Positions 1 to 55,813 of a stretch of 55,813 bases of DNA are shown here, in pieces. The DNA is from Candidatus Krumholzibacteriota bacterium (lineage in GTDB: Bacteria; Krumholzibacteriota; Krumholzibacteriia; JAJRXK01). Within the stretch, counting starts at the first letter, position 1. The number at the start of each line of letters is the position of its first letter. The notes under the pieces are model-generated. The model worked only from the letters and a program-made list of their open reading frames with translations. It searched no databases and was not told the DNA's origin. Location: positions 1-55,813 of the forward strand of contig JAJDAC010000055.1 in the NCBI GenBank assembly GCA_029262065.1. The letters run 5' to 3'. A program made the position numbers and the translations under genes.

Positions 1-238
1 TGGCCTGGGTGGGCTTGGTGCCCAGTGAACGGTCCTCGGGTGATCGGGAGCGAAGGGGGCCGATCACGAAGGCTGGAAACAGCGAGGTTCGTCGCGTGCT
101 GATCGAGGCGGGTTGGAACAATCGGCATTCACCTGGGTCGATGCTACAGCTGCAGCGAAAACGTCAGGGGAAGTCGCAGTGGCCCGTGAACTCACCGGTT
201 TCGTCTGGGCCATCATGAAAACCGCGCCCCAGCAGTAG
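1..238 (+). pseudogene. IS110-family transposase, decayed C-terminal remnant
   Basis: The left edge of the window enters a reading frame that spells WVGLVPSERSSG, then GPITKAGNSEVRRVLIEAGW. This is the conserved C-terminal (transposase IS116/IS110/IS902) block of DEDD-type IS110 transposases. After about residue 40 the frame turns to nonsense. The expected end of the family, VAVARELTGFVWAI followed by a stop at 236-238, appears in a different frame (173 onward). A deletion of some 40 codons plus a frameshift therefore joins the two blocks. The N-terminal part lies outside the window, and no element end can be defined with confidence. Bases 239-463 hold no gene that I can support. Confidence 0.75.
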
Positions 239-463
239 CTGAGGCGCGGCCAGGAACAGTCCGAGAGGAAAGGTTTCGGTAGGGGACTCCTCGTTTGAAG
301 TATGCGGCACGAGCGATGCTCCAACCCGCGCCCTTGGTGTGAGTCAGCCCCAGACGGACCTTTCGGGAATGCGGTTTCGACCCGCGGATATCATTCTGAA
401 GATCGTCGAGAATCCCTTTCCTCTCGGACATCTATCGAAGCGGTTGACACCAGCCGTTCCACA

Positions 464-3400
464 TCACTTGACCAACGTCACCTTCTGCGAGAACGAACCG
501 TCGGGCGAGTCAAGCCGTATGGCGTAGACGCCCGAAGCCACGGACTTACCGTTGGCATCGGTTCCGTTCCACGAGAACGACTGACGCCCCGGCTGAAGCA
601 CACCGTTGTGCAGCGTGGCGACGTGCCGTCCGGCCAGGTCGTAGATGTCCAGCGTCACCTTGCCCGTGCGCGACAGGTCGAAGGAGATGTTCGTGCGCGG
701 GTTGAACGGATTGGGCGCGGCCCGGTACAGCTCGGTGCGCGAGGGTGTTTCCTCAGGCGCCGCGGTGACCTGGATTCCGGTACCCGCCGCCCCCACGATC
801 AGGAGCGGAATGTTGGCCAGGGTCAGATCCCAGCTGCGTATGCTCTCGAGGGCCCCTGAGGGGTTCTCGGCCAGAAGACGGAACGTGTCGGCGATGACGG
901 TTCCCCGCTTGGCGCCGCCCGCTCCCAACAACTCGATGGGGATGTCCGTACCCGGATCGATCCAGATGCACAACGGCCACGGGAACGGAAGCGGCACGGG
1001 TTCCTTACCGCATGCGTCGGGCCACTCGGGAATACGAAGGATCGGCACGCCGTCGGGCAAGCTCTGGTCGGCCACCAACACGCCGTCGTTGTAGGCCTGG
1101 AAGCGCACACCGGTGGCTCCGAGTGAACCGTAGTTCGTGGAGATGTCGATGCAGCCCGGGTTGAGATTCGCCTGAAGAGTCACGTCACCGAGGAAGCGAT
1201 TCTCGGTATCACCCTGCAGGCGTCCGGTTGCGCCGATGACCATACGGCCGTCGGGGTAATCGTTGAACGAACCCAACGGCGCGAAGAACGTGGCGAAGGT
1301 ATCGGTAGCAGGCGGTAGGAAGAAGCGGACGCCATCCAAACCACTGGAACCGATGTTCGAAACTGTCAGACCACCACCATGGGCGCTGGTCTCGGGCTGG
1401 AGGTTGGCGTCGCCCGACGAATAGGCTTGGTCCCAGAAACCCGGAGCGCCATGAAGGGCATTGGTTTCGAGGACGTAGCAAAGGTCATCGGGGGGGTCGC
1501 CCACTACCGACAAACGTTGGATAGCGTCGAACGGGGTCGTAGCATTCTGGGCCAGCACGTTGACGTAGTCGGCCACGATCGGGCCCGGAACTCCCGGAAC
1601 CTGCCAGGGAATCGGCGTGGGCCACTCCCAGTAGAAGCACAGGACCGTCGGGTCCGGATAGACCTTGCCGCATCCGTTGGGAGTTACCGTCGACTGGGCG
1701 ACGATCGGCTGACCCATGGGAACATTCGATACGATGTCCACCAGTTGGCCGTTCGAGAAGAACTGGAGCTGGACCAAGCTCGAACCCAGAGGTGAGTAGT
1801 CCGGCACCATCTGCAGATCGCTTCCACTGTTGGTCACCCGCAGCGAGCCCAGGAACTGATCGGTCGTACCCGCCTGGCTCCCGAAGGCCTGCGTTTCCAG
1901 GAAGCTCCCCGGCGGCATGGGTGGCAGCGGCAGCCACTCGAAACCACGGCCGATCTCGGTGTCGCCCAGATCGACGGACACACCGTCGAGACCACTGGAT
2001 CCGATGTTGGAGATCACCAGGTGTCCGTTGGCGTCGGAGGTCATGTGGGCTTGGCCGAGACCCCTGTGCAACGAACGGTAACGACACTCCCCGGCGTCCA
2101 GGAAGATGTCGAAGAACGAGTCCGGAGCGGCGTGCCCCTGCAGAGTGATATTCTGGAGGGAATCCAGCGAGAGACCTTGAACCTCGGTGAGAATGCGGAT
2201 CTGATCGGCATCGACGGTGGTTCCGTCGGCCAGCTGCAATGGCTGTATTGAGTCCCAACCCCAGATGAAGCAGGGAATCGGTTCCCAGGGCAACGGAGGG
2301 AAGGGAAACGGGAACGGCGGATACGGGTACGGCAACGGCAACGGCCGTGGAATGCGCTCGCCGCCCTTGCCACAGTCATGAGCCAGCACCGGAGCCGTAG
2401 CGACCACGCCCGTGGCACCCTCGACCGTTCGTACGTGCTGGCCGTTGGCGTAGAACTCGACACGAGCCGTTGGCGAACCAAGCGGCGAGAAGTTGTACGC
2501 AATGTCGAAGAAGCTATCCACGTTGACGATCATGGAGGTCGAACCCAGGAATGTGTCGGTGGTGCCATTCAACGTACCAGTAGCACTGAGGGTCAGTCCT
2601 TCGGCTTGGGGAGGCAACGGGATCCATTCCCACTCCGCGCCTTGGCCACCGGGACCCAGGTCCATGCTTACGCCATCTTTACCGCTCGAACCGATGTTGC
2701 TGACGACGAGACGATCACCCGTCGGGCTGGGGTTGAGCTGGCTGCTGCCCAGCGCGGTGTGCAGGATCCCGTTGAAATGTTGGGGAACAGGCACGGGGCG
2801 CAGGGTATTGAAGAGATGGACGGACATGATTTCCGTCGCCGGATCGTAGGTCGTGGTGAGGTCGAAGGCCGATCGAATGGTATCGAACGGCAAAGGCGGG
2901 CCTTGGTATGTGGTTACCGAGCCCTTGCCGGTTCCACCACCGCCAGGACAGGTCGGCGGACACGGAGGAAACGGTACGCCGCCAACTCTGTAGGGTCTCT
3001 GTCCGGGTCCACTCAAGATCGACTCCGCACCACCAACATTGCCACCCCTTCGCAGAACCTCGGAGAAGTCGTCGATCTCCACGGCGTCGTTCAAGCTGAT
3101 CTGCGGAGCCGTGCCATTCATCGTACAAGTGAACACGAGCGTGTCGGGACCCGCGGTGCTGACCGTGTGAATGATCTCGATGGAGTCTGGCAGGTCGGGC
3201 CAGAACACCGTGGCCGAGTTAACGAAGTTGCCACCCGAAAGTTGCAGCAGGCTGACCGCGCCATCGAGAGGCAGGCCACCGGTTGGTCCGCCGACCGTAA
3301 CCATGGCGGTTACCGGTCTCAATACTGCACCCAGGCTTGGGGGCATGTTGCGGACTTCCGCGGTCTCTTCTCCTGTCGAGATGTCGAGCGTGATCTCCAC

Positions 3401-3550
3401 GTCGAAGTTGACGGGGGTTCCGTTGACGATTCCCGTGATGTCGCCAAGCATCGTCACGATCTGCGCGTTGGCCGCAACGGCCGGGACGAGCGTGAGAATG
3501 ACAAGCAAGGTCAGATGCACGAGCGAGGTGCACTTCCGGTCGGTTCGCAT
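464..3550 (-). CDS. Large exported modular protein with SNIGSSG(L/K)DGV repeats and FlgD-like C-terminal domain
   Basis: A 1028-residue exported protein. It has a signal peptide (hydrophobic residues about 10-29, AANAQ cleavage region) and a C-terminal FlgD-Ig-like/type-IX-style domain (about 943-1028: APNPFNPRTNISF, IYDLAGRHVATL, ASGVYAIRL, ending KVTLVK). Between them are three modules of about 220 residues. Each is centred on an almost invariant motif: LVVSNIGSSGKDGV at 281-294, LVISNIGSSGLDGV at 511-524 and LTVSNIGSSGLDGV at 728-741. In each module the motif is followed by FLGS or FLGD, a SPLGS-like or GSLGA element, an F.NGQLV-like strand, CGK, and a Pro-rich stretch with a Trp/Cys cluster (one linker is PYPYPPFPFPFPPLP). 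A purine-rich AGGAGAAGGTG precedes the ATG. I know no enzyme family that fits. An adhesive or surface-structural role is inference. Confidence 0.85.
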   Translation of the reverse strand: MRTDRKCTSLVHLTLLVILTLVPAVAANAQIVTMLGDITGIVNGTPVNFDVEITLDISTGEETAEVRNMPPSLGAVLRPVTAMVTVGGPTGGLPLDGAVSLLQLSGGNFVNSATVFWPDLPDSIEIIHTVSTAGPDTLVFTCTMNGTAPQISLNDAVEIDDFSEVLRRGGNVGGAESILSGPGQRPYRVGGVPFPPCPPTCPGGGGTGKGSVTTYQGPPLPFDTIRSAFDLTTTYDPATEIMSVHLFNTLRPVPVPQHFNGILHTALGSSQLNPSPTGDRLVVSNIGSSGKDGVSMDLGPGGQGAEWEWIPLPPQAEGLTLSATGTLNGTTDTFLGSTSMIVNVDSFFDIAYNFSPLGSPTARVEFYANGQHVRTVEGATGVVATAPVLAHDCGKGGERIPRPLPLPYPYPPFPFPFPPLPWEPIPCFIWGWDSIQPLQLADGTTVDADQIRILTEVQGLSLDSLQNITLQGHAAPDSFFDIFLDAGECRYRSLHRGLGQAHMTSDANGHLVISNIGSSGLDGVSVDLGDTEIGRGFEWLPLPPMPPGSFLETQAFGSQAGTTDQFLGSLRVTNSGSDLQMVPDYSPLGSSLVQLQFFSNGQLVDIVSNVPMGQPIVAQSTVTPNGCGKVYPDPTVLCFYWEWPTPIPWQVPGVPGPIVADYVNVLAQNATTPFDAIQRLSVVGDPPDDLCYVLETNALHGAPGFWDQAYSSGDANLQPETSAHGGGLTVSNIGSSGLDGVRFFLPPATDTFATFFAPLGSFNDYPDGRMVIGATGRLQGDTENRFLGDVTLQANLNPGCIDISTNYGSLGATGVRFQAYNDGVLVADQSLPDGVPILRIPEWPDACGKEPVPLPFPWPLCIWIDPGTDIPIELLGAGGAKRGTVIADTFRLLAENPSGALESIRSWDLTLANIPLLIVGAAGTGIQVTAAPEETPSRTELYRAAPNPFNPRTNISFDLSRTGKVTLDIYDLAGRHVATLHNGVLQPGRQSFSWNGTDANGKSVASGVYAIRLDSPDGSFSQKVTLVK

Positions 3551-3821
3551 TCTGCTTCACCTTCTCCTGGATAAGATCTCCTGGAAGTGGGCGTACGAGG
3601 CCCTTGGGGGGGAGATGGGGTTCTGCCCCGGGGTACGGAGGAAATCCCCTTATTCTCAGGAAACAGCCTATATCACTTACGTCACCAAGCGCAGCATCTT
3701 TCGAGCGATCAAGCGGCTTTCACAGCACTTTTAGGCGAGCAAACATGACACTCTCCCGCCAAGTTTTCGCCCAACCTGAAGGAACCCACCAAAGGCGTGG
3801 CCGGATTCCCCATGCCCTTGG

Positions 3822-6458
3822 CTACTCCGAATCCAACTGCCAACCCCGCACCAGCACCGCGCTCTTCGCCGCCGCCTCTCCCGTAAGCTGGTTCAACAAG
3901 AACCGGTTGGGCTCCGGCCCCACGTCATAATATAGATTGCGGCGCAATCGAACCGGGAACAGTACCTCGGGGGTGCCGATGGGGCTGCGATCGGTAGCGT
4001 CCATGTCGATGGCGACCGCCATCATCTTTCGGCTGGGACTTACGTAGTACAGCTCGAGCCCGTCGGCGCGCCACTCGGGATGCGCACCACCGCCGTCGTC
4101 CGAAACACGAAAGCGTTCGCGTCGGTCGGGAAAACTCTCGATCCAGACATGTTGGCCGTCCTCATGGTCACTGTGGTACGCAACCCATCGCCCGTCGGGC
4201 GAGAAACACGCATAGTTCTGCGTGCCAGCCAGGTCTAGCCAAACCTGCTCTTCGAGCGTATCCAGATCCAGAAGACGCAGTTCGCGACCGCGGCCGCCGT
4301 CTGGTTGACCCCGTAGGAGAAGTTGACCGGTCTGGGGATGTATATCCTGGGGACGACGTGCGGTGCCGTCGCTGATCAATTCCACGATGGCCGGGGTTCC
4401 GACAACGTCCACGCGAAGCAGGTCGACGCCACGGAAGAAATAGATGCTCTTGTCATCCCGCGACCATAGCGGAGCCGACTCGTCGATGGGATGGTCGGTG
4501 AAACGTACCGACGACCGACGACCGAAATCGTACACCCATATGTCGCCGCCCGTTTCCGGTTCGGAGTTGTCGAATGCCACACGACGGCCATCGTGTGAAA
4601 CATCCATCGAGTACAGATCGCCCACGTAGTTCAGCCGGTCAACGAGTTTGCCCTGTCGATCGACCCAGACGAGTTCCGAATCACTGGCGCCGGCCTCACC
4701 TTCCAGATAGAGCAAGGTGCCGTCACCGCCTACGGTCATGAACGCCTGGCTGGGAAAAGTCTTGGTTCGCACCGGGCCACCGATACGAACCGGGTCTCCC
4801 TGCAGGTTCCTGGTGGCCAGATTGAACCGCTGAGCGAAAATGCGCTGCTCGCGGCGAAAAACGATCGCGCCCTGACTTTCGACCCACTGGGCATTGGAGG
4901 CATGCTTCAAAATCTGGCGCGCCTCGCCGTTCTCGAACACGTAGATTCCCGTAAGGTCGCTTCCGTCGAAGTAGTCGGCAGAGAACATGATTGCTCCGCC
5001 GGGGAGCACATCGGCGTGACTGAAGGCCGAGTCGAATTCCTCTACGCTGTAGATCAGCTGGGTTTCGCCCCCGGTCTCCTCTACACGGTGGATATTGGCT
5101 CCGTTGTCGTTGTCGAGTAGCACGATCCAGCCGTCGGTGTGCCAGGTCGCGTCCATGGCCCACGAGTTCAAGCGGACGATCTCACGCTCGATGATCCCGT
5201 CTTCGACGCCGATGATCGACAGGGCCCCCGCAACAAAGAACCCGAGTCGTGTTCCATCGGGAGACCAGAACGGAATCTCGCCGTCTTCGGTGCCGTCCAG
5301 GCGCCGCAATTCGCCGGTGCCCAGATTGCGTACGTAGATCCACCGGTTTCCGTCGCCGTCCAGGCCCGCAAATGCGAGTCGATCGCCGTCGGGCGAAAGC
5401 TCCAGGTGGACCCCACCGGTGTCGTATCCCAGATCGGGGCCAGCCACCAGATCGGCCTGGGTCCGAACGGTGGGAGCGGTCGTCTCCGGCGACCGACTCA
5501 GACCCCACACGATGGCCGCGGCGGCAGTGGTGATAGCAAGCGCGGCCACGATCCAAGGAACCAGCGAAGAAGAGGTCCCAGTGTCATCGGCGCCTGCGAA
5601 CTGGGCGCCTTCCGGCTGACTGAGCGCAACGCGCGCCTCGCCGATGTCACGCAGACGCGTCACCGGATCGCGGTCGAGACACCGCTCGAGAATTCGCCTC
5701 ACGTTCGTGGGCGTTTTCTTGGGCAGCCGCTCCCAATCGATTTCACTCTTCATCACGTCGGCCATGGTCTCGCTGGCCGTTTCACCGTGGAACAGACGCT
5801 CGCCGGTAAGTAGTTCGAACAGGATGACGCCGTACGACCAGATGTCGGCGCGGCGATCGACCGACTTGCCCTTGGCCTGCTCGGGGCTCATGTACGCGGC
5901 GGTACCGAGAATGACGCCCATCTGCGTGAGGCCGGCGGTGATCGTGGGCGAGTTGAGGATATCACTCTCGTCGATGGAGTCGCCGGTGAACGCCCGCGCC
6001 AGGCCAAAGTCGAGCACCTTGATTTCGCCGCCGGGCGTGAGTTTGATGTTGGCCGGCTTGAGATCGCGATGCATGACGTTGTTGTCGTGCGCGAACTCAA
6101 GGCCTTCGGCCAATTGGATGGCAATGGCCACCACGTCGTCCACGGGCAGTGCGCCACCCTGCTCGAGTCGCTCGGCCAGGTCGTGGCCCTCGACCAGCTC
6201 CATGACCAGGATGGTCATACCGTCGATCTCTTCGATGCCAAAGAGCGACGCAATGCGGGGATGGTGCAGGCTGGCGAGCGTACGGGCCTCGCGGCGGAAA
6301 CGCGCGAGTCGTTCGGTGTCGCCCGCGAGCTCCGGGGGAAGGAGCTTCAGGGCGACCTGGCGGCCCAGCTTCGTGTCGTTGGCCCGATAGACCTCGCCCA
6401 TCCCCCCCTTGCCGAGGAGGTCGACGACTTCGTAGTGAGCGAGGGTTCGGCCGATCAA
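3822..6458 (-). CDS. Membrane-spanning Ser/Thr protein kinase with C-terminal beta-propeller
   Basis: An 878-residue PknB-type kinase. The cytoplasmic kinase domain (1-280) has the glycine loop GKGGMGEVY, Lys38 (VALKLL), HRD at 130-132 followed by LKPAN, DFG at 150-152 and a SPEQ element, so it looks catalytically intact. One transmembrane helix (about 299-320) leads to an external region of WD40/TolB-like repeats (repeated SPDG, DGR and W.RDD turns), a layout typical of sensor kinases that read envelope signals. The start is TTG at 6458, preceded by AGGAAA; the protein then begins IGRTLAHYEV, matching where the family normally starts. It diverges from the second kinase at 7653, with a lipoprotein gene between them. 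The signal and the substrates are unknown. Confidence 0.93.
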   Translation of the reverse strand: MIGRTLAHYEVVDLLGKGGMGEVYRANDTKLGRQVALKLLPPELAGDTERLARFRREARTLASLHHPRIASLFGIEEIDGMTILVMELVEGHDLAERLEQGGALPVDDVVAIAIQLAEGLEFAHDNNVMHRDLKPANIKLTPGGEIKVLDFGLARAFTGDSIDESDILNSPTITAGLTQMGVILGTAAYMSPEQAKGKSVDRRADIWSYGVILFELLTGERLFHGETASETMADVMKSEIDWERLPKKTPTNVRRILERCLDRDPVTRLRDIGEARVALSQPEGAQFAGADDTGTSSSLVPWIVAALAITTAAAAIVWGLSRSPETTAPTVRTQADLVAGPDLGYDTGGVHLELSPDGDRLAFAGLDGDGNRWIYVRNLGTGELRRLDGTEDGEIPFWSPDGTRLGFFVAGALSIIGVEDGIIEREIVRLNSWAMDATWHTDGWIVLLDNDNGANIHRVEETGGETQLIYSVEEFDSAFSHADVLPGGAIMFSADYFDGSDLTGIYVFENGEARQILKHASNAQWVESQGAIVFRREQRIFAQRFNLATRNLQGDPVRIGGPVRTKTFPSQAFMTVGGDGTLLYLEGEAGASDSELVWVDRQGKLVDRLNYVGDLYSMDVSHDGRRVAFDNSEPETGGDIWVYDFGRRSSVRFTDHPIDESAPLWSRDDKSIYFFRGVDLLRVDVVGTPAIVELISDGTARRPQDIHPQTGQLLLRGQPDGGRGRELRLLDLDTLEEQVWLDLAGTQNYACFSPDGRWVAYHSDHEDGQHVWIESFPDRRERFRVSDDGGGAHPEWRADGLELYYVSPSRKMMAVAIDMDATDRSPIGTPEVLFPVRLRRNLYYDVGPEPNRFLLNQLTGEAAAKSAVLVRGWQLDSE

Positions 6459-6505
6459 GGTGATTTCCTGGGACTGGTGCTAAAGCTCAACCGGGCGTTC
6501 GGCCG

Positions 6506-7180
6506 TCACCGTTCGTGGGAGCTGACGTACCTGGCCTTGGCTACCCCCCAGGACTCACGGTTCACCCGCACCGGCAAGCCAGGATCGATCATTCCGCCCC
6601 GGATGTCGATGAACAAGTGGGGCACTTCGTTTGCCGCGTCGGAGATCGGGCTGCCAATCGTGCCTGAGTCTGTTGAATCGGTGACCAGGCCGCCGGGAGC
6701 GTAGTACGACGCGGAGAGCTGATAGCGATCGCCAGCACCAACACTCGTAAGCTCCACGAACTCCCTCGACCCCACCATGGTAATCGTGTCCGCATCGAGG
6801 TCGACGATAACATCGATGCCGTGGCCAAAGGTGGACGCTTCGGTGAGAATCCAGGTGTTGTGTTGGGTCCCGGCCAACATCTCCACCGTCGCCGGAACTG
6901 AAGCAGAAGGCTTGAAGTGGGTTACGCACATGGCCACATCGTATCCCTCGTCATCGCCGGTTTCCGCGTCGTTGTCCGAGTCAATATTTACACACCACGC
7001 ATACTCGAGCGAATTCGCTGGCACGTGGGACTGGTTGACCTCTATTAGAGCACGCAGGTTTCCGACGGACATCGTGGCCTCGACGTTGTTTCCACCAACA
7101 ACAACGCCACCCGTCGCAAGCTCGGAACAGGCGGTAACCAGGATCAGTACAACACACGGAAAGAGAGCGTTCTTGGACAT
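6506..7180 (-). CDS. Probable lipoprotein of unknown function
   Basis: A 224-residue protein starting at the ATG at 7180, chosen because GGAGGTCCTC lies directly upstream and a lipoprotein signal follows (MSKNALFPCVVLILVTAC, lipobox-like LVTAC). The longer open frame upstream has no signal sequence. The mature part is probably a beta-sandwich: VNIDSDNDAETGDDEGYDVAM resembles a calcium-loop-containing Asp-rich segment. Its stop lies 47 bp upstream of the kinase start at 6458 on the same strand, so the two may be co-transcribed, and the lipoprotein could be a partner of the kinase sensor. That link is inference from position only. I do not recognise the family. Confidence 0.75.
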   Translation of the reverse strand: MSKNALFPCVVLILVTACSELATGGVVVGGNNVEATMSVGNLRALIEVNQSHVPANSLEYAWCVNIDSDNDAETGDDEGYDVAMCVTHFKPSASVPATVEMLAGTQHNTWILTEASTFGHGIDVIVDLDADTITMVGSREFVELTSVGAGDRYQLSASYYAPGGLVTDSTDSGTIGSPISDAANEVPHLFIDIRGGMIDPGLPVRVNRESWGVAKARYVSSHER

Positions 7181-7348
7181 GAGGACCTCCATCTTGGTAC
7201 CGACGCATCTTCGATGATCCATTTTCGGACACGCCGGTGGTGATGGCAAGGTTCCATAAAATGGGACAGCCAAAGACGATCGTGGACGCACGCTAGTCAG
7301 CGGAATGATTCTCTGCTGCTCCGCAGCACTGGTAAGCCTCACGTCTGA

Positions 7349-7543
7349 GTCGAACTTGCCATCTACGATATGCAGGGCCGAGTCGTGAGTGTTCTCCTAC
7401 GCGACCATTTGCCCGCGGGAGCACACTCGATCGCATGGCGTGGCAGCGATACACAGGGACGCCCAGTCGCATCGGGTTCGTACTACTACCAACTCATCAC
7501 GAATCGAGGCCGGGAAGCCAAGAAGATGGTCATGCTCAAGTGA
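7349..7543 (+). pseudogene. Orphan FlgD-like C-terminal sorting domain fragment
   Basis: Bases 7349-7543 read VELAIYDMQGRVVSVL, then AWRGSDTQGRPVASGSYYY and end AKKMVMLK and TGA. This is the last two thirds of the domain that closes the large exported proteins of this window. The frame is closed by a TGA at 7346-7348 immediately upstream, there is no start codon, and none of the expected body or NPFNP motif precedes it. It is therefore the tail of a gene whose front has been lost. It sits between the lipoprotein gene and the kinase gene at 7653, which suggests a past deletion or rearrangement here. Confidence 0.7.
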
Positions 7544-7652
7544 TTCTCACATGGCTTCAGACCCACCCCTACGGTACTCTAACAGACTGGTTCCACGCGC
7601 CAGCTCGCTCCTTCACCTACACGCCATAGCACCCCCCAACCCAGCAGGGCCA

Positions 7653-10322
7653 ATGATCGGCAAGACGCTCGGTCACTATGAAATAACCGCCAAGCTCGGC
7701 GAAGGCGGCATGGGCGAGGTGTACCGCGCTCACGACGCACGACTAGGTCGCGATGTCGCCGTGAAGGTGCTTCCCGTTCGCCTATCCAGCAACGAAGAGA
7801 TCCGCGCCCGGTTCGAGCGCGAGGCCAAGACGATCTCCTCGCTCAACCATCCGCACATCTGCGTGCTCTACGACGTCGGGCGCGAGGACGACGTCGACTA
7901 CCTGGTCATGGAGCTCATCGAAGGTGAGACGCTCGCCGATCGATTGTCGCGTGGCCTACTCACCACCAAGGAAGTCCTGAAGATCGGCGGCCAGATCGCC
8001 GACGCGTTGGATCGCGCCCATCGTGAAGGCGTGGTGCACCGCGATCTCAAGCCCGGCAACGTGATGATTACCCGCGCCGGTGCCAAGTTGATGGACTTCG
8101 GCCTCGCGCGGGCCACGGGCCTGGCCGGCCCCAGCGCGGGTACGACCGATGCGACCATAGCCAACCTCTCGCAATCGCCCACGATAGCGCAACCGCTCAC
8201 GACCGAGGGTACGATCCTGGGTACGTTCCAATATATGGCGCCCGAACAACTCGAAGGCCACGAGGCCGACGAGCGCTCGGATCTGTGGGCCCTGGGCTGC
8301 GTGCTCTACGAAATGGCCACGGGAAGACGCGCGTTCGAAGGCGCCAGTCAGGCCAGCTTGATCGCCTCGATCATGCAAAACGAACCACAACCCGTTTCGC
8401 AAATCGCGGCCCTCGCTCCGCCCGAGCTGGATCGCCTGGTAAGCGCGTGCCTGGCCAAGGATCCCGCCGACCGCGTGCAAAGCGCGCACGACGTGAAGCT
8501 ACAGTTGTCGTGGATGGGTGATGGCGCCACGACGATATCGGGAGTCGCGCCGCCGGCGATGTCATCGGTGAAGAAGAAACCAAACTGGATCAGCTACGCT
8601 GGCATCGCGCTTGCCGCCGCCGCAGCGGCGGCTCTCGTGACCGCGTTCCTCCTGCGCGATGGTGCGGACCAGCCCATCACCGGTGACGCCCAGCGTTACA
8701 TTCTGAGCCTGGCGAATCCCCAGTCCACATCCACTCCGTTGATCTCGCCCGACGGAACCTACGTTCTCGTCGCTCTGCGCGAGGGAGACTCCAACCGCAT
8801 CTACCGACGGAGCCTGGACAGGTTCGAAATGAAACCCATCGCCGGCACCGAAGACGGAAAGGCGCCGTTCTTCTCGCCCGACGGCGCGTGGCTTGGGTTC
8901 GTCACCGAAGATGCCATCATGAAGGTGCCGGTCGATGGCGGCGTGGCTCAGGTCGTGGTTTCGTACCCCAGGCCCGACGCGGGCGACTGGGGCGACGACG
9001 GGATGATCTACTTCTGTCCACGGAACGGAGGCCAGGACGGAACCACTGCCCTGGCGCGCGTACCGGAATCGGGTGGCACCGTCGAAATTCTCGCCCACCT
9101 CGACCCCGAAAACGGTGAGACGGAAGCTTGGTTGCCCGAGATCCTGCCGGGTGGACAGACCATTCTCATCTCGGTTTTTGGTAGCTCGGGATCGCGAGTC
9201 ATAGCCGCGGCACTGGGTGGGTCGCGTCGCGCTTTGATAGAGAACGCGTTCCTGGCTCGCTACGTACGGTCGGGCCACATCGTCTACCAGGACATGCTTT
9301 CAGAGGCCGTGCTCGCCGCCCCCTTTGATCCCGTGAAGGTGGAGATCACAGGTCCCGCCGTACCGCTGACCCAGGAAGTCGACATGAACCACTGTTTCGA
9401 CGTGAGTCAGGACGGCAAACTCGTGTACGTGCCGGTTCCAGGGGGAGGCGAAGGCGGCAACCAGCTCGTTTGGATCGACAAATCCGGCGTCAGACAACCA
9501 GCCGCCGACATGCTTGCGAACTGGACCGAGCCGCGCGTTTCTCCCGATGGTAACCGCGTGCTCGTAAGAAGATCAGATACCAATTGTGAGCTGTGGATGC
9601 TCGATGTGGAGCGCGGCTCGCTATCTCGAATCGTTCAGACCGACGACAATCACGGTCCCATCTGGGGCCCCGATGGACGACGCATTGCGTTCGAGCGACA
9701 GAACAGTAGCGAAATGGTCATCCTCACGGTGCAGGGCTCTCGCAACCTGACCGTCCTTGCCAAAGGCCCCGGGCACGGAATACCCCAGTCCTGGTCCGCA
9801 GATCGTCTGGTCTACACCGTCATGGGGGCGGGTACCCGCTCCGATATCTGGGTTCGGGGAGTAGACGATGCCACGCCACCGGTAGCGTTTGCGGCCACCG
9901 AGTTCAATGAGAGCAACCCCCGTATCTCTCCCGACGGCAAATGGATTGTCTTCCAATCGGATGAGGCCGGGACACGCCAGATCTTCCTCCGCACCTACCC
10001 CGATTCCGAAAGCGTATGGCAGCTCTCGACCGAGGGAGGCACCGATCCGATATGGTCGCGGGATGGACGTGAGATCTACTTCGCCTCGGGCCGGAAGATG
10101 ATGGCCGTCTCCATTACGACAGAGCCTTCACCGACCATCTCCATGCCCCGGCTCCTGTTCGAGGCCGGTGTCGGAAGCAGCGCCATACGCGATTTCGACA
10201 TGGCCCCCGACGGCCGCTTCATAGCCGCGGTTTCTCCCGACGGTGAAAGCCGCGGGCGAGAGCTGCGGGTTCTGCTGAATTGGCCACGCGAGTTGGACCG
10301 GTTGGCCAGCCGCCGTCACTGA
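7653..10322 (+). CDS. Membrane-spanning Ser/Thr protein kinase with C-terminal beta-propeller
   Basis: An 889-residue kinase related to the one at 3822-6458. I start it at the ATG at 7653 (MIGKTLGHYEIT) because the family begins there; the longer open frame upstream runs through a pseudogene and is not protein-like. Kinase signatures are GEGGMGEVY, Lys38 (VAVKVL), HRD 129-131 with LKPGN, DFG 148-150 and APEQ. A transmembrane helix (about 307-330, Ala-rich) is followed by about 550 residues of TolB/WD40-like repeats (ISPDG, FSPDGAWLGF, WGPDGRRIAF, ISPDGKWIVF, WSRDGREIYF). The two divergent, similarly built kinases look like an old duplication. Ligand and targets are unknown. Confidence 0.93.
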   Translation: MIGKTLGHYEITAKLGEGGMGEVYRAHDARLGRDVAVKVLPVRLSSNEEIRARFEREAKTISSLNHPHICVLYDVGREDDVDYLVMELIEGETLADRLSRGLLTTKEVLKIGGQIADALDRAHREGVVHRDLKPGNVMITRAGAKLMDFGLARATGLAGPSAGTTDATIANLSQSPTIAQPLTTEGTILGTFQYMAPEQLEGHEADERSDLWALGCVLYEMATGRRAFEGASQASLIASIMQNEPQPVSQIAALAPPELDRLVSACLAKDPADRVQSAHDVKLQLSWMGDGATTISGVAPPAMSSVKKKPNWISYAGIALAAAAAAALVTAFLLRDGADQPITGDAQRYILSLANPQSTSTPLISPDGTYVLVALREGDSNRIYRRSLDRFEMKPIAGTEDGKAPFFSPDGAWLGFVTEDAIMKVPVDGGVAQVVVSYPRPDAGDWGDDGMIYFCPRNGGQDGTTALARVPESGGTVEILAHLDPENGETEAWLPEILPGGQTILISVFGSSGSRVIAAALGGSRRALIENAFLARYVRSGHIVYQDMLSEAVLAAPFDPVKVEITGPAVPLTQEVDMNHCFDVSQDGKLVYVPVPGGGEGGNQLVWIDKSGVRQPAADMLANWTEPRVSPDGNRVLVRRSDTNCELWMLDVERGSLSRIVQTDDNHGPIWGPDGRRIAFERQNSSEMVILTVQGSRNLTVLAKGPGHGIPQSWSADRLVYTVMGAGTRSDIWVRGVDDATPPVAFAATEFNESNPRISPDGKWIVFQSDEAGTRQIFLRTYPDSESVWQLSTEGGTDPIWSRDGREIYFASGRKMMAVSITTEPSPTISMPRLLFEAGVGSSAIRDFDMAPDGRFIAAVSPDGESRGRELRVLLNWPRELDRLASRRH

Positions 10323-10488
10323 GTCACGCCCCGCCCCCACCCACGACCTGAAAATCAGATGCAGCGAACCATCCCCCGGCGGCATCTCCTGGGTGGGCCC
10401 GGAAAAGATGCTTTTCACCTGTTCGGTTCGGCCCTTTTCAGCGTTTTCCATATGAACCCAAGGATGAACCCGCAGTCGGACCGAGACC

Positions 10489-10806
10489 ATGAGCAACCAC
10501 CGCAAGTCATTCAAAATCAAAGAACTCCGCCGGCGGATGACGGTCGTGCTGTATGGCATCTGGATGCTGGCCATACCCTATCTGGCCACCAGCTGGGCTA
10601 CTCCCGCCCAGGCCCATGGAGTCCCGACCCAGGCCGATTGGGGCGAATCCCACTCGGACGAGAACTCCGAACTGGTCATCAGGTGCCGGCGCCGGACCCT
10701 GCGCGGCCTTCGCGCCCTGGCCGGAGAGCCCGACTACGCGCTCGCGGAAGCGGTCATCATGAACTCGTCCGAACGCGGTACCACTCGCCGATCCCCACTT
10801 CGGTAA
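10489..10806 (+). CDS. Small hypothetical protein, possibly exported
   Basis: A 105-residue open frame in the 517-bp space between a kinase stop (10322) and a convergent exported-protein gene (ends 10840). Residues 17-43 (MTVVLYGIWMLAIPYLA..., then TPAQAHG) look like a signal peptide with an AQA cleavage site. The mature part is short, charged and unlike any family I know, and the last 15 residues are low in structure. The ribosome site is weak (GGACCGAGACC before the ATG). It could be a real small exported protein, a decayed gene or a chance frame. The rest of the gap (10323-10488) shows only a short GAAAAG/CTTTTC palindrome. Confidence 0.35.
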   Translation: MSNHRKSFKIKELRRRMTVVLYGIWMLAIPYLATSWATPAQAHGVPTQADWGESHSDENSELVIRCRRRTLRGLRALAGEPDYALAEAVIMNSSERGTTRRSPLR

Positions 10807-10839
10807 GATTCCGACACCGAGCCCACGCGACTCTGAAAA

Positions 10840-13005
10840 TTACCGGATCAAAGTGACCCTCCGGCTCACTGATTGTCCGCCTGCGGTCACCCGCACCAGA
10901 TACACGCCCGCCGCAACACTGTGCCCTTCCGCATCGCGACCATCCCAGCTGAGCATGCCCCTCCCGGCCGGAAACTCTCGCGCAGGAAAGCTACGTACTC
11001 GACGCCCTCGCTGATCGAACACGTCCAAGCTCACCGACCCCAACGCTGGTAGCTCGAACTGCAACTGCGTAATCGAACTGGCGGGGTTGGGCGAGGGGGC
11101 GAACAGCTTCAGTCCCCGCACCGCCGGCGCGGGAGTGCTGACGATGTTGCAATCATCCGGATCACAACGATCTCCGACTCCGTTGAGATTGCAGTCGGCC
11201 TGGTCGGGATTGGAGTCACCCGGACAGTTGTCACAAGCATCTCCCACTCCATCGCCATCAAGATCGGCCTGGCTCGGGTTGTATATATAGTTGCAGTTGT
11301 CGAAACCAGGAGACACGCCATCTTGGTCGGGATCGCCGCTGCCCTGGGCACTCGCACCCCAATGCGCAATGGAAGAAATGATGGCTTCCTCCAACCCTTC
11401 CAGATCAACTCCCACGTCGTACACCATTCCGCCGGTAGCGGCCGCGATCCTGGACAAAGGCCCTTCATCGATAGGGCCTGACTTGCCCAACTGCGCAGAC
11501 GTTGTGTTGGCTTTCGACGTCACCGTGGTCAGACCGAAGAACATGTTCTGCGACGAAGCCGCGGCCATCTCGAAGATCACGTCGGCCTCGGTAGCTACCG
11601 GGTTCGATCCGGCAAATGGATAGTTGGGTTCGAGACCCTGATCGTGGAACAGCTCGGGGAACGTGAAGTGGTAGATGACCATGGGATTCTGCTGGCCGAG
11701 CGGTTGGGGCGCGATGTCACCGACGCTTCCACCGAGAACACGACCGGCGCCGGTCAAAACCTGGTAGATCGCCTCGTACTGCGACTCAGCCACATCGCCG
11801 CCCACCATGCCCAGGTTCGTGATATTCGCAATTCCGCTCTGCAACTCGGACAGGCTGGAGCTGAGCGAGGATTCCACCCGGTAGGCCCAGCTACCGGTTT
11901 CCGAATACGGTTCAAACGGAAAGTCCACGTGGCTCACCACGGAAAAGCGCGCATTGGCGTCGAAGTTCAACCAGAGCGTCGCGATGTTCTGGATCTGGGC
12001 CAACCACGCGCTCATGAGCGCGCCCGTGGAACCGGTGATGTCCATGATGAACACGATATCGGTTCCGTTCTTGGGCAGAATGCTCCAACCAATGTCTTCC
12101 AATACGTTCAGGGCCAGGCCGGGATCGTGATTGGCCGATGTGAAATACGGTTCCATGAGTTCGTTGGGGAACAACGACGTATCGAAGTGTCCAGGCGACC
12201 CTCCCTTGATCCGCACGTGTCCGCCGGACAAGCCGGCGGTCAGAGGAATAGCCATGGCCGCGTTGATGGTGCTGGAACCGGTCCAATGCACGTTGGGCCC
12301 GTCGTCGTTGAGCACCCGTTGAGCGTCGGTCATGCTGGGAAAGTCGGACGGAATGGAGAAGTGATTCTCCAGGTTCAGCATGTAGGTGCCGTTCAGCCCC
12401 AACTGTTTCGCGCCAGTCTGACGGTTGTAGCTGATGATCATGCCCAGGCCGTGCAGCATCTCGTGCAGTGCGGCCGTCACCAGGTCGACAGTGCCCGGTG
12501 GGTTGTTGGCATCCAGGCCGTAGTACCAGGGCGAACTGCAGTTGGGATTTGTATCGAGGTCGCTGTTGAGTTCAAGCGTGAGGTCCGGTGTGAGTAGGTT
12601 CTGATCTGTACCGGACAGGGCGTTGGCCAGCGCCTGGGTGTACAGCGTGGCCGGCAACGGCGCGCCGGGGAAATCGCTGTGCATCCCAAAGGGAACGCCC
12701 TGACCCAGAGCGAAGCCGTACATGAGATCGCAGTAGAGAGGATTCATCTCGACATCGACTTCTATCGTCACCTCGCTCTGGAGGCACGAGCCGATGATGA
12801 GTGCCGCGTACTTCACGGCGATGCGACGCGCCTCCCCCACTGTGCTGGCGGGATTACCGCCGGCGGGCGTGAACGGGGTGGCATCGAAGCATCCTTCCCC
12901 GGGCGAATCGTTGAAGTGGACCACGACCGTGGCGGAATATCCGTGGCCGTGGAAAACGCCCACGAGAGCGAGTGTTACAACCACGACGAGGTAGAAGCGC
13001 AGCAT
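10840..13005 (-). CDS. Exported metalloprotease-like protein with VWA domain, TSP3 calcium repeats and FlgD-like C-terminal domain
   Basis: A 721-residue exported protein with an N-terminal signal (about 1-24). Residues 175-195 contain HEMLHGLGM, a zinc-metallopeptidase HExxH at 181-185. The usual third ligand after GxxH is absent, but PGHFDTSLFPNELMEP (about 271-286) supplies a distal His (H273), as in leishmanolysin-like peptidases; this assignment is inference. Residues 315-540 resemble a von Willebrand A domain with DITGS (322-326) as a MIDAS-like loop. Residues about 558-620 are thrombospondin-type-3 calcium repeats (DQDGV, DLDGDGVGDACDNCPGD). The C-terminus is a FlgD-like domain ending SRRVTLIR. 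Likely a cell-surface or secreted peptidase. Confidence 0.85.
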   Translation of the reverse strand: MLRFYLVVVVTLALVGVFHGHGYSATVVVHFNDSPGEGCFDATPFTPAGGNPASTVGEARRIAVKYAALIIGSCLQSEVTIEVDVEMNPLYCDLMYGFALGQGVPFGMHSDFPGAPLPATLYTQALANALSGTDQNLLTPDLTLELNSDLDTNPNCSSPWYYGLDANNPPGTVDLVTAALHEMLHGLGMIISYNRQTGAKQLGLNGTYMLNLENHFSIPSDFPSMTDAQRVLNDDGPNVHWTGSSTINAAMAIPLTAGLSGGHVRIKGGSPGHFDTSLFPNELMEPYFTSANHDPGLALNVLEDIGWSILPKNGTDIVFIMDITGSTGALMSAWLAQIQNIATLWLNFDANARFSVVSHVDFPFEPYSETGSWAYRVESSLSSSLSELQSGIANITNLGMVGGDVAESQYEAIYQVLTGAGRVLGGSVGDIAPQPLGQQNPMVIYHFTFPELFHDQGLEPNYPFAGSNPVATEADVIFEMAAASSQNMFFGLTTVTSKANTTSAQLGKSGPIDEGPLSRIAAATGGMVYDVGVDLEGLEEAIISSIAHWGASAQGSGDPDQDGVSPGFDNCNYIYNPSQADLDGDGVGDACDNCPGDSNPDQADCNLNGVGDRCDPDDCNIVSTPAPAVRGLKLFAPSPNPASSITQLQFELPALGSVSLDVFDQRGRRVRSFPAREFPAGRGMLSWDGRDAEGHSVAAGVYLVRVTAGGQSVSRRVTLIR

Positions 13006-13243
13006 GAAAACCCCCAGGTGACCGGGAACAGTTGGGCGTGGTGCCCCTATTCATGCAACGGATGAGTGCCCCCAGAACGAACAGGCGTGGAGACGATCAC
13101 GGAAGCGTCGAGTTTCAGTCAGGCCGAGGGTGAGGTGGATGGGAGGCGCGTTTCGCTTCCCGCGGGAAACTTCAGGTCCATACAACCGTCGTTCACCAGC
13201 GACTGCTCCAGAAACTCCTGATCGATCGGAAACAAATAGAACG

Positions 13244-13798
13244 TCATCGAACCCGCGTTCGCCTACGACGCACCCAGCCCATTGTCGCGCTGGCGACGAC
13301 CGCCATGAGCGCCGCGAGTGCGTTGAACAACATGTCGATGGGATCGAATACGCGACTGGGCAGCAACAACTGGATGCACTCGTCGACCAGGCCGGCCAAC
13401 GTGGCGATCGATACGGCGAGCAGCGCAGGCCTTCGAATGCCGCCCCCGTTGCTCACTCGCTCGGTGAGCGCCTCGTATACTAGCAACGCCACCACGGTGT
13501 ACTCGATCAAGTGGCTGCGGTGCTCCGGAATGAGCATGCGAAGAAACACCATGACGTAGACCGCAACCACGCCCATGACCACGCCGATCTCGGCGCCACG
13601 CGGTCGCGCCTTCAACGCCTGCAACACGATGGCCACGATCATGACGCTGAAACTGAACATGAAGGTGGCGTCGACCAATTCGCGATCGACCATGCCCACG
13701 AGCGTCCGCGCGAGGCCCAGCGTGGAGTAGATCGCCACGACCGCCGCTAGGGCCCATAGCCAGAGGTTCCGTTCGCGCGTTGAAGAAAAGAGACCCAT
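13244..13798 (-). CDS. VanZ-like integral membrane protein
   Basis: A 184-residue membrane protein with four to five hydrophobic helices. Its C-terminal part, GLVDECIQLLLPSRVFDPIDMLFNALA, carries the VanZ-family signature (DE..Q...P.R..D..D...N). VanZ relatives sit in the inner membrane; one gives low-level teicoplanin resistance, but most have no known job. I use the ATG at 13798 because the upstream extension is not membrane-like. No Shine-Dalgarno is visible, and TATAGT lies 8-13 bases before the start codon, so the message may be nearly leaderless. It is divergent from the gene at 13869, and the 70 bp between them must hold both promoters. Confidence 0.8.
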   Translation of the reverse strand: MGLFSSTRERNLWLWALAAVVAIYSTLGLARTLVGMVDRELVDATFMFSFSVMIVAIVLQALKARPRGAEIGVVMGVVAVYVMVFLRMLIPEHRSHLIEYTVVALLVYEALTERVSNGGGIRRPALLAVSIATLAGLVDECIQLLLPSRVFDPIDMLFNALAALMAVVASATMGWVRRRRTRVR

Positions 13799-13868
13799 GC
13801 TGTGACTATAGTGGTACGGCTCCCGCCGTGGTAGTCTGGTAGCCCCGCTCACATTTATCGGAGAAACC

Positions 13869-14996
13869 ATGCGCCTCGTTGGCTGTACACTCCTGCTCGC
13901 GCTGATCGTCGCGAGCCCGTCTTTTGCGCAAGAATCCACTGACGCTGGCGATGCCCAAAAGTGGCTCGTCCGCATGGAGCAGGCCCTCGGCGGCGAGGCT
14001 GCTATCGATGCGCTGAGGAGCCTGACCGTGAAAGCCACCTGTAGCGGCCCAGACGGCGCCTTCGAAACCGAAGTCACTTCCTTCCGACCCGACTGGGTTT
14101 GGTTCCGCCAGACGCGCGGCGACGACGCGACCGAAATCTGGAGCGCGCCCGAGCGTACGTGGGGAATGGATGCGGAAGGTCAGGCCAAGGACTACAGTGC
14201 GGGTGTGCGTTCATTCGTGCGCGCACACGAATTCCACGTTGTCATCTTTGAACTGGCGACACGATTCACGGAGCATCGGATTGGCGAAGGCATTGCCATT
14301 CGCGATCAACCGTGCGTCACGCTACACATGCTTGACGATCTGGGTAAAGAGGCAACCATCTACCTGAGCCAGGAAACGAACCTGCCCGTCATGCTCGAGA
14401 CCAACCCGGACGGCGCGGCCGGATCCGTACGCATCTACTACGAACGTTGGGGTACGAAAGCCGGAGTCCAACTCTTCCAAGGGTTCGAACTCACCGAGGG
14501 CGAAGATCGAAGCTTCCGCTATGACTACCACACTATCGAACCAAACGTCGCGTCGGCGATGTTGTTCGTGCACCCCGCATCCACCGTCCACCGTGATGAT
14601 CAAAAGGCTCTGCTATCGGTGTTGGACGAAGCTCGGCGTGCTCACCTGGAAACCGATGCCACGCTCCTCGTCAGCAATCTGGCCGATGAGCTACTGGAGA
14701 TATCGTCGGGTGTGATCAGCCGCCTGGCGCGATCTGAGGTTGAGGCTCACTTTGAACGCGTGTTCGACGGCGCCACGTACGACCTGTGGGACGACGCCAC
14801 CCCCCCCGTCATCAAACTGTCGGCCGACGGGTCCCTGGCTTGGGTTGCGCGACGCGTCGCCGTGCGACAATTCTCCCTGGACGCCAGCGGCACGAGAAAT
14901 GATGTCGACTTCGTCAGCGCCTATTCGTCTACGTACGAGAAGCAGGGCGGGAGCTGGAAGATGACGTCGGTCACGTCGACTTTTCTCCCCGACTGA
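13869..14996 (+). CDS. Exported protein: LolA-like N-terminal part and NTF2/SnoaL-like C-terminal part
   Basis: A 375-residue protein with a clear signal peptide (MRLVGCTLLLALIVASPSFAQ) and GGAGAAACC before the ATG. Residues 30-240 (ALGGEAAIDALRSLTV, then strands with FRPDWVWFRQT and TNLPVMLE) resemble the beta-sheet fold of outer-membrane lipoprotein-sorting-like domains. Residues 250-375 start with a helix (LLSVLDEARRAHLETDATLL) and end with strands around SLAWVARRV and STYEKQGGSWKMTSV, the pattern of DUF4440/SnoaL-type NTF2-like domains. The pairing suggests a periplasmic binding or scavenging protein, but no catalytic residue can be named. Family assignments are from pattern only. Confidence 0.75.
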   Translation: MRLVGCTLLLALIVASPSFAQESTDAGDAQKWLVRMEQALGGEAAIDALRSLTVKATCSGPDGAFETEVTSFRPDWVWFRQTRGDDATEIWSAPERTWGMDAEGQAKDYSAGVRSFVRAHEFHVVIFELATRFTEHRIGEGIAIRDQPCVTLHMLDDLGKEATIYLSQETNLPVMLETNPDGAAGSVRIYYERWGTKAGVQLFQGFELTEGEDRSFRYDYHTIEPNVASAMLFVHPASTVHRDDQKALLSVLDEARRAHLETDATLLVSNLADELLEISSGVISRLARSEVEAHFERVFDGATYDLWDDATPPVIKLSADGSLAWVARRVAVRQFSLDASGTRNDVDFVSAYSSTYEKQGGSWKMTSVTSTFLPD

Positions 14997-15151
14997 CCTC
15001 ACCGGCCCTGCGGGATCAGTTGCCCTCCACACAATCTCGCAACAGCCGCTTGCCCGCATTCGCCATATCTTGTGATCCATGAGAAAGGTCTGCGCCAAGT
15101 GAACGAGTGTTCACAACATGGCGGCCCTCGCACCGAGGAAGGAACCCTCCC

Positions 15152-15721
15152 ATGAAGATCATCAAGTTCGTGGTGTTGCTCGCCGTGCCCCTATTGCTTG
15201 CGAATGGGATCACGCACGGTCCAATCCCGGCCGAGCAACGAGATCTCATCCACCAGTTGGCCACCGAGAACGAGTCTATCCACCGGACCGTGGAGGTGAC
15301 CGAAACGGGGTACCGCGCGACGACCACGGCCAACGATGCCGAACTTGCGGATGTTCTACGCAAGCATGTGGCTTACATGCAAGTGCGCGTGGATTCTGGG
15401 TTGCGAGTACGTCGGTGGGATCCCGCGTACGAAGAGTTCTTCCGTCACCACGAAGACATCGCTATAGACGTAGCTCCCATCGACAACGGGTTGGAAGTCA
15501 CGGTGGTTGGCGCAACGCCCGAGGCAATCTTGGTGGCGCAGAACCACGGTTCTATCGTGAGTCAGTTCGTCGACCATGGTTTCGAGGCGTTGTACGCGGA
15601 GCACGACACCGTGATCGGGTCGTCGTCCGATGAGGTTGAAGAACCAGTAGTTGGACTAGAACGTGGCGGGAAGAACTGTGGACAGGGGTGCGGCCGCAAT
15701 TGCAGGCAGGCAGAACAATAG
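15152..15721 (+). CDS. Small exported protein with Cys-rich tail
   Basis: A 189-residue protein started at the ATG at 15152 (AGGAAGGAACC upstream, then signal peptide MKIIKFVVLLAVPLLLANG). Two similar blocks are visible. The first is ENESIHRTVEVTETGYRATTTAND followed by VLRKHVAYMQVRVDSG. The second is WDPAYEEFFRHHEDIAIDVAPIDNGLEVTVVG followed by VAQNHGSIVSQFVDHGF. Each reads as charged helix, paired strands and helix with a conserved His, so this may be an internal duplication. The last 15 residues contain three Cys at four-residue spacing (KNCGQGCGRNC), unusual for the rest of the protein and possibly metal-binding. I recognise it as a widespread hypothetical family but know no function. A terminator follows at once. 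Confidence 0.75.
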   Translation: MKIIKFVVLLAVPLLLANGITHGPIPAEQRDLIHQLATENESIHRTVEVTETGYRATTTANDAELADVLRKHVAYMQVRVDSGLRVRRWDPAYEEFFRHHEDIAIDVAPIDNGLEVTVVGATPEAILVAQNHGSIVSQFVDHGFEALYAEHDTVIGSSSDEVEEPVVGLERGGKNCGQGCGRNCRQAEQ

Positions 15722-15754
15722 AAAACGCCGCCCCCTATTGGGGGCGGCGTTCTC
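15721..15754. terminator. Bidirectional intrinsic terminator
   Basis: AACGCCGCCCCC (15724-15735), loop TATT and GGGGGCGGCGTT (15740-15751) form a perfect 12-bp hairpin. It is flanked by GAAA on the left and TTCTC on the right. It lies directly between the convergent stops at 15721 and 15786 and can end both transcripts. Confidence 0.85.
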
Positions 15755-15785
15755 GATGTCACAAGAGCCGAAAGCTCCCGTCGAT

Positions 15786-16439
15786 CTACTTGAACAGACC
15801 CTTGACCGCACCGAAGGTGGTGTCTTCGGTTCCGACGGGATCCATGATCTCGAAGAACGCGTCGTCGAAGAACGGCGCGCCACCGGGGCCACCATTGGCC
15901 GAATCGAAGTCACCCGTGATGACCGTCAGGCGGGCGAACGCAGCGTCGGCCGGGGCCACACCAGTGATGGTCTGCAGCGTCCAGGTGTCTACCGGCGCGG
16001 TGGCGGCGGTAAACGTGCCATTGCTGATGAACGGCACAATAGCAGACTGCGTGACGCCGTCGGCCTGGATCCACTCGATGTTCACGGCGCCAACCTGGCC
16101 GCCAGCCATCGGATCGCCGCTGTGGTTCCGCATCCAGACACCGCCGTTCCAGGTCTGGCCGGGGACAGTGGGGAAGTCCTGGTACGCACCGCTACAACAG
16201 GCACCGAACATCTTCAGGGCCTGGTTGCCCGAGTTCGGCGGAACGACGACGGAATTCACCGTGAAAATGCCGCCACCGAAGGGTGTCCAGCCATCGCCGG
16301 CACCGTAGTATTCGGGGGGCGCGGCCGGAGTGGCCGGGGACTCGAAACCGGGGTTGGTAAGAACGTTGGCCGCGACCGGAGCAACGGCGATGAGCGACAC
16401 AGCCAGAGCAACACTTAAAACAGGTATCAGTCTTGTCAT
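15786..16439 (-). CDS. Exported CBM4_9-like/choice-of-anchor protein with VKGLFK tail
   Basis: A 217-residue exported protein with GGAGGG before the ATG and a signal peptide (MTRLIPVLSVALAVSLIAVAPVAA). The mature part opens with NVLTNPGFESP, the usual opening of carbohydrate-binding-module-like beta-sandwiches (CBM4_9 style), and continues with Gly/aromatic strands (GDGWTPFGGGIFTV, WTLQTITGVAP, DDAFFEI). There is no enzyme motif. It ends FGAVKGLFK, very like the end (WGKIKGLFR) of the exported protein at 53193. A palindrome at 16559-16575 lies 120 bp upstream and recurs before the GH16 gene. Function is probably glycan binding; this is inference. Confidence 0.75.
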   Translation of the reverse strand: MTRLIPVLSVALAVSLIAVAPVAANVLTNPGFESPATPAAPPEYYGAGDGWTPFGGGIFTVNSVVVPPNSGNQALKMFGACCSGAYQDFPTVPGQTWNGGVWMRNHSGDPMAGGQVGAVNIEWIQADGVTQSAIVPFISNGTFTAATAPVDTWTLQTITGVAPADAAFARLTVITGDFDSANGGPGGAPFFDDAFFEIMDPVGTEDTTFGAVKGLFK

Positions 16440-16558
16440 GGGACAGAACCCTCCAAAGATGCCAGGTGAAAGAGGCTAGCTAACCTAATTGTAATCGTCT
16501 GAGAAGCGTGCCCGGATGCGAGCTAGTGCGCTTCTTCTATAAGGAAGAGTCTACACTA

Positions 16559-16575
16559 TGTTCGGCGTCCGAACA
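16559..16575. promoter_or_regulatory. Palindromic operator candidate TGTTCGG-CGT-CCGAACA
   Basis: A perfect 7-bp inverted repeat with a 3-bp spacer, 120 bp upstream of the exported protein that starts at 16439. Read on the minus strand the site is ACTTTGTTCGG then CCGAACA. The same ACTTTGTTCGG-n3-CCG(A/G)ACA occurs at 32628-32648 before the GH16 gene. It has the size and symmetry of a dimeric repressor or activator site. The rest of 16440-16731 shows no gene; a short GC hairpin CCGGC/GCCGG lies near 16650. Confidence 0.5.
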
Positions 16576-16731
16576 AAGTCCTATTTCGTAATTCGAGACC
16601 GGTGCTCAATACGTTGCAAAACAACAGCTTACGAGGTATTCGGCTCTTCCCCGGCGCCTGAGCCGGCCAATTATTCCCCACCTGGTCTTTGATCACTACG
16701 TCCGAGCCCACACGCCAGGCCGGGAAACAGG

Positions 16732-17739
16732 CTAGTCCACCACCATCATCTTGCGGGCTGCCGGCTCCAACGTGGGCCCGGTCAGGCGTAGGTAGTAGAT
16801 GCCGGACGCCAGCGCCGCGCCGGACGAATCGCGCGAGTCCCAGGAAACGAAGTGGCGACCAGTCGACCCAGGCAGGTCACCCAGCATTCGCACCAACCGC
16901 CCGGCCACGTCGTAGACCCCCAGGCTCACGTGCGTGTCGCCCGTCAACGAATAGGCAATGGTGGTGCGAGTCTGGAACGGGTTGGGGTAGTTCTGCTCCA
17001 GATAGACGATCGATGCACCTACGATAGGCGAGGCGGCTACCGGCGTGTCGTACAGCTCGGCGATGTCGGCTGCACTCAATGCTCGATTGTAGATCCGAAC
17101 ATCATCGATCTTCCCGTTGAACACTTCGAGAATTCCGGGCACACAGGCCCCGATACGAAGATCCCGGGAGTCCTGCGTCATACTGGTTTCGGTCAAGACG
17201 TCGGATTCGACCAACACGCCGTCGACGTAGCAGTGAACACTGCCCGCGTCGTAGACCATAGCCACGAGATTCCAGGTGTCGAAAGTGAACGGCGAGCCCA
17301 GGGATGTGGAAGTGTTCCAGCTATTGACGGCCAAGCCCACTCCGCCCGCCCCTGCAATCATCCGATACATGAACGCATTCACGTCTGAATTGGACTTCAC
17401 AATGATGGGGTTATAGCTCTGACCCACCAGGCTCCAGCCCGCATTGTTGATCCACGCGACCTGCGTGACCTGCGTGGTGGGCGAACCAAGACTGACCGAA
17501 CTGGGAACCTCGATCCAGGTGTTCGAACCATTGAAAGCATAGGCCCCGTTTGGGTTTCCGTTGCGGTCTTGGGTAGGCGTGGCGTTCACCACCACCCCAT
17601 GGTTGCCGTTTCCGCTGATGTCCTGCGCGTCGCCATCGAGGGGCCAGTGAGCAATAAGCCCGGTGGTGACGTCGGCGTTGGCCCTGGGAGCCAGAAGAAA
17701 AGTCAAGAGAACGACGACCGAGATTCCTGTGGGGCGCAC
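16732..17739 (-). CDS. Exported LamG-domain protein with FlgD-like C-terminal domain
   Basis: A 335-residue protein. I choose the GTG at 17739 because GGAGGT sits upstream and the product then begins with a signal peptide (about 22 residues, hydrophobic ISVVVLLTFLLAP, ANA cleavage). Starts further out overlap the neighbouring gene. Residues about 25-250 are a LamG/concanavalin-like jelly roll: GLIAHWPLDGDAQDISGNGNHG, FNGSNTWIEVP, FDTWNLVAMVYDAG, YVDGVLV, KIDDVRIYNRALSAADIAELY. The C-terminal 75 residues are the FlgD-like export domain (YPNPFQTRTTIAY, VYDVAGRLVRML, ASGIYYLRL), ending KMMVVD rather than the usual LVK. Likely a glycan- or surface-binding exported protein. Confidence 0.85.
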   Translation of the reverse strand: MRPTGISVVVLLTFLLAPRANADVTTGLIAHWPLDGDAQDISGNGNHGVVVNATPTQDRNGNPNGAYAFNGSNTWIEVPSSVSLGSPTTQVTQVAWINNAGWSLVGQSYNPIIVKSNSDVNAFMYRMIAGAGGVGLAVNSWNTSTSLGSPFTFDTWNLVAMVYDAGSVHCYVDGVLVESDVLTETSMTQDSRDLRIGACVPGILEVFNGKIDDVRIYNRALSAADIAELYDTPVAASPIVGASIVYLEQNYPNPFQTRTTIAYSLTGDTHVSLGVYDVAGRLVRMLGDLPGSTGRHFVSWDSRDSSGAALASGIYYLRLTGPTLEPAARKMMVVD

Positions 17740-17946
17740 TTCACTACCTCCGAAATCAGCTTGAAACCACCGATGTGCCGTGAGCCTCAAGTATAGCAGA
17801 CCTGCGTCGTACTTCTCCCCCGTGGCCCATTCTTCGAAATTCCCACTTGGTCTGTAACATATCAACTTAGACATCGTTTCCCTTGAAAGCTGAGGCACCG
17901 ACCGCCAAACGTCGGGTGCCGCATTTGGACTCCCGAAAGGCAGACG

Positions 17947-19233
17947 ATGCATACCCCCACGCTGAACAAACGAGCTTGGACTCACGCCACTCTCCTGGGA
18001 ATGGTTCTCATCAGCTCCAGCGTGCGCGCCGGTTCGATCGCTGAAACCATTGATCGCGTGCTGATGGCAAAGGAAGCGGAACTCATCGAAGTGCGGCGCG
18101 ACCTTCACAGCCATCCCGAGGTGGCCGGCGAAGAGGAACGAACGGCCGCGGTCGTCGCCAATCGATTGCGAAATCTAGGCCTTGAGGTTCAAACCGGGGT
18201 GGGCGGACATGGCGTCGTAGGCGTGTTGCGCGGTGACTTGCCCGGACCGGTGGTGGCCTACCGCGCCGACATGGATGCGATGGCCTCCGTCGATCCCGAC
18301 CCCGTGTCGTTCGCATCCAAAACCCCCGGCGTTCGCCATATTTGCGGACACGACATGCATACCACGGTGGGCCTGGGCATTGCCGAGGTTTTGGCTGCCC
18401 ACCGCAGTGAACTCAAGGGCACTGTGAAGTTCTTGTTCCAGCCTGCGGAAGAAACGGCCACGGGGGCAAAGGCAATGATCAAGGACGGAGCTTTGACCAA
18501 CCCCGCTCCAACCGCGATCTTCGCGGTGCATTGCGCACCATTGCCCACCGGTCAGTTCGGCAGCTGGCCCGGCATGATGCTACCGGGCCTCGACTACGTT
18601 CAGATTAAGTTGACCGGCGAGGGTGACCTGGCGGCCGCGGCCGAAGCTTGTTCTCAGGTAGTTGCCAGTGTAAGTAGCACGGCCGGACTGACACCAGATC
18701 ACAAGAACACCGATGCGCTGGACGCCGCCATGGAACCAGGAGCCTTCATTTCCGCTGGCGTTTTTGCTTCAGCCGCCAGTGACGAAGGTTGGGCCCTCAC
18801 GGCGATGGCGCGAGCTTCCAGCGAAGCCATGCATGCGCGGTGCAAGCAGGGCATAGAAGACGGTCTCGCCACTCTCGAACTGGGTAACGTCGGCTACGAA
18901 CTGGAATACACCGAACGCGCGATTGCTCCGGTGATCAATGACGCGACCCTGGTCGCGCGCTCAGACGAAGTACTGCGGTTGGTCGGAGGTGACACAGCGG
19001 TGGTCGAGCTGGGCGAAACGACACCGTTCTTCAGCGAAGATTTTTCGTTCTTCCAGGAAGTGATTCCAGGCGTACTGTTCTTCATGGGCGTATCCAACGC
19101 GGCAGAGGGCATGCTTGGAATGCCCCACCATCCCATGTTCGTCGCCGATGAGGCGGCCATTGCCATTGGCGTGAGGAATATGAGCACGGTTCTGGTGGAC
19201 TTCCTGGAGGGACAAGCCCCGGGCACACCGTAG
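17947..19233 (+). CDS. Exported M20-family amidohydrolase with degenerate lid domain
   Basis: A 428-residue metallo-amidohydrolase of the M20D (hippurate/N-acyl-amino-acid hydrolase) type with a signal peptide (about 1-28). The catalytic domain keeps the metal and catalytic residues: RADMDAM (107-113), HICGHDMHTT (131-140; Cys133, His135), the Glu pair in FQPAEET (168-169), His195 and a C-terminal MPHHP. The lid domain (about 212-320) lacks the family's G.GGH.A.P segment; here it reads KLTGEGDLAAAAEA. GAAAGG precedes the ATG. It is followed by a kinase gene and then by a second, related M20 domain fused to a deacetylase at 21633. Probable role: hydrolysis of N-acyl compounds in the envelope. 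Confidence 0.88.
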   Translation: MHTPTLNKRAWTHATLLGMVLISSSVRAGSIAETIDRVLMAKEAELIEVRRDLHSHPEVAGEEERTAAVVANRLRNLGLEVQTGVGGHGVVGVLRGDLPGPVVAYRADMDAMASVDPDPVSFASKTPGVRHICGHDMHTTVGLGIAEVLAAHRSELKGTVKFLFQPAEETATGAKAMIKDGALTNPAPTAIFAVHCAPLPTGQFGSWPGMMLPGLDYVQIKLTGEGDLAAAAEACSQVVASVSSTAGLTPDHKNTDALDAAMEPGAFISAGVFASAASDEGWALTAMARASSEAMHARCKQGIEDGLATLELGNVGYELEYTERAIAPVINDATLVARSDEVLRLVGGDTAVVELGETTPFFSEDFSFFQEVIPGVLFFMGVSNAAEGMLGMPHHPMFVADEAAIAIGVRNMSTVLVDFLEGQAPGTP

Positions 19234-19374
19234 TGACCCCGGCGGCATGCTGGGTGTGGAGCTGGCGCCAACCTACGACTCTTCCTCCTTTTCGGTCAGG
19301 CACACGACCACAATCCGCCGGCTTGCCCTTCTATTGACCAGAAGCCGCGAACGCTCGTACGCTGGCGCTTACCA

Positions 19375-21633
19375 ATGTCCGATCCAGACGACATCTACGG
19401 CCAACCCACCCGGCCCGGCTCCGCGCCGATCGACGAGACGCACCCAGTGTCGCGTCCGGCCTCACTCGTAGGCCAATCCATCGGCCCCTACAAGCTGCGC
19501 GAAGAAATCGGTGAGGGCGGAATGGGCATTGTGTACGTGGCCGAACGCGAAACGCCGTTTCGCCAGCGCGTGGCCCTCAAAGTCATCAAACCGGGCATGG
19601 ACAGCCGCGATGTAATTGCCCGTTTCTCGGCCGAGCGCCAAGCGTTGGCACTCATGGAGCACCCGAATATCGCCAAGGTGCTCGACGCCGGGTCCACCGA
19701 GTCCGGCCACCCCTACTTCGTCATGGAACTGGTGCGGGGAATCGCCGTGACCGACTACTGCGACCAGAAGCGTCTGACCATCCGTGAGCGCGCCAAGCTC
19801 TTCATCCAGATTTGCCAGGCCATTCAGCATGCCCACCAGAAGGGCGTCATCCACCGCGACATCAAACCCAGCAACGTGCTGGTAACCGAACACGACGGCC
19901 AACCGGTTCCCAAGATCATCGACTTCGGCGTGGCCAAGGCCATGAACCAGCCCCTGACTGAAAACTCGATCTACACCATGCACCGCCAGGTCGTGGGCAC
20001 GGTGCAGTACATGAGCCCCGAGCAGTCGGAACTGAGCGGCGTGGATATCGACACGCGCAGCGATGTGTACGCCCTGGGCCTATTGCTCTACGAACTCATC
20101 ACCAGCACACTACCGTTCGATCAACATAGCTTCGACCAGGCCTCGTTCGACGAAAAGCGTCGGATCATCCGCGAGGACGAGCCGGCGCGCCCCAGCCTGC
20201 GCGTCTCCAGCCTGGGCAACACGGCCACCGAGGTATCGCAGCGTCGGCGAACCGACGCGAGCCATCTTCGCAAGGAACTGAGTGGCGATCTCGATTGGAT
20301 CGTCATGCGTTCGCTGGAAAAAGACCGTTCACGGCGGTACGAATCTGCCATTGCCATGGCCCGCGATGTAGAGCGATTCCTGAACGATGAACCGGTTCTG
20401 GCGGGCCCCCCTTCTGTGAGTTATCGCGCCGGTAAATTCCTGCGTCGAAATCGCGGAGCGGTGCTCGCCGCCAGTGTGATAGCCGTATTGGCAGTGGGGC
20501 TTGGATCCTGGGCAATTACCAACCAGGCCCAACGGCGATCGGAAATGGCAGTCGCCACGAACCGACTCTCAGATGCAATCGAGCAGGCGTCGCTGGATCT
20601 TGGCCGTGCCGTAAGCGCTCCCATTGGTCACGAGGACGATTGGATCGAGGCGCGCGCCAGCCGACAACGGGTGCTGGACCTATTGAACAGCGCCACCGCC
20701 GGCACGACCGTGTCGACGCGAGCCCGGCGCTTCATTGCCACCTTCGACCGGTCCAGTGCCGAACGCGACCTGGCCAAGCAGATCGAAGACATCCTCATAA
20801 CGCAGGCTACGCACACCGACCTGGCCAAGTGGTCAGAAATGGAAGAGCAGCTACGCGACGTGTTCAGGCAGCGCGGCATCGATTTCGACCAGCTCACGCC
20901 GACCGAGGTATCGGATCGAATTCGTGCACACGAGTCGGCGGTACGACTGTCCGATGCTCTTGAGTTGTGGATCGCCACCCGTGCGCAGATGTCGGGCATG
21001 GGCGGCCCCAAAGCCACGCGCGCAACCATGGAGCCCTGGGCCAACGCTCTGTACCGGGCCGATCCAGATCCTCTGCGCCACGGCATCCGGAAAGTCATCT
21101 ACGAGCGAAAGGGCGCGACGAGAGTCGAACTCGAGGCACTCATCGGTGACCTGGACCTGAGCTTGGTGCATGTGCGAACTCTCTCGTGGCTCGGGATCGC
21201 GTTCCTGATTGCCGGTGAGCCACAGCGATCGGAAGAAATCCACAAGCTCGCCCTGCAATTGCATCCCGATGACCTCATGATGAACCATGACTTCGCCGCG
21301 TCGCTGGGTGCGCAACAGGACTGGAACAAGGCCATTCGGTACTACATGCGGTGCACGGCCATCCGCCCCGACGTGGCTGGAGTCTGGAGTTCCCTGGGCG
21401 ACGCGTACCGGGAGAACGGAGAACTCACCTCGGCCCGCGAGGCGCTGGAGTATTCGTTGGAGCTGAGTCCCACCTCGGCGTCCGCGTTCGCCGGTCTCGG
21501 ACGAACGCTCATGGACCTGGGCAAGTACGACGACGCCCTCGTGGCGCTGGAACGATGTCGGAAATTACTGGGCGACCAGGTCCCCCAGATTCCTCTTGAG
21601 GAGTGGTTGACCGAGTGCAGAAACAAGCTCTGA
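19375..21633 (+). CDS. Ser/Thr protein kinase with C-terminal TPR region
   Basis: A 752-residue kinase of the class common in Planctomycetes and related bacteria. After a 30-residue Pro-rich leader the kinase domain has GEGGMGIVY, Lys69 (VALKVI), HRD 160-162 with IKPSN, DFG 183-185 and SPEQ, all intact. A transmembrane helix near 365-384 (AVLAASVIAVLAVGLGSWAI) is followed by coiled segments and TPR-like helices toward the C-terminus (PDVAGVWSSLGDAYRENGELTSAREALEY, PTSASAFAGLGRTLMDLGKYDDALVAL). No good ribosome site precedes the ATG. The stop TGA (21631-21633) shares its A with the next ATG, so the downstream deacetylase-M20 gene is probably translationally coupled. Confidence 0.92.
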   Translation: MSDPDDIYGQPTRPGSAPIDETHPVSRPASLVGQSIGPYKLREEIGEGGMGIVYVAERETPFRQRVALKVIKPGMDSRDVIARFSAERQALALMEHPNIAKVLDAGSTESGHPYFVMELVRGIAVTDYCDQKRLTIRERAKLFIQICQAIQHAHQKGVIHRDIKPSNVLVTEHDGQPVPKIIDFGVAKAMNQPLTENSIYTMHRQVVGTVQYMSPEQSELSGVDIDTRSDVYALGLLLYELITSTLPFDQHSFDQASFDEKRRIIREDEPARPSLRVSSLGNTATEVSQRRRTDASHLRKELSGDLDWIVMRSLEKDRSRRYESAIAMARDVERFLNDEPVLAGPPSVSYRAGKFLRRNRGAVLAASVIAVLAVGLGSWAITNQAQRRSEMAVATNRLSDAIEQASLDLGRAVSAPIGHEDDWIEARASRQRVLDLLNSATAGTTVSTRARRFIATFDRSSAERDLAKQIEDILITQATHTDLAKWSEMEEQLRDVFRQRGIDFDQLTPTEVSDRIRAHESAVRLSDALELWIATRAQMSGMGGPKATRATMEPWANALYRADPDPLRHGIRKVIYERKGATRVELEALIGDLDLSLVHVRTLSWLGIAFLIAGEPQRSEEIHKLALQLHPDDLMMNHDFAASLGAQQDWNKAIRYYMRCTAIRPDVAGVWSSLGDAYRENGELTSAREALEYSLELSPTSASAFAGLGRTLMDLGKYDDALVALERCRKLLGDQVPQIPLEEWLTECRNKL

Positions 21634-23783
21634 TGCCCAGTGGGGCTCGATTTCGATTGCAGACGATGCTGATCGCCGTGGCGTTGATCGTGTTCGTGCT
21701 CTTCGCAACGGCAGCGTCCGCCCAGAAGCGCATCGCCATCAGCTTCGACGATGTTCCACGCCATGCCGGTGGATTCTTCACGCCCGACGAACGAACACAC
21801 GAATTGATTGCGGCGCTGAAGCGGGCCGGCGTGAAGCAAGCGGGTTTCTTCGTGACCACGGGAAACCTGGACAAGCCCGACGGCGAAGGTGGTGAGGTGC
21901 GCATAGGCGCCTACGTTGCGGCCGGCCATGTCCTGGGCAACCACTCGACCACCCACCCCTGGCTATCGCGTACCGATGTGGAGGCGTATCTGGCCGACAT
22001 CGACGGTGCCGAGGCATGGTTGGCGAATCGCCCGGGCCGGCGCGGCTGGTTTCGCTATCCGTATCTGGATGAGGGCCGACGCGATCTCGAGAAGCGCGAC
22101 GCCATCCGGCGGGGACTGGATGAGCGCGGGCTGTTGAACGCCTACGTGACCGTGGACAACTACGACTGGCACATGGACTCGCTGGCCTCGAGGGCGCGCA
22201 AGGAAGGCACGCCCATGAGCATGGATGGGCTGCGTGATCTATATGTGGAAACGCTACTGCAAGCCTCCAACTTCTACGAAGACATTGCCGTGAAAGCGTT
22301 GGGGCGATCGCCGATCCATGTAATCCTGCTCCACGAAACCGATCTGGCCGCGCTGTTCATCGAAGATTTCGTGGCGGCGCTGCGCGCGGACGGCTGGGAC
22401 ATCGCCACCTTGGATGAGGCGTACGCAGACCCCATGGCGTCAAGCGAACCCGATACATGGTTTTTGGGGAGCGGCCGGGTTGCGGCCTTGGCCCATCTGC
22501 AAGGCTGGGAGCCACGCGATCTGGTCCACGAAAGAACCGACGAAGAGGTGTTGAACGGGCTGTTCGTTGCGCGCGTGCTCGAGCCAGCCAACAATCAGAA
22601 ACGCCAAGCAGAATCCGATGACCTGACGTCACGATTCAACGAAGGTGTGGAATCACGCCGCAGTGAGCTCATCGCTTTCCGTCGCGACCTGCATCGCAAT
22701 CCCGAGACGTCGGGAAACGAAGAACGCACTTCGCAAGCCGTGGCCCGCGAGCTGGAACGCCTGGGGCTCACCGTCACCACGGGAGTCGGTGGCCATGGTG
22801 TCGTGGCGATTCTGGAAGGAGCCCAGCCCGGCCCCACCGTGGCATTTCGCGCCGACATGGACGCCGTGCCGTCCAGCGCGCCCGACCCGGTCGAGTTCCG
22901 GTCCGAGATCCCGGGAGTGCGGCACATCTGTGGGCACGACATCCACACCACCATTGGACTCGCGTTGGCCGAGGGTTTCGTCGCTATTCGCGAGTCTTTG
23001 GCGGGATCGGTCATGTTTGTGTTCCAACCGGCGGAAGAGAGTGCAACAGGCGCTCGGGCGATGCTGGCCGACGGGGCCCTGGACCAACGGAAGCCCGACG
23101 CGATCTACGCGGTCCACACGGCACCCATGCCCGTGGGACATTTGATCACGGCACCTGGAACCCTGATGGCGTGGCGAGATCGCGTGGAAGTCACGGTCAC
23201 GGGCAGCGACGATCTCAAGACAGTAGCCGACGGAATCCGCACCGCTATCGATGGCGTCGGAACGATTTCCCCCGCCCAGGCTGGCGCTCCGGCATCGGGT
23301 GATTTCCGCTTCGTTCAATCGCGTACCCCAACCCAGATTGCCAGCGACGGCTGGACTGTCTCGGCGTCGATTTCGGTGGCGACCGCGGATGCCAGCAATG
23401 AAGCGAAGCGACGTATCGAGGACTACCTGGGATCCATCGAGCGTGAAGGACTGCACACCAGTCTGACCTACGAGCACAAGTGGATCGCTGGCGTCACCAA
23501 CGAACCCGCGCTAACCGAAGCGGCTATCAAGAGTGCACAAAGGGCCCTGACGGAACCGGGGGTTTCCGTGACCGACAACGTCATCCCCATGTTCAGCGAG
23601 GACTTCGGGTCGTTCCAGCAGGTTGTGCCCGGCGTAATGTTCTTCCTGGGCGTATCGAACGCCGAGAAAGGCTGGGTCGGAATGCCGCACACGCCAGACT
23701 ACGTGGCCGACGAGGAAGCTATTTTTGTCGGCGCGCGCACCATGGGCGCCGTGCTCCTGGATTTTCTCAGGGCGTCACACTGA
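21633..23783 (+). CDS. Exported fusion: polysaccharide deacetylase (NodB) plus M20 amidohydrolase
   Basis: A 716-residue protein. I take the ATG at 21633 (stop/start overlap TGATG with the kinase) because a signal peptide follows (TMLIAVALIVFVLFATAASAQ). Residues 30-280 are a NodB-type carbohydrate esterase with all motifs: SFDDVP (metal and base Asp), NHSTTHP (metal His pair), RYPYLDEG and LLHETD. Residues about 330-716 are an M20D domain with RADMDAVP, HICGHDIHTT, FQPAEES, AVHTAP and MPHTP. Its lid again lacks the GGH.A.P segment (VTVTGSDDLKTVAD), like the paralogue at 17947. One polypeptide could remove acetyl and then another acyl group from an amino sugar or muropeptide; that coupling is inference. 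It ends 17 bp inside the convergent selenoprotein gene. Confidence 0.9.
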   Translation: MPSGARFRLQTMLIAVALIVFVLFATAASAQKRIAISFDDVPRHAGGFFTPDERTHELIAALKRAGVKQAGFFVTTGNLDKPDGEGGEVRIGAYVAAGHVLGNHSTTHPWLSRTDVEAYLADIDGAEAWLANRPGRRGWFRYPYLDEGRRDLEKRDAIRRGLDERGLLNAYVTVDNYDWHMDSLASRARKEGTPMSMDGLRDLYVETLLQASNFYEDIAVKALGRSPIHVILLHETDLAALFIEDFVAALRADGWDIATLDEAYADPMASSEPDTWFLGSGRVAALAHLQGWEPRDLVHERTDEEVLNGLFVARVLEPANNQKRQAESDDLTSRFNEGVESRRSELIAFRRDLHRNPETSGNEERTSQAVARELERLGLTVTTGVGGHGVVAILEGAQPGPTVAFRADMDAVPSSAPDPVEFRSEIPGVRHICGHDIHTTIGLALAEGFVAIRESLAGSVMFVFQPAEESATGARAMLADGALDQRKPDAIYAVHTAPMPVGHLITAPGTLMAWRDRVEVTVTGSDDLKTVADGIRTAIDGVGTISPAQAGAPASGDFRFVQSRTPTQIASDGWTVSASISVATADASNEAKRRIEDYLGSIEREGLHTSLTYEHKWIAGVTNEPALTEAAIKSAQRALTEPGVSVTDNVIPMFSEDFGSFQQVVPGVMFFLGVSNAEKGWVGMPHTPDYVADEEAIFVGARTMGAVLLDFLRASH

Positions 23784-24513
23784 GCTTTGGTTCCTGCCCC
23801 AATTCAGCGAACTCCGCAAGCCACGCTTCTGTCTGCTTGAGAGCCGGGACGAAGCCAAACGGTCCCTCCTTGGCGGCCACGGCCAAACGGCCGTCGGTAC
23901 GCACCACGAAGACCCGGTCGGGCCAGCCGCTGTAGGCCAGGTTCGTGGTGTTCTCCATGTTGTCCACGACGCAAGGAACGGTAAGGCTCTTGTCTTCCAG
24001 CAATGACTTGGCGCTGGTGCAACGAGCTTCAAACGAAATATGTTCGAGCAGTTGTTTTTCTTTTGCGTACGGCACTGCCCACTTGCTGTCGGCCGCGTGG
24101 GCTTCGTTGATATAGACGATGCGAAACTCGGCAATGTTCTGGTAGGTCTCGTACATCCGCTGCATTTCGGCAACCTGCCGAAGAAATGGCGGTCAGGTGT
24201 AGCTCCCGAAGAAGAGAACAACCGGCCTCTTGCCGCGAAACGCCACCAGGCTCGTGCGAGAAGTTTCATCGATCGACGGCAGGTCGAAATCGGGCGCCAA
24301 GTCGCCGACGACCAGCTCCTCGGCGCGACCAACGTTGTTTTCCTTGATGTGTTCCAACTGGGTCTCAGACAAGCCATGAAGGTTGTCGGGGGCGCCGGCT
24401 TCGGGCTTAGCATCGGTCTCAGCAACGGGTTTGGGCTTGTACGCCCCGGTGCGTTCCTGGGCCAGGACCAGGCCGGGAACCAAGAGGACGATCAGGGCGA
24501 GATACCACTTCAT
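23767..24513 (-). CDS. Iodothyronine-deiodinase-like thioredoxin-fold selenoprotein (in-frame UGA = Sec107)
   Basis: A 248-residue exported protein whose frame is interrupted only by one UGA at 24193-24195. Before it the product reads MKWYLALIVLLVPGLVLAQ (signal peptide; ATG 24513 after GGAGTGTCC), then GDLAPDFDLPSI and PVVLFFGSYT. After it the same frame continues PPFLRQVAEMQ, IVYINEAHAADSKW, VPCVVDNMENTT and WPDRVFVV to a stop at 23767. GSYT-U-PPF plus Y(I)NEAHA.D.W matches deiodinases, whose active site is a selenocysteine in the same place. The codon is therefore read as Sec, helped by the hairpin at 24157-24192. Bacterial members are thought to be redox enzymes; the substrate is unknown. 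Routine gene calling would split it into two. Confidence 0.88.
24157..24192 (-). promoter_or_regulatory. Bacterial SECIS hairpin directly after the UGA
   Basis: On the minus strand the mRNA after UGA folds into UUCGGCA (24182-24176), a GGU apical loop, and UGCCGAA (24172-24166). This is a perfect 7-bp stem with its loop 18-20 nt after the UGA. A lower CCAU/AUG and CCGC/GCGG stem extends to 24157. The position, the short loop and the GGU match the E. coli fdhF-type SECIS (GCAGGUCUGC), the binding site of SelB. It lies inside the coding sequence, as bacterial SECIS elements do. Confidence 0.8.
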
Positions 24514-24593
24514 GGACACTCCAAGCGGGAAAGGACGACCGAACGACAAACGAATGACACAGTCTAGCGGAAGGGCATATTGCGTGGAGTATA

Positions 24594-25874
24594 TCAGATC
24601 GTGGCCCGCTTGCTTTGGGCGACCCGGTGCCATAGCGCGCCCAACGCCAGGAGCCCCAGACCAGCTCCCCAGATCCGCGGCTCCACCCAGAACGCCAGGA
24701 AACCGCAACTCGCCAGCCCACAGATTGACCAGAGCCGCGAGTACAGACGCTGTTCGGATTGCAAACGCAGCGCAGCGAGGTTCGTGAGCGCATAGTAGAC
24801 CAGCACTGTGAAGGCGCTGAAGCTCCAGGCCGTCTTGATGCTACCGATAAGCGTGAGCCCCAGGATGATGCCGCCCACCACGAACACGGCTACCACCGGC
24901 GAAGACCGACGTTCGTCGATACGAGTGACGCCCTTGGGCATATCGCCTCTTCGGCCCATGGCCAACAACACGCGCGACAGACCCAAGAGAAGATTCAACA
25001 AGACACCGGCCATGGCGGTAACTGCGCCTACCGCGATGACCAGGGGCAGCCCGGGAATACCGAACTGGCGCGATACCACTTCCAAGGGTGCTCCCTGGAC
25101 CTGGGTGGCGCGAAACAAAGCTTCGCTACCCACCGCTCCCACGCCCACCGTGGCTACCGCCAGGTAGAGAAACGCCGACGCCAACAGCGTGGCCACAATG
25201 GCCTTTGGAATGGTTCGCCGCGGATCGCGGACTTCTTCGCCAAGGGTCGCTACCCGGCCGTAACCCGTGTAGGCCACGAACATGAGCGCAGTTGCTTCCA
25301 ACAGGGTGCGCACGGAAGGGCGGACGAACTCCAACTCACCCCAATTCGAAACCGCGCGGGAGAAGCCTCCGGCCACGAAGGCCGCGAGGGCCAGCACCGT
25401 AATGGTCACGACGACGGCGTTGACCGCGTTGCTACGCCGCAGGCCTCCCGCCACCAAGAGCGTGAGGGCCATGACCACGGCGGCTCCAACCCCCACCTGG
25501 ACGCGATGATTGTCGACACCCAACACGTTCAGGAAGTACCCCGAGAAACCCAGCGCCGCGGTTGCGGCCGACGCGCTCTTGGCGCACAGGAACATCCACC
25601 CCGCCGTGAATCCAGCCATGGGATGCAGGAGTTGGTAACCGTATTCGTAGGTGCCACCGCTGCGCGGATACGCCGCCGCCAGTTGAGCGCTGCTAAGGGC
25701 GTTACAGGTAGCCACGAACGCAGCCGCCAACACCACGAATGGAGTCCACGCTTCCGCGAGCCCCGTGACCAAACCGATGCTCACGAAAACGCCAGTTCCC
25801 AGAATGGAACCCAGGCCCAGCAGCGTCGCACTGGGGATGCCAAGTTCGCGTCGAAGTGACTGCGGGTCGGTCAT
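24594..25874 (-). CDS. APC-superfamily amino-acid permease
   Basis: A 426-residue polytopic membrane protein with about 12 hydrophobic helices. The opening [24 protein letters not shown] is the conserved first helix of APC amino-acid/polyamine transporters, and [18 protein letters not shown] is the second signature (A..P..GG.Y.Y). Substrate cannot be read from sequence, although amino-acid/H+ symport or exchange is usual. AAGGA precedes the ATG. Its start codon overlaps the stop of the truncated kinase frame upstream (TCATG on the plus strand at 25871-25875), and 80 bp separate its stop from the selenoprotein start, so the three may form one transcript. Confidence 0.9.
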
Positions 25875-26395
25875 GGGGTCCTTGTAGATTGGCGAACGTG
25901 ATCATTCACCACGCTGAAGTTCATCCAGCGAAGCGCGGAACATCTCGGCCCGTTGGCCTTCTGATGCGCGTGTTGCACGCCATCGCAAACCTGCTGAAAC
26001 AGCTTTAATCGTTCGCGCATATCCAGCCGTTGGCGATCACAGTATTTGGTAATCGTCAGGCCCTGGATGTATTCCATAACCAGATAAGGACGACCGCGCG
26101 GAGTGGCACCGGCGTCGTAGACCCTGGCCACGCAGGGGTGGTTCATGAGCGCAAGCGCCTGCCGTTCGGCCTCGAACCGCGCGATGAACTCCTTGGTGTC
26201 CATGCCCCGCTTGATGATCTTCAGGGCTACCTTGCGCTTCACCGGTTCCTGCTGCTCGGCCAGCCAAACCTCGCCCATGCCACCTTCGCCGATTTTCTGT
26301 TGAAGCAGATACGGTCCAATACGATTCGGAACCGTCGAGCCGGACGAATCCACGGTGGAGTCGAAATTCTCGGTGGGTGGTTCTCTGTCGCTCAT
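25871..26395 (-). pseudogene. Ser/Thr protein kinase truncated before the catalytic loop
   Basis: The 174-residue frame begins like the kinase-TPR gene at 19375: acidic leader, then [22 protein letters not shown], Lys58 (VALKII), [19 protein letters not shown] and the helix [10 protein letters not shown]. Exactly where HRDIKPSN should follow (after residue 146) the sequence becomes unrelated ([11 protein letters not shown]...) and stops 28 codons later. The catalytic loop, DFG, C-lobe and any sensor domain are gone, so it cannot phosphorylate. The stop overlaps the APC permease start. It is either a deletion remnant or, less likely, a retained ATP-binding pseudo-kinase fragment. Confidence 0.75.
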
Positions 26396-26569
26396 TTGAC
26401 GCGGTTTCCCATGCGTGTCCTTGTCGACACGCGACGACCAGCGAGATAGTTCGGGGCTCTTAGCGCATTCTACTGCGTATCAGTCTAGGCATCGTCGCGC
26501 GTCCCAGTCAACGCTACCCTGCGAACGAGGGTATTGAATAGCGTTGCCCGGTCACGGTAAGCTCGCTCC

Positions 26570-27331
26570 ATGTCAAACCTAGCGCTTCGACACAAGTCCT
26601 TGGCCCAGCAGGGCTACGACTACAGCCCAGCCCAGTTGCGCCAGATCGAGTGGGGCCTGCGGTTCACTCCACTGGTGTGCATGGCCGGCGCCATCGTGGG
26701 CCTGATCACCCAGCAGCCCATGCTCCACTTCGTTCTGGCCGCGACCGGAATTCTCCCGTTCTGGTTTCCCAACGCGCACCCCGTGGATCGGTTCTACAAC
26801 CACCTGCTGGTGCCCCTGTGGAACGGCCTGCGCCTGCCGGCCAATCCCCTGCCGCGACGCATTGCCTGTTTCATGGGCGGGGCTATGAATGTTGGCATCG
26901 GCGTGGCGTTTCTTTCGGGGAGCGTGCCCGTTGCCTACGCGTTCGGCGCAGTGCTGATCACGCTACAACTCGTGGTGATCACAACCCACTTCTGCTTGGC
27001 ATCGTGGATGTACGAAGGTGTCTTGCGATCGCTGGGCCGCTGGGTCTCACCAGTCACCATCGCACGAGCCCGCGAACTTCTGAGCGACGGTGGTTTGTTG
27101 GTCGACGTCCGAACCCCCGAAGAATTCGCAACGGAACACGCCGATGGCGCCGTGAATGTCCCCGTGGACATCATCGAACACATCGACCAAATGGACGTGG
27201 GCCAAGACCAGCCCCTGGTGTTCTATTGTCGAAGCGGACTGCGCGCCCAACGAGCCATTCAGGTGCTGAAGAAAAAGGGATACACGCAACTTCACAGCAT
27301 CGGGTCCATGGCCCGCTGGAAGCAGGGCTAG
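26570..27331 (+). CDS. DUF4395 membrane domain fused to rhodanese
   Basis: A 253-residue protein. The N-terminal 150 residues hold a DUF4395-like membrane region with four hydrophobic helices (PLVCMAGAIVGLI, HFVLAATGILPFWF, GGAMNVGIGVAFLSG, AYAFGAVLITLQLVV) and the conserved NPLPRRIAC link. The C-terminal 90 residues are a rhodanese domain: LLVDVRTPEEFATEHADGAVNVP and the active-site loop FYCRSGLRA with Cys220. Such proteins are thought to transfer sulfur or act on thiols at the inner membrane. TTGAATAG about 37 bp before the start could serve as a promoter element. The preceding 26396-26569 shows no gene. Confidence 0.9.
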   Translation: MSNLALRHKSLAQQGYDYSPAQLRQIEWGLRFTPLVCMAGAIVGLITQQPMLHFVLAATGILPFWFPNAHPVDRFYNHLLVPLWNGLRLPANPLPRRIACFMGGAMNVGIGVAFLSGSVPVAYAFGAVLITLQLVVITTHFCLASWMYEGVLRSLGRWVSPVTIARARELLSDGGLLVDVRTPEEFATEHADGAVNVPVDIIEHIDQMDVGQDQPLVFYCRSGLRAQRAIQVLKKKGYTQLHSIGSMARWKQG

Positions 27332-27365
27332 GCTCCGATCGAATGCGTCACGACAACTGTAATAT

Positions 27366-27381
27366 GCAACTAAACAGTTGC
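27366..27381. promoter_or_regulatory. Operator candidate 1 of the SRPBCC-ArsR operon
   Basis: GCAACT-AAAC-AGTTGC is a perfect 6-bp palindrome 50 bp upstream of the SRPBCC start. It shares the half-site GCAAC/GTTGC with the palindrome at 27411-27428. This fits autoregulation by the ArsR-family repressor encoded second in the operon; the pairing of site and protein is inference. Confidence 0.55.
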
Positions 27382-27410
27382 GCATTGGCTACGACCCTGG
27401 TATTTATATG

Positions 27411-27428
27411 TGCAACCAGGAGGTTGCA
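27411..27428. promoter_or_regulatory. Operator candidate 2, covering the ribosome site
   Basis: TGCAACC-AGGA-GGTTGCA is a perfect 7-bp palindrome ending two bases before the ATG at 27431. The Shine-Dalgarno GGAGG (27419-27423) lies in its spacer and right arm. It could bind the ArsR dimer as DNA, or as RNA fold a hairpin that hides the ribosome site. Its centre is 46 bp from that of the first palindrome. Confidence 0.55.
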
Positions 27429-27430
27429 TA

Positions 27431-27889
27431 ATGGACAATATGAATACAGACCGTATCCACAAGGAAATCGCGCTGAAAGCGGCGCCAGCGCGAGTCTGGC
27501 AAGCACTGACCGACTCGAACGAATTCGGTCAGTGGTTCGGAGTCCGGCTCGAAGGATCGTTTCAGGTGGGAGAAGAAATCCTAGGCCAGATTACCCATCC
27601 CGGGTACGAACACCTGAAATTCAAGGCACGGGTCGAGCGGATGGACCCGATGGAAGCGTTCGCGTTTCGGTGGCAACCCCACGCGATAGACCCAGAGGTA
27701 GATTACTCGAACGACCCATCGACCCTCGTATTGTTTCGCTTGAAAGAAACCGAGGATGGCACCCTGCTTGCGGTGACCGAGTCGGGGTTCGACGCACTGC
27801 CCAAGGATCTCCGCGCCGAGGCGTTCTTGCGAAACGAAGGCGGTTGGGCCGCGCAGGTTCTGAACATCCAGAAGCACCTCAATGAATAG
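27431..27889 (+). CDS. SRPBCC (AHSA1-like) family protein
   Basis: A 152-residue START/Bet v1-like protein with KEIALKAAPARVWQALTDSNEFGQWFGVRLEG at the front (the AHSA1 signature) and a C-terminal helix GGWAAQVLNIQKHL. The fold makes a hydrophobic cavity for a small molecule. The ATG at 27431 is preceded by GGAGG at good distance. The last 8 bases overlap the ArsR gene. SRPBCC/ArsR pairs are common and the regulator usually controls the pair; the ligand is not known. Confidence 0.9.
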   Translation: MDNMNTDRIHKEIALKAAPARVWQALTDSNEFGQWFGVRLEGSFQVGEEILGQITHPGYEHLKFKARVERMDPMEAFAFRWQPHAIDPEVDYSNDPSTLVLFRLKETEDGTLLAVTESGFDALPKDLRAEAFLRNEGGWAAQVLNIQKHLNE

Positions 27890-28217
27890 GCCCCTGACGG
27901 CCGCAAAGGTGCGCGACGCGGCCCCGCTCTTCGCGGCATTGGGAGACCCGACTCGCCTTGGTCTCGTCGTGCGCCTATCTTCGAGCGGACCCAGATCGAT
28001 CGCCCGATTGAGCGAGACGGCCCAGGTGTCGCGCCAAGCAGTCACGAAACATCTGCAGGTGCTGGAGGACGCGGGTCTCGTACGTGGATTTCGACGGGGC
28101 CGGCAACATATCTGGGAGATCGAGCCCGGGCGACTAGGCGTCGCTCGGGACTATCTCCAACGCATCGATGCCCAGTGGGATGCCGCACTGTCGCGACTCA
28201 AAACAATCGTGGAGTAA
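27882..28217 (+). CDS. ArsR-family winged-helix repressor
   Basis: A 111-residue regulator with the ArsR fold: FAALGDPTRLGLVVRLSS (helix 1 signature), SIARLSETAQVSRQAVTKHLQVLEDAGLV (helix-turn-helix and recognition helix) and a wing (FRRGRQHIWEI). The metal-binding ELCVCDL box of ArsR/SmtB sensors is absent, so it belongs to the non-metal branch that accompanies SRPBCC proteins. It overlaps the SRPBCC stop by 8 bp and probably acts on the palindromes at 27366-27428. Confidence 0.93.
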   Translation: MNRPLTAAKVRDAAPLFAALGDPTRLGLVVRLSSSGPRSIARLSETAQVSRQAVTKHLQVLEDAGLVRGFRRGRQHIWEIEPGRLGVARDYLQRIDAQWDAALSRLKTIVE

Positions 28218-28256
28218 GATGCTCGACCCTTCGCACGACCCCAAGGAAACAAGCTC

Positions 28257-30734
28257 TTGAATACCAGTCGCCGGCTCGAACTCGTGTGGATGCTTGTCGC
28301 ATGTTGTCTATGCACCCCCAATTCGGCGGGCGCAAGCGACGCCTCCGAGCTGTTTCCCACCGCAAGTGCCGAATCTACCGGACTATCCACCGCAGCGCTC
28401 GAGCAGCTCGCCGACGTGGTACGAGGCTACCTCGAAGATGGCCAGATCGTCGGGGCGGAGCTCTTGGTGATCAAGAATCGCCACATCGTTCTGCACGAAG
28501 CATTCGGCCTACGCGATCGTGAAAACGATGTCGCCATGACGCCGAATACCATCTTCAATATCCGCTCCATGACAAAGCCCCTGACCGGTGCTGCCATCCA
28601 GATGCTCATCGACGAGGGCCGACTGGGTTTGGATGACCTGGTTTCGGACACGATTGCCGGATTCGACAACGAAACGTCGGGCGCCATTACGGTCGAGCAA
28701 CTGCTGACCCACCGCAGCGGGCTACCCGTAACCGTAATGACCTCGGTCAACCAGTTCGAGAACCTGCACGCCATGGCCAACGCCGTGGGGAAACATGGGC
28801 CGGAGTTTCCACCCGGCAGCAAATTCTGGTACAGCGACCCAGGCACCGATGTGCTCGGTGCGATCGTGGAAAGAGTTGCGGGAACAGGCCTGGATGAATT
28901 CTGGCAGCAGCGACTCCTCGATCCGCTCGGGATGAGTGACACCTTCGTTCCGCTGGACAACGAAGATCCCAGGTGGAGTCGCCTCGCCAACGCCTACACG
29001 GGTCGAACCGGCGAGTGGAATCTGTTCTGGTCGCCCGACAAGGACCCCCTCTACCCCTTCGCCTGGGGGTCGCAGACCCTGTACGCCACGCCCATGGACT
29101 ACGCGCGGTTCCTGGCCATGTGGATGGACGGCGGAAAAGTCGGGAACGAACAACTGCTATCAGCAGAAGCAATCTCGCGAACGCTGACCCCGGCCTCTGA
29201 GGCCAAGGGGATGGGAACCGATGCCAGGATGCCGACCGGATTCTCGAACCTGTCGACCCACTACGGCCAGATGGCTGTCGTGTACATGGATACCGAGGCC
29301 AAAGACAGCAAGAACCCAACGGTAGTTGGACACAGTGGTTCCGACGGCACGTTCGCCTGGGCGTGGCCGCAAGAAGACCTGATGGTCCTGTATTTCACGC
29401 AATCGCGAGGCGGAATCAGCGGGCTCAGCCTGGAACGTTGGATCGATGAGCTATTGATCCATCCCGGCGACCAAAGCGCGTCTGCCAGTGACCTGACCGC
29501 GTTGTACGAGGAAATCGTCGGCAACTACCTGGCCAACTACGGAAGCGTACGCAACACCACGCTGAAAGTGCTCCTATCGAACTCCCGACCCGCCATCGAT
29601 CTGGGCAAGGGGCGCGTCATCGAACTGAGGGATCCGGACGAAGAAGGCAATTGGTACTTCTCCATCTCCGACAAGACCTCGGTTTCGTTTACCCGCAACA
29701 AGGACGGGAACATAGACGCGATGCGAATGCACGAAGGTCCCTGGGACTTCGAGGCTCCTCGCGAGGGAGTGCCCATTGCCGCCGAGTTGGACGAAGAAAC
29801 ACTGTTGCCCTACCTGGGAACCTACACAGCTGAGGAAAAGGACGGCGACATCGTCGTGGTCATCAGCAACCATCGCCTTGCGCTGGACAAGTCCGGGCTC
29901 TCGGTGAACCTGCCGACCGACGTGTTCGAGTTGTTGCCACCGGGAGAGGATGGCCGGTGGGGTTACCGCGTCAACAAGAGGCTCGCCGTTTCGTTTACCG
30001 AGGCGAACGATGGACGTGTCGTGGAGCTACAGGTTTTTCAGGATGGAAATCCAGCGATCAAAGCCATTCGTACGACCGAAGACACCGCCCCACTGCCGAG
30101 CGTCGGTGACATCATGGAACTACGCAACTCCATCGAAAACGCTGAGATCATCGAGGGACTCGGCGGGGTCCTGATGCAGGGCATGATCACGTTGGGCCAA
30201 CTTGGCACCGAAGGCCCATTGACCACCTACACCCTGGGGACCGACCGGTACCGCATCGAAATCGAATTGGACCAGGGATCCATTGTAGAGACACTGAATG
30301 CCACGAGCGCATCCAGCACGTACTTCTCGCAGGAGTTCGTCCACGAAGGAAAGTACCTGGAGCAAGCCCGAAACAATCATCCGCTACTGTCGTTCCTGGA
30401 CTGGCGCGACATCTACGAAACCGTCGAGGTCACCGGCCGGAGAACCGAACGCGGGCGGAATGTATACGTGGTGCGCACGACCGACGGTGACACTTCACCC
30501 ATCGTGCACTACGTGGATGCAGAGAACGGGGATGTACTCAGGACCCAGACAATCTACCTGGCCGTGACCAGCGACGTATCCGTGGAAACAACCTACGAAG
30601 ACTTCAGGGTCGTGGCTGGCTTGCGAATCCCCCATCGAACGACGGCATCCACGAAAATGACGGGGGACGCAGTCCAGGAGATCAAAGAAATCAAGACCCA
30701 ACAAGAATTACCTGAAGACCTGTTCGCCCAGTAG
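28257..30734 (+). CDS. Exported serine hydrolase (class C beta-lactamase family) with C-terminal LolA-like domain
   Basis: An 825-residue protein with a TTG start (AAGGAAAC upstream; an internal ATG at 28290 is the alternative) and a short signal-like segment. Residues 35-400 are a beta-lactamase/transpeptidase-fold hydrolase: SMTK at 104-107 (nucleophile Ser and Lys), YSDPG in place of the usual YxN, and HSGSDG as the third motif. Asp for Asn in the second motif is a known variation. Residues about 420-600 contain two repeats ending in FELLPPGEDGRW/ISDKTSVSF-type strands (DUF3471-like). The last 200 residues (SSTYFSQEFVHEGKYLEQ, DWRDIYETVEVTG, YEDFRVVAGLRIPHR) are a LolA-like beta-sheet. Likely a periplasmic esterase or peptidase. 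Confidence 0.85.
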   Translation: MNTSRRLELVWMLVACCLCTPNSAGASDASELFPTASAESTGLSTAALEQLADVVRGYLEDGQIVGAELLVIKNRHIVLHEAFGLRDRENDVAMTPNTIFNIRSMTKPLTGAAIQMLIDEGRLGLDDLVSDTIAGFDNETSGAITVEQLLTHRSGLPVTVMTSVNQFENLHAMANAVGKHGPEFPPGSKFWYSDPGTDVLGAIVERVAGTGLDEFWQQRLLDPLGMSDTFVPLDNEDPRWSRLANAYTGRTGEWNLFWSPDKDPLYPFAWGSQTLYATPMDYARFLAMWMDGGKVGNEQLLSAEAISRTLTPASEAKGMGTDARMPTGFSNLSTHYGQMAVVYMDTEAKDSKNPTVVGHSGSDGTFAWAWPQEDLMVLYFTQSRGGISGLSLERWIDELLIHPGDQSASASDLTALYEEIVGNYLANYGSVRNTTLKVLLSNSRPAIDLGKGRVIELRDPDEEGNWYFSISDKTSVSFTRNKDGNIDAMRMHEGPWDFEAPREGVPIAAELDEETLLPYLGTYTAEEKDGDIVVVISNHRLALDKSGLSVNLPTDVFELLPPGEDGRWGYRVNKRLAVSFTEANDGRVVELQVFQDGNPAIKAIRTTEDTAPLPSVGDIMELRNSIENAEIIEGLGGVLMQGMITLGQLGTEGPLTTYTLGTDRYRIEIELDQGSIVETLNATSASSTYFSQEFVHEGKYLEQARNNHPLLSFLDWRDIYETVEVTGRRTERGRNVYVVRTTDGDTSPIVHYVDAENGDVLRTQTIYLAVTSDVSVETTYEDFRVVAGLRIPHRTTASTKMTGDAVQEIKEIKTQQELPEDLFAQ

Positions 30735-32531
30735 CTACTTCACAAGGACCATTTTCTGGGCCGCCGAACCAGCGTCGGTCTGAAGCCTGGAAAAGTACAC
30801 GCCCGAAGCCACGCTCGTGCCGGCGTCATCGCGACCATCCCAATTCACCGTGTTGGCACCGGCCGATCCGATTCCCCTGAAACTTCGGACACGGCGACCG
30901 GCCTCGTCGTAGATAACCAGATCGTAGGAGCCGGCCGAGGCCAGATCGAAGCGAATCTGTGTCATGGCGTTGAAGGGGTTGGGCGCGTTCGAGAGCAGTT
31001 GCATCCGCGATGCGACACCGGGATCGTCCACGGCGGTCACGATGCCGGCGTCCCAGTAGATGTCATCCAGGCCGAATTCACAGGCGGTGCCATTCTCTTC
31101 GAGAATGACAAACGGATATTGAAGCATGCGCAGGTCGATGGCCGTACCGCGGATGTCGTTGACCGGAATGCAAGCCTGTCCCCACTCGCCGTCGCGTACC
31201 AGTCCGTACGTCGTCTGGAAGGCAGGGAACTGAACGTAGAACTGATTGCCCCAGGCGTCGATGACACCAATCTTGAACGTGACATTGGCGGGAATCTTGA
31301 TGCTGAACTTCAGGTCGCCGGCGCCGAAGTCGAACAGATTCAACGGTTGAATGGCCATGATGCCGCCACCAAACCAGCCCAGCCCCGTGGTCTGCCAGGT
31401 CAAGCCGTTCGCACCCTCGAGCGGGGGAATCGATCCGTCGGTCAGGGTCCCTTCCCAAACGTAGATTTCGGAGGAAACCTGGGCTACCAGCTCGCCATTG
31501 GTAGGTGTGAGGTCGGTGTAGATACCGTACGACGCACTTTCAAAATCGGGCGGGCCCAGATGCACTTCGCCCTGACCATTCCATTCGTAGACGCGGATGT
31601 AGTCGATGTACATGTCCGCGGGGAATGGCATGGATACCGGGGCACCACTGCCGGGGTCGCCGAGGTTGTAGGCGTCGGTAAAGGCGCCACCAATGGCCAA
31701 GTTGGCCAGGAGATAGAACGGTGACTGGAACTCGTCGGACTCGCTGTCGATGGGGAACGGCGTTTCGTACAGGTCGTACTCGGTTCCGCCATCTTCCACG
31801 ACCAAGCGCAGGCTGGAGTCATCCCAGTACAACCGGTATATGAGGAACCGATCGACCAGCGGATTGGCGTAGTTGTAGTAGGGTCGAACGTAGTCGTCGT
31901 CGGGATCGAAGGAGAGGCTGGCCGCGCCAGACGGGTTGCCGGGGTTGATCGCGGCGTCCGAGTAGTAGATGGCGTTGGCCCCCACCACCTGGTTCACGTC
32001 GGAGTTGTTCAGACCGTTGCCGCCGTTGTGAGTGTCATGAAGATCACGGAACGACTGCTTTGATCCCATCTCCATCATGTCGATCTCGCCCGAGCGAGGC
32101 CAATTGTAGTTTGCGGTGCCAAGCAGCCACACGGCGGGCCAGCCACCCAGGTCGACATTGGGAATCTGGACGCGGGCCTCGACCATTCCATACTTGATGG
32201 AGACCTTCGATTTGCTGATGGCTCGGCCCGACGTGTAGTTCAGTGGGTTGCCCCATTGATCGGTGATGCCCGGACCACTCTCCTGCTTGGCGCTGATGAG
32301 CATGGCGGTGTTGCCCGGTTCGCCGGGCACGGGGGCCACGGTGACGTTCTCGGCCTTGTAGTACTCGAGCTCGCCGTTGCCCCAGCCCCAGCTTCCGTTG
32401 CCGGTCAGCAGGATCCAGTTGTCGAGGTCGTCGAAGTTTTCTTCCCAGATGAGGTTACCAACCTGAGCCTGGGCGGGGATCTGCCCCATGACCATGGTGA
32501 GCGCTGCGGCGGCGAGGAGTAGAAGCTTCAT
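30735..32531 (-). CDS. Exported GH16 beta-glucanase with CBM-like and FlgD-like domains
   Basis: A 598-residue glycoside hydrolase with signal peptide (1-22) and AAGGGA before the ATG. Residues 27-320 are a GH16 jelly roll with the catalytic ExDxxE in GEIDMMEMG (Glu149 nucleophile, Asp151, Glu154 acid/base) and substrate-face motifs such as WPAVWLLG. This is the laminarinase/lichenase type that cuts beta-1,3 or mixed beta-glucans. Residues about 330-510 form a second beta-sandwich, probably carbohydrate-binding (ending CEFGLDDIYWDAG). The last 80 residues are the FlgD-like export domain ending KMVLVK. The stop abuts the convergent stop of the serine hydrolase with no gap. A palindrome 101 bp upstream matches one before the CBM-like gene at 16439. 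Confidence 0.93.
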   Translation of the reverse strand: MKLLLLAAAALTMVMGQIPAQAQVGNLIWEENFDDLDNWILLTGNGSWGWGNGELEYYKAENVTVAPVPGEPGNTAMLISAKQESGPGITDQWGNPLNYTSGRAISKSKVSIKYGMVEARVQIPNVDLGGWPAVWLLGTANYNWPRSGEIDMMEMGSKQSFRDLHDTHNGGNGLNNSDVNQVVGANAIYYSDAAINPGNPSGAASLSFDPDDDYVRPYYNYANPLVDRFLIYRLYWDDSSLRLVVEDGGTEYDLYETPFPIDSESDEFQSPFYLLANLAIGGAFTDAYNLGDPGSGAPVSMPFPADMYIDYIRVYEWNGQGEVHLGPPDFESASYGIYTDLTPTNGELVAQVSSEIYVWEGTLTDGSIPPLEGANGLTWQTTGLGWFGGGIMAIQPLNLFDFGAGDLKFSIKIPANVTFKIGVIDAWGNQFYVQFPAFQTTYGLVRDGEWGQACIPVNDIRGTAIDLRMLQYPFVILEENGTACEFGLDDIYWDAGIVTAVDDPGVASRMQLLSNAPNPFNAMTQIRFDLASAGSYDLVIYDEAGRRVRSFRGIGSAGANTVNWDGRDDAGTSVASGVYFSRLQTDAGSAAQKMVLVK

Positions 32532-32625
32532 GCGATGTTCCCTTTTTGTTCGCTGCGAGTCATCCGTCGAGGCCTGGAAGCGGCCCCGCCAGCGGTCACC
32601 AACGCTAGCCCAACACTAATTATGG

Positions 32626-32664
32626 TCACTTTGTTCGGTAGCCGGACAATCTTACCCAAAGTGA
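32626..32664. promoter_or_regulatory. Nested palindromes upstream of the GH16 gene
   Basis: TGTTCGG-TAG-CCGGACA (32632-32648) is a near-perfect 7-bp palindrome. It matches the site at 16559-16575 over ACTTTGTTCGG and the second arm. It is nested between TCACTTTG (32626-32633) and its complement CAAAGTGA (32657-32664). It lies 101 bp before the GH16 start and 58 bp before the divergent LysE start, and so could control either. Confidence 0.5.
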
Positions 32665-32705
32665 GTCGAAATTGCCAATCGGAAGGCTGCTGCTAGACTG
32701 CATCC

Positions 32706-33323
32706 ATGCTGATCTTGTTCCTCCAGGGTGCCGCCCTCGCGTTGCCCGCGACGCTGCAACCGGGCCCCCTCCAGGCGTTTCTGGCCTCGCAGGCCTTGAC
32801 CCACGGCTGGCGTCAAACTCTACCCGCGGCCGCCGCCCCCCTGGCCACCGACAGCTTCATCATCAGCTTGGTGTTGCTGGTGTTGACCAAGATGCCGGCG
32901 GAATTGCTGCTGGCGCTTCGTGTGCTGGGCGGGGCGTTCCTCATCTACCTGGCCATGGGCATCCTGCGCACCTGGAAACAGCCGCCACAAACGGCTGAAC
33001 CCGGCGACGGGGTTGCTCAGAAGAGTTTTCTGAAAGCCGCGCTCATGAATCTAGTGAACCCCAACGCCTACCTTTTCTGGGGCATCGTCGCCGGGCCCAT
33101 TCTGCTGGAATCCTGGCGCACCACGCCGCGCGCCGCGGTCGCATTCGTGGCCGGCTTCTATCTGACCTTTGTCAGCGGTCTGGCATTGTTCATATTCCTG
33201 GTGGGTAGTGCGCGGAACCTGAACCCTCGCGTGCATCATGGATTGCTGCTGCTGTCGGGTACCGCGCTGTTGGCATTCGGGGTTTGGCAAGTCGGCGGCG
33301 GTATCGTGGCAACGATGAAGTGA
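32706..33323 (+). CDS. LysE-family exporter
   Basis: A 205-residue membrane protein with six hydrophobic helices and the LysE/RhtB features: an N-terminal PGP-containing loop (LQPGPLQAFLASQAL), then helices around FIISLVLLVL, ALRVLGGAFLIYLAMGIL and NLVNPNAYLFWGIVAGPI (the conserved NP..Y.FW). These proteins export amino acids or related small molecules. It is the first of three exporters in the same direction (LysE, EamA, LysE) and is divergent from the GH16 gene. Confidence 0.9.
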   Translation: MLILFLQGAALALPATLQPGPLQAFLASQALTHGWRQTLPAAAAPLATDSFIISLVLLVLTKMPAELLLALRVLGGAFLIYLAMGILRTWKQPPQTAEPGDGVAQKSFLKAALMNLVNPNAYLFWGIVAGPILLESWRTTPRAAVAFVAGFYLTFVSGLALFIFLVGSARNLNPRVHHGLLLLSGTALLAFGVWQVGGGIVATMK

Positions 33324-33447
33324 ACCGCAAGGAAGTCCGTGTATCTGTGACTTGTCCCAATTCGCGCGTGAAGTAGGCTGAGGGTATCTATCGACCCCAC
33401 CAACGCTGTGAGCATCTCTTGATACGCCCCCAACGCCGACGGTCTTC

Positions 33448-34353
33448 TTGAGCAAGCCTGTATCCAACCGAGCTGTAGCAGCAGCTGGCGCCCCCGCAAA
33501 CCTAGTGTGGAGTGGCACGGCCATCGCCAACAAAGTCGCCGTGGCCCATATGGATCCCATGACCGCGGGCGTGCTGCGTTCCATGTTGGCGGGAATACTG
33601 GGCGCGGGCGTCGCGCTCGTGGCGCGTTTCCCCCGCCCAACGTCGCCACGGCTCTGGGCGCTGCTCATGCTTTCAGGGGTATGCAGCTTCGCATTGTGGC
33701 CCCTGTTGCTCAGCCTGGGGCTGGGTATGACCACGGCCAATCACGCGGCTCTCATCATGGCCATACTTCCGGTGCTTACGGGGCTGATCGCGGCGACGGT
33801 TGAGAGAAGAACGCCGCGCTTGGGGTGGTGGATTGGCGTCGGCATTGCGGTTGCGGGTACCGTGCTACTGGTTTCGCAGCGCAGCCGGCCAGGTACCGAT
33901 ACGGCGCGCAGCGCGAGCCTGCTTGGCGACGTCATCATTTTGGCTGGCACCGGCGTGTGTGCCTCGGGCTACGTCATCGGCGGTCGCTTGTCACCGGTCA
34001 TAGGAACCTGGGCCACAACCTTCTGGGGCCTCGCTTCCGCGCTGGTGGTCCTGGTGCCCACGTTCGTGTGGTTGTCTCCCCGCACCGAGTGGGGCGCCGT
34101 GGGAACCGCGGGTTGGAGCGCAATTGCGTATATGACCGTGCTATCCTCGCTTATCGGCTACGCGGCTTGGTTCTGGGCGCTGGGCCACGGTGGCATCACC
34201 AGAATCGCCTCGTGGCAGTTCATGCAGCCCGTGCTGACGGTCGCGTGGGCAGCGATGTTGCTCGGCGAAACGGTTACCCTGCCGCTGGTCGGAGCGGCGG
34301 CGGCAATTCTGGTTGGCACCAGCGTCGCACAGCGGGCGGCAAGAGGTTGGTAG
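33448..34353 (+). CDS. EamA/DMT-superfamily transporter
   Basis: A protein of about 301 residues with nine to ten hydrophobic helices in two similar halves, the EamA repeat (LVWSGTAIANKVAVAHMDPMTAGVLRSMLAG; NHAALIMAILPVLTGLIA; second half GDVIILAGTGVCASGYVIGG, YAAWFWALGHGGITRIAS). The reading frame offers only a TTG at 33448, and the first helix looks slightly short, so the true start may differ. Members export metabolites. It lies between two LysE-type exporter genes. Confidence 0.85.
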   Translation: MSKPVSNRAVAAAGAPANLVWSGTAIANKVAVAHMDPMTAGVLRSMLAGILGAGVALVARFPRPTSPRLWALLMLSGVCSFALWPLLLSLGLGMTTANHAALIMAILPVLTGLIAATVERRTPRLGWWIGVGIAVAGTVLLVSQRSRPGTDTARSASLLGDVIILAGTGVCASGYVIGGRLSPVIGTWATTFWGLASALVVLVPTFVWLSPRTEWGAVGTAGWSAIAYMTVLSSLIGYAAWFWALGHGGITRIASWQFMQPVLTVAWAAMLLGETVTLPLVGAAAAILVGTSVAQRAARGW

Positions 34354-34402
34354 GCGGCGGGGCCGCCCGAAGCCCGTTTGGTTCCTTCAGCGGAGTAACG
34401 CG

Positions 34403-35023
34403 ATGTTCGACAACACTTCCCTCATCTTCTTCCTGGGCGCTACGTTGGCCCTGCTGGTTGTTCCCGGTCCAGCTGTTCTATACATAACTACGCGCAGCAT
34501 CAGTCAGGGCACCCGGGCGGGACTGGTTTCAACCGCAGGCATCCAATTGGGCACCGTGGTTCATGTGGCCTCGGCCGTACTGGGTGTGTCTGCATTGCTG
34601 GTAGCATCGGCGACCGCGTATGCCGCATTGAAATACGCGGGTGCCGCATACCTCATCTACCTGGGCGTCCGAACCCTTCTCACCAAGACTCAGGGCCAAG
34701 GATCCGACAACATCGCGCAAGCCGACATGAAGTCGCTATTTGGACAGGGAATCCTCGTGAACATTCTGAACCCCAAGACCGCGCTGTTCTTCTTTGCATT
34801 CCTACCGCAATTCGTGGACCCGACCCGAGGCTCGGTACCACTACAAATGCTGGCTCTGGGCGGGATGTTCGTTGCCATGTCGACCGTGACCGACGGCATC
34901 TACGCGTTGGTTGCGGGCAGACTCGGGTCGTGGTTGAAACGTAGGCCTGGATTCTGGAAGGCCCAGAAGCGCTTTTCCGGTTCGGTCTACATTGGGCTTG
35001 GGGCATTCGCCGCGCGCCCATGA
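34403..35023 (+). CDS. LysE-family exporter
   Basis: A 206-residue RhtB/LysE protein: MFDNTSLIFFLGATLALLVVPGPAVLYITTRSISQG (classic N-terminal PGP signature), KYAGAAYLIYLGVRTL, GQGILVNILNPKTALFFFAFLPQFVDP and six helices. CGGAGTAACGCG precedes the ATG, so I place the start there rather than at upstream frames. It is closer to the RhtB homoserine/threonine exporter type than the LysE gene at 32706. Substrate unknown. Confidence 0.93.
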   Translation: MFDNTSLIFFLGATLALLVVPGPAVLYITTRSISQGTRAGLVSTAGIQLGTVVHVASAVLGVSALLVASATAYAALKYAGAAYLIYLGVRTLLTKTQGQGSDNIAQADMKSLFGQGILVNILNPKTALFFFAFLPQFVDPTRGSVPLQMLALGGMFVAMSTVTDGIYALVAGRLGSWLKRRPGFWKAQKRFSGSVYIGLGAFAARP

Positions 35024-35058
35024 GCTCGGGCTCTCGGCTGGCGCCGGCGAGATACGCG

Positions 35059-35643
35059 TCACTCTGAACTGGTCAGCCGCGGTTTATGCCGGGGATAGAG
35101 CCACCGGAAGAAAAGACGGGTGAGTTGAGGCATCACGAACCACACCATGATGATGACCGACGCCATGAGTGACACCAGTACCCGCAAGGGATTGGGCAGG
35201 GCCACCAGTAACGAACTCAAGACGGGATCCAGGAGCATGACCGTGGGGTAGAGCCCGAGGAGCACCAGGATCGCGCTCTTGTATCGAGGCGGAGGCTGCG
35301 CCATCGCGCGATTGGGCAGGGTGAACCAACGCTCCATGCCGGTCAGCGAGGTGACCTCCTCGTGATCGAGCGTTATCGACTCCAGCTTGGCCAACCAACT
35401 GCCACGCTCCGAAGAACAAAGCCACCGCTCCAGGTTTTCGGCCGAGTCGAATTGGGTGATCGCGATGTACTCGTCCCGATCGCCGGAGGGCTGGAGAACC
35501 GTGGTTCCCTGGTTGCCAGGGAACTCGGACGAGGCCTGCGAAATCCCCCTGAGCCAATCTTCGTATTGAGCCTCGAAGCCCGCCCGAACCCTGCGGGCAA
35601 ACATGGTGGTCACGGGCGATGGAAAGTGCTTCTGCAATATCAA
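35059..35643 (-). CDS. Antibiotic-biosynthesis-monooxygenase-like domain with two membrane helices
   Basis: A 194-residue protein. Residues 8-100 form an ABM/dimeric alpha-beta barrel domain (PVTTMFARRVRAGFEAQYEDWLRGI, YIAITQFDSAENLERWLCSSER). Residues 120-180 carry two hydrophobic helices (AILVLLGLYPTVMLLDPVL, VLVSLMASVIIMVWFVM). This fusion, small ferredoxin-like domain plus membrane hairpin, is known from COG3224-type proteins of unknown function. The frame opens just after a TAG and offers only TTG starts (35643 or 35637), so translation initiation is uncertain. Bases 35644-35793 show no gene that I can support. Confidence 0.75.
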   Translation of the reverse strand: MILQKHFPSPVTTMFARRVRAGFEAQYEDWLRGISQASSEFPGNQGTTVLQPSGDRDEYIAITQFDSAENLERWLCSSERGSWLAKLESITLDHEEVTSLTGMERWFTLPNRAMAQPPPRYKSAILVLLGLYPTVMLLDPVLSSLLVALPNPLRVLVSLMASVIIMVWFVMPQLTRLFFRWLYPRHKPRLTSSE

Positions 35644-35793
35644 CGCCCCGGAGAGAAGAGGAGTACTCCACCAAGTCGTAACGCAATTCGGTGACGGGCG
35701 GATCGGGATCTAGGGTACCATCGTCGGTGGCTTCGTTGAGCGCTCGATCATGGCCGCGACGGAACATGCACGTCAAGACCCGGAGCATGCGAA

Positions 35794-36348
35794 ATGGCAG
35801 GTAAATCCAAGGGCTGGTCGGGCGTGATTCGCCCCCTGGTAGCCAGCGACGAGGCTCAGCTGACCGTGATCCTGAACGACAGACAGGTGATGCAACACCT
35901 GTTCAAGGTGTTCGAGCGTGAAGAGTGGGACGCGGCTGCGATTCGAGAACGCATGGCCACCCTGTTGGAATGCATGAAAGACGGCACCCGCCTGAGTTTC
36001 GCTCTAGCCGACCCCGCTGGTGATAAGATGTGGGGGCATGTGGATCTGATGCACCTGGGCAAAGTGACCGGCGAAGCCGAGTGCGGAATCATCCTGCATC
36101 ACCGTCTATGGGGAACCGGAGCGGCGGCCCAGGGCATTGGATTCGCGCTGGCCCATGGTTTCGGAAATCTGGAGCTGAATCGGATCTTCTTCCGCACCTC
36201 ACCCGGCAATATGAAGATGCAGGGCTTCTTCAGGAAACACGATATTCCCCAGGTCGCATCCTCGGATCCCATGTACGCGCAATTCGAGGTTCTGGGCTCG
36301 GTATGGCCCAGCGTGAAGGCGAGTATCGAGAAGAGTGTGCCACGATAG
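35794..36348 (+). CDS. GNAT-family N-acetyltransferase
   Basis: A 184-residue RimJ/RimL-like acetyltransferase: IRPLVASDEAQLTVILND at the start, the strand-turn AECGIILHHRLWGTGAAAQGIGFALAHGF (acetyl-CoA motif, usually Q/RxxGxG/A) and LNRIFFRTSPGNMKMQGFFRKHDI at the end. Here the pyrophosphate loop reads LWGTGAA. Substrate is unknown; relatives acetylate protein N-termini, antibiotics or amines. CGGAGC precedes the ATG. It ends 3 bp from the convergent stop of the large dehydrogenase gene. Confidence 0.85.
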   Translation: MAGKSKGWSGVIRPLVASDEAQLTVILNDRQVMQHLFKVFEREEWDAAAIRERMATLLECMKDGTRLSFALADPAGDKMWGHVDLMHLGKVTGEAECGIILHHRLWGTGAAAQGIGFALAHGFGNLELNRIFFRTSPGNMKMQGFFRKHDIPQVASSDPMYAQFEVLGSVWPSVKASIEKSVPR

Positions 36349-36351
36349 GCA

Positions 36352-39300
36352 TCACTTCACGAGCGTCAACTTGTTGCTCCGAACCAGACCGGGGACGGCA
36401 ATGCGCTGGTAGTAGACGCCGCTGGCGACGGTTTCGCCATGCATGTCGATGCCCGTCCAGGTACGCATGTGCTCGCCCTCGGTCAGCAGCCCATTTGCCA
36501 CCTGATAAACCATACGACCCCGGATGTCGAAGATGGCCCAGTTCACGTGGTTGGTCTTGTTCAGAGTTGCGCGCAGCTCGGTGACGGGATTGAAGGGATT
36601 CGGCCTGGGTTCAGCCAACTGCACGCCCGCCACCAGGCTTGGAACATTGCCATCCACTGCGGTGGGTGTGGGAGTGATGTCCTCCAGCTGGGTCAGTTGG
36701 ATGCCGAAGTGATACGTGCGGTTGAACCCGGTATCGACGTTCGTACCGGGCGAGGGCGCATTTCCTTCGATGATCGCCCCGGAATCGACACCCAGCCCGC
36801 CGCCGGAATACCAGATCTCATTGCCTCCGTTGTCGAAGGGAACAACCGATCCCACGCCCCCCTGCGAACCATCTGCTAGCGCGTCCAGGAATCCGCTGGC
36901 AATGGTCTCGCCCGGTTGCAGCTCCAACAGGCGCGGACCAATCTGGTCGAACGAGAACGAATTCCCGCCCAAACCGTACTGCAATGCATCGCGCGTGGTT
37001 CCGACCGCCACTACCGTGAACGAATTGTCGCCATCTACTCGTGCCACGAAGGGCGTAACCGGATCGCTCGACTGCCACGCGTAGAAGCTGAATCCATCGA
37101 TTCGCCAGGACTCCACACTGCCGCTGTTGTTGGTGTATGTCGTCGTTTCGTCGATTACCATGTTGGACGTCCAACCGTCGTGCGTCGAGTCCCCCGAGGT
37201 GGCATTGCCCAGAGTGAACACCTGCACCGGCGGCCCCTGCCACGCACTAGCGAAGACCTGGACCTCGGCCAGCGACAAGAAGTTGGTGCCCGAAAGCTGG
37301 ACCCGAAGGTATCGGCCGGTTCGCTGTACCGCGTGCGTGCTCATGGCCGGCGGCTGGCCCGCGTAGAAGATATCCGTGACACCAGGTTGTCCCTGCACGG
37401 CGGCCAGATCGCCAGAGACGAATGGATCATCGCCAACGAGGATATGGAAGTTCGAGAGCCGGTCACTACAGCAGTCGGTTCGATTCCACAACACGACGTT
37501 GGTCATGTCGTAACTCTCGCCAAGATCTATCTCCCACCACGGTTGAAGCTCGTTGGCGGTGTGGGTGACCGATCCCTCGTTGTAGTCACCATCGGTAATG
37601 CCATCGATTGCTCGCTCAGGCACGGCGCCGTACCAGATGGACGACTGCAAGACTGCCTTGCCCCTGACCACGTTGATGGGCGAATCCACGGGCAACATGG
37701 AAATCCAATTCTCCATGAGCTGAACGGCAAGTTGGTCCTCGCGATTCTTGGCCAACGGAGGCATGGCGATGTTGGGAATCACAGTTGCCATTCTCTGGTA
37801 GAGCAAAGAGAGCGACCGGTCCTGGGGTACGACCACACGCGCGCCGGGGATGCCCAGATCAGCGGCTACCGAACCATACAGGAGCCCTTGCGACTCCAAC
37901 GGAACCGAGAGTCGGGCGTCGAACTCGGCGCGGTTGCCGGTTTCGGGCCGGTGGCAATAGCCGCAATTCGAATCCAGGTAGGAGCGTACGCGTTGCTCGC
38001 GAGACGCGGTATCATCGGCCAAAGCAACCGACGTCAGAAGCGCGGGGAGGTCCGCCGTTGCAATCGTCGAATTCAACGCACCCAGCGAAGACAGCGTCAC
38101 CAGTTGATTGGAGGTTCGCCCGGTCACGCCGTAGAACTGGTCGCCATTGAGCTGTCGTGTCTTGGGGCCAAGCACGCCACCCACCACATCGGTATGACAG
38201 GTTAGACAGGCGCTTGGACTGGGGTAGTGCCAGTTCTGTATTCGCGTTCCCGTGGCCGTGGTGATGTAGATGGGTTCGTTCTCTTCGTCCACGAGCAAAT
38301 CTGCATCGGAACCATCCGGACGCCATTTGTAGGTAACTCCGTAGTAGTCTCCACCGTCGCCGCGAATCAGGAACCGGGTCTCCAGACGTCGTACCGTCGA
38401 CGGGTTGGTATCGTCCACCGGCAACTCGAAGTGCTTGATCATCACCGTGCCAACCGGAAAGTCCCAATCGCCTTCTTCGCTGTAGACAATCTGCTCGGTC
38501 GCGCTGTCATACGCACCGTCGTTGGGAATGACCATCCAGCGGTACTTCTCCGCGCCGTCCGACCAGAACGGCTGGTTGAGCGAGTACGGTATTACTCCCG
38601 CGGCCGGGGTCATGTTCACCAAATCGTCGAACGCACCCGTCTGCGAGAGCAGCGCTGGCGCCGGACCGTTGAGAGTCTGCTGCTCCAGTTTGTAGATGGG
38701 AACGTTTTGACCCAGTCCGCACAGGTACACCTCGCCCGCGAGATCCTGCCCGAACGTACACAGCAACCCAGGCGTGAACTGGGTCAGATACTCCTTGGTG
38801 CCCAGTCCAGTCACGGGATCGTAGTCGATGGCCCACACACGATTCTGGCTGTAGTCACCGCAAAGATAGCGGCCAACCAGCTCGGAGTGTTCGTTGCCAC
38901 GGTACACGTAGCCACCAATGATGGAAGTGGCCTCGGTGCGCAGGAAGTCGAGGACCGGTTCCTTCAAGGTGCCATGGTATGTCGGAGGTTCAGCGCGGAC
39001 GCCGGCCACGGTTCCCTCGCGAAACGGCCAGCCGTAGTTGAACCCCTTCTCGATGACGTTGATCTCATCACGCTGGCCATGACCAATCTCTCCCACCCAC
39101 AGTCGTCCATTCGCCATGTCCTTGGTCATGCGATGCGGAGCCCGATTGCCGACCGCGTAGTACTCCTCGAAGAGTCCGCCATTCACATCCAGGAATGGAT
39201 TGTCGTTGGGGATCGTGTACCCAACTCCGGAACTTTCATCGGATTCGCCAGCGTCGACGGGGAAAGTCCGGCGCGGGGCGTGTCCCGTGGTGAGACTCGA

Positions 39301-40056
39301 CTCCACATCGAGACGCAGCACCCCGCCTTCGAGCGTAGTTTCGAGGTCCTGGGCGGTTTCGTGGCGATACTGATCACCAATGGTGAGATACAGATAATCG
39401 TCGTCACCGAATACCAGGCCGCCGCCGCGATGTGAACCATTGTACAGCCGCAGGTTGAGCATGATCTGTTCGCTGGCGGGGTTCGCCACGTACGTAGTGG
39501 GATCCAGATCGAAACGCGATAGCCTTAGATAGGTGCCGAAAAACCCCCCCGTGAAGCCTCCCGGGAAAGACCCGCCCGGCGGACGTGCACAGTAGTAGAT
39601 GTACACGTAGTCCTTGCTGGCCGACTGTCCGAACTGCGGGTGGAAGGCAATACCCAGCATCCCGCCATCCCATACCACCGCGGTGGTGTTCCGGAGGTCC
39701 AACATTTCAGTCTTGGTAGAGGACGTGGAAGCGTTCGCGAAGGATTCGATGTATCCGTCGCGGCTGGCCACGAAGATGCGATCCGTTCCCGCAAGCGGTG
39801 TGAATACCAGGGGATCGTTGAAGCGAAGGTTGGGAAAGGCATCCACCGAACGGTACTGGATCTGAGTACCATCGCCGGGCGTGGAGAGCGGAAACACACC
39901 GTTCAGATAGGCACCCACCGGTTCGGCAACGTCGAGACCCGATTGCGCCGTCGCAGCGCTGGGCCAAGCGGCAACCAGGGCCAGAAACCATGCGAAGCAA
40001 TGGGAAACGATGCGCGGTGTCAGGATCGAGGGGGACATGCATGTCGCTTTCATCAA
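36352..40056 (-). CDS. Exported fusion: PQQ-type sugar dehydrogenase, diheme cytochrome c, discoidin and FlgD-like domains
   Basis: A 1234-residue exported protein (signal near 10-38; ATG 40056 or 40038). Residues 65-460 are a glucose/sorbosone-dehydrogenase beta-propeller (VFTPLAGTDRIFVASRDG, LGIAFHPQF, NGSHRGGGLVFG, NRAPHRM). Residues 480-800 resemble SO2930-type diheme cytochromes with two haem sites, CLTCH (617-621) and CGYCH (698-702). Residues about 795-940 are an F5/8-type-C/discoidin domain (VLQSSIWYGAVPERAIDG, QPWWEIDLGESYDMTNVVLWNR, GRYLRVQL), followed by a beta-sandwich and the C-terminal export domain ending NKLTLVK. Electrons from sugar oxidation could pass to the built-in haems, with the discoidin domain holding the enzyme to a glycan. 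The electron path is inference. Confidence 0.88.
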   Translation of the reverse strand: MMKATCMSPSILTPRIVSHCFAWFLALVAAWPSAATAQSGLDVAEPVGAYLNGVFPLSTPGDGTQIQYRSVDAFPNLRFNDPLVFTPLAGTDRIFVASRDGYIESFANASTSSTKTEMLDLRNTTAVVWDGGMLGIAFHPQFGQSASKDYVYIYYCARPPGGSFPGGFTGGFFGTYLRLSRFDLDPTTYVANPASEQIMLNLRLYNGSHRGGGLVFGDDDYLYLTIGDQYRHETAQDLETTLEGGVLRLDVESSLTTGHAPRRTFPVDAGESDESSGVGYTIPNDNPFLDVNGGLFEEYYAVGNRAPHRMTKDMANGRLWVGEIGHGQRDEINVIEKGFNYGWPFREGTVAGVRAEPPTYHGTLKEPVLDFLRTEATSIIGGYVYRGNEHSELVGRYLCGDYSQNRVWAIDYDPVTGLGTKEYLTQFTPGLLCTFGQDLAGEVYLCGLGQNVPIYKLEQQTLNGPAPALLSQTGAFDDLVNMTPAAGVIPYSLNQPFWSDGAEKYRWMVIPNDGAYDSATEQIVYSEEGDWDFPVGTVMIKHFELPVDDTNPSTVRRLETRFLIRGDGGDYYGVTYKWRPDGSDADLLVDEENEPIYITTATGTRIQNWHYPSPSACLTCHTDVVGGVLGPKTRQLNGDQFYGVTGRTSNQLVTLSSLGALNSTIATADLPALLTSVALADDTASREQRVRSYLDSNCGYCHRPETGNRAEFDARLSVPLESQGLLYGSVAADLGIPGARVVVPQDRSLSLLYQRMATVIPNIAMPPLAKNREDQLAVQLMENWISMLPVDSPINVVRGKAVLQSSIWYGAVPERAIDGITDGDYNEGSVTHTANELQPWWEIDLGESYDMTNVVLWNRTDCCSDRLSNFHILVGDDPFVSGDLAAVQGQPGVTDIFYAGQPPAMSTHAVQRTGRYLRVQLSGTNFLSLAEVQVFASAWQGPPVQVFTLGNATSGDSTHDGWTSNMVIDETTTYTNNSGSVESWRIDGFSFYAWQSSDPVTPFVARVDGDNSFTVVAVGTTRDALQYGLGGNSFSFDQIGPRLLELQPGETIASGFLDALADGSQGGVGSVVPFDNGGNEIWYSGGGLGVDSGAIIEGNAPSPGTNVDTGFNRTYHFGIQLTQLEDITPTPTAVDGNVPSLVAGVQLAEPRPNPFNPVTELRATLNKTNHVNWAIFDIRGRMVYQVANGLLTEGEHMRTWTGIDMHGETVASGVYYQRIAVPGLVRSNKLTLVK

Positions 40057-40197
40057 ACGCTTGGTGTTCCAGGTGCGTCCTCAAGGATACCAGATTCTCG
40101 ACACCCCCGGTTTCTCGGGCGTGCGAAGACATTCGTGAGGTGGTACACTCGCGTCCCGCCACCCGCCGCTACAATCAAGCCGACCGGAGGTTCGCCG

Positions 40198-42336
40198 ATG
40201 ACGCGACCATATGTTCGTATGTGGGTAATTCTCGCGACCGCCGTTTTCCTCGTCTTTTTCGTTACCCCTCCCGCCCGCGCCGACTCGGATCTCGATCAGG
40301 CCATCGCGCGATTCAGTGACTTCGCGCAGCGGGAAATCGCGGCCAGCGACATACCCGGAATCTCGATCGGCTTTGTCTACGGCGAGACCCAATGGGCAGG
40401 TGGTTTTGGATTCGCTGACCTGGAAAACCAGGTGCCGGCCAAGGACGTGTCGGCGTATCGACTGGCCTCGGTGACGAAGCCCATGACGGCTATGGCCGTA
40501 CTTTCACTGATGGAACAGGGAAAGCTGGATCTGGATGCAGAGGTACAGACCTACGTTCCGTACTTTCCCAAGAAGAGTTACCCGGTCACGTGCCGGGACC
40601 TGCTGGGTCACCTGGGAGGAATCAGCCACTACCAGAACTACGAAGTCGAAGGCCACTTCAAACATCACATGGATACACGCGAAGCCATCGCCGTATTCGA
40701 GGACTTCGACCTGGTCGCCGCGCCCCGTGCCCGGTACCAATACTCGAGCTACGGCTACAACCTGTTGGGAGCCGCAATCGAGGGCGCGTCAGGAATGTCG
40801 TATGGCGACTACCTGCGCAGCACGCTCTGGGGGCCGCTGGGAATGGACCACACCCGTATGGACGATCCCGATGCGATCATCCCCCATCGCGTGAGAGGGT
40901 ACCGACCCGACCCGAACGGCGGCATCCGCAACTCCGAATTCGTCGACATCAGCAGTCGCTTCGCGGCGGGTGGCACGCGCTCCACGGTGAATGACCTGCT
41001 TGCGTTCGCGAAGGGAGTCATGGACGGAGAGATCCTCTCCCAAGAGACCTACGACTTGATGTGGACGCCCATGCGCACCGCGGGCGGCGCGTCTACCGGG
41101 TACGGAATGGGATGGAGTGTGCGGGCCGTCAACGGTCGGATGATGGTGCAGCACGGCGGGGCGCAAGCCGAGACACGCACGTTCTTGATGGTACTGCCGA
41201 ACACCGGTTTCGCGATAGCCGTGGCGACCAACTTCGAAGGAGGCGACCGGATGGCGTTTATCCGTCGACTCTACCGTGAGGTGTTGGGCGAATCCTGGCA
41301 GCAGGACGTCTACGCAGGTGGACCCGCGAACTCGCTTCTGTTCGATGCGCTTTGGAGCGTGTTCAACCACGGCCTGGCCCATCTGGAACGTTACGACCAA
41401 CCGCTACAGGCCGAAGGCCCCGCGGTCGCGGCCGCGTTCGCCAGATTCAACGAACTTACTGCGCTGGACCGCGTACAGGGCAACGTTGAAGCCTCATACG
41501 CCGAGCTCGAAGCCGCCCACGACAGCGCGGGGTCCAGTCTATATGTGATCCTGGGGTCGTACATGGCCAACGCGCTGCGCCAAGCCTACGGCGCGACCTA
41601 CCTTGATAAAGCTCATGGCGCGGGAGCACTCGATTTCTTCGACGACTACATAGCGTTGAGTGACGTAAAGGGTTCAACGCCGGACGATCATCGCCTGAGT
41701 GAAGAGTGGGTCAGGCGCAGTGCGACATGGAGACAAGATTGGGCCCGCACCTGGAACCCAGCGACACAGGACATCGCATTCACTTCAGAAACAGATCTTT
41801 CGAACGTGGGAGCAAACCTGGCCAAGCAGTTCGAAGGTGCCACACTGTATCCAGATTACTCAGGCGCCCTGATGACGCAGCTCAAGGAACGGTTCAAGCG
41901 TCAAGATGTCGAGGGCGCGGCGGCGGCAGCCAGCATCGCCATGCGCTTGTATCCTGAGTTCGACCAGCCCTATGTGTATGCCGGTGTCATGAACCTGGCC
42001 GCCGGCGACCGCGCCGAGGCCATGACGTTGATCCGGCGTGCAGGCGGCCTTGACCCCCGCGGTGCTTCGTCGGCTGCACGGATGAACATGCTGGCCTACG
42101 AACTCAAAGGCGGAGGGATGCTCGACCTGGCCCTGGCTGTCCTCGATGCCGCCATCGAGCTACACCCAGAAGTCGCCAATCTGTACGACAGCATGGGCGA
42201 GTTCTATCTGGAGGGCGGCGACCGGAAGAATGGCGAGTCCTACTATCGCAAAGCCCTGAGCATCGATCCGAATTTGCCTAGCGCACTGGAGGCACTGGAG
42301 ACGATCCGAGCCACCGAGCCACAACATCAGAAATAG
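40198..42336 (+). CDS. Exported serine hydrolase (class C beta-lactamase family) with C-terminal TPR-like repeats
   Basis: A 712-residue protein. The ATG at 40198 follows GGAGG and gives a signal peptide (MWVILATAVFLVFFVTPPARA). Residues 30-370 are the hydrolase: SVTK at 91-94, YSSYGYNLLG as a modified YxN motif and HGGAQAE near the end. Residues 430-710 are helical, with TPR-like repeats in the last part (DVEGAAAAASIAMRLYPEFDQPYVYAGVMNLAAGDRAEAMTLI, NLYDSMGEFYLEGGDRKNGESYYRKALSIDP). Such fusions occur among bacterial EstB/FmtA-like proteins. Substrate (ester, D-peptide) is not known. Confidence 0.87.
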   Translation: MTRPYVRMWVILATAVFLVFFVTPPARADSDLDQAIARFSDFAQREIAASDIPGISIGFVYGETQWAGGFGFADLENQVPAKDVSAYRLASVTKPMTAMAVLSLMEQGKLDLDAEVQTYVPYFPKKSYPVTCRDLLGHLGGISHYQNYEVEGHFKHHMDTREAIAVFEDFDLVAAPRARYQYSSYGYNLLGAAIEGASGMSYGDYLRSTLWGPLGMDHTRMDDPDAIIPHRVRGYRPDPNGGIRNSEFVDISSRFAAGGTRSTVNDLLAFAKGVMDGEILSQETYDLMWTPMRTAGGASTGYGMGWSVRAVNGRMMVQHGGAQAETRTFLMVLPNTGFAIAVATNFEGGDRMAFIRRLYREVLGESWQQDVYAGGPANSLLFDALWSVFNHGLAHLERYDQPLQAEGPAVAAAFARFNELTALDRVQGNVEASYAELEAAHDSAGSSLYVILGSYMANALRQAYGATYLDKAHGAGALDFFDDYIALSDVKGSTPDDHRLSEEWVRRSATWRQDWARTWNPATQDIAFTSETDLSNVGANLAKQFEGATLYPDYSGALMTQLKERFKRQDVEGAAAAASIAMRLYPEFDQPYVYAGVMNLAAGDRAEAMTLIRRAGGLDPRGASSAARMNMLAYELKGGGMLDLALAVLDAAIELHPEVANLYDSMGEFYLEGGDRKNGESYYRKALSIDPNLPSALEALETIRATEPQHQK

Positions 42337-42364
42337 GCGGGGTGATCAGACCAACCCATGGCAC

Positions 42365-42937
42365 CTAGTCATGAATCTCCACGAAGTCGATGTATCGCTG
42401 ATTGTTGCCGCCGCCGTCGTCATCACCGATTTCGAAGAAGATCGTAACGGTTTGCCCGGCGTACGCGGATATGTCGAAGGACTGAGCCGTAAAATCAAAC
42501 CCTTCGCTTCCGGTGTCCATGTAATCCCAGTCCTGGATCAGATGGGAGGTACTCGCTTCATCGACAATGCGAATGCGCAGGGAGGTGCCGCCACTGCCTC
42601 TGTCGTGGGCGCTCGTGGAGGTCCGAAGAGTCTTGGCACTCGCGGGCAGGTCTACTTCCTTGGAGATCCACGCGTTGGGGGTGCCATCGAAGCCGACCGC
42701 GTCCAGCTTCACGACGCCATCTTCCCGATCGAGCCAGACTACGGTCCCGAACAAGGTGGCGTGCGTTCCGGCGTCCCAGTCATCCAGGCCACTTTCGAAC
42801 TGGGACTCGACCAGCGGCGTGCTCCGCGCCGACGGACCGGCCGGCGCGTCGTCACCGCCGCAGCCGACCAGACAGGCCTGTATCGGCACCGTCAGCACCA
42901 TCAGCATCAATCCAAACAGTTTTCGACTACCGATCAT
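42365..42937 (-). CDS. Probable lipoprotein with beta-sandwich domain
   Basis: A 190-residue protein beginning at the ATG at 42937 (GGGAGAATGTC upstream) with a lipoprotein signal (lipobox LVGC before GGDDAP). The mature part is a jelly-roll-type sandwich (ESQFESGLDDWDAG, PNAWISKEVDLPASAKTL, SFDISAYAGQTVTIFFEIGDDD, YIDFVEI). The last pattern is the usual end of carbohydrate-binding or MAM-like modules (D.S.YAGQ.V...F). No catalytic site. It diverges from the SulP gene. Confidence 0.75.
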   Translation of the reverse strand: MIGSRKLFGLMLMVLTVPIQACLVGCGGDDAPAGPSARSTPLVESQFESGLDDWDAGTHATLFGTVVWLDREDGVVKLDAVGFDGTPNAWISKEVDLPASAKTLRTSTSAHDRGSGGTSLRIRIVDEASTSHLIQDWDYMDTGSEGFDFTAQSFDISAYAGQTVTIFFEIGDDDGGGNNQRYIDFVEIHD

Positions 42938-43098
42938 GACATTCTCCCTTTGATGAACCCGCCAAGGCGGGGTGGGGACCGTGGTGTGGACCGCCCAACA
43001 GAACCTGTTCAAGATTCCAGTTTGCCGAGAGCGACAAATCTCCCGCGTGACGCCGTCTGGCGTAAGCCGCGGTGCCCCTTGCGCTTTCTTGGGATTTG

Positions 43099-44709
43099 AT
43101 GAGTTTGCTGGATCCGGAATCTGTCCTATCCAGAAAGCACACATTGCACACGGCATCGAGGTTCAGCCTCCAGTCGATCCAACAATTCGGCTTCCAGCGA
43201 GCAAAAACTGAACTGCTATCGGGCCTCACGGTCGCCATGGCCCTCGTTCCCGAGGCCATCGCCTTTGCGTTCGTAGCTGGCCTGACTCCGCTTTCGGGGC
43301 TCTACGCGGCGTTTATCGTGGGATTGGTAACGGCCATGTTTGGCGGTCGGCCGGGAATGATCTCGGGCGCCACCGGCGCTTTGGCGGTGGTCATGGTTTC
43401 ACTGGTCGCCAACCATGGACCCGAGTATCTGTTCGCCACCGTCGTATTGATGGGGCTGCTGCAGTTGCTGGCCGGTTTCCTTCACCTGGGAAAGTTCATC
43501 CGACTCGTCCCCTATCCCGTGATGCTGGGATTCGTGAATGGGTTGGCCATTGTCATTTTCTTGGCCCAGTTCGAGCAGTTTCGGGTGCCAGACGCGAGCG
43601 GGGGTCACGCTTGGCTCCAGGGTGAGCGGCTGGCGCTGATGCTCGGACTGGCCGCATTGACGATGGTCGTGACCTGGGGCACCGGGAAGCTGACGAAGGC
43701 GGTCCCCGCGCCGTTGGTCGGCATCCTGGTCACCACCGGCGTGGTTCTGGGCTTTCAACTTGATGTGCGCAATGTGGGCGACCTGGCCTCCATCGCCGGC
43801 GGCCTTCCGTCGTTTCATGTACCGCGGGTTCCGCTGTCGTTCGAAACACTTGTCATTATCTTTCCCCACGCCCTGATCCTGGCCTCGATCGGACTCATCG
43901 AGAGCCTGCTCACGATGAACCTCGTGGCGGAAATAACCGAGACCCGGGGCAAGGCCAGCAAGGAGTGTCTGGCTCAGGGCAGTGCCAACTTCATCACTGG
44001 GTTCTTCGGTGGTATGGGTGGCTGCGCCATGATCGGGCAGAGCATGATCAACGTGGAATCGGGCGGTCGAACCCGGTTGGCCGGCATCGCCGCGGCATTG
44101 TTCTTGTTGAGCTTCATCTTGTTCGCGTCAGGTCTGATTGAAATGATTCCGCTGGCCGCGCTGGTGGGTGTCATGTTCATGGTGGTCATTGGTACATTCG
44201 CGTGGAGCAGCCTGCGGATTATTCGCAAGATCCCCCGGTCCGACGCTTTCGTACTGGTGCTGGTATCGGGCGTCACGGTCGCCACCGACCTGGCCATCGC
44301 CGTGGTGATAGGGGTCGTGGTCTCGACCCTGGTGTTGGCCTGGAAGTCCAGCCAGACCATCCATGCCCGGGTGGAAATAACCGACGCCGGCGAGAAGATC
44401 TACCTGCTCGATGGCCCACTCTTTTTTGGTTCCGTCGAGAGCTTCGCGGCGCTCTTCGCGCCGCGAGAAGACCCCATGGAAGTCATTGTAGACTTCCTGG
44501 GCACCCGCATTCTGGATCATAGCGCACTGCAGGCGGTGGACAGCCTGGCCGAGAAATACAAACGCGCTGGGAAAAACCTGCACCTGCGTCATCTCAGCCC
44601 CGACTGCAAGGCACTGCTGGAGAAAGCGGGCGACCTGGTGGAAATCAACGTGATCGAAGATCCCCACTACGGCGTTGCCGTGGACTACGGCGCGAGGTTC
44701 GATACGTAG
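43099..44709 (+). CDS. SulP/SLC26-family anion transporter with STAS domain
   Basis: A 536-residue transporter. The membrane part has ELLSGLTVAMALVPEAIAFAFVAGLTPLSGLYAAFIVGLV (the SulP signature), GGRPGMISGATGALAVVM, and the later GGMGGCAMIGQSMINVESGGRTRLAGI. The C-terminal 120 residues form a cytoplasmic STAS domain (EKIYLLDGPLFFGSVESFAALF, VIVDFLGTRILDHSALQAVDSL). Members carry sulfate, bicarbonate or organic anions, often Na+-coupled. The start is uncertain: ATG at 43099 is used, no clear ribosome site is seen, and 43072 is also open. Confidence 0.92.
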   Translation: MSLLDPESVLSRKHTLHTASRFSLQSIQQFGFQRAKTELLSGLTVAMALVPEAIAFAFVAGLTPLSGLYAAFIVGLVTAMFGGRPGMISGATGALAVVMVSLVANHGPEYLFATVVLMGLLQLLAGFLHLGKFIRLVPYPVMLGFVNGLAIVIFLAQFEQFRVPDASGGHAWLQGERLALMLGLAALTMVVTWGTGKLTKAVPAPLVGILVTTGVVLGFQLDVRNVGDLASIAGGLPSFHVPRVPLSFETLVIIFPHALILASIGLIESLLTMNLVAEITETRGKASKECLAQGSANFITGFFGGMGGCAMIGQSMINVESGGRTRLAGIAAALFLLSFILFASGLIEMIPLAALVGVMFMVVIGTFAWSSLRIIRKIPRSDAFVLVLVSGVTVATDLAIAVVIGVVVSTLVLAWKSSQTIHARVEITDAGEKIYLLDGPLFFGSVESFAALFAPREDPMEVIVDFLGTRILDHSALQAVDSLAEKYKRAGKNLHLRHLSPDCKALLEKAGDLVEINVIEDPHYGVAVDYGARFDT

Positions 44710-44784
44710 AGGCACGCCAACTACGTTTGCGCTACAATCCTGGGCATCGTTGTCTCCTACAAGAATAGAGATCAAGGTGCCGCA

Positions 44785-46506
44785 ATGGGAAATACGTCTC
44801 CTCGCAGGGTCTCTATTCTGGGCCCTATTCTGGGTCCTCTTCTGGGACCTCTTCTGGGCCCGCTCCTGGTCCTGACCGGACCGGGATGTGGCACACAGGC
44901 AAATAGCCAGATGCCAACCATCACGAGTGAAATACTGCTCACCTCCGAGCGCGGGGACAAACTTGCCCCGATGGCCAACGTGTCGTTCAAGCGTGGCACG
45001 CCGGCGGGCAACGTCGTGTCTATCCATCCCGATCGTGTGAAGCAGACCATCGACGGAATCGGTACTTCGTTCACGGAATCCTCGGCGTTCGTGTTGGCGC
45101 ATCTGGATCCACCGAAGCGCCGGGAAGTGATGCAGCGGATCTACGGCGAGGAAGGCGCCAACTTCACGCTCACCCGGACCCACATTGGATCCTGCGATTT
45201 TTCGGTGGAGGGCAAGTACTCCTACGCTGACGAACCTGACGATGCGAAGCTCGATGCTTTCAGCATCGCGCCCGATGAAACGGGGTTCGACCCCGAGAAA
45301 TACCCCGGAATAAAGGACGCCAACTACGACCTGCTTCCCATGATCAAGGAAGCCATGGCGATCAAGAAGGCGCAGTCAGATCAGGAACTCCGGATCATTG
45401 CTTCGGCCTGGACAGCACCTTCGTGGATGAAGGACATCGAGACCTGGTTCATCAAGGGATCACCGGAGAACAACTGGCAAGGAAACGGCGGGTCTCTGAA
45501 ACCGGAGTATGTGGCCACCTACGCCGACTACCTCCTGAAGTACCTCGATGCCTACAAGAAGGCGGGCGTGGATATCTGGGGGCTGACGCCGGTGAACGAG
45601 CCCCACGGCAACGGCGGCAACTGGGAGAGCATGCATTTCACGCCCGAGTCCCAGAACGATTTCGTGAAGACGTACCTGGGACCCCGGCTTCAGGAGAGCC
45701 AGCACGCCGACGCCAAGTTGCTGGTCTACGATCAGAATCGCGATGACCTGGAGCACTGGACCGATGTGATCTTCGGCGATGAGCAAACAGCCAAGCACGT
45801 GTTTGGCGTGGCCGTGCATTGGTACGCCAGCACGTTCAAGGTCTACGAAGACTCTTTCGAAAGGGTGCACGCGAAGTTTCCGGACTTCGCGATCATCCAC
45901 ACCGAGGGCTGCATCGACGACCTGGGCAAGGACCCTCCCGGCGGCGTGCAGGACCCGGTGGGGTACAAGGAGTCGGGCTGGTTCAACAACGATGATTTCT
46001 GGTGGAACAAGAACGCGACGGACTGGGCCTACTCGGTAACGTGGGAGGGCGTGAAAGTCGACGATCATCCCATGTACACGCCGGTCCACCGTTATGCGCG
46101 CAACATCATCGTGAGCCTGGATCACTGGGTCAGCGGCTGGGTGGATTGGAATATCGTGCTGGATCAGGACGGCGGGCCCAACCATGTGGGGAATTTCTGC
46201 GGCGCCCCGATCATGATCGACACCGCGAATCAGGACGTATACTACACGCCCATCTACTACGTGCTTGCGCAGTTCAGTCGTACCATCCGCCCCGGGGATC
46301 GGGTCGTGCAGACCGACCGCGTTCTCGACGGCGCCGGCTCCGACGACTTGCACGCCTGTGCAACCGTCAACGGAGATGATCTCCTGAGTGTCCAGCTATT
46401 GAATACGACCAAGCAGCCTATTCAGTACAAGCTGCAGATCGCCGAGCAATACGCCGAAATCACCATTCCCGCCAACTCGGTACAGACGGTGCGGGTGCAA
46501 CTGTAG
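44785..46506 (+). CDS. GH30-family glycoside hydrolase with repetitive signal sequence
   Basis: A 573-residue enzyme. AAGGTG precedes the ATG. The N-terminus is peculiar: LGPI-LGPL-LGPL-LGPL (residues 12-27), from four 12-bp tandem repeats, forms the hydrophobic core of the export signal before GPGC at 32-35 (Cys35 possible lipid site, poor lipobox). Residues 85-490 are a GH30 (beta/alpha)8 barrel: IDGIGTSFTESSAFVLAHL, LTRTHIGSCDFS, ASAWTAPSWMK, acid/base Glu272 in PVNEPHG, and nucleophile Glu374 in IIHTEGC. The rest is a beta-sandwich (LSVQLLNTTKQP, TIPANSVQTVRVQL). GH30 members cut beta-1,6-glucan or related glycosides. The serine hydrolase 14 bp downstream is probably in the same transcript. 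Confidence 0.9.
   Translation: MGNTSPRRVSILGPILGPLLGPLLGPLLVLTGPGCGTQANSQMPTITSEILLTSERGDKLAPMANVSFKRGTPAGNVVSIHPDRVKQTIDGIGTSFTESSAFVLAHLDPPKRREVMQRIYGEEGANFTLTRTHIGSCDFSVEGKYSYADEPDDAKLDAFSIAPDETGFDPEKYPGIKDANYDLLPMIKEAMAIKKAQSDQELRIIASAWTAPSWMKDIETWFIKGSPENNWQGNGGSLKPEYVATYADYLLKYLDAYKKAGVDIWGLTPVNEPHGNGGNWESMHFTPESQNDFVKTYLGPRLQESQHADAKLLVYDQNRDDLEHWTDVIFGDEQTAKHVFGVAVHWYASTFKVYEDSFERVHAKFPDFAIIHTEGCIDDLGKDPPGGVQDPVGYKESGWFNNDDFWWNKNATDWAYSVTWEGVKVDDHPMYTPVHRYARNIIVSLDHWVSGWVDWNIVLDQDGGPNHVGNFCGAPIMIDTANQDVYYTPIYYVLAQFSRTIRPGDRVVQTDRVLDGAGSDDLHACATVNGDDLLSVQLLNTTKQPIQYKLQIAEQYAEITIPANSVQTVRVQL
44818..44865 (+). repeat. Four tandem 12-bp repeats inside the GH30 signal sequence
   Basis: Units of CTGGG(C/T/A)CCT(A/C)TT type, CTGGGCCCTATT, CTGGGTCCTCTT, CTGGGACCTCTT and CTGGGCCCGCTC, each encode LGP(I/L). 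Unit number can change by slippage without breaking the frame and would lengthen or shorten the hydrophobic core of the export signal. Confidence 0.75.
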
Positions 46507-46520
46507 CTGGAGGCTGTCCC

Positions 46521-47690
46521 GTGCTTTCGAAGATGATGGCATGGATGGCCGCCCTTCTGGTTGCCTCGAGCTACTGTGGCGTGGCCGAGGCGAGCGCGTC
46601 GGACGATCCGCCGCGGGACTCCCGCTCAACGTTCCCGCCTGAATCAGCAATTGAGCTGCAGGCTGCTTTGGATGAGTGGGCGAAAGCGCCCCACCACCGT
46701 GGCGTTTCCGCGACGGTAGTCCTGGCCGACGGCGCTGAATGGGTGAGTACGGCGGGCATCGCCGGCATCGAGCAGCCGCTTCGACCCGAGCACCTCGTAT
46801 GCATCGCGAGCATCACCAAGACCATGACGGGTTCGGTGATCATGGACCTGGCCAAAGACGGTGTCCTGGAACTCGATGATCCCATTTCGCGCTGGCTGGA
46901 CCAGCGCGACAACATCGACCCGGAAATCACCATCCGTGAGCTTCTGAATCACACGAACGGGCTGGCGAACTACACGAGAAACCCCGCATTGAATGACCAG
47001 ATCAATGTCGACACCTCTCACGTGTTCACGTCCGACGAACTCATTGCGTACGTGGGACCAAAGTCGTTCGAACGTGGTGTGCGAACCCAGTACACGAACA
47101 CCTCGTTCGTTCTGCTGGGCATGATTGCATCGGTAGTCACGGACCAGTCCATTACCGAGTTGTACCACGAGCGTCTGTGGCAGCCCCAAGGTCTGGATGA
47201 GATTTTCCTTCCGGGGCTGGAGGAACCGACCGGACCGGTAGCAAGGGCATGGGCCGGCAAGCGATCGGAACAAGAAGAGATCGACCCACTTGAACTGACG
47301 TCGTTGATTACCATTGGCAACTCGGCCTTTGGCCTGTTCTCGAACGCGCGCACGGTGGCACGTTGGGGCCGGGCGTTGTTCGCGGGCAACGTGCTGGGGA
47401 CCGAGATGCGCTCAGAGATGTTGGATTTCGTTCCGGCGGCGGGAAACATCCCAGGAGAGTCGGGCGCCGGACTTGGGATTCGACGCTATTCATATCTGGA
47501 TCGCGAGCAATGGGGACACAGCGGCGGATCGCCCCTGGGTAGCAGTCTCATGCTGTACGACCCAACTACCGGGGTCACCGTGGCCGTGCTCATGAACCAG
47601 GGACGGGGCGCGGATCACTTTGCGTTGGCGCCCCAACTCCTGTCGGTTGTTACCGACAAGACACCGGGCGGGCACAGCACGGATCGTTAG
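46521..47690 (+). CDS. Exported serine hydrolase (class C beta-lactamase family)
   Basis: A 389-residue protein with GTG start (GGAGG upstream) and signal peptide (MMAWMAALLVASSYCGVAEASA). It has all three motifs of the beta-lactamase/transpeptidase fold: SITK at 97-100, QYTNTSF as YxN and HSGGSPLG as the third. The usual length and lack of extra domains suggest a simple EstB/AmpC-like periplasmic hydrolase (esterase or D-aminopeptidase). It follows the GH30 gene by 14 bp. Confidence 0.9.
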   Translation: MLSKMMAWMAALLVASSYCGVAEASASDDPPRDSRSTFPPESAIELQAALDEWAKAPHHRGVSATVVLADGAEWVSTAGIAGIEQPLRPEHLVCIASITKTMTGSVIMDLAKDGVLELDDPISRWLDQRDNIDPEITIRELLNHTNGLANYTRNPALNDQINVDTSHVFTSDELIAYVGPKSFERGVRTQYTNTSFVLLGMIASVVTDQSITELYHERLWQPQGLDEIFLPGLEEPTGPVARAWAGKRSEQEEIDPLELTSLITIGNSAFGLFSNARTVARWGRALFAGNVLGTEMRSEMLDFVPAAGNIPGESGAGLGIRRYSYLDREQWGHSGGSPLGSSLMLYDPTTGVTVAVLMNQGRGADHFALAPQLLSVVTDKTPGGHSTDR

Positions 47691-47806
47691 TTCGGAAACA
47701 CAGGGTTGTGATAGGATGACCCAGGTTGGTGTAGCCCTCCAGGGGCTGCGCCAATTTTGTTTTCCACAACAATCGGGTCTGCTACTCGCAAAGGATACCC
47801 CAGTCT

Positions 47807-50161
47807 ATGTCACACCGAGTCCGCCGATGCTTCGCCACTCTTGCCCTTGTTTTCGCCACACACATTCTCACAGTTGAAGCTGGTGCCGTCGAGCACCGCC
47901 AGCAATTCGGACAGACCCAAGCCAGCGGTGGCGCAACCCTAAGCACGCTTCCTGGTGGTGGACTGACGGTTTCGAACATCGGCAGCAGCGGACTGGACGG
48001 CGTGGTCATCGACGTCGGACGGATACGTGGTTCGATAGGCCCAGTTCGTTGGATGGCGCCCGAGAGCATCCGCGACCGGCGGTACTCGGTCACCATTGGC
48101 GGCGAATCCGAATCCGGATTCGGTCACGATCTTGGTGCAAGCAGCATCGGTAGCCCATCGGGTGGCGATGACATGGACTTCAATGCCCTGGCCACGGGCG
48201 TAACGCAGTTCAGTTTGACGATAAGCGACGGCGGCAATCCTATCTATGTCGCGCAGCAATCGGCCGGTGCGAATCCGCTGTACCACAGCAGCGGGCCACC
48301 CACTGGCTGCGGTGCTTACCTGGGCGGCATTGACGAACTGCAGGACGCGACACTGGATCTGGATTTCACATACGCGACGAGCACGCTATTCGACATTCCG
48401 GGTCTACCCACCGGCGTAGTCGGAGATCAAGTGACGCTACGGGTGAATTTTGAAAGCGACGCCATGGTTGCTCTCAACACCATGGAGATACTCGTCACCG
48501 AGCCACAGGGTGTTGGCGAACTCACCATTCTGGATCTTCCGTCGGACATCTTTGGTCACGTTAGCGGTAGACTGGGCCAGGCAGAGGTCGTGGGCATTGG
48601 TAGCAGCGGCCTGGATGGAGTGGACCAACTACGGGGCAGCAACCTCGGAAGCAGCGGACTCGACGGCGTGAGTGTCGAGATCGATCCCGGCGACACGTCA
48701 TTGAGGTTCGTGTTGGGTTCTATGCCGCCGATGGTCACGGGCAACAAACTGTTCGTCGGGGGTCTGAGCTGGGATACCGATGACGGCAGCGGCACCAGGC
48801 TGCCGCAGGTCGACTGCATCTATGACGGTACGACGTTCGACGTATCGACCGACCTCTCGGTTTCAGGGCCCCCAACCAGCGTCGAGCTTCTGTTGGACGA
48901 TGCCGTCGTTGCAACCTTGGCTCCCGCAGGTACGGTTCAATTGGACACGAACGTGCAGCCTCCGTACCAAATGGGCGTGCAGCTCCTTGGTACCGACACC
49001 GCGGTCGAAATGACCTGGACCACACCCGTGCAATACCAAGATGCGGTGGGAACAATCAACTGCGATCAGTTGCGTATGACCTACTCGCCCGAGCAGGGCA
49101 AGCCGTTCTATGCCCTCAACGAGGTCTCTCTGCGCGGCGCTGATCTTCCGGGCAACGAGCTTCTGGTCGACGGGTTCAGCAACATCGTCGCCCCTACCCC
49201 CAACGATGCTTGGCTCGCGGCAACGTCGCAGGGTATTGCCAATAGCTACATCGACAAGAACGGCACGCTCATCGTGGACAACATCGGCAGTAGCGGATTG
49301 GACGGGGTCAGCTTCTCTTTGCCCCCCAACCCCGATGTGCAGATGGAATGGGCGAGCCGAAGTCGAAAAGGGCGGCATTTCCGCGGTCACGTCACCGTAC
49401 TGAAGGCGTTCGGAACCGCACCCGGCGGCGGCGGGGAAATCGGTAGTATGCGTTTCGCGGGCGGCGATGCACAAACGGACATCTCCGCCGATCTAAGTCC
49501 GGTGGCGCCTGGCGATCTTCTCTACAACTTCTACGATGCTGGCGTTCTCGTTGGCTCGCTGACCGCCGAGAACGCGTCCAACGCATTCACAAGCGATGCC
49601 CTGCCGGTGGCGTTTGAGGTTTCTCTGAGCAATGCCGATGGCAAGCCTCGTTTGTTCTTTGGTTTTCCGCCAGACACGAACGTCGACATTCCCGGGAGCT
49701 CGAAGGCGAGACCACTTACGAAGGCCGACCTGGTGGAAGTGCTGTCGGTTGGCGCCATAGTAACGCCCTTCACCGATGTCACAGACCTGCAGTTTCGCAG
49801 CCAGCAGGGAAACCGTGAGCTGAAGGTTCTGTACGCCGGGGCCACCGTGGCCACGGCCGCGCCGAATCCCACGCCAACCGCCGCTACATTCCAGCTGCAC
49901 CCGGGATTTCCGAATCCTTTCAACCCAACGGCTCGCATTGCGTTCGAAATCTTCCGGTCGCAGCATGTCTCGTTGAGCGTCTACGACATACAGGGACGGT
50001 TCGTTCGCGAGCTGTTCTCGGGAACCAGACCGGCCGGACGCTTCGAATCAACCTGGAGCGGGATGGACTTCGCGGGCCAGAGCGTTGCGTCTGGGGTCTA
50101 CGTCTTTCGGCTGACCGGCGACGGAGTGAGTCAGTCCCGGAAGATGACCCTGGTCAAATAG
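47807..50161 (+). CDS. Exported modular protein with SNIGSSGLDGV repeats and FlgD-like C-terminal domain
   Basis: A 784-residue exported protein with signal peptide (about 1-25) and AAAGGAT before the ATG. It carries four copies of the motif seen in the protein at 464-3550: LTVSNIGSSGLDGV (53-66), VGIGSSGLDGV (262-272), SNLGSSGLDGV (278-288) and LIVDNIGSSGLDGV (488-501). Around them are predicted beta-strands and segments such as SDIFGHVSG, VDCIYDGTTFDVSTDLS and LYNFYDAGVLVGSL, the last resembling the NGQLV strand of the other protein. The C-terminal 95 residues are the FlgD-like export domain (FPNPFNPTARIAF, ASGVYVFRL, RKMTLVK). Apart from motif and tail, the two proteins are only loosely alike. 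Function unknown; a surface structure is inference. Confidence 0.83.
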   Translation: MSHRVRRCFATLALVFATHILTVEAGAVEHRQQFGQTQASGGATLSTLPGGGLTVSNIGSSGLDGVVIDVGRIRGSIGPVRWMAPESIRDRRYSVTIGGESESGFGHDLGASSIGSPSGGDDMDFNALATGVTQFSLTISDGGNPIYVAQQSAGANPLYHSSGPPTGCGAYLGGIDELQDATLDLDFTYATSTLFDIPGLPTGVVGDQVTLRVNFESDAMVALNTMEILVTEPQGVGELTILDLPSDIFGHVSGRLGQAEVVGIGSSGLDGVDQLRGSNLGSSGLDGVSVEIDPGDTSLRFVLGSMPPMVTGNKLFVGGLSWDTDDGSGTRLPQVDCIYDGTTFDVSTDLSVSGPPTSVELLLDDAVVATLAPAGTVQLDTNVQPPYQMGVQLLGTDTAVEMTWTTPVQYQDAVGTINCDQLRMTYSPEQGKPFYALNEVSLRGADLPGNELLVDGFSNIVAPTPNDAWLAATSQGIANSYIDKNGTLIVDNIGSSGLDGVSFSLPPNPDVQMEWASRSRKGRHFRGHVTVLKAFGTAPGGGGEIGSMRFAGGDAQTDISADLSPVAPGDLLYNFYDAGVLVGSLTAENASNAFTSDALPVAFEVSLSNADGKPRLFFGFPPDTNVDIPGSSKARPLTKADLVEVLSVGAIVTPFTDVTDLQFRSQQGNRELKVLYAGATVATAAPNPTPTAATFQLHPGFPNPFNPTARIAFEIFRSQHVSLSVYDIQGRFVRELFSGTRPAGRFESTWSGMDFAGQSVASGVYVFRLTGDGVSQSRKMTLVK

Positions 50162-50228
50162 GGCATTGGCGCGGGCGCGGCGCCTGCGGGGAAAGGCCGA
50201 GGGGTTGAATAATGCCATCATGATGCTG

Positions 50229-50258
50229 TTGACTTCGACGGACATCTAATTAGATACT
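50229..50258 (+). promoter_or_regulatory. Candidate promoter of the ArsR-DUF2087 gene
   Basis: TTGACT (50229-50234) and GATACT (50253-50258), 18 bp apart, resemble a sigma-70 promoter. The -10 lies within the 16-bp repeat and the left arm of the inverted repeat at 50234-50297, so a bound regulator would block it. Confidence 0.4.
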
Positions 50259-50297
50259 AAGTGAATTAGATACTAGTTGAATTAGATGTCCGTCGAA
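50234..50297. repeat. 18-bp perfect inverted repeat over 16-bp direct repeats (operator candidate)
   Basis: TTCGACGGACATCTAATT (50234-50251) is repeated as its exact complement at 50280-50297, 28 bp apart. Between and into the arms run direct repeats of AATTAGATACTA at 50248 and 50264 (16-bp period) with a third partial copy, AATTAGAT, at 50280. The block ends 10 bp before the GTG of the ArsR-DUF2087 gene and can fold as a long hairpin or bind the regulator in several registers. Confidence 0.75.
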
Positions 50298-50307
50298 AGG
50301 ATCAGTC

Positions 50308-50925
50308 GTGGCCGGATTGGGTTCAGGACCGGAATCGAAGTCAGAAACAGGGTCAGAATCTGGGTCAAAGTCAGGGTCGGAGTTTCAGCTCCTTCTGTCG
50401 TTCTTCAAGGTCTTGGGGAACGAGAGTCGATTGAAGATCGTGGGGGTCCTGGCGCAGGGCGAAACCAGTGTTTCTGACCTGGCAACGCTGGTTGGGCTCA
50501 AGGAACCCACTGTTTCGCATCATCTTACAAAGCTGGCCCAGGTAGGCCTGGTGGGCAAGCGAGTGGATGGCAACACCCACTTATATAGCCTGGAGAGCCA
50601 GCGCCTCGAAGATCTCTCCAAGAGAATCTACACCGCCGAAGGCATCGAGGCGATCGCGTCGCCGGTGGACGAGTCCACCTACGAGCGCAAGGTGCTGCAG
50701 GCATTTACCGAGGGCCCGAAGCTGCTGCAGATTCCCGCGAGCCGCAAGAAGCGGCGGGTGGTTCTGGAGTGGCTGCTGGCAGACTTCGCGCGCGACCGTG
50801 AGTACCCCGAAAAGGAAGTGAACGAGCTGCTGCTGAAGCATCATTGGGATTCCGCGACCCTCCGCCGCGAGTTCATCATGAACAAGCTGATGGCTCGGGA
50901 TCACGGCGTGTACTGGAGGCTGTGA
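50308..50925 (+). CDS. ArsR-type regulator with DUF2087 domain
   Basis: A 205-residue protein with GTG start (AAAGGATC upstream). A low-complexity leader (ESKSETGSESGSKSGSEF, from imperfect GGGTCA-type DNA repeats) precedes an ArsR winged-helix domain (LLLSFFKVLGNESRLKIVGVLA, SVSDLATLVGLKEPTVSHHLTKLAQVGLV). Residues about 118-205 are a DUF2087 domain (YERKVLQAFTEGPKLLQIPASRKKRRVVLEWLLADF, EYPEKEVNELL, DSATLRREFIMNKLMARDHGVYWR). DUF2087 regulators are transcription factors of unknown signal. It precedes and is probably co-transcribed with the VOC gene, and may act on the repeats at 50234-50297. Confidence 0.9.
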   Translation: MAGLGSGPESKSETGSESGSKSGSEFQLLLSFFKVLGNESRLKIVGVLAQGETSVSDLATLVGLKEPTVSHHLTKLAQVGLVGKRVDGNTHLYSLESQRLEDLSKRIYTAEGIEAIASPVDESTYERKVLQAFTEGPKLLQIPASRKKRRVVLEWLLADFARDREYPEKEVNELLLKHHWDSATLRREFIMNKLMARDHGVYWRL

Positions 50926-50930
50926 ACGCC

Positions 50931-51368
50931 ATGGAACCAATCATCGACCACATCCAGATCACAGTCAAAGACATGGCCGTCGCCGTGCCTTTCTACGACA
51001 AGCTGATGCCACTGCTGGGATTCGATCTTCAAAACAAGTCCAGCGGGGCCCTGGAAGAGTACGATTTCAGCGTGGTTGAATACTCGCATCCACGTTTGAC
51101 GTTCGGCATCAACTCGCCGCGGAAAGGCTTGGTCAGCGAGGCTATTCACCGCCGGAAGCCCGGCTCACTCCACCACCTTGCATTCGCGGCGGAATCCCGC
51201 GCCGAGGTCGACCGGCTGCATCTGGAGTTGAAGAAAATCGGAGCCAACATCGTGGGCGGCCCGAAACTCTATCCAGAACATGGCTCGAACTACTACGCCG
51301 TGTTCTTCAAGGACCTGGAAGGGATCAAGTACGAGATTGTACGCGAGGGAAAAGATACCCCCACGTAG
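50931..51368 (+). CDS. VOC/glyoxalase-family protein
   Basis: A 145-residue vicinal-oxygen-chelate protein: IIDHIQITVKDMAVAVPFYDKLMPLLGF, PGSLHHLAFAAESRAEVDRLHLEL and YYAVFFKDLEGIKYEIV. Two paired betaalpha-beta-beta-beta units with metal-type positions His9, His98 and Glu136-like residues are visible. Members isomerise, dioxygenate or bind (as in bleomycin-type resistance) small molecules. Start at the ATG at 50931, five bases after the ArsR-DUF2087 stop, with GGAGG 11 bases upstream. Probably the target of that regulator. Confidence 0.87.
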   Translation: MEPIIDHIQITVKDMAVAVPFYDKLMPLLGFDLQNKSSGALEEYDFSVVEYSHPRLTFGINSPRKGLVSEAIHRRKPGSLHHLAFAAESRAEVDRLHLELKKIGANIVGGPKLYPEHGSNYYAVFFKDLEGIKYEIVREGKDTPT

Positions 51369-51394
51369 CTCGAACGAGACCCTCCAACTTCAGC

Positions 51395-51736
51395 CTAGCC
51401 GAATACTTCCGCGATGCGCAGTTCGGGCATGCCGAGCATGTCGCGGTACTTCGTGCCCCACTCGATCGCCTCTTGCTTCGTATCCACGCGGATGACGGTG
51501 TACCCGGGTATGAGTTCCTTGCCCTCGATGAAAGGGCCGTCGGTGACCGACACTTCATCCCCGTTTTTGCGGATGTGGGTGGTGTTCTGACTCAGCCGAC
51601 CGGTGGATACGATTACGCCCGACTTGATGGCGTCTTCGTGAAACTTACCGATCTCGGCCATCTGTTCTGGCGTGGGCGGGGCTGATTGTTGGGGTGGTTT
51701 TCCCGCTTCCATGACGAAATACACGAAGAACTGCAT
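51395..51736 (-). CDS. YCII/DGPF-domain protein, partner of the ECF42-like sigma factor
   Basis: A 113-residue YCII-related protein: MQFFVYFVMEAGKPP at the front and TDGPFIEGKELIPGYTVIRVDTKQEAIEW with the DGPF box. Such proteins are typical genomic partners of ECF42 sigma factors, and one is encoded 131 bp upstream in the same direction. Its function is not known; the YCII fold is ferredoxin-like. I start at the ATG at 51736 (AGGA eight bases upstream); an open frame further upstream would add a (PK)9 tract from the hexamer repeat and is not family-like. Confidence 0.85.
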   Translation of the reverse strand: MQFFVYFVMEAGKPPQQSAPPTPEQMAEIGKFHEDAIKSGVIVSTGRLSQNTTHIRKNGDEVSVTDGPFIEGKELIPGYTVIRVDTKQEAIEWGTKYRDMLGMPELRIAEVFG

Positions 51737-51750
51737 GATGATGATTCCTG

Positions 51751-51798
51751 GTTTGGGTTTGGGTTTGGGTTTGGGTTTGGGTTTGGGCTTGGGTTTGG
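51751..51798. repeat. GTTTGG hexamer tract upstream of the DGPF gene
   Basis: Eight units of GTTTGG (one is GCTTGG) run from 51751 to 51798, so the transcribed strand of the DGPF gene carries CCAAAC repeats ending 15 bp before its ATG. It lies in the 5-prime region of the message. Copy number may vary by slippage. It is not a CRISPR or telomere. Confidence 0.85.
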
Positions 51799-51867
51799 GG
51801 TCTGGAGGTCTGACTTGTTTGTAGGGTAATCGAATGGCGAGGGGCGGAAGGGACACCGGAGTGGAAA

Positions 51868-53154
51868 TCAGCTGGAGATTCTGGCCAGTCGACCCTCCAG
51901 GTATCTTCGCTCGGGCTCCTGCCGCACCAATTCTATGGCGCGCACGTATGATTTCCGAGCCTCGTCCAGGAATCCCGCGCGGCAAGCCAGGTCAGCCCTG
52001 GCCGCGTGGGCAAGGTGGTAATTGGCCATGGAGCCAGTTTGTAGGAGGTTGTCGATCAGCTCCAGTCCGACTTGGGGGCCATCTCGCATGCCCACGGCGA
52101 TCGCCCGGTTGAGCGCCACGACGGGTGAGTCCTGCAGCCTGGTGAGCATGTCGTAGTAGTCCACGATCAGGCCCCAGTTGGTGGCTTCCACCGAGTCGGC
52201 CGAGGCGTGCACCGAGGCCATCGCGGCCTGGATGACGTAGGACCCCAGCCGGCCGGACATGACCGACTTGTGGACCAGATCAACCCCCTCAGCAACCAAC
52301 TTTCTGTTCCACCGCGTTCGATCCTGTTCCTCAAGTGGTACGAGGTCTCCGTTTGCATCGGTTCTTGCCGCGGTTCTGGACTCATGCAGTAGCAGCAGGG
52401 CGAGCAGTCCCGTGGCTTCGGGCTCGGGAAGCAACTCGGCGATGAGCCGACTCATGCTGACGGCTTCTGACGCCAGGTCCCGTCGCAGGTGCTGCGTTCC
52501 GGATGTGGCTGAGTGTCCTTCGTTGTACACCAGGTACACGACGTGAAGCACCGCATCGAGTCTTTCCGCCAGTTCGAACTGCGAAGGCATTTCGTAGGGA
52601 ATCTGGTTATTCCGAATGGTCGCTTTGGCTCGAGAGATTCGCTTCTTCATGGTCTCGACCGGGACGAGGAATGACCGGGCAATCTCTTCGGTGGTCAAGC
52701 CACAGACGGCACGCAGAGAAAGCGCGATACGTGCGTCGATCGGCAACGCCGGATGGCAGCACGTAAATACCAGTCGCAGCTGGTCGTCCTCGACGACGCC
52801 TCCGTCCCACTCCTCGGGAGCTACGTAGGTGCGCTGCTCTTCGCGGGCGTTGTGTTGAAGAAGCTCGGAGCCGCGACTCTGCCGACGAATCGCGTCGATA
52901 CCCTTGAAGCGGCCGGTCGACACGAGCCACGCGCGGGGGTTGTTCGGAATGCCGTCGCGGGGCCAGACGTCCAGTGCGGCCACGAAAGCTTCCTGCAGGG
53001 CCTCTTCGGCCTGGTCCATGTCGCCCAACAGGCGGATGAGCGTAGCCAGCACGCGGCGGGATTCCACCGCGTAGATTTGGGCGATCTGGTCAGTGATGGG
53101 TTCAGAGATGGGTTCAGACATTTCGGGGGTCCGGTGAGAGTTCATTGCAGACAT
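51868..53154 (-). CDS. ECF sigma factor of the ECF42 type (DUF6596, TPR-like tail)
   Basis: A protein of about 428 residues (start 53154 or 53121; the region repeats SEPISEPI). Residues 20-90 are sigma region 2 (IYAVESRRVLATLIRLLGDMDQAEEALQEAFVAALDVWP), and residues 120-185 are region 4 with helix-turn-helix (LRAVCGLTTEEIARSFLVPVETMKKRISRAKATIR). The long C-terminal part (200-428, LDAVLHVVYLVYNEGHSATSG, LHESRTAART, VALNRAIAVGMRDGPQVGLELID, LACRAGFLDEARKSYVRAIEL) is the DUF6596/TPR-like extension that marks ECF42. In that group the extension is needed for activity and no anti-sigma is known. The DGPF partner is encoded just downstream. Confidence 0.92.
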   Translation of the reverse strand: MSAMNSHRTPEMSEPISEPITDQIAQIYAVESRRVLATLIRLLGDMDQAEEALQEAFVAALDVWPRDGIPNNPRAWLVSTGRFKGIDAIRRQSRGSELLQHNAREEQRTYVAPEEWDGGVVEDDQLRLVFTCCHPALPIDARIALSLRAVCGLTTEEIARSFLVPVETMKKRISRAKATIRNNQIPYEMPSQFELAERLDAVLHVVYLVYNEGHSATSGTQHLRRDLASEAVSMSRLIAELLPEPEATGLLALLLLHESRTAARTDANGDLVPLEEQDRTRWNRKLVAEGVDLVHKSVMSGRLGSYVIQAAMASVHASADSVEATNWGLIVDYYDMLTRLQDSPVVALNRAIAVGMRDGPQVGLELIDNLLQTGSMANYHLAHAARADLACRAGFLDEARKSYVRAIELVRQEPERRYLEGRLARISS

Positions 53155-53192
53155 TGCCTTCGGCCAAATGAAAACCCGGCACCCTGCCTACG

Positions 53193-53837
53193 TCAGCGAA
53201 ACAGGCCCTTGATCTTTCCCCATGATCCCCGATCGACGGCCACCGGTTTTTCTCGCGCCGATGTCCGGATGGAAAACGAGTTGATGCCCCCTGGAACATC
53301 GATTGCGTAGGTGAACACATGGGACTCGCCGGCCAAGATAACGCCGCCGCCCGCGTCGATAGTAACTTCGTCGTAAACGGTGGACGGAAGCACCGCGAAA
53401 TCACGAGGCGAGTTGTCGTCCGGTAGGTCGAAATCCAGTCCGGTGCCAAGGGACGACTGCACCCACGCCGCGTCCGTGCCCATACCCAACATGACTTGAT
53501 AGCCGATCCAATCACTGCCGGTATCGTTGACGACGGTTTCCGTCAGCTGGTATTCGGTGGTACCAATTCCGTCGTCGAAGACATCGAAGACCATCCAGAT
53601 TCCGTCGAATGTATCGAAACGTTTCTCGGTGACGACAATCTTGTTGGGAGACGCCCCCGCAACGTCGTCGTTGGACGGGCTGGGAGTGGCCACTGAGCCG
53701 AACGTAACGCTGCCTAGACCTCCACCCGACGAGGTCACGTAGCCCGAAATCGTACCGGCGAGCGCGAAACTCATGGACAAGCAGAGAGTGACCGCAAAAA
53801 AGACGGGTAGTGCCGCGGAGAAATAGCGATGGTTCAT
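53193..53837 (-). CDS. Small exported beta-sandwich protein with IKGLFR tail
   Basis: A 214-residue exported protein with GGAGG before the ATG and a signal peptide (ALPVFFAVTLCLSMSFALA). Mature strands include TISGYVTSSGGGLGSVTFGS, FDGIWMVFDVFDDG, VVNDTGSDWIGYQVMLG and AGESHVFTYAIDVPGGINSFSIR. The pattern is like the exported 'choice-of-anchor' type proteins of many bacteria, with no enzyme motif. The C-terminus GSWGKIKGLFR closely resembles FGAVKGLFK of the exported protein at 15786 and may be a processing or anchoring tail. Function unknown. Confidence 0.78.
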   Translation of the reverse strand: MNHRYFSAALPVFFAVTLCLSMSFALAGTISGYVTSSGGGLGSVTFGSVATPSPSNDDVAGASPNKIVVTEKRFDTFDGIWMVFDVFDDGIGTTEYQLTETVVNDTGSDWIGYQVMLGMGTDAAWVQSSLGTGLDFDLPDDNSPRDFAVLPSTVYDEVTIDAGGGVILAGESHVFTYAIDVPGGINSFSIRTSAREKPVAVDRGSWGKIKGLFR

Positions 53838-53876
53838 GGATGCCCTCCAGTTGAATTGACGGCGGTGCGGGAACGT

Positions 53877-55790
53877 TCAGTTTACGGGGATTGAGGACGG
53901 AATGTCCAATTTCCGGGAGAACCGATCCGGTGAAGCGATTCGTGACGGCAGTTGCCGATCTCCGCGCCACTCCCCCATGACTCCCATGTTCCAGTGCAGA
54001 TCCTGCGCGCCGTCGGTGGCCATGCCGCGCACCCGGATTCTTCCCCCGTGCTCTCCATGCTGGTGATGGTAGTGGCACAACGTGACCAGATTCGTGACCA
54101 CATCGGGACCGCCGCGGCTGGCGTAGATGATGTGGTGCACTTCCAGCGTGCTGCGCTTGGTGCACTCGGGCGCACTACAGCGGTACCGGTCGCGCTCGAG
54201 CGTGGCCCGGTGCCATTTGCGATCGATCTCGGGCCGAACGTATTGGGCCCAGGCTTGCCGGGCAATGTGTACGACCCGAAGCAACGCCCACCATGGCGCC
54301 GGATGAGGCATGTCTTCGACGGACACACCAGCGCGGCGGCTGGCAACCAGGCGGCCGTGATCGGCGACGGATGCCATGAGCTGGAACAACGCATCCGCCG
54401 TGTCGTGCGACAGTGTCCACTGAAGGGGCACCAGATCCAGTGGCGGCAGTTCGGAGCTGGCGAAGAGGTCGGCGGCGGGCAGCAGGAACTCGGGAAGCGA
54501 CGGATCGGCCGCGATCGTGGTGGGTGATTGGATGGACGCTCGGATTTCGTGGTCGGAGGGCGGAGCAAACCCACCGCGACTCCAAGCCGCGTAGTCGGTA
54601 CCGGCGATACGGATGGCCCGTTTGACCTTGGCGGAAAGCAGGCGCGTGGTGATGCAAGCCGCGTCATCGATCCAGGCCCGCATGCAACTGCGAGGCACAC
54701 CGGCACAGCGCTCCAGACGATGGAGCTGGTCGAACTGAACCGCGGTGATTTCACCGGCGACGCGCGCCAGAGCCAGGGGATGACCGGCGCGGCGCTCGCG
54801 GGCCCGGCGCAGCATGTCATGTGTGGTGCTACGGGGCACTCCCAGACTGTCTTCTGCGAACCGGTCGAAGTGCGGGAAACCGCATTGGCCGTGCACGTTG
54901 TCGTGGAACATGGACAGGAGTTCGTCTTCGCGGTGGATTGTAAGAGACGCGTGCTGGCGCAGGAGTTGTGTGAACTGTTCGTCGAGTTCCCGGACGTCAG
55001 GGGCGTTTGCCTGCGCGATCGATGCGCCGGGAGCCGAGGCGTCCGGGGGCGGCGCGCCGGACGTCGGGGCGCTTGCCGACTGTGTCGCCAGCTCGCAACG
55101 TTTGGTTCGGCCCACGGTGCGCGCACACCGCCGGTACCGTTCCCGCGCTTCCTCTGGATGGACGCTCGTAAAGACATCCGTAGCCGCTTCCCCACAAACG
55201 GCTTCCATACATTGCTCGGGAGTAGAGTCGTCCCCCAACAGATAGCTGGCGAGTTCCAGCGTCTCCTCGACGTAGGCCGCAACCGAGGCAGGCATGGATA
55301 TGGATACACGCACGAGTTCGTCGCTGGGCGTGAACGGGGCGGGCGGTGGTCGAAGCTTGTTCTCTTGCCGCAACCGGGCGAATGCCTGGCGCGTGGGCAT
55401 TCCCTGTAGCTCGTCGGCCAGCGCGTCCCATCGCGCCGGCTCAGCCTGTGAGGCCATGCGCTCGACGACCGAAAACGAAAGGCGTCCCGCTTCGTAGTGG
55501 ATGGACGCTCGTTCTGATGCGGTGAGCACGGTGCCAACGCGAACGAAGCCCGACCAGGTGTTCCAGGTGATACCCGAGCGGGCGCGCACGTAGTCCCGCA
55601 GAGATGAGAATCCCAGTTCGCGATGAGCGCAACGCCGACGCAACTCGACGGCGGCGAGCGAAAGATCACGCAGGAGTTGTCGGGGTCCGTGCTTGAAACG
55701 ATGGGCACGTTGCGCCGGAGTGGCGCAACGCAGTCGACCAACCAAAGTAGTTGCCGACGGACCAACCAAGGCAGACATCGTGCGATCCAC
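53877..55790 (-). CDS. HNH endonuclease of the DUF222-like type, start possibly outside the window
   Basis: A protein of 637 or more residues. The C-terminal region (about 550-610) is an HNH nuclease: RYRCSAPECTKRSTLEVHHIIYASRGGPDVVTNLVTLCHYHHQHGE, with two Cys, the HH pair, Asn and C-terminal His residues in the expected order for a zinc-bound beta-beta-alpha-metal fold. The long N-terminal part is helical and resembles the DUF222-type region found in many HNH proteins (ELRRRCAHRELGFSSLRDYVRARSGI). GTG at 55790 or ATG at 55778 are possible starts; no stop or good ribosome site lies between them and the window edge, so it may begin further out. Such genes are often selfish-element-related. 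Confidence 0.85.
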   Translation of the reverse strand: MDRTMSALVGPSATTLVGRLRCATPAQRAHRFKHGPRQLLRDLSLAAVELRRRCAHRELGFSSLRDYVRARSGITWNTWSGFVRVGTVLTASERASIHYEAGRLSFSVVERMASQAEPARWDALADELQGMPTRQAFARLRQENKLRPPPAPFTPSDELVRVSISMPASVAAYVEETLELASYLLGDDSTPEQCMEAVCGEAATDVFTSVHPEEARERYRRCARTVGRTKRCELATQSASAPTSGAPPPDASAPGASIAQANAPDVRELDEQFTQLLRQHASLTIHREDELLSMFHDNVHGQCGFPHFDRFAEDSLGVPRSTTHDMLRRARERRAGHPLALARVAGEITAVQFDQLHRLERCAGVPRSCMRAWIDDAACITTRLLSAKVKRAIRIAGTDYAAWSRGGFAPPSDHEIRASIQSPTTIAADPSLPEFLLPAADLFASSELPPLDLVPLQWTLSHDTADALFQLMASVADHGRLVASRRAGVSVEDMPHPAPWWALLRVVHIARQAWAQYVRPEIDRKWHRATLERDRYRCSAPECTKRSTLEVHHIIYASRGGPDVVTNLVTLCHYHHQHGEHGGRIRVRGMATDGAQDLHWNMGVMGEWRGDRQLPSRIASPDRFSRKLDIPSSIPVN

Positions 55791-55813
55791 AACTGGGAGG
55801 CTGAGGAACGTCG

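Follow-up and report, generated by a model that had tools for sequence, protein, structure and literature searches.

Deiodinase-like selenoproteins (PF00837) have been known in bacteria since the Sargasso Sea study of 2005, and were found in GOS as well (PMC1088965, PMC2398784, PMC13188914). The authors of the 2005 study argued for a general redox role, thyroid hormones being unexpected in bacteria (PMC1088965). For the animal enzymes, the roles of the active-site residues of Dio3 have been assigned (PMC7506546), and further descriptions of Dio3 residues are available (PMC11592359). The published model of the bacterial SECIS element specifies a stem of 4-16 bp, a loop of 3-9 nt with an early G, and a spacing of 16-37 nt (PMC13188914).

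Here we describe a member of this family encoded in the window, by which we mean the whole stretch of 55,813 nucleotides that was analysed, from a Candidatus Krumholzibacteriota bacterium. We put the probability that the minus-strand segment 24513-23767 is a selenoprotein gene of the deiodinase-like family PF00837 at roughly 95%, a figure that leaves the substrate aside. The first-pass annotation had called a bacterial selenocysteine-containing deiodinase-like enzyme unusual, which was an overstatement, given that PF00837 has been a listed bacterial selenoprotein family since 2005. What is new is the host lineage, the animal-like UPPF motif, the linkage to a Sec cassette in relatives, and the commonness of the Sec form in Planctomycetota; a text search of the literature, partial in its coverage, found no paper describing the Planctomycetota group.

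A reading frame interrupted by a conserved UGA

Translation of minus-strand positions 24513-23767 gave one 248-codon frame in which the sole in-frame UGA, at 24195-24193, is codon 107, and the next stop past it lies at 23767-23769. The two open reading frames 24513-24193 and 24192-23767 are thus, as had been proposed, the same frame separated by a single UGA (Table 1). The codon stands in the context GSYT-U-PPFLRQ, and EAHAADSKW follows downstream in the read-through protein. In all protein comparisons the programs treated the UGA as Cys. The read-through protein matched the Pfam family T4_deiodinase (PF00837) over residues 67-223 with 115.1 bits (4.2e-33), passing the gathering threshold of 27 bits, and gave a second Pfam match to AhpC-TSA (2.4e-8). 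The only strong sequence matches in the PDB were mouse Dio2 (9e-24) and Dio3 (2.5e-20), in which the UGA codon fell exactly on the catalytic Sec, confirming the earlier view that it occupies the deiodinase Sec site and is followed by the EAH...W motif.

Table 1. Positions of the gene, its parts, the adjacent permease and the related gene clusters
Feature	Position	Strand	Remarks
Deiodinase-like selenoprotein gene	23767..24513	-	248 codons plus stop; UGA at codon 107 as Sec
Putative ribosome-binding site GGAG	24519..24522	-	5 nt upstream of the ATG; read from the sequence
Signal-peptide-like N-terminus, MKWYLALIVLLVPGLVLA, then QE	24460..24513	-	First 18 residues; translation reading
Thioredoxin-fold deiodinase domain, ~residues 67-248	23770..24315	-	PF00837 over residues 67-223; fold match over ~residues 61-240
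Selenocysteine UGA codon, residue 107	24193..24195	-	Alignment to the Dio Sec; homologue codons
Bacterial SECIS apical hairpin, 7 bp, GGU loop	24166..24182	-	RNAfold, shuffles, covariation
Amino-acid permease (APC)	24594..25874	-	Ends 80 bp upstream of the selenoprotein ATG; functional link only putative
selD-selB-selA-dio clusters of relatives	L022:1254-6717; L024:1093-6501		Same strand within each cluster

We compared this frame with eight named relatives and with 121 matches from 96 of the 392 sampled genomes of the Planctomycetota, the phylum of the relative L024; about a quarter of the sampled genomes of this phylum therefore carry a match, and most matches have an in-frame UGA. A TGA was found in 108 of the 121 Planctomycetota matches, and two of the 13 without it begin beyond the Sec position. 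All 32 near homologues inspected, from Planctomycetota, have TGA at the codon aligned to 107, and five distant homologues (four proteobacterial and one verrucomicrobial) have TGC or TGT there, so that Cys or Sec occupies this position in each of the 37 homologues inspected. Amino-acid identity past the UGA was 60-65% to two homologues (L022 and L023), comparable to the identity before it, and the nucleotide differences from homologues in this part fall mostly at third codon positions. This indicates that the part beyond the stop is under coding constraint.

The UGA could also be a real stop, with translation restarting downstream to give two separate short proteins, and an ATG 30 nt downstream does open a 132-codon frame (23767-24165). 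However, a stop there would divide the thioredoxin fold right at the catalytic residue. Nearly all close homologues, moreover, have the conserved PPF immediately after this codon, and we consider two separate proteins highly improbable. Standard pipelines would call a selenoprotein gene of this kind broken, and the family is therefore probably under-annotated.

The SECIS hairpin and the decoding machinery

RNAfold predicted the hairpin UUCGGCA-GGU-UGCCGAA after the UGA, with its apical loop beginning 17 nt past the codon. A 7-bp stem with a GGU loop at the SelB distance had been noticed at first pass, and with these dimensions it conforms to the published bacterial SECIS model. Its folding energy, not exceptional in itself, departed only moderately from expectation (z -1.4 to -2.1, with p 0.07 when compared with synonymous-codon shuffles), and the model-scored stem in the SECIS position exceeded protein-preserving synonymous-codon shuffles at p 0.007. 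SECIS-type stems above synonymous shuffles at p<0.05 were present in 20 of 34 UGA genes and in none of six Cys genes. In a gap-free alignment of ten sequences, all seven stem pairs showed two-sided changes, and 87% of cells could pair, compared with at most 53% in slid controls; this figure is biased upwards because four of the ten rows were picked for the same hairpin register, whereas the shuffle test involved no such selection. There appear to be two SECIS registers in the family, with the loop ~17 or ~20-21 nt past the UGA. An Rfam scan of the window gave no match at the gathering threshold.

The machinery that the first-pass annotation had proposed to look for is complete: the window's genome has a tRNA-Sec with anticodon UCA together with selB (354 bits), selA (468 bits) and selD (336 bits). 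The selD gene (L021, G000:C48:88900-89832) contains a UGA of its own, in frame and close to the start (SAAG-U-AAK), and probably encodes a Sec-containing SelD. In the window's phylum selB was found in 73 of the 80 genomes searched, indicating that the Sec trait is native to it. Among the homologues, selB was above the cut-off in all three named UGA-form genomes and in none of the four proteobacterial Cys-form genomes. The verrucomicrobial genome (L027) also has selB above the cut-off, yet its homologue has Cys, so the machinery and the Sec form are not matched one to one. We infer that in the host SelB with Sec-tRNA(Sec) would bind the hairpin just past the UGA, placing Sec at residue 107.

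These data bear on whether the gene is a pseudogene or the TGA a sequencing error for a TGC or TGT Cys codon. For this there is the stop codon itself and nothing else; against it, an identical UGA is found at 32 loci of other genomes, the frame past it is under coding constraint, the SECIS pairs covary and the decoding machinery is present. Recurrence, covariation and constraint refute both possibilities in practice, and we give them hardly any credence.

Gene neighbourhood and distribution among lineages

In two relatives, a Phycisphaerales MAG (L022) and a Planctomycetota MAG (L024), the genes selD-selB-selA are followed on the same strand by the deiodinase-like selenoprotein gene. The selA of L024 is read as two overlapping frames (4011-4559 and 4484-5500), perhaps owing to a frameshift. 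The selenoprotein gene of the window does not follow such a cassette; an APC permease lies 80 bp upstream instead. This neighbour had been pointed out earlier, and the gene is real, but the adjacency is absent at the homologues for which flanks were available. A search of 38 homologue loci, mostly with ~1.5 kb of flank, for neighbours of the APC permease, kinase, rhodanese and M20 types found none that recurred, the sole exception being a weak kinase match at one locus (L059). The permease thus need not belong to the system, and a function shared with it is unsupported.

Two further features surround the gene. A protein-kinase fragment of 174 aa (25871-26395, minus strand) overlaps the start of the permease gene by 4 nt, and the two may be co-translated. 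On the plus strand, a single frame (21603-23783) encodes polysaccharide deacetylase and M20 peptidase domains; it converges on the selenoprotein gene, and the 3' ends of the two overlap by 17 bp.

Elsewhere in the same genome (L002, G000:C58:34780-35391) is a second, Cys-type deiodinase-related protein with the motif GSFSCGVY, a lipoprotein-like start and 65 bits to NF038285; its gene converges on selB. A genome of the same family as the window's (G002) encodes a further probable Sec protein of this superfamily (L019), a lipoprotein-like homologue with GSFT-UGA-PIY that is related to the Cys-type protein. Deiodinase-like genes with an in-frame TGA are present as several paralogues in some Planctomycetota genomes; one of these (G145) has five.

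A strong match to the selenoprotein was found in only one of the 80 genomes searched from the window's phylum, namely the window's own. The tree places the window protein within a set of six whose other members are all from Planctomycetota (support 97/86). This restricted occurrence, together with the nesting among Planctomycetota homologues, suggests that the gene was probably gained laterally from that phylum, a simpler reading than repeated loss. As a test for contamination, the tetranucleotide make-up of the contig was compared with that of its genome, and the two fit: the correlation between window pieces and the remainder of the genome was 0.93-0.94, close to the 0.944 among the genome's own parts, as against ~0.75-0.80 for the Planctomycetota homologue loci. 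The plasmid collection contained no match and the viral contigs no relative, so nothing points to a mobile carrier.

Active site, candidate substrates and relation to known families

For an AlphaFold model whose input was the window protein plus eight relatives, pLDDT was >90 across most of residues 71-190. The solved structures that matched this model best were those of Dio2/Dio3 (9h48, Z 21.0 over 166 residues; 4tr3, Z 20.8 over 173), and other thioredoxin folds, with ResA and AhpE among the next matches, scored Z ~16 or below. Mapping of Dio3 residues by counting from Sec170 in alignments placed Ser167, Thr169, Sec170, Tyr197, Glu200 and His202 at S104, T106, U107, Y134, E137 and H139 of the window protein, and Trp207, His219, Arg225 and Cys239 at W145, H158, R164 and C181. 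The Ser/Thr/Tyr/Glu/His active-site network of the deiodinases is thus present in the window protein. At each of the Dio3 positions Ser167, Thr169, Tyr197, Glu200, His202 and Arg225, at most one of the 33 Sec sequences differs; the His219 position is His in the window protein and Pro in most bacterial relatives. Among the substrate-contacting residues compared, the one that differs is the carboxylate clamp, an Arg or Lys (Arg275 in Dio3), whose replacement by Glu216 makes thyronine-like substrates uncertain.

From its signal-peptide-like start, the product would probably be exported to the cell envelope. There a selenolate in the thioredoxin-fold domain, held by the Ser/Thr/Tyr/Glu/His network, could reduce the substrate, and the enzyme could then be regenerated by thiols.

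As to what is reduced, we see an even prospect that the protein is an exported peroxidase or thiol-disulfide reductase and not a dehalogenase. The second Pfam match to AhpC-TSA, the presence of ResA and AhpE among the next fold matches and the signal-peptide-like start are consistent with such a role, while conservation of the deiodinase-specific network and the EAH loop argues against it. To our knowledge, ordinary peroxiredoxins possess neither this network nor this loop. It is possible, but in our judgement rather unlikely, that the selenoprotein acts as a reductive dehalogenase of halogenated phenols or tyrosines, like the animal deiodinases. In favour of this, the equivalents of the Dio3 Ser, Thr, Tyr, Glu, two His, Arg, loop Trp and distal Cys239 are all retained, and Dio2/Dio3 lead the fold matches by a wide margin; however, the carboxylate clamp is Glu, the second His is Pro in most bacterial relatives, thioredoxin and peroxiredoxin relatives have the same fold, and the general redox argument of the 2005 authors also applies. 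The missing clamp residue speaks against thyronines, and the retained network leaves room for reductive dehalogenation. Overall, a peroxide or an oxidised thiol is somewhat more likely as the substrate than a halogenated phenol.

A broader and quite doubtful proposal is that this cross-phylum bacterial clade, with its near-complete animal-type site and its sometime encoding with the Sec cassette, represents an exported reductive dehalogenase of iodo- or bromo-aromatics near the ancestral deiodinase chemistry. If true, a bacterial dehalogenase clade would sit near the chemistry from which the thyroid-hormone deiodinases arose. Sequences so similar to the animal deiodinases, whose domain is probably soluble and exported, are well suited to studying the role that deiodinases had before the advent of thyroid hormone.

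Among known families, the AhpE/Bcp peroxiredoxins and the ResA/TlpA reductases share the fold class of the window protein and likewise carry a reactive chalcogen where the first helix begins, but match at lower Z (~15-16 versus 21) and are without the EAH motif and the deiodinase loop. NCBIfam NF038285 (deiodinase_rel, 'deiodinase family protein'), a model of a longer protein with 347 positions, aligned over residues 56-224 at 120.1 bits, under its curated cut-off of 250 bits. The known bacterial deiodinase-like selenoproteins are of the same Pfam family and likewise have an active-site Sec and a bacterial SECIS just past the UGA; recent tables list UxxC for them, whereas the window protein has U-P-P-F like the animal enzymes, and comes from a phylum with no other strong match among the 80 genomes searched. 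Animal Dio1-3 have a membrane anchor, in place of which the window protein begins with a signal-peptide-like stretch. It also differs from them in that the Arg275/Lys clamp is Glu, and its gene carries a bacterial SECIS inside the coding region. With these animal enzymes it nevertheless shares the thioredoxin fold, the GSxTUPPF motif, the Tyr, the Glu-Ala-His, the loop Trp, the second His, the distal Cys and a UGA-encoded Sec.
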